Source of the DNA: Albula goreensis
Taxonomy: Eukaryota; Chordata; Actinopteri; Albuliformes; Albulidae
Assembly (NCBI GenBank): GCA_022829145.1
Contig: CM040751.1
Location: 6,327,364 to 6,391,363 of the forward strand
Direction of reading: 5' to 3'
Length of the DNA: 64,000 bases
Below the pieces are notes generated by a model. That model searched no databases. It was not told the DNA's origin and saw only the letters and a program-made list of their open reading frames with translations. How positions within the stretch are numbered: position 1 is the stretch's first letter; each line of letters starts with the position of its first letter. This document shows, one piece after another, positions 1-64,000 of the stretch. The translations under genes and the position numbers were made by a program.

Positions 1-1800
1 ATGTATTAATGAAGTTTCAGAAAGTATGTTCAGATCTTTTGTCGTGTCCCGAAAACTACAAAAAATTGCTTTTTGATTCATGAATTGTATAAATAATCCA
101 TGTTTCATTTTTATACTGCAGTCCTGTGCAGGCATGTAGAAAGTATGTCACCCATCATTTCAAGTAGATATGTACAAACCCCTATGATACAATCACGCAC
201 AGGAAGGTATTGTGGTCAGTTTGTACTCCTTGATGAAAATGAATGAACACGATAAAACATTAATTCCCATATATCATCTGGGAGTATGCACTACATAGCA
301 CAATTCAGTGAAATAAATCAACTCTGACGGAGTACATTTTACCCCAATTGGTCTCCAAAGTCGAAACCTTATTAGTCTAAGAAGTATAAAGTTAGAGTTA
401 AATTAACCCTGAAGTTATTTCTGTGTAACCCTGACGTTATTCTGTGCAGTTCTGATGCTGAACGGAGACATAATTCAGGCCGTTGATACTGTTATTTTAA
501 ACAGTGTAGCCATTGTACCTTGTGTCTCCACCTCTGTTTTATACGGCATGTTTGTAGATCTTAAGTGCCAAGAAACTGCTACCCCCCCTCCCACCTCCAC
601 TGTGGACAGTGAATATCACTTGACTGTGCTTGTCTATGCCCACCAGATTAAAGGAGTCCAATGATCATTTCAAATATGGGAAAGACAACACCATCAATCG
701 TGCCAATAATATCGACTGTTAGGTAAAGCTGACACTACAACCACACCCTACAACCACCCGCCAGCTTGGGGCTCTGGAGGAAAACGTTCCGTATTTGGGA
801 ACTTTCTCCATTCTTTACATTGTTTCGTATATACTGGAATGTTTAGTGAGAACTAACACAAATTCCATTCACCGCTGTGTCCCTGGTATACATCTTTACT
901 ATATCGCTGAATCATCACCCCATGTCTGTGTCTCTGTGCTTAGAATGCAGTTGGGTGGTTTATTCTTTACACCGTGTTGTTTAAATCGGATGTGTACTAT
1001 TACTTTCCATCAAAACCTCTTCAGGTGACAAAGAACAATCCCCACACATGCCATGAGCTAAGCAGAAAAATAATACGCAATGAAGCGTGACTCGGCACTG
1101 AAGAAAGCAGCCAGACTCCTAACAGCTTTCAGTGAGGAGCTCTGCTTCATGCCCGAGCGAGGGACCTCGCGGCAGAAGTCTTAACACCTTCACAACACCC
1201 ACAAAATCCAGCCGACTAATGAGATATGAATGCAGTTACTGCAGCTGTAGATTTAAACAGAAAAAAGAAAAAAAAAAACCAACAAAAAAAGTTGCTGTGT
1301 ATGTTTCGAGGAACTGAGATTCTCTGCTGTGGGCTTCTGTCACTGTGAAAGGTTATTCTATTCATCTAATGGCAGAGAACTCAGCCAAAGTCCTCTTTGG
1401 TATTTTGAAACTGTACCGCTTGGATAGAAAAATAAATTGTTGCTGAGCCTTAGTCGAATGTTGATTATTGGGTTACCGGTCGTGTGCGTTGGCTGCAAGG
1501 GGGTTCTTAAAGGATCCTTCCAGAAGCATTCCAGGCAATTACAGTTCAATCAGGTGCACTGTTCTCGTGTTTTTCAAAAACTGTTGCACCACAGCTCAGT
1601 CATTCCGTACTTACTGACCAATTAAGACAACCGCTACAACTTTCACAGCTAACCCACTCCACCTCATTTCTTGGTTCTAAACTTGCTGTGGATTTTCAGG
1701 TAAAAACAAAAACCAGCATAAACTCCAGCTCTCCAGGATCTGGCCTGAGGACCACTGAACTAAACAATCAAAATATGGTGTAACCACAAAAAATAAACGA
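1..1800. other. Noncoding unique sequence
   Basis: AT-rich single-copy sequence. Apart from a short tandem duplication at 404-446 I see no repeat family, RNA gene or exon. Short open frames here have no domain signal. An A-rich stretch at 1260-1290 is simple sequence. Confidence 0.6.
404..446. repeat. Tandem duplication, 2 x ~22 bp
   Basis: TAACCCTGA-GTTATT-CTGTG occurs twice head to tail (404-425 and 426-446). The copies differ by one substitution and one T deletion. This is a local slippage-type duplication with no sign of function. Confidence 0.8.
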
Positions 1801-1939
1801 GGAGCAGTGCATCTTGGACTGGCTCCACCGTTCAAGCCGCACGCCCAAACGATATCAGAAGGACTTGATACACCTCAGGTAAAGATATCCTTTGGGTGTG
1901 TTCCTTGAATTATGGAGCCAGTCCAAGATATCCTGCTCC
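1801..1939. repeat. Long imperfect inverted repeat (hairpin / possible MITE or small-RNA precursor)
   Basis: Left arm 1801-1856 and right arm 1884-1939 are each 56 nt and align without gaps as reverse complements at 45 of 56 positions. The match includes a perfect 17-bp block (1811-1827 with 1913-1929) and matching GATATC at the loop edges (1851-1856, 1884-1889). The loop is 27 nt. Several mismatches would be G:U pairs in RNA, which gives roughly 49 paired positions, and the remaining mismatches form small symmetric internal loops. Weaker similarity (TAACCA and a run of six A) continues just outside both arms, which suggests a foldback transposon remnant. A primary-microRNA-like or siRNA-producing hairpin is the alternative. 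I do not recognise a known mature microRNA in it. Confidence 0.75.
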
Positions 1940-2528
1940 GAGTATGTTTTTTCTTTCATGGTTATTCAGTATCTTGCTGCAACCAGCACCTCATGGATAG
2001 AGTAACATGTCTGTGCACAAGGCTTTTTCTAAATTAATTTAATAAAATTATGGTTCTGATGCAGCCCATACTAAAATCTGTGCAGTTTTTCCTGAATCAT
2101 ATTGCACACACTCGTGCTTTTGACTGGCTTGTCTCAAATTGTGTCATCACCCAAGTTTTCAACAGAGTTTATGCTATGCAAGTAAAAATGTCCTGTAAGA
2201 TTTTTTCCCCCCATATTGCTTAAATTTTCCCTTCCCTCTGAAGACATAGAAGGCACAAAGTAAGACTTTGCAAATAATGAGCGTATGTCAAAAGAAAAAG
2301 GGACTTGTCATGTGACGAATGCACTTCGGTCTGTTGCTACAGTGTTCCATTTTGTAACAGGCAATTGAAATAAACGCTGTGTCACCACAGTTCCAATACA
2401 GCAACCTTTAAACTGGCACAAAGTGCTGTGTTCCCTGCAACTATTTCAGAGTTAGTGCAACACACAGTTTGAAAGATTTATTGGAACTTTAGGCAAATAG
2501 CAGCATACCATGAGCGAGATGTAATAGA
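1940..2528. other. Noncoding unique sequence
   Basis: Single-copy AT-rich sequence with no supported gene or repeat. Confidence 0.55.
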
Positions 2529-2531
2529 TTC

Positions 2532-2576
2532 ACCTTTCTCCCCCTCTTTCTTTCCCTTCTTTCTGTCTCTCTATCT

Positions 2577-2607
<31 letters not shown>
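2532..2607. repeat. Pyrimidine tract followed by CG/CA alternating repeat
   Basis: A C/T-rich tract (2532-2575) runs into ACAC, (CG)4 and then (CA)n (2577-2607). The first half is a homopyrimidine-type tract. The second half is an alternating purine-pyrimidine run of the kind that favours Z-DNA. Confidence 0.8.
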
Positions 2608-2724
2608 CCCTCTCTGCCTGGTGAAGAGACTGCAGCTATAATCAATTAGCCCACACACTTTTGGGACATAAAGAGTATCTACTGACAAAATAATTGTGAA
2701 TGCCAGAGGAAGACAGACAAATAG

Positions 2725-2736
2725 CCAATGACGTCA
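2725..2736. promoter_or_regulatory. CCAAT box overlapping a consensus CRE
   Basis: CCAAT (2725-2729) is fused to the palindromic cAMP response element TGACGTCA (2729-2736). NF-Y and CREB/ATF sites commonly pair in vertebrate promoters. No transcript or first exon can be seen next to it, so its activity is unproven. Confidence 0.4.
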
Positions 2737-2739
2737 CTC

Positions 2740-5700
2740 TTACATCAACAGCCACCTGTGACCCTGCCCGTTGTCTTTGGCATCCCCGCGAAGCCACATT
2801 TTTAGGTATATTTTGTTTTGGAGTTCCCAAACAAAATCCTGACCTATTATATGTTATCACTTCAATCATGTGTCATTCATGAAATAACCAAAATTATGCA
2901 GAAATATATGGAGGTGGTTAAGTACATATTAAATATTTATTTATTGTGCTAAATATAGTTTAGGGCTTGGTAGATACAGACTTCTCAGACGATGGGATGT
3001 TTAGACTAATTAAGCCAAATGGGAATCGGCGATAATGAAAACTAGCTCTCAAGATATTCCTCTTTAGCAGCAGCTAGGGCTTTGTGTTTATGGAACGCAG
3101 CACAGGATGGGGCGACTCCACTTCGTCGTGTGTCCCTCTTCTCTCACATCGGTTAATTGGAAAATAAGAGCCGGTGACTTGTTCAGCCATTCGAACCTTT
3201 TGAGGCAGCTCAAACTTGCCAGGAACTGAGCAACAAATTAAATATTTTATCGTTGTATTTCCATGTTTTAAAACTATCCACAGTCTGAATAAACAGAAAG
3301 AGGAAACAAACAGGCTATTGGTTTTGACATTGCTGGAATAAGATGAAGGATCTAGTCAGACTTACAAATATTAGATTTTGAGAGCTTGTGCACAAACCTT
3401 ACAGAAGCTCGGTAAATGTAACGGCAGGTATGCTTTTGGGATGAGCAGGCTCATGGTACTTGTCTATGTCACAAATGGTAAGTTGCTACATTATATCCTG
3501 CACAGAGAAGGTATGGCTTTGTATTACAGTTTGGACAGCCTCCCACACTAGTTAAGAACCATATTTTTTATGGTTTTTGCTGCGAGAATGTGATAAAGTT
3601 CACGTCCTGATGAGAGTGCATATCGCAGTGCTCCTCAGGTTGACGTTTTCATATTACGGTGCATTTGTCAAAAACAGAAAACAGGTGGGAAAAGAATGGA
3701 AAGGGACCACAAGCAAGAGATGGCACTTTTTTTTTTTTTTTTTTAAACACGTTGTCATTCTGAACGTGTTATCCATTCACTGAATGAATCTTCCTCCTTT
3801 TCTATTTATTTATAGGTCCTTCAATTCCGCTGTACGCCCTGCATTTCGCACTTCAGTTGTGACTTGTTTCCTATGCACGATTCCATTCAGAGGGCTTCAT
3901 TTCCTTCCCCTAAGTTCAAAAGCATATCATATCTCTGGCTGTAAAGTGGAGTGTTCTTCCCCTTCCCTCCTTGCATTGTGAGTGGGATAAATGTATTTTT
4001 ACCAACATTCCCATCTTCTCCGCATATTAGTGCCGTTATACGGATCTTTTTTTTTGTTCAGGCTACAGAGATTTGATGTGCTTCTATTCTCTGTCCAATC
4101 TGGCTGGCTCAGGATAGCTATATCTGACGTATCTCACTCTGTGATCTCTAATCTATAATTAATAATCTTGCTGTTGTCTCTTCGATCCACGCCCGGGTTC
4201 ACAGTATCTGATGGGCTTTTCAGCAATTCTCTTTTAATTTCATATTGCTATACGGAATATTAATGGTTCGTATACAGTTTCATAGATTAATCGTGTTTGT
4301 TCTTTTGTGTAATTCTCATTTGCTTGCACAGCACATGAACGCAGTCTCAACTGAACGATCTGAACTATTTAGTTTTTATGTATGTTACTCTCTGTCCTGT
4401 ACATTTCTAATAAGTTAAATAATTCAGGTAGAAAACATACATTTTTAAAGGTTTGGTGTTGGCTCTGGTTTCCTCTTACGTTTGAAAATCATAACATTCC
4501 TATTCCTACATTACTTTTGAACGGTACAAGCACAACACATTTTAGAATATATTCATATGATGGTCATTTCATGTGATGCATTGGTGTTGTAAAATCCAAA
4601 ATCCTCCCACTCTAATTGTACAGGAGGACTAATACATGTTTGTAAGTATGTAATTAATAGTTAATTGTATGTTTCATATATGTAGTAACAGTATGTTTAT
4701 AAAACCACATTTAAAACATATGAACTTTAGGATTTTAAGCACATGTAACCATTTAAAGCAAAGGACATGGTGATTAATGATTATTCTGTTCCACATTTAT
4801 ATGAGAATATGGACAAATTAGGGGTAGAAAGGCAAAAAGCACCAAAGAACAGAGTGTGCTTCTTCCCTTATCAACCCAAGATATCCCTCCCTATGAACAT
4901 TATAGAAGGCACAACTGAAATAATCTGCATTATGATGCCTGGAATAGAAGACGAAGGTTGATGTATCGTTCCTGTATCTGATCTTTATACAATGTGAAAA
5001 ATTAGTGAATAAAAAATGAAACCCCTTTCAGACAGAGTTGGAAAAGTAACGTCTTATTTGCTGAGTACCTGTACTTGTGTCACATTTTCAAAATATACAA
5101 GAGCATATGACATGGCACATGGAAATCGTGTGGAAAGAAAGGAAATTTAGCCTGTTATCCAGAATACTCCTGTCAATGAATTGTCAATTTCCAGTATTTA
5201 AGCCATTCTGCAACACCGTAGTCAGGCTAGAAGTTGTGATGATTTAAATAAATTCACCTGCAATAAAAAACACAAACATTTTGATGTCGAAACAAAGTAA
5301 GACAGAACCACACTGGAAATCAGGAAATCCTGAATTGTTAAAATATGAATGTACCAAGCAAAAAAGTTGCCAAAGCTCATCTCTCCAAAGTTAAGATGCA
5401 CCCACACACAAACAACAAAGAAGAAAAAACGAGTGAGAAGAGGAGTGAGATGCAAGAGAAATTCACAACTCCACCTCGACTTGAACTTTAAGGGGTTTAC
5501 AGTTTAGACTAAACTTCACTTCCTTTTGGTTATAATATGTATTATTTTGTTCCTTGCACACATGCCAGCATCTTGTATTCAGACATGGGGATTCCCCCCA
5601 TCTGCCCGACTCAATAATTAACAACCTCTTTACAAGAGTCAATTCTTTTGTTTGTGAACATCACATGCACTTTTTTTTTCAATGAAATGGTGGTTTGGCT

Positions 5701-6020
5701 CGTATGTTGAGGAAAACATCTCAGGTAACCATGAAAGTACCAAAATTATATGACCGACTGTTCTCTGGTCAGGCCTGACTTTTCAGGCCATCTATCCCGT
5801 GGTCCTGTGGTGGCCGACACAGCCCCACACACACACTCACTGACACATACAAGTCCATGCAGGATCTAAAATCATCTGCCGTCTTCCGTCAAGTGTTTCC
5901 TTGGATAATTAATGAATTAAAATGAATGAAATGATTCATAATTTACAGTATGTCTTACTCACAACACTGAAAATGAATGCTTGGGAATGAAAAAAGATAA
6001 AGAGGCTGATATCATACATG
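2740..6020. other. Noncoding unique sequence
   Basis: AT-rich unique sequence. It contains an 18-T run near 3727 and an ATTTATTTATT patch near 2935-2945. No exon, tRNA or recognisable mobile element is visible. Confidence 0.55.
3727..3744. repeat. Poly-T tract
   Basis: Eighteen consecutive T. No retrotransposon body is recognisable beside it. Confidence 0.9.
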
Positions 6021-6183
6021 TTTTTTTTTTTTTTTTTTTGGAATAACCAGAAATGGACCCTTATGTGAAGTTTTCCTTATGAGCAGTGATTCGAGTATGG
6101 AAGAACAGTTAAGATATTTGTGCTGTTTATTTTGTATGTCCATACAAATCAGAAATTGGTTTAAAAAAAAAAAAAAAAAAAAA
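6021..6183. repeat. T19 and A21 tracts in inverted arrangement
   Basis: A 19-T run (6021-6039) and a 21-A run (6163-6183) face each other across 123 bp. In single-stranded form they could pair as the stem of a large hairpin. The intervening sequence matches no repeat I know. Confidence 0.7.
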
Positions 6184-6589
6184 CACATGACCAACCCCAA
6201 ACTCCCATCCCCCCGTATTTGATGAAACTGAGACACACAATTTTGGGTGAACAAACTGAATACGCCCAAGTAATGGAAACACAGCTCACACTGTGTGATG
6301 AAAAGGTGCATTCTTGGTTTAAAAAAAATCTCATCTGTTTTAAAATCAGGGATGTAACAGGGCTGTTCCAGTTTTAAATGCTTCAGTAACACATTTTAAG
6401 GGAAAGACAAATGATGTGCTCTTTTTTGCTCTGATCGTGCTTGGGACCTCAAGCACTTCCCGCTCTCCTTTGTGAGCCTCACTGTGCCTTCACATGGTTC
6501 TTCACATGCCAGAATCATGATTGCTTTTACATGTGAATGAGTCATCAAGCTATGCAGCACTCTGTCCCTAGAGGGAAGGCTACTGTACC

Positions 6590-7090
6590 GAATGCGCATT
6601 GCCTTAATCCCAGGTTTATTTCAGCAGGTGTGGGATGCTGGCACAGTCACCCTGGGGGTTCGGGGAGCTTGTCCGTACTGTACACATCTGCATCTGAACC
6701 AGCCGTGGGGGATATGAAAATCTTTTAATGCGTTGCGTGTCTCGCATACATATGAGGCAGAGAGAATAGACGAGCTCGGGAAACTCGGTGCGGTTCAGCC
6801 GCGCATTGGGGCTCCGGGTCCGCCGCCAACTAATTCCACGTAAGCTAATAAACAATTTAAATGCCACTTCGACATCAAAGTGGGCAGGATCAGAATGTTG
6901 AACCTTTCGGGGCAATGGGGGTGGCAGCTGGTGACAAGGTGTCGACCCACCAGGGGCTGTATCATTTCGGCGACTTGATTGGCGTGTTGGGTTGCTGTGG
7001 GACGCCCAGGGGCGGGCTGCCCGGGAGAATGAAAACCCATTGTTAATGAGTTGCTGAGGATCTCTGAAAATTATCTCAAGAGAAAAGGCA
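6590..7090. promoter_or_regulatory. Candidate conserved noncoding block
   Basis: This is a complex, CpG-containing stretch in otherwise AT-rich surroundings, free of simple repeats. It carries TAAT-type cores (TTTTAATGCG near 6723, TAATAAACAATTTAAAT near 6846, TTAATGAG near 7042) mixed with GC-rich sequence. Open frames on both strands (including 178 codons on the minus strand) reflect low stop-codon density and have no domain. The enhancer reading is inference; conservation was not tested. Confidence 0.3.
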
Positions 7091-7099
7091 AGGGATGGG

Positions 7100-8210
7100 C
7101 AGGGGTTGGGGGTTGGAGGAATATCCGCTCTTCCAAGGGAACCTGCTGGCAATCAAGACTTCAGGTGAGGGAGGACGTGGTTTGTTAGGTAATTATTCAG
7201 CCCATTCATTGGTCATTGCTAACACTGTGCCATTTTGCAATTGGAAAAGATTCATGAGGCTTTCAATGAAACGAAATTCCGTCACCTTTCAATCAAATAT
7301 TGCATGTGAAAAGTTTAAATCAAATATGAAATCTGAATGTGCTGAGTTGCACTCAAATGTATTGTAAATGCTTGAAAAACATCCATATTATGCAATGGAC
7401 ACATGAACATCTGGGAAATTGTTGAAAACAAACCCTGTTGTTTCAGTTTACTATGAGTATATTTCATTCCCTTGAATACTTGCTCAATCAAATATAAGAA
7501 CTTTTCTTGTGAATTGCATGATTCATAGCTATCACACAGCAACCTTGGCGTCCTCTGGCTGTGTATAGTGAAGTTGTACTTTATCATCAATGCCACTAGC
7601 ATCTTAAAACATTTGTTGAAAATGCTGTGTTGTAAATGTTCTAGCCTTGAACATGTTACCTTTTCTTGTGTACCGGTACCAAATTTAACAAATCCTCTAA
7701 GCATTTGTACAGAAAGTTTTTAAATCGCTGTGTTTATCTCACATTATCTCACAAGAGATATAAATAGATTGATGTGCATCCATTTTATTCCCCATCTCCT
7801 ACGATATCACTGTTCATTAACACCTTTCATTTGAACATGGGACTTTTGTGTCAGGGCTGACAAAATTTTTAGAATACTATTTTCATGGGTCTAAAAAGAT
7901 GTCCTACTTTTTGCATGCATCACAATTCCTCATTGCAATTACCTGCTATCTTTGTCTTTTGTGGTTTGTTTTTCTGTCTTTCCCCATATCAGATCATTTT
8001 GACTTGTTTATTTATTATAAGTCAAGCTTCATAAGGCTTCACATTGGGAGGAACAATGATCTGTCAGTCATTGACTGTCATTGTTTAAACTGTTCAAGTT
8101 TTTCGATTCTACCTGAGCTTGATACATTTATGAATGGTGATTTCTTTGCTTCACTTGGCCCATACTTATCCATGAGGACTAGCACGTGCAATGGCTGTTG
8201 TTATGTTCAC
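7100..8210. other. Noncoding unique sequence
   Basis: AT-rich single-copy sequence with no supported gene, RNA or repeat. Confidence 0.5.
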
Positions 8211-8214
8211 AGTT

Positions 8215-8610
8215 AGAGAGGGGAAAGCTCTGCCTCGAGCCTCAAATCAATGCCGGGGGATTTGATTGTAGGGTTGTGGATCTCCCGTGCAGCAAGTCTC
8301 TCACGGGGCGAACCTGATTATACCTGATTTGTTCGGTTTCGTCTTCCTTGTCCGGTTCTCCGTGCCGCCAGTGTTTTATGATGCGAAGGTTACACATGAT
8401 GCTAACCCACTGGACAAAGCCTCATTATCTGCCACCGTATTTGTCGGCAGTCCAGACAGCTGCCATGGGCTGAAATCCCAGCAGTCTGTCTCAGATCGCC
8501 GTCTCTTCAACTTTCTTTCAATGCTTCTGAGGGCCGCCAGACAGCATGCAACATTGTCTTTGTTTTTGTCGTGTAATTTTGAGCACAGCAGGGTCTTGAC
8601 ATGACAACAG
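8215..8610. promoter_or_regulatory. Candidate conserved noncoding block
   Basis: A balanced-composition stretch with scattered CpGs (around 8300-8360 and 8490-8500) and no simple repeats, between AT-rich flanks. A 105-codon plus-strand frame crosses it but shows no family signature and no splice-consistent boundaries. The regulatory reading is inference from texture only. Confidence 0.25.
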
Positions 8611-8619
8611 CTGAAAGTT

Positions 8620-10920
8620 GTGGAATTTTTTGATCTTTTAAGCCATTATCCTGTTCATGAATGATGTATTCATCTCCCCAGCCTGGGTTTGTGCTTCTGG
8701 TAATGATTCAACTGAATTTCCAGATTCCTAAGAATGTTCATGACTGTGGAGCTGCAGCTGTTAAATCAAAAGTCATCTTGTTTCAACCAATCAAAACTGG
8801 TTTATCTTCACAGCCAATGAAATAATTAATACAAAACGTTGAGGGACTGATGCTGAATGGCAGCTCCACCAGTTTTTGAAGAGTGAAATCTTACTCCCCA
8901 TCAATACAAGGGATAGCTTATTTTTTCAGATATGTAGGTAATATGGTAATTTTTTAAAAATCCTCAAAAGCAAAGTGGAAAATAAAAAACTTTGGGTTGT
9001 CCGGTCGATAATGCCTTGAAAGAGGATGCTTTCTGTCACGGCTACTGTACTGGAACCTCCTTTAGGGAACTGCAGCAGGAGACATCAGAAGGCTAGGGAC
9101 TCCAGCTGGTCTGGACGTGATATTTGGGTGACATTTTAGTGACAGGGAAGAGAAAGGGGGCCTTTTTAAAATTGATGTGAGGAGATTTCGGGACAGCTGA
9201 CACAAGAGATGACGGAAACCGGGGTGGTCGGCTTGTCACCGGAGGGTAGAGACCACTGAAGCTAAGACAGAGATATAAGAGGCAAAGTAAGTGACCTAGC
9301 ACTGTCTAAGCCTGACTATTGGTGGAAATTTCCAATATCCAGGGACTTAACGAAACACTCTTATTTATCATTCCCCTTTTTGAAGATGAACAGAAAAGGC
9401 TGTGCAGAAGAACACAAAACACAGGAACACAAAGAATAAAATATATTTTATGTTAAATCATACAATTATTTTCTTTTTTTCTCCATATACATTCTTTATA
9501 AATTGTTTTATACAAAATATTTAGAATTTATCTGCATGAGTTTTTGTTTGAATGTTTAAAAGTATATTTAAACAAAATGTTTAAATTTTGATTGCGTACA
9601 CACATTTAATCCTGATATTAACTCCAGATTTAACTTTTTACCTATGTTTAAATTCCTTTTTATGGGCATTTCCTATGTAAGGATGTCTCCTTGAGACATA
9701 AGGTAGCACCAGGATGTCAGGCTTAATCTGTGATAATAAATGCTGATGAATAAAGTTCCTATGTAGATTAAATGTTCTCTGAGGACTGTATTGTGCAAAT
9801 TCAAAAAGATACATTTGACCTGCAGTGCACGCATCCAAAACCTTGAACAGAGCACCACAACATGCCACAATTGTTAAACTTTAGAAGCTCCCGAATGAAA
9901 CAATCTGCAAGGTCTGAGCCAAAGGTTTAAACAGCTGTGTCATTCAAATTGAGATAGCACTTCAGTTAGTTCCCATGGCATATTTAACCTACATGGCACG
10001 TCTTCTAGTGTACTTCAGCTTATTTCTTTTGAAGAGGCAATTACATAACCTGATGTGCCCTCAAAACTTATCTGGGCTGCAATCACAGCCATTGTGGATC
10101 CTGTGTAGGTGTAGATACTCCTTTGTGATGAAGGAAATGGCTTATTCAAATCAATCAGGATATGTATGTTTCACTTTCCTCTGTGTGACACTCTAGCTTT
10201 AAACACATAAAAAACACATTTTTCAGTCTTGTGGTCAAGGATGCAAATAGCATTGACATTGTAATGAAAATCAAAACAGCAAATATGGCTTATGTATTAG
10301 GAAACTGGTCATATAGTTTCATAAATCTTACTTTGGTGCTCATACAGTGAATTCATTTATTTGACAAAATCTCTGTCGGTGAGGTACAGATTAACCATGG
10401 CCATTTGGCATGAGGATCTCAAAAGCAATCTCAAAAACAAAACCAATCCAAGATAAAACAAGCTTTGCCTTGCACAAGCTCATGTATGACGCAGATTAGG
10501 TCAATTTGCGGGGCGAATTTTAGCACTAGATCAAGGTGTAACTTGTTTGGGATAAAGAATTTGGTTGGTATGTGGATCCAAAAGGGAAAAAATTATGTTG
10601 ATAACAGCTGAGCCAGGAGTTTCATAACTGTAAATTAATGTTTGGGGAAAAAAATGGATGCATGAATGTGAATGTTTAAACATTCCAAAGGAGTTGACTT
10701 CAGCATAACTGCATGTTTAAGTTGTGGTTGCCCTGGGGCATTGAATGAAAGAACACGGGTAATTAGTTTATTGATGTCAGGATGGACGACTCATCTGTGG
10801 TACAGAGAATCTGACCTTTGTTGTCTGAAATCTCAGGATTCAATTACCCTGTGTGATAGACTGTTGTGTGGGATTTATCTCCAATATTCAGACACATGCA
10901 TGCAAACATCCAAGAGGGTT
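8620..10920. other. Noncoding unique sequence
   Basis: AT-rich. The stretch 9400-9660 is especially AT-rich and contains a short inverted repeat built on GTTTAAA/TTTAAAC (about 9555-9575). No gene or mobile element is recognised. Confidence 0.5.
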
Positions 10921-10924
10921 AAAC

Positions 10925-11060
10925 AGGAAAACACACACACATACAGAGACAGAGAGAGAGTGTTTAGATATATTGGGGAAAGTTGTGCAGACACACACAC
11001 ACAGAGGTCAAATATACAAGGACATGCAAACCAACACAGGTTCCATACATAAGGGAATAT

Positions 11061-11128
<68 letters not shown>

Positions 11129-11222
11129 TCACACACAAAGCATGCATATAAAGGGGAAGATGCACACACACAGACTCCCAAGCACCATACAGTATGAATA
11201 CATATGAACAACACACACACTG
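10925..11222. repeat. CA-rich region with long (AC)n microsatellite
   Basis: The core is an uninterrupted (AC)32 at 11062-11125. Shorter CA runs lie at about 10930-10942, 10989-11001, 11163-11170 and 11209-11220. Open frames of up to 114 codons here encode His-Thr or Cys-Val repeats and are artefacts of the dinucleotide. Confidence 0.95.
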
Positions 11223-11229
11223 TCTGGTT

Positions 11230-12300
11230 ATGTATGCAAAAAAAAATCATTTGCTTTTCTGTGCGTCAACATTTCCATTCGTATTTTAAGAATGTTGTTG
11301 AAATCATCGGGAAAATCATAAAGCAGGTTGCAGTCCTGCCTGACGGACTGGCCTGGAATCAATCAACATTTTGACCTTAACTTTGTCAGTCAATAAAATT
11401 CAAATTACCTTATTTGGCAACATCACGAGTCAAGTTCTGCTCATCAACAAACTGAAGGAAAACAAACACTTGATTTTTTTTCCCCTTTCCCATGAAAATT
11501 AATGTTGATCGAAACTAGTCTTGATGAATTTCTTAATTGTATTCTGCCAGTGATGGAGTTTATGTCCATTGTAAATGAGAAACCCAAACAAAGGGGTCTC
11601 AATAATGTTGACAGCAATATGATGTTTATACTGCTTGGTGCTTGTGCAAAATGAATGATTATAACTCCAACTGTCACTGTGTCCCCATAAGTGATGGCCA
11701 CAGCTGTCCTTGGCTTTCCGTCATTTCCTCGGACAAAGTTGGTGTAACTTACTTTGAATATTTGAAACAAATAAAACATGTCAAAACAACTTTATGTAGG
11801 GAATATGCACAGTCACTTAATTCTGGGAAATGAAGAACAGAATAAATAAAATGTGCAGCCCTCAAGGTGTTGTCCTGTTCATTGATGAAAAACTTACATA
11901 TTTTCAAAGGAACACACAAACATGATTCTGGGATCAAAGGCTGGCAAATACCTCATGTTACCACGGTAACGCCCATCCAATGAGAGTCGACGATGGTCAT
12001 GCAGCCGTAGTTATTTTGTACCCTGCTCTCAGGGACACAAATAGAGTTGTCTTTCCTCTCCAGTCATTTCACTGACTTTTGAGGGGGAAATATAGTTTGA
12101 CACTTGCAACAGCTCTCCATTTAGCAGTCAACTCTGCTGTTAGTCAGTCTACAGAGAAAAGCTTTAAGGCCAGCATGGTTTTATATAACTTCTGGCCTCC
12201 CTCAGAAGTTCAAAAGTCTGGAGTTTACACATCTTTACAATCATTCTTATTCCATGATTTCATGTTCTTTGAGTATCGTACTGGAGACAAGCGCATGTCA
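11230..12300. other. Noncoding unique sequence
   Basis: Unique sequence with no supported gene or repeat. Confidence 0.5.
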
Positions 12301-12303
12301 TTT

Positions 12304-12352
12304 GTGTATATTTATAAAATATAGCATATATAATATATATAACAGCATATGT
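12304..12352. repeat. AT-rich simple sequence
   Basis: TATA/ATAT-rich stretch just upstream of the degenerate module array. Confidence 0.7.
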
Positions 12353-12383
12353 TGTTGAATACATGTGCTTACATATGAGTCAG

Positions 12384-12705
12384 GTTTGATTGGACCGCAA
12401 GTGCCCTCGAAGTGACTGAGGTCGGGATTCAGTCAAATGTACTTACAATAAATGGAATAGCATATTCCCTTTAAGATACTGAAGTCTGTTTTTATTGAAT
12501 TGCATATGCCCTCAAAGTGACAAAGTGAGTGTGACTGCATCCCAGGATAACTGTGTTTGATTGAATTCAGCCCTTGAGGTATGCTTTGGTATTCCAATGA
12601 AATGTGAGACTTTATTGAAGACAAGCAAACATGTCCTGTGGAATGTGTTCTTTTAATTTTAAAATGGACAGCATGTGCCTTCGAAGAGATTCAAGTCTTA
12701 TTTGT
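12384..12705. repeat. Degenerate array of ~42-bp modules
   Basis: Diverged copies of one motif recur. It consists of a GCATATGCCCTCAAAG-like core, a GACTGAAGTCT-like segment and a TTTGATTGAATT-like segment. Core starts are at 12397, 12460, 12502, about 12566, 12625 and 12671. The best-preserved spacing is 42 bp (12460 to 12502); other spacings of 46-64 bp suggest indels. Related sequence lies at 42640-42850, 56344-56370 and 59784-59825. The family is not one I recognise. Confidence 0.6.
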
Positions 12706-12709
12706 ATGT

Positions 12710-15275
12710 CTTGTACCCTTTCCCTCTTTATATATCTGCTTACTGTGTATTCATTTATGCAATGATGCCAAGAGGAGAAAAGGATGTGAAAGGGATATGA
12801 CAGAACCTGACCCTTCATGTGACCCTCGCATTAAAAATGACAGCTATGTATGCTCAATAAATTTGTCATTCACATATGGCCAAAAGGAATGAAAACACGA
12901 CATGTAAATTAACAGCTAGATTTGACTGCAGATGTCAATGGATGATTTTGTAGAGAAAGTGTTACTCAGCAAAAGAAATGTTTTTGATTTGTCAGTCTCA
13001 TTTAATGTAGTCTGCTTGACCTATATATTGAGCCTCAGGATGAATGAGGTTCTCCCAACTGTTATGGACAAGCAGGAGTCACCTGCATCTCCTCTCTCGC
13101 ATTGTCAGCAGCCAAATGGTTCATTAGGCAGTCATATCTTGGTATTCATTAATGTGTAATCCCAAATCCCAGAGGTCTTAAATCTAGCAGAGTTTTCTCC
13201 CAATGACCAATTACACCGCATCTCATATGACTATCCAATCAAATAATGCCTGCAATGAAATAATAATAATAGAAAGTCAAATAATGCACCAGAAAACCAC
13301 CCTCAGGCAGTAGATTCATTTTTGATACACGTTGAACACTTCCTATAAAATATTCAAATTCAAAAAACTGTATGCCAGAGCGGGAGTCCCATGGACCCAC
13401 TGTGCATGTTGGTTTACATTCCAACCACAATCGTGCCCTCCGTATTACAGCAAACCGGACCATTTTTAACAAAGGGATGAGTCGTCCGTGTTGAGAAATA
13501 AACATATCCTAAAAAGCTATCCATGCCTCAAAAACTCATTCGCCTCCTTAAGGTTTAAAAAGTCACACAATCGATGTATTTATTGTCCATGATCTTTTTG
13601 CAATACCGTTCAAGAGAGCTCACAGGCAAAGCACAAGACAATAAGGCAAACTTTGTGTTGAAATAAGTGTATGCCGTGTATACTGTATGAGAACACAAAC
13701 ACTTGTTTCTCAACAGCTTTGCCTAATCAGGACAATGACTAAAGCAAATGTATGCACAGTGGTCTTCAGTGTGTAATACATACATAAACAAATAAACACA
13801 ATGAAACTTTGTTTGTTTGTCCCTATCAGTAACGTCTGTCATGTCAGAGAGACCAAAAAATGACATTAATGTAAACGTAATGCAAAATCTACACCCATAG
13901 AAGAACATTTTGTTTTCATAGTAAACAATATTTTGGTTTTTTTATATTTACCCAGCTTTGACTGAAAAAGTCTGGCAGCTGGAACTCTAAAATCACAGTC
14001 ACGAACATCACGCGTGAAACGAAACGGAACACTGACACCCAATCACTGTCGAGAGAGCCCCTTCAAATGTTTGTTCTCTATCCATCAATAGTCACGCTGC
14101 CGAAGCACCAGGAACCTTGAGAGAACACTGTGTACTAAGACATTCTGCTGGCTTTACAATCAATACTTCTGCACAAATATTACTTGAATTTGGCTCTCTC
14201 TCTGAGTAGATGAGTGCTTTTGTAAGGATCTGGGAAAGAACATGCGGATCGTGTGTGAGATAGCAGTCCGCATTGCCTCGGAATGCTTTTAAGGCAGGAA
14301 ACATGAAGCTTTCATCTTCAACCACTCGTCTTTCTGAGAGTTCTACAATGCAGAATTTATGCTTTGTGTCAAAATTTGTCTGCAAGTGCCAACATTTTTA
14401 AAATATATGTATTTTTTTTTTTTAGTTTCTCTTTTCAGGTGGTTTGCTTGTCAGGCTGACTAATTTCTTTCTCATTTCAATCTTCTGTACCTTTGTCCAG
14501 ATTCCATAGATGTATTTTGCTGATACACCAATAGATAGCACCTGTTTCAGATTAATTCCATGCCCCTTTAAAATCCACTGCCTTGGGGGTGAGTAGTGAC
14601 CCAAGGCCACTGAAGCAGCTGCAGTCCAATAACAATCAAGACGTCTTGCAGCGTTCAGGCTAGATTGCGCACCAGCACATCCGGTCTTATCCATCGACAC
14701 GCTCTCGGCAAAGCAAACGAGAGGATCAGAGAGGTTTCATTAAGCCGGGAAAGGAATGCATATTTCAGAGATGACAAAACAGAGGTGAAAACTACTGCTC
14801 CGTCTTCACCTCCCGACGGAGTGCTTTTTATTTCCCCGGTTTGTCGTGTCATGGTAATCAAGGTAGCAGTGTGTGAGCACCTCGGACCCTCAGGCTGTCG
14901 TTCCATCATTCTGTAGTCATGAAAACAGAGCAACCAAAGCAGCTCATTGCTGTACCTTCCATCGCTTGATTTGATTTCATACAAACCCAAACCTGTCTGC
15001 ACGTCCATATTTTCTGTTGTTTTCATGTCCTTGTTTGAAATGTATCCATTTGTATCCTGTGACACTTGTGTGCTGCAAGTTATTTGAGTCCAATAGAGTC
15101 CAGACAAACAGGCTATGGTTAATCAACACAACTTTTGATGCAAATAGGTGACGATGGAATGATTGTTTCACAAAACTGACCATATTTAGTACGTGCTGAA
15201 CAGTATTAATGGAGACTCAAGAGAAGAACAAGGGTTTAGTAATTTGAACCAGGACCAACAGCACCTGATAGCTGG
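12710..15275. other. Noncoding unique sequence
   Basis: Apart from the block at 14630-14920, this is AT-rich unique sequence with an ATA/ATT-rich patch near 13259-13272 and a T-run near 14411-14423. Frames on the minus strand around 14092-14385 and 14655-15107 are open but carry no recognisable domain. Confidence 0.5.
14630..14920. promoter_or_regulatory. Candidate conserved noncoding block
   Basis: Complex, CpG-containing sequence without repeats. It includes a small CTCCGTC/GACGGAG inverted repeat near 14799-14822. Frames are open on both strands, but neither resembles a known protein. The regulatory function is inferred. Confidence 0.25.
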
Positions 15276-15480
15276 ACCAGCCTGTCGTCTTGTGGCTAAG
15301 GTACATGACTGGCACCCTCAGGGTTTGGTGGTTGAAGCCCCAGTTTAGCCAGTCAAGTGTAGAACACCACTGCTGTTGGGTCCCTGAGCAAGGCCCTTAA
15401 CCTCATGGGCCCTTGGTTAAAACAATCAACTGTAAGTTTCTTTGGACAAAAAGCATCAGCTAAATGGGTGTAATGTAATG
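15276..15480 (+). mobile_element. tRNA-derived SINE (V-SINE-like), diverged copy
   Basis: In order: a tRNA-like head with an A-box-like TGGCTAAGGTAC and a B-box-like GGTTGAAGCC, the internal segment CCTGAGCAAGGCCCTTAAC, and the tail CTGTAAGTTTCTTTGGACAAA ending in ATCAGCTAAATG plus a TGTAATG-type 3' repeat. It matches the copy at 19900-20117 over its whole length with many substitutions, so it is an old insertion. The tail matches the widespread teleost CTGTAAGTCGCTTTGGATAAA SINE/LINE 3' end. It is transcriptionally dead unless it is read by Pol III. Confidence 0.85.
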
Positions 15481-16498
15481 ATCGTGACTCAGCCTTCCTG
15501 GTCGAAATGGTGGCCCCCTTGAGACGAGCTCTCAGCTTGTCCCATGATGACGAAAGCGCCTCAGCTCCCCCGTCACCTGTTAAGCCATGAGCAATGACAC
15601 CTGATCCCTGCCTTTTCTCCACGGAAATATTGATTTGTTTCTTTTCTGTGACTCCTTTTGTTACAGTGAGGGCATTCATTACACTGAGTTATCATTACAT
15701 TGCATATTGACACAACATGCTGTCCACAACGTCCGGGCTTTCAATTGTTTGGACATGCAAACTAGATTGCATAAGGGCACTGAAACTGTTCCAGCATTTT
15801 ACCGTTATTGCTTCTTTCATTATCTGCTTGTGATTTTCTGTTTGGAGGCGTATGGCATCACAGACTTAATTTTCAAAGTATGTTCAAGCTAGTGTTATGT
15901 TTGTCATAAACAATATATCAGAATGATGCTTGCTTCAGAAATATCCAGAACTCCCCTGTCTATTTCTGAAGGGAAGGATAGCAATGAGTCCATAGAATCA
16001 TAATGATGGTAATATTCATTTCCCAAGGTGAACATGTGGCAGTGTTTTTGGTAGGATTCAATGATTACTGGAAGGAAGCACTGATGATAACAACCATCAA
16101 ACCAAAATGGAAAACATTCCCCTTTGGGATGTGCTTTACAGAACAAACTCATCTTCCCTCCCTTACAATATCTGAGAAGGAACATGAATTGGTGTCATAC
16201 ATTTTCAAAGAAAACAATTTCAAATGCTGAAGCATGAAATGGGAGCCAGTCAAACAAAGGGAGAGGTGATGCTCAGGACACACCAGAGAAATGTTTATTC
16301 CTCCTTCCTTGGAAACAAGCCTTCAAACGCCCATAGCAACTCATCCATAACCACCAACAGAAAAAAAAGGAAATTGACGAAAAGTAATAGAAACTAAATT
16401 CATTCTGCTGGACTTTGTTCAGCGAAGCTCATTGAGCATTGGAAAAAGTCAAGGATATTTAATAAAAACAGTGCATGCAAACACCTTTTTATGTACCC

Positions 16499-16500
<2 letters not shown>
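15481..16500. other. Noncoding unique sequence
   Basis: AT-rich unique DNA with no supported gene or repeat. Confidence 0.5.
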
Positions 16501-16502
<2 letters not shown>

Positions 16503-16534
<32 letters not shown>

Positions 16535-16665
16535 CTTTTCAGGATGTAATATATTTTTCGAGTAATTAGCAGGAGCATCACCAGACCCTATTTAATGGGG
16601 CATGTAATATTTGTCCTAGTAACATTTTGCAGTGCCTCAGTCATGTTTTTTTTTTTTTTTTTTTT
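16503..16665. repeat. Two poly-T tracts (T29 and T20)
   Basis: T29 at 16503-16531 and T20 at 16646-16665, on the same strand and 114 bp apart. They could be the tails of minus-strand retroinsertions, but no element body is recognisable between or beside them. Confidence 0.9.
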
Positions 16666-16960
16666 GTATAAATAGTTTTTGCAATTTATCATGTATGGAG
16701 AGAGAGGACCTGTGCTCCAGTTGTACCTTGAGTGCTTTGAATGTAGCAACACCCTTGGTCATATGCCATACCACTAGGCATTTGCTTACAGCCAGGATAA
16801 AGAAGCGTTGTAAAAGTCTTACTCCTCAGTGCTTCGAAGTGCAAAAATGTAGGCCTTCTGTTTGTGAACAGTAATCAGACTGTGAACAAGGTAACGAACC
16901 TTCTTGCCCACGGAGCTAAGGCCGTTAACCCTGTTTGTTCCTCAGCAGGGTGTTGCAATA

Positions 16961-17014
16961 ATCAGTCCCCTGGAGGGAATTTTAATCAGTACCAATTCCG
17001 TGTTTGGACCTTTT
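16961..17014 (+). repeat. 54-bp element, first member of a related pair
   Basis: Shares AATTTTAAT-(2)-GTACCA-(5)-GTGTTT-(3)-CCTTTT with 18162-18215. Spacing is identical throughout, 42 of 54 positions match, and there are no gaps. Outside the 54 bp the two loci are unrelated. They may be remnants of one ancient dispersed repeat or a duplicated regulatory module. Confidence 0.7.
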
Positions 17015-17090
17015 AGAAATTCTAACCCCAGCCATGATGTTACCAGCCACGGTAGTGAAAGAATCTGTGAAAGTTTGTTATAATCCTCAT

Positions 17091-17104
17091 TGCCCTCTGG
17101 TGGC
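17091..17104 (-). promoter_or_regulatory. CTCF-like core site
   Basis: The minus strand reads GCCACCAGAGGGCA, a close fit to the CTCF core CCASYAGRKGGC. It lies about 80 bp from the 16961-17014 element. In vivo occupancy is unknown. Confidence 0.45.
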
Positions 17105-17109
17105 CCCTA

Positions 17110-18160
17110 CTGTTTGGTTGAGAACCTGCAAGGTCTGTTAACTCATCGGTCAAACTGACACCAACTTGACTTTGTGATCCTCCAATGGCAAATGAAAAAT
17201 GTGATTTGCACAGTGTGGCATGTACAGTTTACATTTTGGCTGCATCTTTGGGGCATATCCACTGCTGACAACACGAATATGAAAATGAAAGAGTCAAACA
17301 TTCATTGAAATATCTCCTCCATTCATACAGTATGTGGACAGTGCAGTTCACTTGCGCTGCCTTTCCTTTCCTTTTTGATCATGAGCCTGGAGGTCCTTCA
17401 CATGCAGTGGACAGGAGAGAAATGTCAGAAGACTGATGTACGCAAGGAGTCATCATCTGACATTAAACTCATTTGGCACTGCTGAGGAAAAGAGGAATTT
17501 GGCTCCCGTCGGGAGATCCGGGGTCACAGACATGCAGGATGCTAAGGTAGCAGAATCAAAGAGAAATGCAGAAAACCTCATCGTGACATCCAGGGAACTT
17601 GGTAAGCTGATTGGAGGAGAAATCTTAACACTGTTATTTTGACAAAAATGCAAAATCGACACATTGTGGTTTTTATTGCACCACATTTCGACCTAATTCT
17701 AAACGAGGACGCAAGTCATCCATGGTGGGTGATGGAATTATGATATATCGGGAAATCATTTAATGCGACACTCAGTCTCATTTAGGCTCAGAAGTCAAAC
17801 TAATGCCTTTACGGGGTGATTAAACTAACAGGCCGATTAAAGCCCCAGTCATGCTGAGAATCATGGCGATAACTTTATCCTGTAACGATAATGATACATC
17901 ATTTCTGCTTTTCTCAGCGGGACATGAGGTCTCGTCTTTCAGCTTTTCCTGAACTTTCAGTCGCAAAGTTATGCAAAAGGCTATATATATAAAAAAAAAT
18001 TTGTCTCAGCTCTGTGAGTTTAGTGGTCGCTTATCTATGCAAACATATATCATCTTTTTATTATTATTTGCTGAAAACCATTCAAGTCAAAGCAACGTAG
18101 TTGGATTGGATGAAACGGCAACGAAGAAGAGTTAAGGAGCCTTTTTGTGAACACTGAAAA
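17110..18160. other. Noncoding sequence, partly balanced composition
   Basis: No gene. The part from about 17800 to 17960 has a complex texture with GATA and TAATG-like words and could belong to the same regulatory interval as 18150-18480. Confidence 0.4.
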
Positions 18161-18161
18161 A

Positions 18162-18215
18162 ATCTGGCCCCAGGAATGAATTTTAATTCGTACCAGTTTA
18201 GTGTTTTGGCCTTTT
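18162..18215 (+). repeat. 54-bp element, second member of a related pair
   Basis: Partner of 16961-17014. The shared blocks are AATTTTAAT, GTACCA, GTGTTT and CCTTTT at identical spacing. A weaker 16-bp match on the opposite strand occurs at 49625-49640. Confidence 0.7.
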
Positions 18216-18275
18216 TTGTCTGTCACAGAAAAGAATAGGCTAAAATCATTGAATGGTTGTGTATGGGCACTCCAT

Positions 18276-18297
18276 GGGTGGGGGGGGCGGGGTGGGG
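18276..18297 (+). other. G-quadruplex motif
   Basis: G3-T-G8-C-G4-T-G4: four G-runs separated by single bases, an ideal intramolecular quadruplex pattern. Confidence 0.7.
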
Positions 18298-18339
18298 CGA
18301 TGTGACAGGTCCCAGCCTCAGATGATAACAGCGTACTCG

Positions 18340-18480
18340 CACCATCAGCAGTGTCTCTGGCCTCCGTCAAATCGCAACACTGGGAATAATTGCCCCTGGC
18401 CATTTTAATTGGCACTGCATTAATGTGACATCTGATATTGAGCGAGTATTAATAAGTGGCGAAAAGAGTTCCGCTCGGCA
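18340..18480. promoter_or_regulatory. Candidate homeodomain-rich regulatory block
   Basis: TAAT cores cluster within about 70 bp (AATAATTG near 18386, TTTTAATTGG near 18403, GCATTAATG near 18417, TATTAATAAG near 18447) in otherwise complex sequence. This texture is common in developmental enhancers. No conservation data are available here. Confidence 0.35.
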
Positions 18481-18489
18481 TGTTGCATC

Positions 18490-19465
18490 CCCACCGCCAC
18501 CCGCTCACCACATGCTGTCCGCACCACATGAACGTTACTCCACACCCTCTTCTCAAGTCCTCATTCCTGATCCGGGAGGACCGCTGATATTCTGGTTTGG
18601 GATTTCATCAGAAAATCCACTGCAAATTCAAACCCAGTTGAGTTTATCTGTGTGACCGAATGTTTCAGTGGGACAATTAATTGCAGAGCATCAACACAAT
18701 CAACACACACACTTTAGCCCTCCAGGACCAGAAGTGAGGACCAGAGGCATATGCTATTCACTCAAATCAAGTCATCTTCTATTAAAGATCTGCCACATGT
18801 TCATATTGCAATTTTTAATATATTCCGGGCATGTGGACACATTACATTTGGACTGATGATAAACTTGTATAACAGACTATATTTAATGAGTGGCAATGTC
18901 AAACTATTTCTGCTTTTCAGCTGCTAAGTGCGATGCATTTCTGAGTTTCATAGTTTTAATGAGACTATTTTATGTCTCCTGTGCACTATCATGGAAATAT
19001 CAACAACAATATTGTAAAAATTATATATAAAAAAGATTACATGTAAAAACAGAGAGATGTTTCTGTCAGATCGGACGTGGAAAAAAGCTTCCAATCTCTG
19101 TCTTTGTCTTGTGCGTGATAAAGAAAAACCTGGAGGCTCAGAAAAGACAGATTTTTTAAAATGAAAGGGGAAAAGAGAGAAAGAGAGATGCATAGATGGA
19201 TGAATGCAGCAAGCGGCACCGCGAGCTGCGGCCAATCCCTTTTGATTCTGCAAGAGGATTTAGATGTCATTCGCGGCAATCACTGCGTTGGCACGGCCTC
19301 ACCCTGAAAAGTTAATGTTTTGGGTTGTCAAAGCATCATTCTTACTTGCCTCGGGATTGCTTTTTGCAGATGGAGGCCGGTTCTTATTATGGTAAATCTG
19401 TTTTTTTTTTTGGTGTTTTTCCCCCTTTTTTGCCTGTAGAAAAGGAATTTTCTCTGGCTTATTTA
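18490..19465. other. Noncoding unique sequence
   Basis: No supported gene. A-rich and GA-rich patches occur near 19020-19035 and 19160-19200. Confidence 0.5.
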
Positions 19466-19469
19466 GCGA

Positions 19470-19700
19470 CTGCGTGTGTGTGTCAGTGAGATAATGTGTG
19501 TGTGTCAGATCATGGGTTCGAAGGTTTACATTATGCGTTTCACTTGCAACATGGGCAGATGTGGCCTTTGGCTGGAAATATATATTTTTTTTTTTCCCCA
19601 TATTACCCTGGGGCATATGTATGTATATGAGTGTAGGCAAACATGTACACAGGCACACTGGCAAACATAAACACACGTGCACTGGCACATATACTTGTGC
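19470..19700. repeat. Imperfect TG/CA-rich sequence
   Basis: TGTGTGTGTCAG occurs twice (about 19476-19508). Downstream, GGCAAACAT and CACTGGCA are each repeated within a CA-rich stretch (19630-19690). The 191-codon minus-strand frame across 19299-19874, the longest in the window, draws much of its length from this low-complexity sequence. Confidence 0.6.
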
Positions 19701-19899
19701 CTTATAGCACTCACGTGTACGAATCACAATACAACAGAGAAGGTCCTGACAGCTTATCCCTTGGAACTTGTAATACGTATGATTAGTTTTTTTTTTTGTA
19801 CAGTCAAGTTCTAATGCATGATATATATGTTTTAAATCTTTTCTCACCTCATCTCGAATGATATTTTGTAACAATGCTAACTTTAAATTAGATAAAATT

Positions 19900-20117
19900 G
19901 GGGCAGCCTGTGGTTTCGTGGCTAAGGTACATCACAGGGACCCCCAAGGTTGGCTCAAGCTCCAGTGTAGCAACAGCAAGAACATCATTGCTGTCGGGCC
20001 CCTGAGCAAGGCCCCCGACCCCACATTGCTCCCAGGAGGGATTGGCCCTTGGTTAGCATAAGCAACTGTAAGTCGCTTTGGATAAAAGGCATCAGCTAAA
20101 TGATGATAATACAATGT
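19900..20117 (+). mobile_element. tRNA-derived SINE (V-SINE-like), better preserved copy
   Basis: Starts at GGGGCAGCCTGTGG. It carries an A-box-like TGGCTAAGGTAC, the segment CCTGAGCAAGGCCC and the tail CTGTAAGTCGCTTTGGATAAA followed by GGCATCAGCTAAATG and a short TGATGATAA-type end. The tail is closer to the general fish consensus than the copy at 15276-15480, so this insertion is probably younger or less decayed. No clear target-site duplication can be assigned. Confidence 0.88.
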
Positions 20118-20710
20118 AAAAATAGAATTTCAAAAATATAGGTGGATCCTCTACCCTCCCCCTTCCCCCCTCCGAGTCTTTACATCTCCGTCCCATTGGA
20201 TCAGTCTTCCCCTCCCTCAAATGACAATTAGCCTCATGCTCAACCAGAAACCCCACCCCTCATCTGAGCCCAAAGCGTTGCATCACAGAAACCTTTTGGG
20301 CTTGTTCTATGAGGAATGTCACAACATTTATAATCAAGTACAGTACCTTGAGCAATTGCTGCCATGTGAACTTCAAAAACATGTTGCATCAATTGCATTT
20401 TTTTAATGTGACAGTTACCTGGCTACTGCAGTTACATGCCATAAGAAATGTGAAAATGCTTTTTTGTGAATTACCGGATTGAAATTTTGGACAATCTCCA
20501 AAAAGACAACTCTTAAGAGGGCCAATTGACAATTGCCTTGCATTGTATTAGACAGGCTTGTGCCACATTTTTTAATACATTTTATTTGTTGCAGATACAA
20601 GAAACTGGTGGCACTAACTGACGACTGATCATGCAAGCACTGTTCATGTGTCAGGCTTGAAAAGTCAGGAGGTTGTCTTATGGTTTTATGATGAGAGTGC
20701 AGTAATATGC
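20118..20710. other. Noncoding unique sequence
   Basis: Includes a C/T-rich stretch at about 20145-20180. No supported gene. Confidence 0.5.
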
Positions 20711-20712
20711 TG

Positions 20713-20733
20713 TGCTCTGTCCATGGTGCTGAA
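20713..20733 (-). promoter_or_regulatory. REST/NRSF (RE1) binding site
   Basis: The minus strand reads TTCAGCACC, then AT, then GGACAG, then AGCA. This fits the 21-bp RE1 consensus at 19 of 21 positions, with both half-sites perfect and canonical spacing. REST represses neuronal genes in non-neuronal vertebrate cells, so a site this strong suggests that a neuronal gene, or a neural regulatory landscape, lies nearby. No such gene is visible inside the window. Confidence 0.75.
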
Positions 20734-20739
20734 GCCAAG

Positions 20740-21325
20740 GTGCCTCAGGGGACAACAGTACACCTCAGGTTGCATCCCAGTATGCAAATTTTAAAATTCA
20801 AAAGCTGTGCTTGAATGCAAATGGCACGCCTCACTATTTGTCATTAGCTAGGTGAGGTCGTGCAGGTGGTGAAGCTTCATGCATCAGCTGCAGGTCCGCA
20901 GTGGGACTCAACAGTGCCCTGCAGACAAAACAGGCAGTGGTCATACTTCTGTGCTTTAATTCCAAACCACCTCAGAAGGCATGGGGACACAGACTTGGTT
21001 CAGGTAGCATATAGATCAATAGGTTTATTTCTCTAATTCACAAACAGGAGTTATTTCATGGCCATATGTCAGAATTCATAATGTCATATGATAGAATGCA
21101 TAGACATCTCCCCAAACAATGCTGCCATGTAGTCATGCCAATAAGCAATGATCCATATCCACAGCACAGTGTTCAGAAATATCACTGCATGGTGGGGTCA
21201 AAGGGAATGAGGAATATAATGAGCTGAGCGGTGTAGGTATTAAGAACTTGCTGAGCAGCTCTGTGGGGTATGACATTACAACTATAAAAGTCAGTTATAG
21301 CAATTATCCCCAGTGATAATTGACA
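20740..21325. other. Noncoding unique sequence
   Basis: Complex sequence without repeats or a supported gene. Confidence 0.5.
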
Positions 21326-21327
21326 AA

Positions 21328-21465
21328 CAATGGCCCTCATTCATGAAACAATTATACAACTGAATCTCATCGTAAGCTGAACGTGCACGTTTTATGTACA
21401 GACTTGTGTTGACAGAGACTGCAATGCAGCATTGTAAATCACAACTGATATTCATGAAATATTTT
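21328..21465. mobile_element. Possible DNA-transposon (MITE-type) remnant
   Basis: GGCCCTCATTCATGAAAC at one side and CGTGCACGTTTTATGTACA inside resemble a fish nonautonomous element with 'attcatgaaa / cgtgc-acgttttat' motifs. ATTCATGAAA recurs near 21451. Ends and target-site duplication are unclear, and the family assignment is tentative. Confidence 0.3.
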
Positions 21466-21529
21466 TGACTGCATTGCCCCTGTAGGGTGTCGCCTGACCA
21501 AACTCACATTCTGCATTTAAGCCTAAATA

Positions 21530-21607
21530 TTTTCAATTCAATTTAATTTGTGTCGCGCTTTTTCCAACAAGTTGTCACAAAGCAGCTTTACAATGGATCC
21601 CAGGCCT
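21530..21607 (+). repeat. Dispersed fish repeat fragment
   Basis: TTCAATTCAATTTAATTTG, then TCGCGCTTTTTCCAACA, then GTCACAAAGCAGCTTTACA, ending near CCAGGCCTG. This is the order seen in a very common interspersed sequence of teleost genomes. Only this conserved segment is recognisable. Confidence 0.6.
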
Positions 21608-21609
21608 GA

Positions 21610-22185
21610 AATCTCAGTCAGTTGATATAAATGCCTCATGCAACCAACATATTTCATAATTAATAAGCGTTATCAACATTATTTTACCTCTGCTGACTGT
21701 GTTGTGCTGAATCAGCTTGCTTCATGGTAGGTGGCTCTCCTGTACACAGGTGCATAACATCTTATCTCTGGGCTTCTGCGTAGAAAAACATGATGCTAGA
21801 TGAAAATTTGCTCCTTAAACAGGCACCACTCCTCGTTAGGCCAGAGTAAGAAGCGAACCAATTACTGCAGCTATACACTCCTTAGTTTATGTACTAGGAG
21901 CACCCTTGTTTTTTTGCAGTCTCGTTTGACACCTCTGTTATTACTGGCCACACTAATTTATGGGGCCAGTTTCAGGTCTGAGCATTTTTATTTCTCTAAA
22001 ATATGTAAATGGTTGGGTTATAGAATTGAGCAGTTATCAAACAGAAGGGAAGTCATTGTGATCGCATTTAATATGAGGGACCTCAGTCAGACTTTACATC
22101 TATGACCTGGTGATAGAGTCTAACACGAACCACTGCACCACATTTGTTTGGTTCAAAATAATGTTCAAATTATTGATGGAAAAAA
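21610..22185. other. Noncoding unique sequence
   Basis: No supported gene or repeat. Confidence 0.5.
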
Positions 22186-22188
22186 AGC

Positions 22189-22251
22189 GCACACACAGGC
22201 ACACATATTTGCACGTGCAAACACACACACAAACACTTGAACACACACTCA
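22189..22251. repeat. Imperfect CA-rich microsatellite
   Basis: Several short CA runs interrupted by TTTG and TTGA. Confidence 0.8.
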
Positions 22252-22462
22252 AACTTCTTCCTGTATAGGTACATATAAGAAGGGATATTGTTTTGTGAGA
22301 CATTATTTTAACTGCACTCCCATAGATAGTGGAGAGAATTAATGGGCCAAAGTGGAATACTTCAGATGCCTGTGGAGATAAAATGACGAGTGGGTTCACT
22401 GTTTACTTCCAGATGAAACCACTTCCCTGTTCCTGTCGGTGTGCTTTCTTACCACATTGTCT

Positions 22463-22479
22463 CTCCTCCTCCTCCTCCG
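22463..22479. repeat. (CTC)n trinucleotide repeat
   Basis: Short CTC repeat inside a C-rich interval that continues with CpGs to about 22640. Confidence 0.75.
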
Positions 22480-22858
22480 CTCAGCACATACCTATCAGTC
22501 AGTTCGTTCTGCTCTTAACGCCGGTGCCCCCGTTTTTCCCGCCGCGGTAATAAGCACACGCTGCAACTCTCGCAGCCCACTTACCGCTTTCTGAGTCTTC
22601 TGCCCCGCTCTCCCACTCGGTGACTGTGTAGAGGACCTGTGCACCATTCCCTTAATTCACCCCCCGCCCCCACGCCTATCGCCATGGTCGCCGCTGCCTG
22701 CTTTCACAGCGCAGACGGTGCAGTGTTTCAGGGGTCCTTCATGTTTTTGAGGGGATTGACGTCTCATCGGACAAACAAATGTGGGCCGTCGCAGGTGCCT
22801 TGTTACCTGCAGCGTAACATTGTTCAGCTGTCCTGCCTGACTCTTCCTTTAATTTCCA

Positions 22859-22898
22859 TGTGTTCCATGACACAGGAGGCACTGTGTCATGGAACACA
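22859..22898. repeat. Perfect 17-bp hairpin
   Basis: Left arm 22859-22875 and right arm 22882-22898 are exact reverse complements (core TTCCATGACACAG). They are separated by the 6-nt loop GAGGCA. The stem is too short for a typical microRNA precursor. Such a perfect small inverted repeat suggests recent origin or selection. Confidence 0.85.
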
Positions 22899-22899
22899 C

Positions 22900-25800
22900 T
22901 GCTCTCACAGCAGGCAACATGCTAACCTTCTTCAACCTCAGAATGAGCCATTTATGACACATTTAGCATGAGGATTCCATGTAAAACATGAGAAGATTTC
23001 TCTGGCACAGTTCGTGTTTTAGTAATTTTAGGAGTTTGTAGGCGTCTTTCAAGACATTCACGTTACCAGGTAACTGGAAGGTTCACAATTGTTCCGCTCA
23101 TTGTGCTTTGAGAGATGACTTTCAGAATGAAAGAAAAGGAGAAAAGCAGAAAACAAGTCCAGTGGGAGTTCGTGATTAAAGGAAAATCAAAAGGGTGAAC
23201 CAGTGCACCGCAACCCGCCCAACAAAACCAGAGAAAAACAGCGACTCTCTGATGTGGATTTGTAGATTGAATATTGAAACCTTAACAGGGAAACTTCAAA
23301 AAGTCGAACCATTAGGAGTAAGGCTGAGGCAAATGAACAATAATACAGAGTTTAATCAAATCTGTTAATGGGTATCCTCCAGCCTGTTTCATTAAACTTA
23401 TCAAAGGATTTGTGTCTGTGACATCATATCTAAACTTCATGTCACAACAGCACCTGAGTGGAATAGCTTGGCCTTGCACCAATGTCTCTGCGCCTGGGTG
23501 AGGCACTGCAAAGCCTGAAGTAACAAAGTGAAGGAGTTAGATATTGATTCAATCAACAATTTCTTTAACAGCTCCGTTTCATGGAGTTGACGGAATTGGA
23601 GCTGGCATTTCATTGGGACCCCTACGCTTCAGCTTTATGGATCAGGAAATTAAGTTCAACAGGAAGAGACTTCTCACTTCATCGCAAGAGAGACTCTGAG
23701 GTCCAGATTCACTCATCGTTTGTTCTTACCTGACTCATAGATAAATTCAGCTGCTAGCTATAGTGATGTCTCACCGGGGCATGAGTGTTTTACTCAAAAA
23801 TTGACAAGACCGCCTTTCCCTGGCCCGGAAATAGTGCCTGTGCAATGAAACAGAAGTCTTAACATAGAGACAGAAAGGGAAAGACTACCCCATGCATCAC
23901 TTTGGGCTCCCGAACTGAGTCCCTCCTGCTGAAACAGGAAGACTTAAACATATGATTAAGCACCTTGACTGTGTTTTACAGGACCTCCCCATGGACAAGC
24001 ACAAGTGGCTGTGGAGTAAACAGCCATTCATCTGTGTTAATACCCTTTCAGCCAGTAATCGGTGGTGATTCTACACCCAGGAGTCTGCTGCACTGGCTCT
24101 TGTGATCCACTAGGTCATTTTGATCACCATGCTTTTACAGCAGCCCCAATCCCAAACCCCCTCACCCTCGTCATCAATACCACAATACCACCAACGACAT
24201 GGAATTACAAGTATGGCTCACTGAGTCCAAAAAAGAAAACATTCACATGGTTAAACCAGACACATATTTGTCACTCTGCGTCATTGTCCTGATTTACGCA
24301 ATCAGATTGCACAGTTTTTATGGTGACTGCTGCACAACACAATAGATCCAATGATGTCCCTATGATGATACCCTTTCGAAACCATAATTGTGTGGCAAGA
24401 ACCCCTAAAAAAACAGCCAAGGAAAGCGCTCAATACGTTGTTGTGCAGAGGCACGCATTGCCCGACCTCGTCATTGCTTTCAGTTCACTTCTTAATTATG
24501 ATGGCCGTAAAATTGTCTTTATGTTGCGAAACACATGATGGCTCAGTGAAGGAATCGTGATAAGCCTGTGTTGAGTTCAGGTTCTTCAGTGCACGTTGGC
24601 GGTGTGAGGAGGATATCCTCCCTTAAATGTCTTGCCGCAAAGATCTTCTGTGACATTTTTTTAGAAGAATGTCTCCCAAATAATTAATTACAAAAACAAA
24701 ATATTTGGACATTGGGATGTACACACCTGCTACAGATTTACTGAATAACAATCTATTTTAAATACTCCAGTTTTTGCACAATGACAATGCAGAAGCTTCG
24801 ATAAACACACACATCAGTCAGCAAATCTTTTCAACCAGTAAATGTAACAACTAGGAGTCCAGCCTGCAATTTGAACTGATTTGAGCTGCCTATGTCAGAG
24901 ATGCAAATATGACAGAAATGCTTTGACATCCCTGGTAAAAATCCATACAAGAAAGCAATGCCAGGCTCCTGTGCCAATGTCTTTTTGAAGAGGAAGAGAG
25001 AAGCCAGCAGTAATATCACTCATTTAGACAGTATCTGCTGCTGGACAGCCCCTCATATCAAATTATAAATCGGATATGTAATTCATTGTGATCTTATGTC
25101 AGGCGGAAACAGTGGTGGAAACGGCATTCACATCAAACTGTGGTTTAATGCGTGAGAGATCCATTTTCTGCAGCATGGAAAAACCCAGTTAAACTTTTCA
25201 TTTTCTTCCTCATATTTTCCCTTATCCTGCTGTGGATGGAAACAAACACCATCTCCAGTTCCTATATTTATCCTGAAACGGAGGGCACACTGTATGTTCT
25301 TCTGACCATATAATATGTGATTGAATTGATAAGGACAGTTCAATGTGATTTCCAAGAGATGATAAATGGGAAACAGTATCCATCAACCATCAAAACTGCC
25401 AAAGCAGTTCACTGACAGGAGCTGTATTTAAGAAATGGCATGAGGAATTTGAAAAGGTCAGTGGCTTATCATTATGTAGGCCTACATAGCAACGTATCTG
25501 CATGCATTGTCAAGCAAAACCAGGTCCAGACTGCCATGTCTGTCAGCCATTGTCAGGACTTATGTTCTTCTGTAGGACAGCAAAATATTCAGATAAACAA
25601 TCCAATATAAACAATATGGAATGAGCAACCTAGTACATTCAGTGAGAATTGTATTGTTCTGATAAGTATACAGTTTTACGCCATTGATACCATTCAGTTT
25701 TTAAGATAACAGGCTTGTATTTGCAGAATAAAAAGGCATGTAAGTGTTGCTATTATTACGTTTTGAAAATCTAACTTGTTTTCTGGTGTTCCAAACGGAC

Positions 25801-27440
25801 CTATGGTTATGTTAGTCTGTCAAAACATTGCATATTTACTTGTCCTCCTACACTGATACAAGTTTTGGGACATGAACTCTGAAAATTTTCATTTTGCAGA
25901 GTAAAATGCATCTCTTGTTGGGCTGTTATGGAATGGTCATGCTATAAATAATGGTGTTTTTATGTCAACATGTTTCAAATACACTCCAAGAAAAAAGAAT
26001 CACGTAGACCCAATCTATTTAAAAACACATGCTCGATCCAAAAAAGCAACTCAGTAGATTGTCAGTAACTTTGTCCAATTAACATTCCCTGATTTGTCTC
26101 ACGATTGATTTAGAAAATAACGAGACAACAATGAAAAGTAATGATGCCACGCTTGCATCATTTTGAGTTGTTTGTGTTCGCAGATTAAGCGCGTACTTGG
26201 TTATTTCAGCTCTGAGAATCACTTTGGCCCCTGCGGTGACTCGCCCAGCTCATTTCAGTATTTTTATTGGAAAGGTTAATTGACTGTCTCACAAGCCTGT
26301 TGACGTCCACGTAGAGGGGTCCTGAAGACCGCCCGATCTCTCACAAAGGTCACGTCCCGGCAATAAATTAAATACAGCTCCAAAGTCCTCCAGCAGGGTA
26401 GCGAAACACAGCACTGAGGAAAGGTCCGGCGTTAAGGAAGTACAACGCTGACATTTCGAGCTCATTTGGAGGTACAAACAAAGGGGGGAAAAACGCATTG
26501 TGTTTCGCTAACGGGTCACTCCGTCATAAGTTCAAAGTAAATAAATAACAAGCTGTCCATTACATTTGTGGTTGGAGGAAAACAGCATGCAGGGGCTTAA
26601 ACCTTTTCAGTTATGGATCAGTTGTGACCTGCAGTGTAATTTTGAGTTGTGAGGAGTGTTGTGTGTCGATATGCATCAAGTAGCTCTTGTCACCACTTGT
26701 ACCCCCCCTCCCTTTTTTTTCTTCTTTTCTTGGCTCCTTGTAGCTTTTGTTTTGCTGGTAATTTGTGTCATTGCTTTTATTCATGTTTTATTCCTTTACC
26801 TTGTTAGTAATTTTCAATTTACCTGCTTATAAATGCTTAATAAAGCATTCATACTAATGTCATTATCATAATTTACTGAAATGGGGGATTGGATAAAATT
26901 TCAACATTATTCAGGAGGACTTCAATGTCTGATTGATACGGTTTACATAAAATGTAAAACATTGTGGGTTCAGGTTCCTTCATTTCACTCCTTTTCAAAT
27001 GTACCTTTTTCAACATCTACGTTTGAATAAACAAGAACCCTCCACTTCAATTTGTTGTGCAGCTGTAAGTTTTGCAAGCTAACAACATAAAATATTTACA
27101 ACAAGGTCATTATAAGCCGCCATGTACCGAGCCCCCAGGAGCAGAGACTGTCACCACAGGTGGCATATGGTGCAAACCCGTGCAATATCTTTCTTACAAC
27201 ATGTCATTAATATGAAGGATATTCGAAATGCGGTTATTTACAGAAAAAAGGAGCATCATTTTCAGGAATGTGAACAAAATGTAACCACAGAAATGACATT
27301 CAATTAATTTTTCAGATGTCAAGGAATTAGAGTGCGTTCATTGAGACTTTTCATGGGATGATTTTTCATTGGGATAACAGAGGGACGATAAGGCACAGAA
27401 ATACCATTCTCTGCTACAGACCATTTTAAGTCACATTGCA
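22900..27440. other. Noncoding unique sequence
   Basis: About 4.5 kb of unique DNA with no supported gene, RNA or mobile element. It is mildly AT-rich, with ordinary short A- and T-runs (for example 26708-26720). Short frames in it lack domains. Confidence 0.5.
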
Positions 27441-27445
27441 AAAAT

Positions 27446-27467
27446 GGGGGGTGGGGGTGGGGGGCGG
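27446..27467 (+). other. G-rich tract (G-quadruplex potential)
   Basis: G6-T-G5-T-G6-C-GG. The long runs can supply four G-tracts. Confidence 0.6.
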
Positions 27468-27469
27468 TT

Positions 27470-29195
27470 TCAGCTGTCCAGTTCCGAGCTCTGTTGTGGA
27501 CGATTCTCTTTCGGTCGGTCAAACAATCTCTAAGAGGAAGCCATGCGGAACCGTAGCTGGATTGATAGCTGCTCAAGAGGAGGTTTGGCAGCTTCCGCCA
27601 GAGAGAAATGAAATGAACAAAAGCAAAGAGGAAATGAAAGTGAGGAGCCTGGTGTCAAAAATATAGTACTGTAAGCTCTCACCGACCATGGTGAAAAATA
27701 ATGGCAATAATTTAAAAAAAGATAAGGATTAAATAACCTGGTCAATCACAGGCTGTCACAGATTTTGTCAGCCAAAATTGAACGAAACTACTGTGCCTAA
27801 AGTAATTGGAATGACACAGCATACGCTAAGTTAGACATTTGGAGAATAGAAATAGGTTCATTCATTTCGTTCAAAGTACTTAAATGGCTGTACTACTTTG
27901 GGTGAAACTTATTTCTGAATTGCTGTAATAGGCTCCAAGATGACATGGGTGGTGTTAGCAATTCTGTTGGGCATAGAAAGCTTTTTAAAGTTGAAAATGG
28001 CCATTTGAAATCAAAGAGAAAATTGGTAAGAATCAGGATTAAACAGCTCAGATGGTGCAATTGTTTCCTTGTTTAATAACATAGTCATACCCACATATGG
28101 TGATGTGTCATGTAACCTATTTCAGGGAACTATTGACATATACTTAAAAAACCACCTCTTTAAACCATCTGTATATACCAACAAAACAATGAAAGACACC
28201 AAACAATGTATGAATATGTAAGTTTAATGAGAGCAGATGTGTGACAAATTAATTTGATGATCTTTTTTTCAGTAAATCCTGTTAGTCTCCTGAAATGCTT
28301 TTGTAAAAGCAGAGCAAAAACATCTTTCAGAATGAGGTGGAGGTCAGCTTTGTCTGAAATGCAGGTCAAAATGATTCAGAAGGAAACCGTCTGATACAAT
28401 GTGAAATTAAGGCACTGGCTATTTTTGGAAATTTCAGCAAGACAGACATGTTCAGCAAAGCAGAGGTGTAGAGAATTTTTATCTTTTCCAACTGACTGAA
28501 AAAGGCACATCTTGTCAGTCTTCAGCAGACTTTCCAGTCCCCAATGACACACGGTCATTTCATCGCAAATAGTGCAAGCCCCAAACACCTGTTATTACAT
28601 ACAGCATGTATCTTTTGGCATCAGGCCACCTTTTCACTTGCTGTCAATAATCTTATTACACCCACTGTATTACTATGTTTTTGTGTGTGGCAAAATTTCA
28701 CACTCATTTCCTTTCCCCAGGCGAGAATTTGCATTCATTAATTCAAATAGTATAACATATGTTTTTTCCCCTCCTTTTTTCCTCAACTTCCAGCTCCATT
28801 TATCCAGATTTTAGATGAATTGCACGATGCAAAGTATACTTTTACTCCAAAAGTAGGTTTTCATGTTGTACTTTCTTTTGCATTAAATAATCTTTGATAA
28901 GCAATTGATACTTAATTCGCTAGCTTTTCAGTCTATCTTGGTTGTGTCCATATAAACTCAAAGACATATTCTATCTGTCCCTGTCTGACTCGAGTGTAAA
29001 GCTACCATCTGACAGTTCTTGTAATCTCCCACATGATTCATTTTGGTAGCTGCGGCTTTGTTTTGGTTATTCTTTTTTCATATCGTTTACAACCAAAAAG
29101 TCATAATCCACATGCTACCTCTGGTTTTTTTTTTATTATTATTTTAAAGTCTGAATTACATATCTCTGAGTTTCTTTAGATTCTACATGCCATGC
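27470..29195. other. Noncoding unique sequence
   Basis: AT-rich unique DNA. T/A-rich patches lie near 28264-28270 and 29126-29145. No gene is supported. Confidence 0.5.
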
Positions 29196-29199
29196 CTTT

Positions 29200-29520
29200 G
29201 ATGGTCATTGTGTCTCAGTTTGCTGTTTGGTCAGTGTCCATTTAGCTCCCAGTTTGAGCTCAGAACCCCTTTGTAATCTACAATAGATATGATTAGAGGT
29301 GTTGAATATTCAATATTCCTTTCTCAGGAGCTCCCACGTGCACTATAATTGTCATTCTTCATTACTCTCTGTGGAAAACGCAGGCATCATTCATATTACA
29401 GACTTCATTGAAATGTCCCCATTAAACCTTTCTCATTAGCCCAGAATGAACTGTAATTATGTTGTGTTCTCAGAATCACATCACTGAGTATCCAGCTATG
29501 TTGGCACAATGAACACATCA
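29200..29520. promoter_or_regulatory. Candidate conserved noncoding block
   Basis: Complex AT-leaning sequence with a consensus E-box CACGTG at about 29335 and several ATTA/TAAT words (29343-29460), free of simple repeats. The regulatory function is inferred from texture only. Confidence 0.25.
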
Positions 29521-29524
29521 GCTC

Positions 29525-31390
29525 TTCAACTTTCCTGTAAATTCTTTGATCTGGCTTAATTGTATTTCCTTAAAAATATGCAGAGATCCTTATTTCATAT
29601 CCCCCGATGCACGCACAAACACAATTATGTGTGAACTATTGGAAAATTACCATAATAATTTCAGAAGTGTGGAAAATGATGATACATACTATGTTGAACG
29701 CAGTGAATCCACACAGTTTTGTTTTGATGCCTGTATTGGAGACATGAAAATAAATATGAAAAGCAAATCTCATATGACATTTTCAGATATTTGATCTGCT
29801 GCATTTTTCCTCAGATATCCAGCATATTAACATATAACCCACTACGCAGTGTTTATGTATTGATCTGTTATAGCTTAAATTATGCACTGGTTTCCTTGAC
29901 ACACATTTTGACCCATTTGCCTTTCATTCTTTATTTCATAATGTTATCGTAGATTGTGGTTGGGTCATTAGCTTCTTCATTTGCGGGTCCACTGGACCAG
30001 CACAGTGCTCAGAACCATGAAAGCTATACTGAGAAATGATTTCAAAGATGCAGTCATCATCAGGCAATTAATCAATAACGTGCATGCATAAATGCACCTA
30101 CTTCCATGCAAAATGGCAAAAAATAACATAGAATATACATCAGTATGTGGACTGGCATACTTTGTATCATGCAGGTGCCACAACTATCCATCCAGAATGA
30201 ATCAACAGGTTCATGCTTCTCGCTGTCTGCATGTTCAATGGGATACAATGAACTCTTCAATGGACCTTTTCCCATTTCTCATATTTTGTTTTGCATTTTG
30301 CTTTGAGTGTTTTGAGTGCCCCTAGTGGTAGCTGTTATATTGCAGTAATGTTTCCACGTAACAGTATTAATCTTATGTGAAGTTCTTTTGTCACTACTCG
30401 ATTTTGTTGATTAGGCTACTGAGATAAGCAACAGCATCGCGGGCTGCGTGTGAACTATAGCTTCAGCACACTTCTAGTGTCCTGAGTCAGTCGAGTGCTA
30501 TTTTGTTTATTGAGGTGATACTGTTAAAGCAATGGACTGGAATGGATTTATGAAATGTTTCGGAATATGACCAAGGATCTGAGGCAGTGGTTACCAAGTG
30601 GGTTCCCTGGTACCTATCGGGTGAACATGCTGTTCATTTGCAAGAAGAATACAGTTACATAAGAGTGACCAGCAACATAACTGTACAGTCCAGAAGACAA
30701 ACCCGAGGCGGCAAGCAAATTTCTACATTTAGAGTCTCCTGGCTAGTTACAGAGATGGGAAAAAAATCTAAAGTAATACGACAGGGCAAGACTCATCAAT
30801 TAATAGGGATTAAGAACTATTCCACTTCAGTACACTTTGAGTGCCATGAGCGAGTCGAGTACTGTCCTGAGCCAGGCCTAGTGGCAGGAGGCAGGACCTG
30901 CACCTTTGTGTCCGTGGCCACAGGACAGTCCACAAAATTTTACAGCCCCGACTGTGCAGATGTAGACTATTAGCCAAGTGTATTGCTTCGTACATGACTG
31001 TCTCAACAATGGAGAATACTTTTTCATCTAGACTGGGTCACTACACATTTGAAACAAAGTGATTTTTCCTCAGTGTGTGAGTGAACAGATTCTTGTGGGT
31101 GGAAAAAATAATTCTACAAAATATACTGTGGAGTCTTTCAAATACACAATGAGAAGCATAAAACTGAATGAGGATAACAAACTCAAACAGACAGCACAAC
31201 TTGATCTTTGTCTTATCTATTTCTTCCAATTTACAATTTTCCATCGAAAGTTTTTCTGTCTCTTATCAGTCCAGTGCAAATAATTGAGTTAGTTTCATTG
31301 TTACTTTGTCACCTTCTATGAACTGAGAGTTTAACTTCGAGATTACTATAGTTTTCCAGGCCCAGGGATCATTGAAGTCATCACTAAAAA
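29525..31390. other. Noncoding unique sequence
   Basis: Unique DNA. A 128-codon plus-strand frame (30587-30973) is open but has no recognisable domain and no gene-like context. I do not call it a gene. Confidence 0.45.
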
Positions 31391-31392
31391 TA

Positions 31393-31422
31393 TCTAATCA
31401 AAAGTTTTCTAATCAAAAGTTT
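31393..31422. repeat. Tandem duplication, 2 x 15 bp
   Basis: TCTAATCAAAAGTTT occurs twice without a gap or difference. Confidence 0.9.
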
Positions 31423-31424
31423 AT

Positions 31425-34400
31425 TTTTATTTCGTTTTCCCCACTTAATGGCTGAGATAGTGGACATTACAGAGTAATTTGAGGCTTTTACATGATTGGT
31501 TTTACTGTTTAATATTTTAGTGTTTGATTTCTCAATTCTTTTCAACATTTGGTACACTTAAAATTTTAATGTATAAACCATTGTGCCCGTATTCATGTAA
31601 GGGAAAGAGTGATGAGCTCGGATTTATTTTAGCTCCTACTGGACAAAGTTCAAATAAAAACAGAAAACATTATCCTTTCTCAACACCCTCATTGCTCTCT
31701 GACACTTCATGGATACCGACTTGATGCTTGAATTCAATGATCAGATAATCAGTGCCAGCATTACAAGTGAACACCTGAACACCAGAGAAAGCAAGTGAAA
31801 GGACCAAGAAAGAACTACTTTCACATTATTATTTCCAAATCCATAGATCTGTTAGCCAAACAACATTTTGGAATTGCAGCGATTTTAGGTACCTTCAAAA
31901 AAGACGTGATCTGATGAGACAAAGAGCGGGCCTGTATTTTACAATACCAACAGTCTTTCAAGAATATTTTGAGGAGATGGTCGAAAACCAAATATATTCA
32001 AAAAGATGGTGGCCTGTATTCATAGAAAGATTAATTTAGATACAACAGATAATATTTCAGACATAAAGGCTAAATGTGTGTCGGAGGTAAACACTATAGT
32101 TCTGGATAATGAGGGATCTTGGGAGTCCAGGCATAGATATTGAAGTAGACCTAATTGGACAGAATCTGGATGGAAACTGAAGCTGGAGATGTTTGCGCTC
32201 CACTTAATATCTGCTTATGAAAAGAATTTCAGTGAACTACGTTGGGAATGTTGCACTGAAAAACTGACGAACAAAAAAAGAAGAAAAAGAGAGAGATTAA
32301 AGAAGAAATGTCCATTCATAAGTGAATGTGTGTGACTGTAGGTCAGTGGATCTTTTTAAATGAATGATGGTAAAAGTTGCCCCCTCCCAAAAAAAAAAAA
32401 CATTTTTTTTTACAGGACTTAGCTGCACTGAAATGATTATATTCAGATTGATGATATTGCCATTAACTGTAACACAGTTATATATGCATTTGTATCTCTT
32501 GATATACACAATATATACCAAGAAAACAAATAAGTCATCATCCATACATGACACATACATTACAGGTTTGTTGCAGCCTATGTATAACAAAGATTGTGTC
32601 AGCAAAACACATTGTCAAAGTAAGAGCCATTTTATTTACTGACCCTTTACCGAACTGCAACATGAACCAAGATGGGTGGAAGTTCATTTGCTGTGTAAAT
32701 AACGGGTCACTAGAAGGGAATATGAAAACGTCATTCTCAAACCTTGCATTTACTGGCGCTTGGCACCGGGTGTAATTTTGAGCTCGATATTTCATATCTA
32801 TGCCAGTCTCTTTCCATTTGTCTTACCTGAACTTGTATCTTTTAATTCATGTTTCCTTACCATATCTTCATTTCCATGACCACTGGCTTAGAAACAGTCA
32901 TGGCTATGATTTATGATGGAAGCATAAATGGAGTAACAATCATGAATGTAATGTGTAGGGTGAAAGGTTGCAAGAGCATTACGAAATCTGCCAGATGGAA
33001 GATTGACCTGCAGCTTAAAGGACATACAACACAACCCCCATCGATACAACAAGAAGCATTGTCCCATCAATCAATCAATAGATTGTATAAACAGGGAAAG
33101 AAAGAGCACAATTAATTAGTTTTTTTGTTATGTTGATTAGCCTCCTCCTCCATGTGTGATGGCATCGATCTTCAATAGCACATGAGGAAGAGACAGATCG
33201 GATGATTATGGACCAATCAGGAGAAAATGGTCGCCCAATAATAATTAGGATTTACAGGTCTGAGCACTGCTCTTCACTGTGGGCACATTGAATATGAAGG
33301 TAGGGGGAAATCTCAGACCAGCTGAAACTTGATGAGCCACTTATCTCAGTGATCTCAGGAAGTGATTGGATGTGTTTGTCATAAACATACGTGCAAATGC
33401 TGAAGTGCTAAACGCAATGCGAACATTATTTTTTTTAGCATAAACAAAGAAACAAAGCTCATGCAACAACTGCTAATATTGCATTAACACTTCAGACATT
33501 TCTATTTGTTTAATGTCTCAGTATTCGACAAGCTGAACTTTAAAATACTGACAGAATACCAGAAATGAGCACTGGTTTACATTAAATTGCACTGGTATAC
33601 ATATTACAATGACTTACGATGGGGTTACATTCCGATAAACCCAACATAAGTGGAAAATATAAGTCGAATAAATGTTGAATATGGCATGTGATTTATTGAA
33701 TACTGTCCTGAAAGGGAAAAACAGAATGGTTGTATACACGAGTGACCTTATGGCAGACTGGAAGATGCAGATCGCTGGTGCTGCTCAGCTGCCCAGCATC
33801 ATGAGAGAGTATTGTTCCGCATATCGCTTTCCCAGGAAAAAAACTCAAAATTTAAAATTTTCCATATGGTTTTTACTGGATGTGTATCGCTATCGCACCA
33901 TCATAATGTTGAAAAGTCATAAGTTGGACAATCTGTACAATGAAACAAGTCTTGGTGCTTTTAAATTGTTTTTGTGTGATTCATGAAGGCACAAAAAGAC
34001 ACATGGGTTCATTTGGAGGCACTACCACAGGGTTAACTCAATAAGCAGTCTTTTGATTTCAAGTTTATACGATTAAATATTTAAAATACCCCCTTTTTTG
34101 TGAAGGTCTGTTCAATAATACATGTTGTGTTGCAGAGGAGAGCCGCACAGGCCGCTACACTGATGTTCACTTGCGGGATACCAAAGCCACATGATCACAG
34201 CAAGGTCTGACTTCTCCAGGGCCTTTGGAAGGAATCTGTGGTACATGTATTGAGACTGTCTATCTCTCTCTCTGTTTGTGTTTAGAGATGTGTATCAGTG
34301 ACAGTCTGTATTATCAATTATAAGTGAAGTGTTCATGAGAGGTGGGATTTTCAGTTCAGTCAGTCAACATTGTGTTTGTTTCATGCGAAAGATTTTAATG

Positions 34401-35275
34401 AGGGACCAGTCAAAAAAACGCGCATCTTTCTCCCTCCCCCTGACTCTCCCTTTGTGCCTCTGGGTTGCTTTGACTGAACAATGTACATTGGTTAGAGCTG
34501 GAGATTGATTTTACACATATGTGGTCTCTCCCTCTCTGTGTCTGACTGTCTCTTGCTTTCTCTTTTCCTGTCTTTGGTCAGCTGTGCTCAGCTCTGAAAC
34601 GTTATTTTGTTGGTTTGCATCAGGCTAAATCTCCTGGTTTGTGATGAGTCTCACTCAACGGTTGAGGACAGGTGCGGTGGTGGTGGTTGTCCGGGTGCAC
34701 TGTCATTTTCCTTTCTTTGAAGAAATCGCGTGTGAGACACATTCCTCGAGTGGCAGACTGTCTCCAAAGCGACAGACACAGCTTAACCCTTCACTGTTGG
34801 GCTTCCGAGCTCTTAAATCTGGTCTGCAGATCAAAAGATGAGGCAAAAATCTTCTGTCACTGTTACTGCTTCACCACAAGCTAACCATTTAGTTTCGTGA
34901 AAAACGTACTTTCTTCATATTTCTCATATTCCAAAATTTGTGGTATCTAGTTCATGTTCATGTTCATGAGCCACACTCCATCTTTATGATCAGATTAGGA
35001 GAGCATGGATCAGCATGCGCCGTCCTCTGTAGTGCGTGATGTTAGCTGTCGCTGCTTTTTCTGCCACAGCCCACAAGTTGAACTTGCATAGACATGAATC
35101 AGCGGGTGAAACAGCGGGTGCCTGGTTGTCCGGCGGGTATCTCCAGTTCACAGAGCAACACGGACAGCCATGTTGGCTGGATTGGTATGTGTCTGAGTGA
35201 TGCAAAGACCAACAAACCAGTTTCAACTTGTACAACAGGAGTGGTCGTCACAGTCAAATCACATGACCATCCCCA
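31425..35275. other. Noncoding unique sequence
   Basis: AT-rich unique DNA with A13 and T9 runs facing each other at 32389-32410. An 86-codon frame without an initiator (31779-32039, plus) could be a decayed transposon fragment but matches no family I can name. A GTTCAT triplicate lies at about 34950-34968. Confidence 0.45.
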
Positions 35276-35280
35276 CAAAG

Positions 35281-35286
35281 TCTGTC

Positions 35287-35317
<31 letters not shown>
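35281..35317. repeat. (TCTG)n/(TG)n microsatellite
   Basis: TCTG repeats pass directly into an uninterrupted TG run. Confidence 0.95.
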
Positions 35318-35319
<2 letters not shown>

Positions 35320-35321
<2 letters not shown>

Positions 35322-35880
35322 AGATATGCCAGGTAATGGAAAGTAAAACTTCCAGGTATTACTTTCAACTATTCAAGCACAAAACAGATAGGGAAATGAC
35401 TTCCCTTATCAAGATTCCTGGATGTACTGAGATAGAGTCATGTAGAACAGGCCTGGTGTCAGATTAATGGTGCTATCGAGTCGCTCGATCTGACCGAGCC
35501 ACAGAAACTCCCACGATCTTCATTTAATAGGCACCAGCGGTGACGTTTCCGTGCGATTAGTTCAGAGTAATGCACCAAGCGCATTCTGTATCGGACGCCC
35601 TTAAAAGATATAAATGTGAGATGGATTCAAAACACTCGGTCTGAGTTTTGTTCTGTCACAGAATGGAGGAGGCTTGGGTACAATGGTTGGGAACAGAAAA
35701 AGGTACAGGCTGTCACTTTTACCAGATGAAGAGACTTTCTTGGGTACCGAGTGTATTTTTATCACATTATGCCATGATTACTTCTGCCATCCTACAATTT
35801 CCAGTGTCTACATATTTCTGATATTATCAGTATTACTCGATCGGATTTTCCAAAACAAAGTGGTTAACCAAAACTGTTAA
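35320..35880. other. Noncoding unique sequence
   Basis: No supported gene or repeat. Confidence 0.5.
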
Positions 35881-35884
35881 GTAG

Positions 35885-37661
35885 CAGACCTGGGTCAAAT
35901 ACATATTTCAAATATTTCATGGCCGTTCAACTCCATGTATTCCTTGGCAGGAAAATTATTTCCAAATAAAAGTATGTTGAGCATTTTAATTTTAAAATCT
36001 ATTTGTTTTGTTTTTGTCTTTATTTCAAAGTAATCAAATAGCGGATATTTGATACAAGTTTCCTAATTGTTATTTTAGATGTTACCAACTCTAACTTCTT
36101 GACTATAAAGTTTAAACCTGAACTATGTTACTTAAATGTAATCTTCACACATTCAAATATGCTGAAGTAGGCATCAAAACTGTCAGGGTTTTAAGTCCAA
36201 AAAAGGTTTTCCAGACATCAAACAAATATGATCTCAATGGAGTCACCAGGGAGGGACCCCACTTTCTTACACCACAATTCAACTGTGTACAGTGGATCCA
36301 CTCAATTGGGATGAGTTGTCTGAACATAACAAGATGTTTTAAGAGCTACAGAAACCACTTGTGTTGTGAATACACAAGTCATGTAAATTCAATCTACAGA
36401 AATAAAGTTTGGTGCACTTAAATCAATACAAGTATGTCCAACCAATGTATGTGAATTATGCTTCGGTTAATGAATTAATTAGCCATTCTTAGCCAGCACT
36501 GTTCTATTTTGAAAATACTTTGCATAGACCAGGCAGGGTTTTAAAGGCAATGCTTCTCATTGAGGGTGACCACACAGTCACCTCGAGCATTAGCGGTGGT
36601 AGAAGTATAGAGTATAACAACATACCAAAAAAGTATAACATCTGAGTTGCTCATCCAAATTAATCATTACCAATCCATAATTATCATACCACAAGCCATG
36701 TGGGGAATTTTCTCTTAAAATGAACTTCATTTTGTTGATTCAACATCATTGAATTTAGTTCCTTTTAATTTTTGTGAATTTAAGTACAATGTACTCCATC
36801 ATATCATGTACACACTGAAACACTATTTATGTATTATGAACTCAAAACACTTAAATAATCACTTTAGTTCATTCATATCTGTTTTCTCCAAACTACTTGC
36901 ATTATGTAGATTGAATTTAAGTAACTGAATTCAGGTTTTTATACATGAAATAATCAAGCACAGTGAAAGTCTCACTGATTTCAATGATTAGAACGGTACG
37001 TAATCATGTTTAGACGGAACCTATTTTATATGCATTGCATCTGTAGATTGTATAGACAACCACTGAGTGTGTACATCCATGAGTCTGACATACAGAACAT
37101 GAAGTTCTTAATCATGTTTTATTCAGAACACATACTCATACTTATTTCTATTTCAAATACATGAGTGTCTGAAACGTCTGATCTGAAACTGAAACAGCGG
37201 TCTGATCTAAAAATATGACCACTAATGCTTGACGCACGTTTCATAGCTCCAGATGACGCAGGGATATGCCCTTAGGCCGAGAACTTCACTCAAATGAGAA
37301 CAGGCGGAGACCACACAAAAGTTACTTCTACAGGTTTTCAAGAGCAGAGATGGAGTCAAAACATACAGAAAAAGGGGTATTTTACAGCTACTTTTGGATA
37401 CACTGTCTTTTTTGAGGAAACGGTTTGAAATGTTCTTTAAAACATCATTGAAAAAGTATTTAAACAAAGTATTCATTTACATTTTAATTTTGCATTTATT
37501 TCTTTAAAATACTATTTTAGTCAGCTGTTTGGTTTATTTAAATGACTTCAAATAAAAGTATTCGCTTTTTCCACGACAATATTTGCAAATACTTCAAATA
37601 AAAGTAGTTTGTTTGGCCCACTTCACTTGCAAATACTCGAAGCAAATCTTTACCAGATCTG
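35885..37661. mobile_element. Possible decayed DNA transposon with nested repeats
   Basis: The left end CAGACCTGGGTCAAATAC and the right end, read in reverse complement as CAGATCTGG-TAAAGATTTG, look like degraded terminal inverted repeats of a fish element family that begins CAGACCTGGGTCAAAT. Both flanks carry AAATAAAAGTA and ATTTTAATTTT words. The interior has no transposase frame. The boundary and class are uncertain. Confidence 0.35.
36117..36935. repeat. AT-rich repeat with three related copies
   Basis: A CCTGAA...GTTACTTAAAT...AATCT-CA motif appears near 36117-36150 (plus), 36377-36400 (plus) and 36888-36925 (minus). The second and third share the exact 15-mer TAAATTCAATCTACA in opposite orientation. 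It may be part of the enclosing element or an insertion inside it. Confidence 0.45.
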
Positions 37662-37724
37662 TATTGAGTGACAAATTCACGCAAAAGATACAAGTTTACA
37701 GGTTGATACATAAGTGAAGTATTA

Positions 37725-37830
37725 ACCTTGTGGGGTTAAGGGCCTTTCTCAAGGGCCGAACAGCTGCACTGATCTGACTGTGGCCACAATACGGCTTGAA
37801 CCACCAACTTTACTCGGTCATAGAGTACAT
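37725..37830 (-). mobile_element. V-SINE-like fragment, minus strand
   Basis: In reverse complement it reads GTTGGTGGTTCAAGCC (B-box region), then CCCTTGAGAAAGGCCCTTAACC, aligning to the middle of the copies at 15.3 and 19.9 kb. The head is mostly lost and the CTGTAAGT tail is absent. It is old and truncated. Confidence 0.7.
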
Positions 37831-37834
37831 AGTC

Positions 37835-39095
37835 ATTCTTAAATGTAACAGTTAGTCAATTGTAAATATAATCTATGTCTCTTGTGGCAGCTACCTTGAT
37901 AGAAAACCATATGTACCATTTCAACCATTTTATCATGCTGCTTATTCTTAGCAATGATTTGTTCATTTAATGTGGCAGTGTTATCAAATGGTGAGGTCCC
38001 ATACAGATGAATTGCCATACAAGAAGATACCAGGCACATAGAATCGATATCTCAGTCTAAAGAGAAGTTGATGAATTTTAAAGAGGCAGGTGACACACCC
38101 TCTCCAACCATGCAAAATGTGCTGCATCTTGTAGTTGTTAATTGTGGTGTGGATATTGTGTAACCAGTTAAAGGTTTTGAGTATATTTGTATCATTAAAG
38201 CAATGCTGATTTTATGTACGTATTGTGTAACAAGTGTACTTTTTGTTATGCTTCCCTTTTATGGAAAAGTAGTCGAGTAAAAATAATTTTAAAAATGCTG
38301 TAAGTAGAAGTTTACGGAAAGGTGTATTCGCTCAGTGTGATTCACACCTGACCGCAGCGTCACCCCAGGCGGCAGGTTTCAATTCAGCAGGTTAATTGCC
38401 GCCGAATCGGCAAAAGGACGACTCCTCTAATCAATCTGGCAACCGCCTTCTGCCGACGCCATATGCACGCGAAGCTTAGTCCTCCAGTACCACTCCTCCT
38501 ACTGTGCAGCTCAGCTGGAGAACCACAGAGTGAAGAGGAATGACAGCACACATGCTGTGCTGTCCCGAATTGACTTAAGACATTGATGGATGGGTCTACA
38601 AATATGACTGGGCATATTGAAATGAGTGATAAAAAAGGTTAAAATAGAGCTCATGTGCCCCTGAAACATGATTGTAGGGATAACAGTTCGCAGAAAAATG
38701 GATGAGGGAGATCTGCAAAAGTGTTTTCAGAGATGGCTCAAGATTAAACGCAATGCAACATGGTTCAATCCTGAAGTTTTATCAAATTATCCATTTACTA
38801 TCAGGAAGCCTGAAATATGTGAAATGTCGAACATTTTTTTGGTGGAGATGTCTCATCACCCAAATATTCCGTAAATCCTAAAAAACAAATACATTTTTTC
38901 AGAGCTCCTCGAACAGCAGTCAGCCATGGCTTCTGTGTAAGAATTGAAATATGATGGAAACGAGAAACAGGCATCTGAAACATGGCACGCAATTATTGAT
39001 GGCATAAATAATTAATGCGATTTTGGAGGTGCAGTCTTGCTGAACAGTACAAGACAGTGTTGGTGAGTGACAGCGTGTCATGGGGAGACATCAGC
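37835..39095. other. Noncoding unique sequence
   Basis: No supported gene. The segment 38340-38520 is richer in GC and CpG than its surroundings. Confidence 0.5.
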
Positions 39096-39100
39096 CGGGT

Positions 39101-39128
39101 GTGTATGTGCGCGTACGCGTGCATGCAT
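39101..39128. other. Alternating purine-pyrimidine (Z-DNA) tract
   Basis: Twenty-eight bases alternate purine and pyrimidine without a break and include the palindrome CGCGTACGCG (39110-39119). Confidence 0.7.
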
Positions 39129-39190
39129 TCTTGTTTGTCTGCGCATTCATACGGATGTTTGTATGTCAGTGCATTCATGTGTGCCTGCAT

Positions 39191-39215
39191 TTGTGTGTGT
39201 GTGTGTGTGTGTGTC
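39191..39215. repeat. (TG)n microsatellite
   Basis: Short uninterrupted TG repeat, 65 bp downstream of the Z-DNA tract. Confidence 0.9.
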
Positions 39216-39219
39216 ACTT

Positions 39220-41025
39220 GTCTATGTTTTACAGTGAGTGTGTCGTGTTCTAAAGGTCATTTCAGTGTAGAGCAGTGACGATCAGTGTTCCAATGTATTT
39301 GTGTTACTCTGAATGTCCTCATAGAAGTTGGCATTGGACATTACCTCATGTGTTATGACATATGTCACATGACCTGTCATGAGATGATGAGACCAAAAAA
39401 TGATGATGATCATGGAAATGTTCCATTATTGCTCAGAAATGTCTCTATCACCTGCGCTTGCAAACACACAACCATGCAGTTGATCATCTAAGCTTTACAG
39501 ACAGTGCAATATTCCCGTTTTTGTTTACGATTTCAAAAGTCAATGATGCTTGTTCTACAGCATTAGAAAATCCACCTCATTTGTACGTTAATTTTAGAGC
39601 AACCTGACAAATGAGCGGACCTAAACGGGAATGCCGAGCACTGCGTTAAATAGTTACCCCACTGCTACACCACCATATTGTAATATCGCACTCTTGAGTG
39701 AGCTGTGGGAGGTGAGTGGAGACAGCACCACCCTGTTGCACCTTCTCTTTGATAGCCTCAGCTGGAGAAGCCACCGAGAGACACGACGAAGGTTCTCGTC
39801 TCCTCCGGGGAAATTCCGGCGGTCCTCCCACACCCTCCAGAATGTGCATTCTTCAGCGTTAATATATTCTTGAAACACATCTCCCTGTGGTTATAGAAGG
39901 AGAGATACAGAAAATAACATTTAAAAAATCGCATAGCCGGTTAGCAGGAATGTATTGCACTAACTGCGACCTGAAAGCACTTTTATTAAACTCCAAGGGT
40001 GTATAATTGCACATGAGAGCCCTTGTGGGCATTGGCTGCAGAGTTGTGAGTCATCTGAGATGTATTTATTTATTTTATTTCTTTATATTTTCTTCATGGA
40101 CAAAGTCTTTGTTCCCAGTCGGTGAGCACTCAGTTTGCTGGAGTGTTTACAGCTTGTCAAAGATGATTGATCAAAGGATACTGGAAAAATAATCATAATA
40201 TGTCACACTTATTACAAAGTTGTCATCGTCTACACTCATACAACATTAACATGAACATCACTCAGCCCTTCTTAGGTGTATTCCTTAGAGCTGGATCAAG
40301 GTTTCCTTCAATAAAAGGGTACTACCAACTGAATAGTAATAAAAGAGAGATATTAAGTTTTTTTTTTTTTTCATCTGAGTTTGTTTGAATGAGTAGAGCC
40401 TATTTTATACAGTAAAGATACAACCCAATGTGTAACAAAAATATTTAATCACAGACCATGTTATCATAGCTTTTTCTCAAATCTGGACTGAAATGTTCAA
40501 TTGGCCTTGGCTCTGACATTGATATGAGTTTATTCAAACATCTCGTAGGCAAAGCAACTGTATTTCATGAACAAAACCACTTCCTCATTTCATGGAAAAT
40601 ATGCCTTTTGTTTTTCAATGCCCAGAATGTTCTGCATGAGGCTGCATCAATAACCAATCAGCATCCAGTATGCTTTAAAACAATGATATGATGTTATGTC
40701 CATCGGTCGTGGGTTCCAGGCTTTGTTGCTCTGCGAAGCTCCTGTTCTTCATTCTCCATTCCCCATGCAGTGTGAATAGGCCTTCAAAGTTTCCAGTTCA
40801 CTGGAGGTGTTAGAGGCAATGTTCTGACATGCGACATACTGAGGCCATCTCTAATTGCACATGGGGGCAGTTTTCAACAGGCGTAATCCTACATGTCAAA
40901 GTGAATTAGGGGCAGATGGTTTTTCTCCCTTTTCTGCACAGCACAATAAAAAGACCCTCAAATGACCCGAAGCCTTAATTGACAGTCCTTTGGGCCAGGG
41001 TGGACCATGACATAGCCCTATGCTG
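39220..41025. other. Noncoding unique sequence
   Basis: AT-rich unique DNA with a 14-T run at 40358-40371. No supported gene. Confidence 0.5.
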
Positions 41026-41032
41026 GATAGAC

Positions 41033-41057
41033 AGAGAGAGAGAGAGAGAGAGAGACA
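41033..41057. repeat. (GA)n microsatellite
   Basis: Uninterrupted AG dinucleotide run. Confidence 0.95.
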
Positions 41058-41109
41058 TCTCAGTTCAATCAGGAGGAGCATGGTTCCTGTGCTGACAGGC
41101 TAAATAAGA

Positions 41110-41580
41110 CCTCAAAAGGGCCACACAGTTCATGATTACCCAGAAGCCTCCCCTATCGCGGCAAACGGGCGATCCTCCATGCCCCTGCGGTTGGTCGGCT
41201 GTCTCCGCTAACCGAAACATCCGCACAGTGCGCTCGGCGGCAGGTGGAAGGTTCCAGAACTCTCACCGCAGGGAGAAGCGTCTCCCTGTAATTCCATGCC
41301 TGGTGGCTTGCTCACAGCATGGTCTCCCTTTGAAGTTTCCTCTCATTTTCCCCCTGCTTGGTTCTGCCTCTCTGTCCATCCGTTCCCCTTCATATCATCC
41401 CCCTGCCAAGAGGGAGAGAAGGATATGCTTCATCGCCGTGGAGCGTCGCGGCCCCCTCCACCAGATACCAACGCTGAATCCGGCAGCCTTGCGCCCGTTC
41501 GCTCCTACTTTCAGGGCCTCACTGATCCCTTTCAAGAGGTCATGTCTTTCAGCTGGCTTCTGTTGTCCTTGGAGTAAAGT
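41110..41580. promoter_or_regulatory. GC-rich candidate regulatory block
   Basis: A CpG-containing, repeat-free stretch that contrasts with the AT-rich DNA on both sides. It holds overlapping open frames (157 and 93 codons, plus strand), but neither shows a domain, and overlapping frames are expected in GC-rich sequence. A small CpG-island promoter or an enhancer are the options; neither is proven. Confidence 0.3.
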
Positions 41581-41584
41581 TCAG

Positions 41585-42635
41585 TTTGTTAAAGAAAGAA
41601 AATGATTCAAAGAAGAGTAATGTATCCTGGGAAATAAAGTCTCCAGAATAGACTCCATAAACTGTAGCTTAGCATTTTTCTGAAAGCCAGCTAAATTAAA
41701 AAATAAATGTATAAACAAACAAGGCCAAGGAAACATTAAAGCTGTGGTTGAGTATACAAATATAGGTCTTAATACTTTATATGATATGTTTATCATCTAT
41801 TTACCTTTAACTAGAACTCTCTTGGAAATATTTTCAAGATTCTAATGTACAACAACAGTATTTACATTACACAAACAACATAATATCAAACAATTGTACT
41901 GTACAGTACAATTTTTATTTTGAATTATCAACAGAAATGACAAATGTAATAAGTGCTGTGATCAGACAGACAATTTATCAAACCACTGCAAATTAATATA
42001 CAAGATACATTACAGGAAATAAATGTGGATTCTTATTGGTAAAAAGTCAAGAAAATATGCTTCTCCTGTTAAAGAGCTTATTCATCCAGATTCACCCGCT
42101 CGCAGGTGAGAGTTGGGTGTGAAGGTAGCGGACGTCCTTGGGATTCTCCTACAATGTCGTCTTCATGATTTCATTAGCCGTGCACAAGCGTAGCTCATGT
42201 CTGCTCATCCTGTAACTATTGATTTTCCTCGTTTGTGATGGTTCTCTGAGCCACGGAGCAAACCCCTGCGCCCAGTCTTCGAATTTCCCTGCTTGAATCG
42301 ATACAAACCCTCCCTCACCTCCTACCCCCTCCCATTTCCACCACCATTTGAAAAGAGTACCTCCATCTTTTCCAGAGACACTTGAGAGTTTTAGACATGC
42401 TTACCTGTTCTACTGCATCTAAATACAGGAAGCAGGTTTGTGTGTCCGACTTCCTGATAAAATGTGACTGTATAGACTTCAGATTCCAGTAGGAGAGTTC
42501 TTTGACTGTAAGAACTGGCTGAAAAGAATGGAAACCATGTATTGGCCGGCTTCTTCAGCTCTCGTGAGGGACATGTTTGCCTGCACATGAGAATACTGTA
42601 GGCTAGATTAAATCAAACACATTTGGGGATTGATA
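41585..42635. other. Noncoding unique sequence
   Basis: AT-rich to about 42060, then mixed composition. It contains the palindrome at 41892-41913. No supported gene. Confidence 0.5.
41892..41913. repeat. Perfect 22-bp palindrome
   Basis: The half-site AATTGTACTGT is followed directly by its reverse complement. There is no spacer, so it is a dyad rather than a stem-loop. Confidence 0.9.
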
Positions 42636-42639
42636 CTTT

Positions 42640-42850
42640 AAATTAAACACAAGCCTTGATCAAACTCGAATAATCTCTTCTGGGGCACGTCTGATTAAAT
42701 CAAAATAGAATTTACATTGCAACACGATTTTCTGAGGGCATGTGATATTTAATTCAAAATAAGCAAGCATGTCCTGTGAGATGTGTTCGTAAAATGTCAT
42801 GCTTTTAAAGAGACCGAAGTCTCTTTTGATTTACTTCCATACGCTCATAA
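42640..42850. repeat. Second array of the ~42-bp modules (degenerate)
   Basis: The segment 42760-42788 matches 12622-12650 at 25 of 29 positions (core CATGTCCTGTG...ATGTGTTC). The stretch 42798-42840 carries the AAAGAGACCGAAGTCT and TTTTGATT parts of the module. This shows that the 12.4-kb array belongs to a dispersed family. Confidence 0.55.
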
Positions 42851-42854
42851 ACAG

Positions 42855-43170
42855 AGAGAGTGTCTTTGACTAAACTAGCCCTTTGTTTATTAAACAGTCG
42901 TGAAAATATCCAAATAGTGGGTCCTTTTATGTTTCCTGGCTGAGTTGATTTCGTAATGGTCACTTTGTTGTTCGTACACTCTTCGATTGTCCATGTTGTG
43001 ATGACATATGATGGCAAATGTGTGGGATACAGTGTATAGTGCAGGTAAATCAGGAAAAGAAATTGGTGTGTAGGTGGAAATCTCAGTGTCCCTTGGGGGT
43101 CTGGCCTTCCCTTAGTCTTGAGTGGATCACTGGCCTCTGGCTATGGGAAAGTTAGCGCTGGGAACAACAG
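42855..43170. other. Noncoding unique sequence
   Basis: No supported gene or repeat. Confidence 0.5.
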
Positions 43171-43710
43171 TGTGGTGGGCGATTTATTCTGCTCAGTGCT
43201 GGCTGGCACGTGGAGAGGGAGGTGAGGCCTTCTCAGACAGCCCGAGGGCCCTTCTCGGACAGTCTGCCTGATTGTCTCCGTCCGTGAGACGGGGGCGATT
43301 TATCTGCATTAAAGGACCGGCCCGTGTCCTGTCCGAAGGCAGACGAGTGAGGGGAGTGGGTTTGGGGAGGACGTGAGGGCAACAGGCTGGGTGGAGACAA
43401 AAAAGAGACACACGTGATGGAAAGTGGGGGGCGGGGAAGCAGAAGATGGATAGATGGGATGGAGACATCAGGGGGGTTGAGACCAGAAGCAGGGTTGAGG
43501 TTAGTGTCGTCGGGGGAGCAAGCCGAAACAGTCCCGTGCGTCTGAACACAGCCGTGGGTCGTCCCTCACGATGAGCATCGTCAGATCCAACGACCTATCC
43601 TGATAGGTTCTCTGTCTCGCAGGAAAAGTCTATGACTTTGGCTCGGTGCGCATCGCCGATTCAATTACTGTGCTGCTGCTCAAACCCCATCAGTCTACAG
43701 TGAGCCACTC

Positions 43711-43712
<2 letters not shown>

Positions 43713-43758
<46 letters not shown>
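43713..43758. repeat. (CA)n microsatellite
   Basis: About 23 uninterrupted CA units. Confidence 0.95.
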
Positions 43759-43759
<1 letters not shown>

Positions 43760-43945
43760 CCAGTCACGCAACTCCATCTCCGACACTTAGAAGATGGGAA
43801 AGCACCACAAAAAATCTGATCCGTGTACTTCGGTCATTACCGTAATTACGATCTTTTCGTGAAGAAAGCGGGTCTCATTGTTCTGCCAGCCTGCCATGAT
43901 TGGCACAAATGTCGGGCATTTCACTGCGATGTGAGGCTAGACCAC

Positions 43946-44020
43946 TCACCCACCGCACACCCCCCCACCCCCCCCGCCCAATCCCCCCACCCCCGCCCAA
44001 TCCCCAACGCCACCCGCTCC
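43946..44020 (-). other. C-rich tract; G-quadruplex motif on minus strand
   Basis: Many C-runs of three to eight bases. CCCCCGCCCAATCCCC is present twice in tandem. The minus strand has more than four G-runs with short loops, so quadruplex (and i-motif on the plus strand) formation is expected. Confidence 0.75.
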
Positions 44021-44224
44021 TGCGGGGGGCCATGAGAGATCTGAGTCATCCACGCCCACCTACTGCCTCCTGTGTGTCACAGGCTTTCCCTCATCAGAGA
44101 CCCCTGCCGATAAGGCCACTTTCACCGGGGCGTCGACACGACGAAGCTTCCCGGTGTCGGGCCTCAACGACATGCAGGCTGCACATCTGCCATCGCTGAA
44201 GGGCTCAGGAGAGACGACGTCAAT

Positions 44225-47200
44225 GCTCTGCTTTGCTCTGCGGAGGTGTCCTTTTGTAAAGGCTAACCCTGCTCATGAATGACGCGTCTCAGAGTCTGAG
44301 TTTTTTTTTTTTTTTTTTAATCTGTGAGATTGCTTTTTCGATCTCAAAATGCCTGAAAAATTGTCAGAAAAAAAAATCTAAGCGGCACAGAAAAATGTTC
44401 AGTGCCGAATGAAAACAATTCAACTCCTCAACCCCTTCGTCAGAGATGAATTAACTTTGCTTGTGTTTGATTGAACAGTAAAAGTTTTGCTGTGGGAAAC
44501 ACGATATAAAAGCCTCAGTTTTTAATGACTGCCAAAAACTTCCCCTTTTCAGATGGCTTTGAAGCCTTCCGGCCCCCCTCACAGATATGAGGGGTTATTG
44601 AAACAGAAGAAACCTTTTTGCCTTTCTGTTGGGCTGCGGAAAAAATATCAAGCTACGAGGCAATGGGATGCAATGCTGGAGTTACTGCATGACTAGAGCG
44701 AATGGGGAAAAAATGAATATGAAACTGGGTTTGCCTGGAGGTCCTATGGTTATACTGACTCATGAAACAATATTTACACGACGCTAAGAGCAGAGGCAGC
44801 GGTCATCGACCTTGTGGACCCCGCACTTCCTCGCTGTGTTTATTTTTGTTTTGACTGTTTTGTTATGAAGTGCAGCTCCTTTCATTTCTCCCTCTGCCAC
44901 GGAGGGAAACCACAAATGAGCATATCCAGCACTTCTCCACGGCTCAGGCCGTACCTGCTTCCTCCGTCTCCCATGGGACTCGAGGCCAGTACAGTACGCT
45001 TCCGTTAAATACTGTATGAATCGGAAACAAAGAACCTTGCAGAAATTATTGACCCTTAAGCTGCTCTACTTATGAAACCTCTGGTCAAACGAATGGAAAA
45101 TTCTTATTTCAAAATGTTTTGTTTGATTCTTTTAAGTATACATTTCTATGGAAAGTTCTGTTGAAATTCTCTTAACATCATTCGTATCTGTTGTCATGTT
45201 TTGTGTTATTTAAAACCTACGGAGCAACCAACTGTGGTGCAGTCAAAAACCAACCTTTTCTTTGGAGCTGTAATTCAAACACTGAAAGCTGGAGTGATTG
45301 TTAAGACACCGTCATGTTTACCACTGGTCCATGTTTAAGTCCTAAATAAGCATTACCATGAGTTTGGTCTTTGGGGGGAATCCTGGATCCTGCGGAATGC
45401 AGGATCGCTTTAATCGAATAGATTTTTTTCAATTCAATCAGCACACATCTACACATCACCATCACCACAGTGAATAACCTATCACATACCAACATACCTG
45501 GCTAACGATACATTTGGCAATTATGGGAACAATAAAGAAGAAGAGACGTCGTTTGACACATCCATTCACTTTCTGCTCACCTGTTTAATTTGTTTGTGGG
45601 AACTGAACAGTATCCCACATGGTGTTGTGGTGATGACTGACGGACTTTCCTTGAGCAGTATTTTCGTCGAATTACTTCAAGATTATCTTTCATCACATTA
45701 TGAATCAAATTGGTGATTCCCCCATACACACACACACATACACACAAAGGTCTAATAATTTGTCTCTGCATTTAGTTGTCATTTGTGACTGAAAGATTGA
45801 TCTCCACTTTATTTTGACAATGTGGGCTCTTGCCAGGCCAAAGCATTGACGGTTCTCTGGTCTTATTACCGCGTTGCATTGAACTGGAATAACAGCGATG
45901 GAGAATAATTGTCCGGGGACAATGGCAGTGAATTGCTTGAAGGGAGAAGAAAGCACAGCAACACGACAGATAAGAACAGACATTTCCCCCATGCGTCGGC
46001 AGCTGGGGGAGAGGAATTTCAAGCAGACACTCGACAGACAGAGAGAGAGAGAGTGCATGGCGAAGCATTGGAAGAAGAGAAAGTGTGTTGGAGAGTTTTC
46101 TTTCTTACACAAATTTGCATATGACCCACATTTGATACAATAAAGAATAAAAGTATGTGCATTTCTTAAGTAAAAAGGAAGAGTGCCACATACAACCAAA
46201 AAAAAATTTAAACTCTTCAAAATATCTTCAACATCAGGAGACAGCGACATGTTTTAAACAGATGCTTGGTGTCTCCAAAGTGCATATTTCCACGAAACTA
46301 GACTTTCCTGGATGAATCCAGCTGCACATCTCAATGAAGTCTGTTTGCTGCATCTTCACTCTCCACAGCAGCAGATGTTGGAGGCCATAACCAATGAAAA
46401 TGAATTGTCATGAGCAATTGGCACAAGGAGTCAAGCAGTTAACAAACAGCGCATTTTCTCACTTTATAAAAAGTCTGTGTTGGAGTGAACTAAAATCTTG
46501 GTTTTTATATTGTCTGAGCACACTGTAGGAATCAGATGCATTGCAACATGAAATTCGACGGCCCACAAAGAATCATAAATCAACAAATTGTTAATATAAC
46601 GTGTTTTCATGAAAAAAAAAACCCTAAATACATTGAATTCAATATTGTTTATTCAAAATAATTTGACCCCAGTGCTAATTGTGCACACCAAATATGATTC
46701 TTGGTTTGCCAGAAAAAAACCTTCTGAATATGTTCATATGGCATTGCTTGCACTCCTGTTGCTGTGCAACGTTTATGTGCCAGTGAAAACCAAAAATGAA
46801 AATCATTCATTTGGCCAGCGTTGCCCGTCAATGCGCTTTATTTCCGTGCTGACCCTGTTTACTGATCTGACCCCGTGTTGATGTGGTGTGCTGGAGGACT
46901 GTTTACTCTGATGCTCTGCCTCTTCCATAAACCTGTCTTTATGCCTGCGCTCAAAAGCTGACCCTTTGCATGAAATGTCAGTGTTGTTCGTGGGTTATCA
47001 AAGCGACCTGCGGAGAGGAAATGCTGGGACTGGCGGAGCTGGATGTCGCGATAGATGCCACACACAAATCTGAAGGGACACAGGTGTCTGCTTTCAACTT
47101 TAATTCAACTTGGCCCGTAGTTCATCGCAGGGCTTGTTTCGTTCTGCTGCCAGACGCACATAGACATGTGATTTATGAATGTCTTTTTCCAATATTCTTC

Positions 47201-47860
47201 AATGCTTGATGCACTGAAGTTATGTAAGATTACAGTGTTTGTCCAAAAACCTGCATCTCTTGTTGTTGCTTTGTCTAATGCAGAAATAAACTTTGGTCAA
47301 AATGAATTTCCCTTTCATTTTCTTTGATTGTTCCTGTCTGTATCATTTCTGTGTATCATAATTAGGACTACAGGGCAGTGCAGAAGAATGACAGAGACGC
47401 TGTCCCTCAGGAACAAGGCAACAACAAAGATTGTAGTTGTCCTTTCAGGGTAACCTTCCTTAATTTGTTTCTTTTGGGTGCCTCGCCCATTGAATTGCTT
47501 TTCCCTTCACTCGTAAACAATGCCTTCACAGGAACATTCATAGTCAGTACTGAAACCTTATAGGGCTATGCTAATATTATCCTGATGCGTGTCCTTGGGA
47601 TTCATTTATTTTTAAAACGAAATTCTATTTCTCAAAAAAAAAGAATTAATTTTTTTTTTTTTAAATCTGACAACAGTCTGGAAAAAACACATTGTGTGGA
47701 TAATGGCGGCCTGCTGTGCTTTTAACTTTTAATGAGGGGCATCTGAGTCTGAATGTCAACAGAAATGCATAATTTAGCAGAAAAGAGACTGGAAGCTGGG
47801 AAACAGATGACTGCGTATGGGGCTTCTATGATTTGAAATGTTTCCTCTCTCCCTCCCACA
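44225..47860. other. Noncoding unique sequence
   Basis: Starts with an 18-T run (44301-44318) and continues as AT-rich unique DNA. A small inverted repeat GATCCTGC/GCAGGATC lies at 45386-45406. Frames of up to 181 codons on the minus strand (45705-46250) have no domain and I do not call them genes. Confidence 0.5.
44301..44318. repeat. Poly-T tract
   Basis: Eighteen consecutive T, at the boundary of the GC-rich interval. Confidence 0.9.
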
Positions 47861-47870
47861 GAAAGTAACG

Positions 47871-47911
47871 ACCCCCACACCCCCCCCCACACACACACAC
47901 ACACACACACA
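47871..47911. repeat. C-run and (CA)n microsatellite
   Basis: Runs of five and eight C followed by an uninterrupted CA repeat. Confidence 0.9.
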
Positions 47912-47924
47912 TCCCTGCACTCAT

Positions 47925-48335
47925 TAGGGAGCCACCATGCAAATTCCTTGCCTCTCACTCTCGCTTTGTAATTTCCCGAGCTGTGCGTACTTAAGACAAA
48001 TTACTCTGCGTATATTGCCAGTCAGCTATTTTTATCTTCAAGGTGAATGAAGACTCTCTCTTTTGCCTGGCTAGCAAGGTGTTGCTGAGGATGACATCAG
48101 GATCCATCTTATGGGATGGCAGTTCCTTGGGGCAGTATGCATTCTCAATAATTAGTGGACAGAATTTTGATGCTCATATGAATATGCATTGCAACAATGA
48201 TTGTTTTTATCACGAAAACAAATTTGAATGGTCTATTTTTTGTGTTATATTATCCCATACATTCAGTTTATCTTGTAAGCATCTGTTTGATACTGGCATT
48301 GTTGGATTTTCAATCCAAAATCACTGAAGGACTGG
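47925..48335. promoter_or_regulatory. Candidate regulatory block with octamer and POU/SOX-like sites
   Basis: Contains a perfect octamer ATGCAAAT (47937-47944), TAATTAG near 48149, and ATATGCAT (48182-48189) followed after four bases by ACAATG (48194-48199), an arrangement like a widely spaced POU-SOX composite. Apart from the adjacent microsatellite the block is repeat-free. Enhancer activity is inferred. Confidence 0.35.
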
Positions 48336-48339
48336 TGTA

Positions 48340-48950
48340 AAGGACTTATGAATCCGTTGATTGACTCTCTTTGCGAGATGTGAATATACATTTCATAGCT
48401 AAACCTCTGGGTGTGTGGAAAAACACCATGAGTGGGGGAAAAAAACACGCTACAGGAGATATAGGCTTAAAGCTATGGTGAGACGAGACTTGAGCAGATC
48501 GATTGAATGTAGCTGTCAGCTGACTTGATGCTTGTGTGACGCCTCCGGTGACATGACGTGCCTGACGGCTCTGTCTGGCGAATTTGGGTCCAAAAACATG
48601 ACCGTTGCATCGCATAACCCTTTTGAGCAGCTATTAAGTGATGGACTGGGTGCGACAGAGGCTCCCGTCATTGTTACAAAAGCCGCTCACCTCAAACACC
48701 CTTTCCATCAACCCCAAAGCATCCCGCTGTGGCAGGGAAAATGGCCGTTCAAAGAACCGTTTGTTTCGCATGAGAAAATGGGACAGTTTATTTGACATGA
48801 GCCAATAGGAAGCTATAAGCGGGTGTCAAAAAGCCCATAACCAACAAGAAATACGAACAATGGATCATGAAGTTCATGACTGGGAAAATCTTATAAGGGA
48901 GGTGAGAACTGTTTACATACAGCCACACCAAACTGAACAGAAGTTGGATT
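48340..48950. other. Noncoding unique sequence
   Basis: Mixed composition with CpGs around 48540-48760. No supported gene. Confidence 0.45.
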
Positions 48951-48954
48951 CAGA

Positions 48955-49027
48955 ATGTTTTTCAGCGCTCCAATGTGAATGGTTTTTAAACATGTTTTTC
49001 AGCGCTCCAATGTGAATGGTTTTTAAA
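48955..49027. repeat. Tandem duplication, 2 x 37 bp, nearly identical
   Basis: Copies at 48955-48991 and 48992-49027 share TTTTTCAGCGCTCCAATGTG and the following GAATGGTTTTTAAA. No base differs until the last position (C versus G). The near identity points to a recent duplication. Confidence 0.95.
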
Positions 49028-49029
49028 GA

Positions 49030-49575
49030 TGGAGAAAGATCATTGCACCCCTTTTGGTGTGGGACAGTGAAATATTATCAGGACTTGCTGAAGAAATAGG
49101 GAAATGACTGCAAATCTGCACATACAGCAAACAGGATCATTAAACAAATGATGCCACAAAACATCAGATTATTCAATACAGGCTTGATGGTGGACAGTGA
49201 ACTGTTTTGAGTTGATTTGTGGTTTTTTGAAAGCAAAACTGAAATCTGTTTCCTCACGTTTTATCAGCGTCTAGAGGTCCATGCACCAAATCGTAGGGTC
49301 TGTCTTTTGCTTTTGGAGCTTGGACCCCAGCAATAAGTACTTGTTTGAGATTTTGATACATTTGATAATAATTTGATACAAATTATTCAGGCCTTCCTTG
49401 GCCCACAAAAGGATAACAACAATTTTTCCTGGCTTTTTTTTGCCGTGAAGTGAATTATACATGCGGTGTGTGTCACCCTCTGTGAGCTGTAAGGCAGCTG
49501 CATTGTATTGCATTTGTATCACCGGGTGGGTAAGCAAACTTAAGAAATGGAAATGTGAAAGCAGGCTTCTTCCTG
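49030..49575. other. Noncoding unique sequence
   Basis: AT-rich, with TTTGATA words repeated near 49352-49380. No supported gene. Confidence 0.5.
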
Positions 49576-49579
49576 CCTG

Positions 49580-49900
49580 GAACAAAGTCGATAGGGGGTG
49601 TGTTTTAGGCACCCCCGGGTTCACGGTCCTAATTAAAATTTGTTGGAATGGAGGTAATGAACTCGAGTGTTTCGAAGTCATCAATTAAAAATGGGAATGT
49701 GAGATCGAGGGCATTCCTGGTTGCTAACCTCCGTCAGAGTTCACGGCTTAAAAGCCCATTAACTTCACGATCTGTCAGTGTCTGAGAAAAGCTGCGCTGT
49801 GGCAGATTTTACACAGTCATTATTGCCTTTATTCACATAAGTTGAGCATTAAATTTTATCACTGTGATCCTGTGGAAGCAACAGGTAAATGACATGAATT
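49580..49900. promoter_or_regulatory. Candidate conserved noncoding block
   Basis: Repeat-free complex sequence with AATTAAAA/TTAATT cores (49631, 49682) and a 15-mer ACCTCCGTCAGAGTT (49727-49741) that recurs at 51218-51232. The minus strand at 49625-49640 resembles the core of the 16.96/18.16-kb element pair. The regulatory role is inferred. Confidence 0.35.
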
Positions 49901-49904
49901 TGTG

Positions 49905-50845
49905 AATCATGAATTACCTTGAAGTTACTGTCTGCTGGTTATTCCAGCCCACTGTTCCATCGTGTCTGTTCATGTGGAGTATTTAAAGCATGCTTTGAGA
50001 ATGAATGTGCATGTGAGAGATGGAAGCTGTATGAATCTCTCAGCATGGTGCATGTAGGCAAAAATTTACATGTAATTAACTTAACCAGGTATTTTACATA
50101 ATTTCCATGACAGATAGTATTTAAATACAGTGAAACATACGGGTTATCAAAAACAAGTGTTTATCTGTCTGTCTTGGTGGGGGGGGGGTTCACTCGTAAG
50201 TACAGTCAGTGTTAGGAAAACACCCAAACACCATGATAACACACAGAACTAGGTTAGGGCTTTGCAAAGACACAGAGTAAAACTCCCTTGTTGCGTATTC
50301 TGTGGTTTCTTCCTGCTGGTCCTTCGGTCTGCCTGTTTCACTCTCAGAACTGCTCCCTAAGTCTAAGTAATGACATTCCTCATTGGTCAACATCTACTTC
50401 AACCAATAAGAATGTTTGTTGCAGAGTGAGCAATTTGTAGGAAATAGGAAAGTGCATGTGTGATGGTATTTTGGCCAGTCATACACATGGGTGATTCAAT
50501 ATTGTCTCTCTGTGAAAAGCTGCACATTCAAAATTGCACGCTTCAAAATTCTCCTACGGCTGTGAAACATGAACCAATGTTTGTAACTTTGCCTCATTGA
50601 GCTAACAGTTTTGCAAACAGGCAAAATTCTGCATTTGTAGCTTGATAGTGATAATTGAATTTCATTACAATGCTTTTTGTGTATAAAATATTTTTGATAT
50701 TCCAGATTACGATGATAGATGGTGTATAATAACACAATCTTTCCTGTTGGTTTGACATAATTGCTATCTGAATCAGTTTCTGAAAAGTTCCACATTTCAG
50801 GGTGATCTGCATCCTTATGGCACCCTGTCTATGTGGTGTGCACTG
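49905..50845. other. Noncoding unique sequence
   Basis: AT-rich with a 10-G run at 50179-50188. No supported gene. Confidence 0.5.
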
Positions 50846-50852
50846 CAGTTAT

Positions 50853-50880
50853 TGTGTGTGTGTGTGTGTGTGTGTGTGCA
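50853..50880. repeat. (TG)n microsatellite
   Basis: Uninterrupted TG repeat. Confidence 0.95.
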
Positions 50881-50989
50881 CACTTGCTTGTGCCTTTTAT
50901 AAGGAAAAAAAACAATGAAACTTTTTCTGGATGAGAGTACAAATTACACTTAAAATGTCAAGCACTTTTAATTCAGATCTAATTTAATC

Positions 50990-51240
50990 TTATAATTTTG
51001 GGCACCCGCTTCAACGACGATGAGGATGTGCTATTTCCAGAAGATCGCTATCTCTTTTCACTTTCCCACAGCCCATGGTGTGTGAGGACGGAAGTGATGT
51101 TCAGACCAGCAATTCATTAATTCTTCCCCTGTGAGTCACCGGAAAAAGACAATTGAGGTAAGACAATAGAGCTGATGAGGTCAGTGAAGCTGCAGTATAA
51201 TTTTTCCTTCCCTCTTGACCTCCGTCAGAGTTATCACATT
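50990..51240. promoter_or_regulatory. Candidate conserved noncoding block
   Basis: Complex sequence without simple repeats, including CTTCAACGACGATGAGGATG (51011-51030), TTCATTAATTC near 51113, and the second copy of the ACCTCCGTCAGAGTT 15-mer. The regulatory role is inferred. Confidence 0.3.
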
Positions 51241-51244
51241 TTCC

Positions 51245-53110
51245 TTTTTTTCCGTTAAAGCTTTATTTTTAGAATTGGGGTAAGCTCTAGTCATTTTCCA
51301 GTGAACTGGAGGATGTGCAAGGTTAGTCTCATGCAGAACCACTGAATGAGATTTCATTCATTGTAATTGGTTCATTATGAGGTGCTAGTGTAGCAGGCTT
51401 CCGCTCAGAAGACAGCACCACAGATTCTCTATTGTGACCGGCTGGTCTGCTCTTGTCTCCCTTTTATCTCACCTACTTCTTACCTCTTGGAGGTTCTGGT
51501 TGGTAATAGGAATATACTGTTCTCTGTTATACTCTATGAATATCAATGAAGAGGCACATCCAAATGAAGAACTCCCATTGCTCGCAAAATGTCCTCGCTC
51601 ATGTCCGTTAGTTACTATAAGTGACATGTAGTATGCAAGACTGCACAAGCGACAATGTTACAGCTTTTGAAGACAAAAGAATCTGAGTATACCATTCATT
51701 AAAAAAAAAAAAAAAAAAACATGTGGATGACACATTGCACTCCTCCTCTATGGGCATTAAACCTCTGAGACTGGTTGAAAAAGAAAATGGAACCTTAGAA
51801 CTTGACAAGGAGTGCTGAGAATTTATTAAAAATCAAGAATTGTTCGTGTAAACAGCAAGATTAGAATGTTTGAGAGTAAGTGTATAGAATTGGGCTCAGG
51901 TATTCCCCATCTTTGCTGAGAAACAGTTGAGCTAATGAAAATATATAGGTGTTGACAGTGCGCTTTGAAGCAAATGAAAGATTACAGCTATGCAATAAAA
52001 TTCAAATAAAGACGGGATAAGCATGTTCAAAACGGATCGTCATTGTATCCCTTTTATAAAAGAATTAAGGCACTCTAGCTAAAGAGATTGTTGTTTTATC
52101 TACACCCAAAATGTAGTGGCCTCTCATACCTTGTTAAAATAGCAACTGTTTTAAAAACGGTAAGGAATAAGAAAGCAAGGATTCTTTGTGCACTATTTCT
52201 TAGACCTCATGTGACCTCCTTTTTGCTCGTCGACTGTGAACACTCGGATACGTTTGAAACAAGTCTGAAATGTTGATACAGTGGGCTTTAAAAGAGAGAT
52301 GTCTTATTTGATGTAGTCTGTCTGTTGGAAATCATGAGTCATTGCAGCTCTTTAACACAGTCACAGGGGAATGGAACCAGCAGGAAAGGGCTGACTTTGC
52401 CAGAAAATCGGCTGGGGTTATACCTCTTTACCCTGATGGGCATGATGGCCATGTAAAACTAGTCTGCAAAAAAAAAAAAATCCCTCGGGTAATCTATCTT
52501 GAGAGTATGAAGGTCAAATGCTTGAGTTAAAATTTAAACCCCTTGAGCAACATTCAGGAGTAATTTCCAGGGTGCCATTTTGTTTTCTGGTTTTGAGTTT
52601 CAAAGTTTCAAACACACAACATTTAACGCCTGTCAGCTAAAAGTGTCAGTGCAGCTCAGAAAAGCAAATCTAGCTGGTGGTTCCTGGAAATGAACATCAG
52701 AAATGGAACTGAGTTTAGAAACATTTCAAAGGAATATGATGGATTTTTTTTGTATGAAATATATTCAAAGGAGCAAAAATATGTTTACGGTAGCTTTCGA
52801 AATAGAAGCAGGAAGTAATATGGATTCACCACAGCTTCAAGAACCAGCCCAGGCCTCAGGGCTCTTTGGGATTGGTTTGGTGCCATTTCTACATCTCAGT
52901 TGTGGAGCATTTTGCTCAATGTTTCTATACCTGATCTCTAGGATGGAGTAAATGCAGCCAAACCCAAAAATTACACAAAATTTATGTGTGCATTGTGCAA
53001 GCCCCTTACTTTTATCAAACTTGTTTTCAAGAATAACTCTGCGACATCTGCTATGACCTCAGTGTGTTACACCCAATAGAATTCTGGAGAGAACTGATCA
53101 ATAAGGAACT
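51245..53110. other. Noncoding unique sequence
   Basis: AT-rich, with a poly-A run at 51701-51719 and an A12-type run near 52468. The stretch 52284-52320 faintly resembles the ~42-bp module family. No supported gene. Confidence 0.45.
51701..51719. repeat. Poly-A tract
   Basis: Nineteen consecutive A. No retroelement body is recognisable upstream. Confidence 0.9.
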
Positions 53111-53115
53111 ATGAA

Positions 53116-53128
53116 AGGTCAAAGGTCA
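53116..53128 (+). promoter_or_regulatory. Perfect DR1 nuclear-receptor element
   Basis: AGGTCA-A-AGGTCA, two perfect half-sites in direct orientation with one-base spacing. DR1 sites bind RXR heterodimers (PPAR, RAR), HNF4 and COUP-TF (NR2F). The target gene is not visible in the window. Confidence 0.6.
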
Positions 53129-53268
53129 GAGGAGTTTTGGTAAATGGCTCTGAGAGCCATAGATAATTGGGGAACATCCATGTTAAAAATTAAAGAAGCC
53201 CTCTTTGTGAACCTATTCGAATTGAACACTTGCTTTCTGATGGTAACTCAGCCTGGCAGAATAAATGA

Positions 53269-53272
<4 letters not shown>

Positions 53273-53318
<46 letters not shown>
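53273..53318. repeat. (TC)n microsatellite
   Basis: Twenty-three uninterrupted TC units. Confidence 0.97.
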
Positions 53319-53319
<1 letters not shown>

Positions 53320-53322
<3 letters not shown>

Positions 53323-55310
53323 ACTCACACATGTGGATAGAAATGTGACCCTACCTCCTTGGAGTGTCTGGATGCAGCCAAACACCAGGTACATAACTGT
53401 AAAGAATTCACCTTCTTTTCAGCCACAATTCTCCACAGGCTAATCTCCCTACTGCTGCAGAAGGGTATGAAAGAAACCAAGAGTCTCCCACGGAGATACA
53501 CTAAAATACTCTGATACACAAACATGTCCTTGGACACCGCACTTGCTCCTCTGTTACGTGCGTAAGTCTGATGTCAATACGGGTTAACCCGGGGGATGAA
53601 GATTTAAATTTAGCTTCCATAAATAAAGTCCTGGGAGTTATGCTTTCAGGAGATTTCTGTATAGCAGGGCTCTCTCCGCACCATTCATTTATACAGTCTG
53701 CAAATAAGCACAGAGCGACTGGAAAGTAGCCAAATAAAATCTTGGCCTCCCATCAATATTTGTTTTGTTTGTTCATCTTTTTTTTTTTTATTTTGCCTGT
53801 TCATCTGTGAATCTGTCTACAGCAGAAATTAATCTTTTCCATTTTTGCCACAAGCTCGCTGTCCTCGTGTGCTCCTCATTCCTCCTCCTCCTCCCCCCGT
53901 CCTGCATTCAAACACAAACTCGACCAAGTTCCTCCAGTTGCTGTGTTTTATGTCGGGGACAGTTCTAATAAGCATGGCCTTGCTGCTGTCATTGTGTGTA
54001 CAGTTGGACCTGTGCAATATAAGTGTGAAGCAGAAGTATCCAAAGTTTAAATATGCTAGTCTTCACATGCGTGCACATTTCTCGTATATACAGTTTTTTC
54101 CAGTGTAACAAAAATATCTGCTAAAAGGTATGTTCTGTATATTAAGCAGACACGAAGCAATATTACATTTATTGAATGGAGAGTGGTTCTGTTGAAAAAG
54201 TTTGCTTTTAAGTAATCTGAATATTTTGTCTATATTCGGGTATGGAAGGCATTCAACTTTGGAATCTGACTGAAACATCGGTCATCTGCATAACAAAAGC
54301 ATATTTTTCGGAAAAAGCAAAGTTTAGACTTTCATCTTATTTACAGGCGTAATGCACTGTGGTCTTTGCAGGCGTTTTGCCTGCATTTCTCAAATAAACC
54401 TGATGCGTAGTGATCCCACAGAAGGACGTGGCCAAAGCTGATGTGATTTCAGCTTGACGAAGCACTTGTTCAGGAAGCATGTCAAATGGAATTTGAAGGG
54501 GAAATGTTCCTGCGCTGGTGGTCTACAGCAGTGATGAGACCCCATCTTTCAGTTCAGATCAGTGAAAAGAACAGTGCATGTAAAGAATGCAGGGCTATTC
54601 AAGGGAAACCTGTCAGGTCTGAACTATCTTGTATGTGTTTGTCTGGAACAACAACTCAAGCCCTTTGTTCTGATTGGGTTAAATAACCTCCAGTCAATGT
54701 TCCTTTTTAGCTTCACTGTTTACTAATTACCACAACAGATGTATTTTTCTCCAAGACAATCCTGAGCACTATACTATGGACAACTCCAAGATACTCACAA
54801 CTAACCGAACATTCATAATAAATGCATAAAAATCTCTGCAAAATGTCAAGCAATCCAGCAGCCTTTTATTAGACAAAAGTATATTGTGAAATAAACAGAC
54901 ATAGCCAAGTTTTGGAACGGCCTTTTTAAAAGTAATTTTAAAACAGTACCTATTTTCCCCTGACATTGTAATGACTCGCGATCAGAAATAAATCTCTGTG
55001 AATTATTATCAATGTAAAGCCGAGATATGTGCTGCGAGTACAAGACAGCTCAAATACATTTTCAAATGACTTATTCATTTTGTTTTTCTCCACCATATTC
55101 TCCAACATTTTACATAAGGCCCTTCTTGGTTCCTTGCTTTTCAAGCAGAATTCTCCTTTATTAAATATTTTTTATTCAAATCATATCAGAATTATCTATG
55201 TGCAGACCGTATTTTGTAAATGGCTTTTGAGAGCTGAAATAAACAGTAAAATCTCATCACAAAAGGAATTGCCAAGTAGACACAGAAAGGTTGTTTTTTC
55301 TTTGTATGTT
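53320..55310. other. Noncoding unique sequence
   Basis: Includes a CTC-repeat/C-run at about 53880-53898. No supported gene. Confidence 0.5.
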
Positions 55311-55311
55311 C

Positions 55312-55394
55312 TAAATGCACTAAATCGTATGTACTAATGCACTAAATGTTATTATCCATTTGTATGGACTAATGCACTAAATGTTATCATCCAT
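55312..55394. repeat. Short tandem repeat, 35-bp unit, 2 to 2.3 copies
   Basis: ACTAATGCACTAAATGTTAT and the following ATCCAT recur at 55333 and 55368. A partial ATGCACTAAAT unit precedes them. Confidence 0.85.
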
Positions 55395-56343
55395 AGAAAT
55401 GGCTGAGGATGTGAAAACAGACATGGAAGTAAAATGTCATCAGGTGGCTCACTCCACTTTTTCAAATATTTTCTGTGATGATATCTCTCTGAGATTATCT
55501 GAATGTGAGTGGGCTGGACCTCTCCTGTGTTCCCAGGCAATTTCCTCCACTTGAAACACTGGCGAATTAGAGGCGCTCTGCGTTTATTCTCGTACGACGG
55601 GTCGGCTAAATAAATCAGAGAAGCTGGACCGGGGTGACTCAGGCTTCTTCTTCTCTTTTTAAAACACCGCACAGAACCTGACCGTCACTTCGGAGCACTC
55701 TGCCAGACAAGTAAACAGGCGCTGAAAGGGAAACCAAAAAAAGCCTGACAACGTATTGGCTGGCTTGAGATCTGAGTGAATCACTTGCTGCCTGTGTCCT
55801 GGGAATATGGCAAATGCCTGTGACTGTAGCCAAATGTATACTCATTTACTTTCGGCTGGAAATCTATATACCTTAAAAATAGCTTTTTTTTCCCTTGCTG
55901 TGTTCGAACAGCATTGTAACTTGGAGAAACTGCACAAAGCCACAAACAGGTCTTCATGCTATACAACACCATGCATACTTATTAACACTTATTGACATTT
56001 ACATTATACACTATGTATAACTGTGTAGGTACAGAGTAATTACACAGGTATTCAGACCATTTAATTGAGAATGGGATTCAGAATGTTGTCTAAATAAGTC
56101 AAACTTTATGAAGAATGTTATTTATCCCGAGACCCCAAAGTACTGTTTGTATATACTTTAACTCGATGGAGGGGAGAAAAAAGTCCAGGCTCCCACTTCA
56201 GTAAGGGCAAATTAAATTCAAAGAGAAAGCTTTGCAATGAAACATTCGTTTTTCAGTATGTCCTATTTTACTGGACACAAACATGGAACATGTTTTTGCA
56301 TTTTAAAATGGAGAGGACTCGGTCAGGACTTATGCTAAAGTTT

Positions 56344-56370
56344 GTTTTTGATTGATTTGCATATGCCCTT
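56344..56370 (+). repeat. Single copy related to the ~42-bp modules
   Basis: TTTTTGATTGATTTGCATAT and the following GCCCTT closely match the module boundary at 12488-12513 (a single-base indel and few substitutions). Confidence 0.55.
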
Positions 56371-56587
56371 CAGCTCTAACGCTTTCACATAAAGCTCTTG
56401 TAGTCTCCATACGAAATCCAAATTTAAAGCCAGATAGTACCGGTTTTAGTTCAGTGTTATTTTTAGAGTGGCCACACAGAGAGCAGTGCAACTGAAGCCT
56501 TCAGACATCACAAACAGAATCACACATTCTGTTTTCGCCCTGTCACTGCTGCGAAATTCAGGCTGCGATTTGGACTCCCGTGCCAGG

Positions 56588-56602
56588 GAGGGGGGGGGGG
56601 GG
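56588..56602 (+). repeat. Poly-G tract
   Basis: Fifteen consecutive G. Confidence 0.9.
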
Positions 56603-58139
56603 CTGCCAACGCATCGTCCCCTCTCAGACCAGCGCTGTCACTCAACAACGCGGGAGGGTGACAGGAGCTGACTTGGCCATGAAGGTCACTCGCAGAGTAC
56701 TCTGAGCAAGGCCCCGGCCAGGCCTGGTTTTTGAGAGACAGGCTTCTATTCCCGAATGCTTACCGTGAGGGGGGGGGACAAACGATGGGACGAACCCTTG
56801 TTTTCCATTCCTGGAGGAGTCTGACCATGAGTTTTCAGGCGCGTCAGTCAAACTGACGGGAGAAAAGCCACTGAGAGTGGGCACAGTGGCCACGCACGCT
56901 GGCCCTCGCCTGTCTTTCACCCTCTTGGCACCATGACATCAGGACTGGAGATGACAGATATACATTTCCGTGATTGCTGATTGTCAGCAAAGCTAGATCT
57001 CGTACACTAGACCTCGAAGGGAACTGTCTGTCTTACTAGTTAGTCAAACAGTTGTTAGTTTCTCTGCGGAGTAAAATATTCTTAAAAACATGAGACGTAT
57101 GCTGACAGAAGAAAATGCAGTGAGGGACACAGTTTTAGCAATAGCAGTGGTACTATCTGCTGTCGTGGCAGTATATGTAGTCGAATTCGTCGTGGTACAA
57201 GTGAGTACTGCTTTTTCGTTGTAGTGATATAAGTATTTGTTGTCCTGGTTGCAGTTGTAACAATGAGGCAATTTGTAATAATGTAAGAATGTTTATTGAG
57301 ATTCATTTGTGGAATGAAAGACAAATTATTTGAGAAAAACACTGAAAACAATGGCATGTCACTGATTTGTAAACAAGCAGCTAATCAGCATACAGGTTGC
57401 TATGGTACTGGTTAACATTCCTAAATTACCTTTGCATATTGGGAGTCCATACCAATTTTTGTATTCTGGCATTTGAAAAAAGTCAATACATTCATTGTGA
57501 TTTCTTTTTTCACCGGGGATAAAAGTGTGAAGTAAAATTCCATCATGATTGAGCCCCAGCCATGATACCAAAGCTACATTGGTGAAGCAGCAACAGTAAT
57601 TGGAGTTGCACAAATTGATCCTCAGCCGTATTGCCCTCAGTCTCATCATGCTCCAAGGTTTATTTAATAAATAAATAATGAGTGATAATATGGGCATGGG
57701 CAACATGTAATATGGTGCTATATCTGCAGCATGGAAAAAGGCAAGGGCAAGCCGTCAAATGAATCAGAAGAAACCAGCGTGCTCTGAATTCAGCTTTCGA
57801 GTCCGTGGGAGAAAGCTACGAAATGGACCTGTTGTCCAGTAGCTCAGGTGGGGAGAAAATGTGTGGAAATGCATCGTTGTTTCGACTTTGCACTGGCTTC
57901 AATCATGAGGAATGCATTCAACATGCAGTCTACAAATAATGCTCCACACTGTAATTCATTAGGATCAGTAGACGATTAACAGAACGAAGTGTCCTCAATG
58001 TGCTCAGAACGCAATAAAAATGACAAACGCAACAAGTAATTCTAAGAAGATGAATTGATGTGATCATACAATACAAATGGGAATCAGATTGATTAGATAT
58101 TTTCACTCCTGATGAATATAATTGCTTTAAGACTAAAGA

Positions 58140-58325
58140 CTAGAACTCTGAGTCGCCCAGCTGGAAGTCATAGGTATCAGTTGAGTGATGTTCATTAGAT
58201 ATTCATTGATCTCAGAGTTCTCAGTTTGCATTTTCTAAATAATTTATGGGCCAGCATTTGTTTATGCATGATACTCTGAAACACTTATTATTCATCAATT
58301 CATTAAATTTACAAGAATGTATACG
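58140..58325. promoter_or_regulatory. Candidate AT-rich regulatory block
   Basis: Many homeodomain-type cores (CATTAGATATTCATTGAT, TAAATAATTTATGG, TTATGCATGATA, AATTCATTAAATTT) in a non-repetitive AT-rich stretch. AT content alone makes such words common, so this is weak inference. Confidence 0.25.
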
Positions 58326-58329
58326 GTAA

Positions 58330-59185
58330 ATACATCAATCTTATAAATACACGCAAACATGTTGGATGATTTTATATTTAAACCGTATTAAAGTAGTTGT
58401 GAAACACAAGCTGTAAAATTATATGTACAATACAATCAATTATTTCATTATACAAAAATATGCACACATCAAACAATCAATTATTGTTTTGGCAGTTACA
58501 TATACACTTAAACTATAAATTATATGAAAAGAGGATGTGTCACAATTGTTTTGGTTAATAAGTCATGCAAATCCATGTTTGTGTAAAATTGGACACAGAT
58601 TGAATACTCCTGCTCTCGTTGTCTGTATACTTCCAGTAAAGATGTGCAACAGTCATGCCTGGAAAAGGAATTCAATGAAGGTTATGGGGGAAATGGAAAC
58701 TGGCCTTGGCCGGGCTGTTCACTTCTTGTCAAAAATATGTTTACAGTCATGATAAAATCAAAATCACTTCAAGACCAATGCTGTAGGAGGCAGATCGAAT
58801 AGCATTTCAAAACCTTATGTGATATGACTCCAAATGCATTTGTTTTTTCCCCGTTCAGCGCGGCTAAACCAGTCACCCGGGGTCTGTGTCGACACTCCTT
58901 TCACATACCCCATAATGATCAGGCGATGAGCGCCATGGTGGGGATACTTAAGATGAGACTCGGTGGGAATTCCCCCTCATGAATACGGCCAATATACGGG
59001 GTGAATGTGCTCGCATTGTGAGCTTGAGTGTGGTCATAACTGCACATGGTTATTCACCATTCATTTCAGCTTCCTTCATGTACCATTTTATTGGTCGTAG
59101 AATATTACCCTTGTATTAAATTCATAATATGTGAGAATAAAAGAGAAATATTTTCCATTCCAAGTCAGCAACACATTCTGGACAA
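58330..59185. other. Noncoding unique sequence
   Basis: Strongly AT-rich to about 58530, then mixed. No supported gene. Confidence 0.5.
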
Positions 59186-59191
59186 GATTCT

Positions 59192-59216
59192 AAAAAAAAA
59201 AAAAAAAAAAAAAAAA
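59192..59216. repeat. Poly-A tract
   Basis: Twenty-five consecutive A; no retroelement body is identified. Confidence 0.9.
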
Positions 59217-59783
59217 TTCAGCATGTTCGACTTTATCTTTCTCCTCTTCATTCCAGTTTTTTCCCAGCAAGTCCATTTATAAATGTTTATCAACTATCCG
59301 TGGCTCATGTCTTCATTATATGGGTTGGTGTAATTTAGTATAAAGTGATAATGTTCTTGTAAGTGTGACATATTTTTTCCTGTGTCAGCAGTTTAGGTGG
59401 GGAGGCAAGCCTTCTTATCAGGTTCAAGCTTTCATACAACACATCCCTTTTTGAAATGGATTATGAAGATTTGTGTGGTCACATGAGAAATGAAATTATT
59501 TATTTATTTAGCCTTTTTCTGTTGCCAAGTATCTTGACTAACTGTGAGCAACTGTCGATGAATATCCAACTGAGTGGACTGAGGCTGGAGGAGGAAAACT
59601 GGTCACTGGTAGAGATCATCAGTTAGTCAAATTCACTTTGTCAAAATATATGCAATTCAATAAAAATGGACTTTAGTCTTTTTAAGGGAATGTGCCATTT
59701 TGTTTTGGGTATAAGTTTACTTGCGTTGCTAAACAGAAAACAGTCATGGAATGTACGTTGGATTGTATAGTCTCTTGATTAGA

Positions 59784-59825
59784 GCACATATGTCCCTAAA
59801 GAGACGAAATATGTTTGATTGGGTC
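59784..59825 (+). repeat. Single copy related to the ~42-bp modules
   Basis: GCACATATGTCCCTAAAGAG, then ACGAAATATG, then TTTGATTGGGTCT: the three module segments in the same order and nearly the same length as the 12.4-kb units. Confidence 0.5.
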
Positions 59826-59829
59826 TCAC

Positions 59830-61125
59830 TTCTAGACTGCAGTCTTCTCTTAGAAAGGTGTAACTCATGGTTATAATGTTTAAACATCACTGCTGTCTCT
59901 CAGTCAGAAGCTAGCTGTCAGCTGCCTCTGAAGACAGCACTACATTAGCGAAGGCACCATGAAAGACAAGAAAGTTGAGACGTCCTTTTCAGGTAGAATG
60001 ATGGCAGATTTTGTCCTCGTGCCACATGGAAGAAAAGCTAATCGCTGACACCTTACAGTCTGACAGCTAATGTAAAAGATTCTATATTTATCTCGAAAGC
60101 TACTCCATATAATGAACTCAAATAGTATTTGACTAAACTCTGCTTTTATTTTTCCCAACTAACTGAGCTCACCCTATGTCAAAGTTGGTTGGCAAATGTA
60201 CATTAGCTCTGTGGGCAAGCATGGAAATGTAGAAAGTTGAAACCAATACATCCCTCAATATCATTCTTTCGTTATAGATACATTGAGTTGTTGATTTATG
60301 ACAATCATAAAGCACCACCTGGTGTCTGCGTCTGATCAAAGCTTTGAAACCGGCTGCCACTGATAGAACAATCGTCTGAGACAATCATAAGGACCCATGG
60401 GGTATCATAACTGGCAATGGATATATCAAACGCTGCCGTCAGATATGGCCAAAATATGGCACCATAGAAACGTTTTGTTGACATCAATTTGGGACCAGGT
60501 AGTGCAAATACTCTTTCAAAACGCTGCCAGATTGCAACATAGCCGAGGTCCCTCCGCTTCCCGAAAGACTTCTTCAGGCACCGAACTGAGCACATTTGAC
60601 GTGTTTGCTCATTCTTATATTAAGGAGGTAGAAAAGCATACACAACATAATGAGTAACAGGAAATCACCAAGTACATTATTGCCTTTTGAATTGCTTTCA
60701 ACTCTCAGCAAGTGCTCTGAGACCGTCCATTTTTGTAAATTGAGTGATATTAGCGAGTTGGATGATCCATTTTTTCCCTGCCTTCATATCAGCCTGCAGG
60801 GTGAATCTTTCACTAAGTGCTACGCACAGCATTGCCAAAACCAACTAATGCTCACACATTCTCTTGCGGTCTTTTTTTTCACTCAATCCAAAGTTTTCCT
60901 CTGGTAACGATATCTTGTTGGCATTCAGCTCTGGCTGGCTCAAAAAATCTGTGATAAAACCTCATATTTTTCTTCAGGTTTCATGGTTGAAATTGGACTG
61001 ACTTTATCACATTTCAGAGAGCGGAGATTCAGATGGCGCTGATAGTTTGAGAGAGAGTATATTAGAATGGAAGGCTCGGCACTGAGCATTGATTTCAAAT
61101 TTCGATGACTTTAAAAAGACTCATT
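59830..61125. other. Noncoding unique sequence
   Basis: No supported gene or repeat family. Confidence 0.5.
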
Positions 61126-61129
61126 CAAC

Positions 61130-61300
61130 CTTTAACGGATCGCACCCTTGAGCTCAATTAGAACTCCTCAGAATGGTGAGACAATGCTCGACCTCAGCAG
61201 TTTAACCAGATAACATAGCAAAGTTGGCAGGGGACCTGCATGGGTCCAAAAGCTCATTTTACTCGTGCCTTATTGACATAAGAAAAGCAGAATGTGGTTC
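61130..61300. promoter_or_regulatory. Candidate conserved noncoding block
   Basis: Complex repeat-free stretch with GAGCTCAATTAGAACTC (a partial dyad with a TAATTG core) near 61150. The regulatory role is inferred. Confidence 0.25.
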
Positions 61301-61439
61301 ATTGGCTGGTGATCACGGCTTGTTTCCAGGCTTGTTCCATGATTTCAAATCTGAGTCACAATAAATATAGACAGTCAAATGATACAATAAAATAACTATA
61401 GGAATGATAATGTGTTAAGTTACGAAATTATGGAGACAT

Positions 61440-61640
61440 CATTTCTGGTATAACCCCCCGAGCGTGCAGCTCTGTCTGATTCTCCAGTCATGACAGACGG
61501 AGGTCAGTCAAATCATAGCGGCATTGTTCGTTGAAAACTGTGTGTTTCGTGTCTTGTTTTCTGCTGCATCCAGGTCATTTGCATTAAGATGCTTTTTTTG
61601 CCTCCATTAATATGCTTACTTGGATCTTAACTCCAGACAA
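61440..61640. promoter_or_regulatory. Candidate regulatory block with perfect octamer
   Basis: Contains the POU octamer ATTTGCAT (61577-61584) directly followed by TAAG, then CCATTAATATGC about 23 bp further on. Upstream is a CpG-bearing segment (61455-61550). Activity is inferred. Confidence 0.3.
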
Positions 61641-61644
61641 AAAT

Positions 61645-62125
61645 CTGAGTCAGCTCCCATCTACCTGCACAGCATATTTAAAGCATCAGTATACTGTCTC
61701 ACCCAGTCTGTGAATGTACAATTAGGATTGATCAGAACTTATTACCATGTACAAACGAATATGAACAAATGCTTTTCTCATCCTTCGTTCCTATCTGGAG
61801 GGATGTGTTTGTACGTTTCTGTATTTCTTCAGGTAAATTAACATACATTAAAGATGATTAAGAGAATATGTGAAAACTGATATTATGACCCCATGTTTCT
61901 GCCAAGAAAGTCTCATTGAATTGGCTGATGGCCAAACTTTAGAAGTGTGACAGTTTTCTCCAATTAGTTGATTAGTAAAAAAACAGTAACACAGGTTTGT
62001 TACGTTTGCATCTGAAGCGGAAGGATAATTAGTCAATGTGCTGGCCTGCCATTTGCTGCAGTACTTGGATACTGAAAAACAAAGACTTATGTAAACTCGC
62101 ATACATCAGCCTTGAGTTTTATCCC
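61645..62125. other. Noncoding unique sequence
   Basis: AT-rich; no supported gene. Confidence 0.5.
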
Positions 62126-62129
62126 ACCT

Positions 62130-62330
62130 CACCAAACAAGAGCAAAGATGTAATTAAGCACGTTTCTCACGGTATAATTATGAATAATGGACTCTCTGTC
62201 AGGAATCGTGTGATTTAGCATCGCGGCACGCCGCTGTTTAGCAGTGAAACATTTGTGTGTGTCAGCGATGGGTCCTGTTTCCCCCATTTTCTTTTAAATG
62301 TTTCCGTGTCGCATCATCGGTATGTCTGAG
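62130..62330. promoter_or_regulatory. Candidate conserved noncoding block
   Basis: TGTAATTAAGC and TATAATTATGAATAATGG are followed by a CpG-containing half (62220-62245). This mix of homeodomain-type and GC-rich sequence resembles other blocks in the window. The regulatory role is inferred. Confidence 0.3.
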
Positions 62331-62334
62331 CACC

Positions 62335-62735
62335 GAACAAAGGTTTGTGATGACATCATCCATAATACAGAGACCGATGCTCAATTACGGATGAAACTGA
62401 CCTCTGAGGGCAAAAGGGGAGGAGGACTAATAGCAATGATCTGCATGTTGCAACCCACATGCTGGGAGACAATTGAATGGCTCTGTAAAAGAGCACACGA
62501 TGTGTTCGGACATGAGCCAGACCCTGAGGGAACTGTTTTTTTCCACATTTCTATTATAAACTACCCTCTCTCATCCTGCTGTGCTCTTGTTCTGTTGGAA
62601 AATAATTCTCCATGTTTTGGTTCAATATGTCATGCCATGCGTTAAAGACGAGCCCAGATAGCCTTTATGTTGCTTTTATAATAATTCATATGAGAATAAA
62701 AACAATGGTTTGATTAACATATCACATAAAATCAT
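62335..62735. other. Noncoding unique sequence
   Basis: A 115-codon plus-strand frame (62298-62645) has no recognisable domain and I do not call it a gene. Confidence 0.45.
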
Positions 62736-62740
62736 ACAGT

Positions 62741-62806
62741 GTCTGTCTATATCTATCTGTCATCTACCTATCTATACATCCGTCTATCTGTCTGTGTGTG
62801 TGTGTC
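62741..62806. repeat. Compound (TCTG)/(TATC)/(TG) microsatellite
   Basis: Interrupted TCTG and TATC tetranucleotides ending in a TG run. Confidence 0.85.
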
Positions 62807-62809
62807 GGT

Positions 62810-64000
62810 ACATACATAGATATGTATTTGTGTGTATAGGATGAGACAAAACAAATTGGAGAGACTGGATGTCAAATTATGCAGATTTTTTTAATCAAGA
62901 CAATGGACTCCAAAAACTTCTTATCTGTTCTTTTTGTCCGCTCATTAGTTTTGTGCACAAGATAGAGCAGGCAAGTCCAAGAATTCTTGGCTCTTCGGCT
63001 AAAGGCTTTGTCATGCATGGAAATTAATGGCAAAATTGTATAAGTAGAATATGTGTTTTGATAAGTTTTTTTTTTTTTTTTTTTGTGGTTTTTGGAACAC
63101 ATCCACTCTTGTCTCCTGGTACTATCAACCAAAGTTGCAACTCAAGGACATTATTTTTGTTTATTCAATGAGAAAACCTTTGAACCTGGGTGCCAGCCAA
63201 CTAGTTATGTTTATGGGGGGAAATATCTACTTTTAAAGTGTATTTTTTTCTTTATCATAGAGTTTTAGGGTGACTGATAAACAGACATTAAGAAATAAAT
63301 TAAAATGAAATTTCATAGCAGGTTTAAACAAGGCTGTAATAAAGTTTTACATTTTCCTGTCAAATTCTTTTTACAAAGTGTAACCTTCCAAAGTTTTAAG
63401 AATATTATACTTTTCATCACAAGAAGGATGAATGAATAAATCATTATTTTTCTTTTCATGTCCTTTTTCTGCTTCCTGACCCTTGGTATCTGAAGTTCAT
63501 TTAATGACAAGCAATGAGGAGAGATCTCTAATTACCCAATATTTTTTCAGGCATTGCAGGGACACAAGAGACTCCTGTTTTTCCCTTTTCCTCGCCTGAA
63601 CTGAGCGTGAGGTCACCGTTCACCCCCATCTGTTTGCCCTCCCGCAAACAAGAGATTTCCTCACATGTGACTCCTCCAATTTATATGGCAACGTTATCGT
63701 GCAAATCCATCCACGTACTGCGTATACCACCAGAGTTTTATGTCCGGTTCGCAAACGCACTAGTCGTCCACCGGCCAGGAGAGGGCACTAGACAACAATG
63801 ACATCAAGGTTGTTTGTGGACTTAACCCCATGCTTTTCTCTTTCAAGTCTGAGCCAACTCTTTCCTCACAAATGAGGACTTCAGGTCATAGCCTGGAATG
63901 GAATGGCCAGGTCACACACTGGACCATAATCTTACGCTTTCACTCCGTGAGCCACGGGAAGGCCTTTCATTCGTTTTCATTCGTCTGTAGCTGCCCAGCA
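62810..64000. other. Noncoding unique sequence
   Basis: T19 run at 63066-63084, then AT-rich DNA to about 63600 and mixed composition to the window end. No supported gene. Confidence 0.5.
63775..63788 (+). promoter_or_regulatory. Possible CTCF-like site
   Basis: CCAGGAGAGGGCAC fits the CTCF core with one mismatch (G at the Y position). It is weaker than the site at 17091-17104 and points the opposite way, so the two face each other in neither a proven nor an excluded loop. Confidence 0.3.

Follow-up and report, generated by a model that had tools for sequence, protein, structure and literature searches.

The insertion of Penelope-like retroelements is poorly understood, and the hairpin described here is a possible footprint of its mechanism. 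Inserts of this group, as portrayed in PMC3846280, can carry an adjacent inverted pLTR with an optional tail on one inverted pLTR, and some are flanked by duplications of 8-10 bp; in the same paper, Penelope palindromes are attributed to self-priming on an antisense template. PMC8969392 characterizes Penelope-like elements as 5′-truncated and superficially LINE-like. With respect to biochemistry, PMC11167929 reports that a purified Penelope-like protein from a lizard cuts and extends both target strands, that reverse transcription starts at two adjacent internal sites on the RNA whose interval is the genomic tail, and that described tails measure 30-40 nt. In that study, the start site did not apparently differ between the top and bottom strands.

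The window considered here, by which we mean the whole 64,000-nt stretch of Albula goreensis DNA that was analysed, contains a hairpin that can also be compared with two other systems. In LINE twin priming, an inverted piece comes to lie beside a 3′-complete piece with target duplications around both, and the two pieces are expected to derive from adjoining, non-overlapping parts of the RNA. The other system is the Made1 MITE, which derives from a DNA transposon, measures 80 bp and has terminal repeats of 37 bp. Like the window locus, it is a nearly palindromic mobile element whose transcript would form a hairpin (PMC1784062).

A preliminary description of this DNA gave the hairpin 56-nt arms (1801-1856 and 1884-1939) paired at 45 of 56 positions without gaps, up to 17 perfect pairs in a row and a loop of 27 nt, and recomputation returned identical figures. 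The full ungapped arms are longer and pair at 54 of 69 positions:

1788 to 1952, no strand assigned: hairpin with ungapped arms of 69 nt each (1788-1856 and 1884-1952) and a 27-nt loop

Folded as RNA, the + strand reaches -83.9 kcal/mol (z = -12.3) and the - strand -81.2 kcal/mol (z = -11.2), and none of 200 shuffles was equally good on either. The hairpin is therefore not a chance structure (fold z = -12), which bears out what the preliminary description had assumed. Comparison of the locus with the window by BLAST returned the inverted match at E = 5e-16, and a scan of the window for inverted repeats with ungapped 50-nt arms matching to at least 76% and loops of up to ~300 nt identified the hairpin at 1788-1952 as the only one of its kind in the 64 kb. 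Gapped extension past 1788 and 1952 is not significant taken alone (p = 0.15); judged by comparison with other copies, the right-hand copy extends to ~2040. Mismatches between the arms are clustered, with permutation p = 0.008 for the 69-nt arms and p = 0.002 for the 56-nt arms.

Judged by their matches across the genome (932 Mb in 208 contigs), both hairpin arms are copies of a dispersed repeat. The genome size and a CpG ratio of 0.46 are in keeping with the fish source implied in the preliminary description. With the hairpin as query, at least 25 places were found, the window locus included. At 20 of the 24 others a single stretch is matched by both arms, the left on one strand and the right on the other; the remaining four match the left arm only. 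The arm sequence is therefore present once at these places and twice in the window. Later mapping revealed a second, inverted copy near some of the one-copy places. Use of a longer copy as query added 19 places, for a family of at least 44 including the window locus, a lower bound given that only the best candidates were scored in the genome search. The count of arm copies proposed in the preliminary description is thereby supplied; no further copies were found elsewhere in the 64-kb window. De novo template switching (PMC8794818) was dropped as an origin when the arms turned out to belong to a dispersed repeat.

Mapping of all 44 places against a probe assembled from two copies gave 56 pieces. 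In what we infer to be the sense direction of the element, the ends of these pieces favor two sites ~75 nt apart: 19 of 56 are tailed and finish in AAGGCTTTTTTTCCTAAATTATTT or similar, 25 finish near an inner untailed site in TTTTTCGTGGTTA or similar, and 12 finish elsewhere (end sequences were compiled for the pieces of 39 places). The other, inner end is variable, ranging from probe position 51 to ~630, and some copies have common sequence past ~630. Direct repeats flank the element at shuffle p ≤ 0.01 in 13 of the 44 places (13 of 39 distinct places, after exclusion of L042 and L043 as duplicate rows, and none of five places added later) and are absent at that threshold from 31. Twelve of the thirteen are 10-15 nt long and 74% A+T; the last, at L024, is 18-19 nt long with mismatches. 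Duplications at this level that surround no inverted pair occur at L014, L016, L020, L024, L025, L029, L050, L052, L056 and L061. Taken together, the preferred ends, variable truncation and target duplications form the pattern of a 5′-truncated, target-primed retroelement.

These data also bear on the foldback transposon suggested in the preliminary description. Its broader sense, a mobile-element insertion of two inverted copies, is upheld. Its narrower form, a MITE (a short DNA transposon ending in inverted repeats), would share with this family its many copies and the target duplications around some of them, but it should show inverted ends on every copy and duplications of fixed length. 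Instead, 36 of 44 places have no close inverted pair by a 200-nt criterion, the inner ends vary as described above and the duplications vary between 10 and 15 nt, so that a retroelement is indicated and a MITE is scarcely credible. The variable ends, along with the lack of any sign of a selected hairpin, likewise distinguish the family from Made1.

Mapped onto the probe, the window's own insertion resolves into the following parts:

1766 to 1779, + strand: probable left target-site duplication, AATCAAAATATGGT, identical to 2041-2054 at 12 of 14 positions (shuffle p = 0.067)
1781 to 1868, - strand: left arm, an inverted, untailed, truncated retroelement copy matching probe 68-152
1869 to 1883, no strand assigned: junction between the copies and part of the hairpin loop, lying between the BLAST pieces
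1884 to 2040, + strand: right arm and tail, a direct, tailed, truncated copy, of which 1884-2028 matches probe 140-4
1965 to 2040, + strand: tail of ~75 nt, spanning the interval from one alternative sense 3′ end to the other, placed from the piece-end counts
2041 to 2054, + strand: probable right target-site duplication, AATAAAATTATGGT, identical to 1766-1779 at 12 of 14 positions

The inferred sense strand of the left copy is the - strand of the window, and its sense 3′ end, TGGTTA, lies at 1781. By eye, the junction retains a likeness to the sequence that continues the left copy in the family; the last 12 nt of the right copy were likewise placed by eye, in alignment with other tailed copies. 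The two mismatches of the candidate duplication leave an agreement that was equalled in 4 of 4000 random flank pairs and by none of 63587 other 14-mers of the window compared with AATCAAAATATGGT, figures to be read with the fact that the length and offsets of the duplication were picked after the match was seen. Most simply, the pair represents one insertion occupying ~1781-2040.

Pieces on opposite strands no more than 200 nt apart are present at 8 of the 44 places (L010, L015, L019, L048, L049, L055, L059 and the window); L026 and L051, with inverted pieces further apart, and L021, with an inverted piece beyond the probe, were not counted. One outer end is tailed in each of the eight pairs, and the other falls near the untailed site, at probe 57-73, in six of them (the exceptions are L049 at probe 91 and L055 at probe 39). 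The two pieces of a pair overlap on the element in seven cases, L010 being the exception. Duplications around the whole pair are clear at L015 (14/14) and L010, where in each case none of 300 shuffles was as good, and at L049 (p = 0.003). The corresponding values are 0.027 at L059, 0.067 in the window, where the duplication is weakly supported, and 0.073 at L048; no clear duplication surrounds L055 (p = 0.16) or L019 (p = 1.0).

One way to arrive at such a pair is for two truncated copies to insert independently, next to each other and in opposite orientation. The dispersal of the family, with 36 of 44 places having no close inverted pair, is compatible with this origin, and so is L019, where no duplication encloses the pair and the halves agree with the majority at 68% and 94%. 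It is nevertheless quite improbable for the window, given that as many as 8 of 44 places hold close inverted pairs, that all of these have one tailed end and that duplications enclose the whole pair at L015, L010 and L049. At L019 itself, the tailed half (1959-2082) is the 68% member and the other half (1726-1915) the 94% member, an unequal divergence hinting that this particular pair may have arisen by two separate insertions.

A single insertion could also result if the cDNA of the element folded and copied itself, in the self-priming or snap-back manner, or if an ordinary LINE underwent twin priming. Variable truncation and duplications of 10-15 nt fit LINEs too, and self-priming on an antisense template is what PMC3846280 proposes for Penelope elements. 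Plain snap-back, however, should give a variable outer end, and the second end lies at probe 57-73 in six of the eight pairs. With respect to twin priming, the window family resembles LINE inversions in having an inverted piece beside a 3′-complete piece with duplications round both, but its pieces overlap on the RNA in seven of eight pairs, L010 alone being free of overlap, and its second outer end is mostly near one fixed site. We regard self-priming and twin priming, taken together, as unlikely.

Our structural reading of the locus is instead that the hairpin probably derives from one old insertion, at ~1781-2040, of a truncated and probably Penelope-like retroelement, in which both cut strands were primed and the resulting cDNAs joined. 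The record to be accounted for comprises two preferred 3′ ends, variable truncation, duplications around some whole pairs, a single tailed end in eight of eight pairs and arms that have diverged privately. From it we infer the enzyme, the priming of both strands and the joining. The element's endonuclease would cut both target strands in a staggered manner, and each cut strand would prime reverse transcription on the RNA of the element, with one start at the tail site and the second ~75 nt further inward. After early arrest and joining of the two cDNAs, two overlapping copies would remain back to back between target duplications and form the hairpin. Should the element prove Penelope-like, the combination of a tailed with an untailed end in each pair would give a testable insertion rule. 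The mixture of tailed and untailed ends is neither predicted nor explained by the lizard study, which saw no apparent strand difference in the start site (PMC11167929).

With respect to its identity, the element resembles the Penelope/Poseidon clade, as portrayed in the sources above, in its 5′-truncated copies, in having a truncated copy inverted at one end, in a tail that may occur on one side and in short target duplications. Two alternative 3′ ends separated by a tail interval are present (19 tailed, 25 untailed and 12 other ends), an inverted truncated copy with a tail on one of the two occurs at 8 of 44 places (tailed in 8/8, at the untailed site in 6/8), and short target duplications occur at 13 of 44. 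In contrast to the 30-40 nt given in PMC11167929, the tail of the window family is ~75 nt, about twice as long. The element is a candidate member of the Penelope-like group. A member would be expected to have a single ORF for a reverse transcriptase and, as a rule, a GIY-YIG endonuclease, with tandem pseudo-LTRs (pLTRs) on either side of it and a hammerhead ribozyme motif in the pLTR. Searches with Pfam of the three sense frames of L042, L043, L047 and L051, none of which is full-length, found no reverse transcriptase or GIY-YIG domain and returned only sub-cut-off matches to unrelated families; six frames of window positions 1-15000 gave nothing at E ≤ 0.1. The stretches compared, among which there is no full-length copy, showed no two pLTRs in direct tandem.

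An additional observation concerns a motif following the hammerhead core pattern, CTGAAGA ... GAAAC ... GTT within a 5-bp flush stem, at corresponding places in two copies:

L026, ~2090 to 2130, - strand: hammerhead-like core, with no proper stem II and no Rfam match
L025, ~1914 to 1948, + strand: hammerhead-like core, with no proper stem II and no Rfam match

The core is found at none of the 128,000 positions on both strands of the window, whose truncated copies stop short of this part of the element; a third match, in L017, lies elsewhere in the element, and the L021 copy is without most of the hammerhead-like part. The majority sequence of 27 aligned pieces, some of which stop before this part, keeps CTGAAGA, has CAAAAC instead of CGAAAC and shows one mismatch in the stem; a perfect stem of 9 bp is obtained only if the G of individual copies is supplied by eye. 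Rfam detected no hammerhead in 12 family loci at the gathering score, nor in single stretches of L021 and L026 at a relaxed threshold.

A more specific version of the Penelope-like reading, which we put forward tentatively and consider rather doubtful, is that the family is a non-autonomous satellite of a Penelope-like element, that its tail is unusually long and that it may retain a hammerhead-like core in decay, and that its inverted copies are the footprint of priming on both strands, at the tail site on one and the inner site on the other. If this were true, the pairs would be a natural record of the both-strand extension demonstrated in the test tube for the lizard protein, and they would add a strand preference in start site that the lizard study did not see.

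The preliminary description had also raised the idea of a small-RNA precursor, and a microRNA or hairpin siRNA, perhaps recruited from a repeat as human mir-548 was from Made1, can be weighed against the divergence of the arms. The very stable fold on both strands is in keeping with such a role, and palindromic elements have become microRNA genes according to PMC1784062. Against it, a search of Rfam (not miRBase) with the hairpin returned no family at the gathering score, the best sub-threshold match being a plant hairpin family, which scored 34 bits where the gathering score is 200. Ten substrings of the arms had no match in the literature searched. The usual stem of an animal pri-miRNA is about half as long as that of the window hairpin.

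Relative to the majority of the 35 other pieces covering the arm region (the five later-added places are not included), 18 arm positions are changed: 7 in the left arm only, 10 in the right arm only and 1 in both. The change common to both arms is the same base found in 7 of 31 other pieces; the other 17 of the 18 positions are private. By definition the two arms form no Watson-Crick pair at a private change, and in no case has the opposite arm changed to match; no convincing compensatory change was found among the 18 positions, a comparison that draws on paralogous copies only. The clustered mismatches are a mix of left-arm and right-arm changes. A few of the private letters recur as frequent variants elsewhere in the family, such as an A that 14 of 35 pieces have at one site, and part of the difference between the arms may date from the insertion. 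The excess of G:U over A:C mismatches (5 and 2 of 15) was uninformative as to strand. On sequence grounds, the arms appear to reflect decay rather than a maintained RNA, with no sign of selection on the hairpin, which is most likely a relic without present function. Independent change in the two arms, the long stem and the lack of an Rfam match all tell against the earlier suggestion, and a small-RNA precursor is very improbable. An eye-catching hairpin explained as a by-product of transposition also counsels caution in naming such stems microRNA genes.

Several minor observations were made alongside. In a viral contig (L001), a matching 17-mer had no hairpin around it and was taken as chance. 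L043 and L044, ~2.8 Mb apart on contig C23, have ~4.3 kb in common at 98% identity adjoining the old repeat, which may be a recent duplication or a young mobile element. A walk outward from L043 met an unrelated and far commoner repeat, which adjoins the copy at L043:6300-6410 (464 first-look candidates). Within the window itself, positions 48955-49027 hold a 37-bp unit as a perfect tandem pair.
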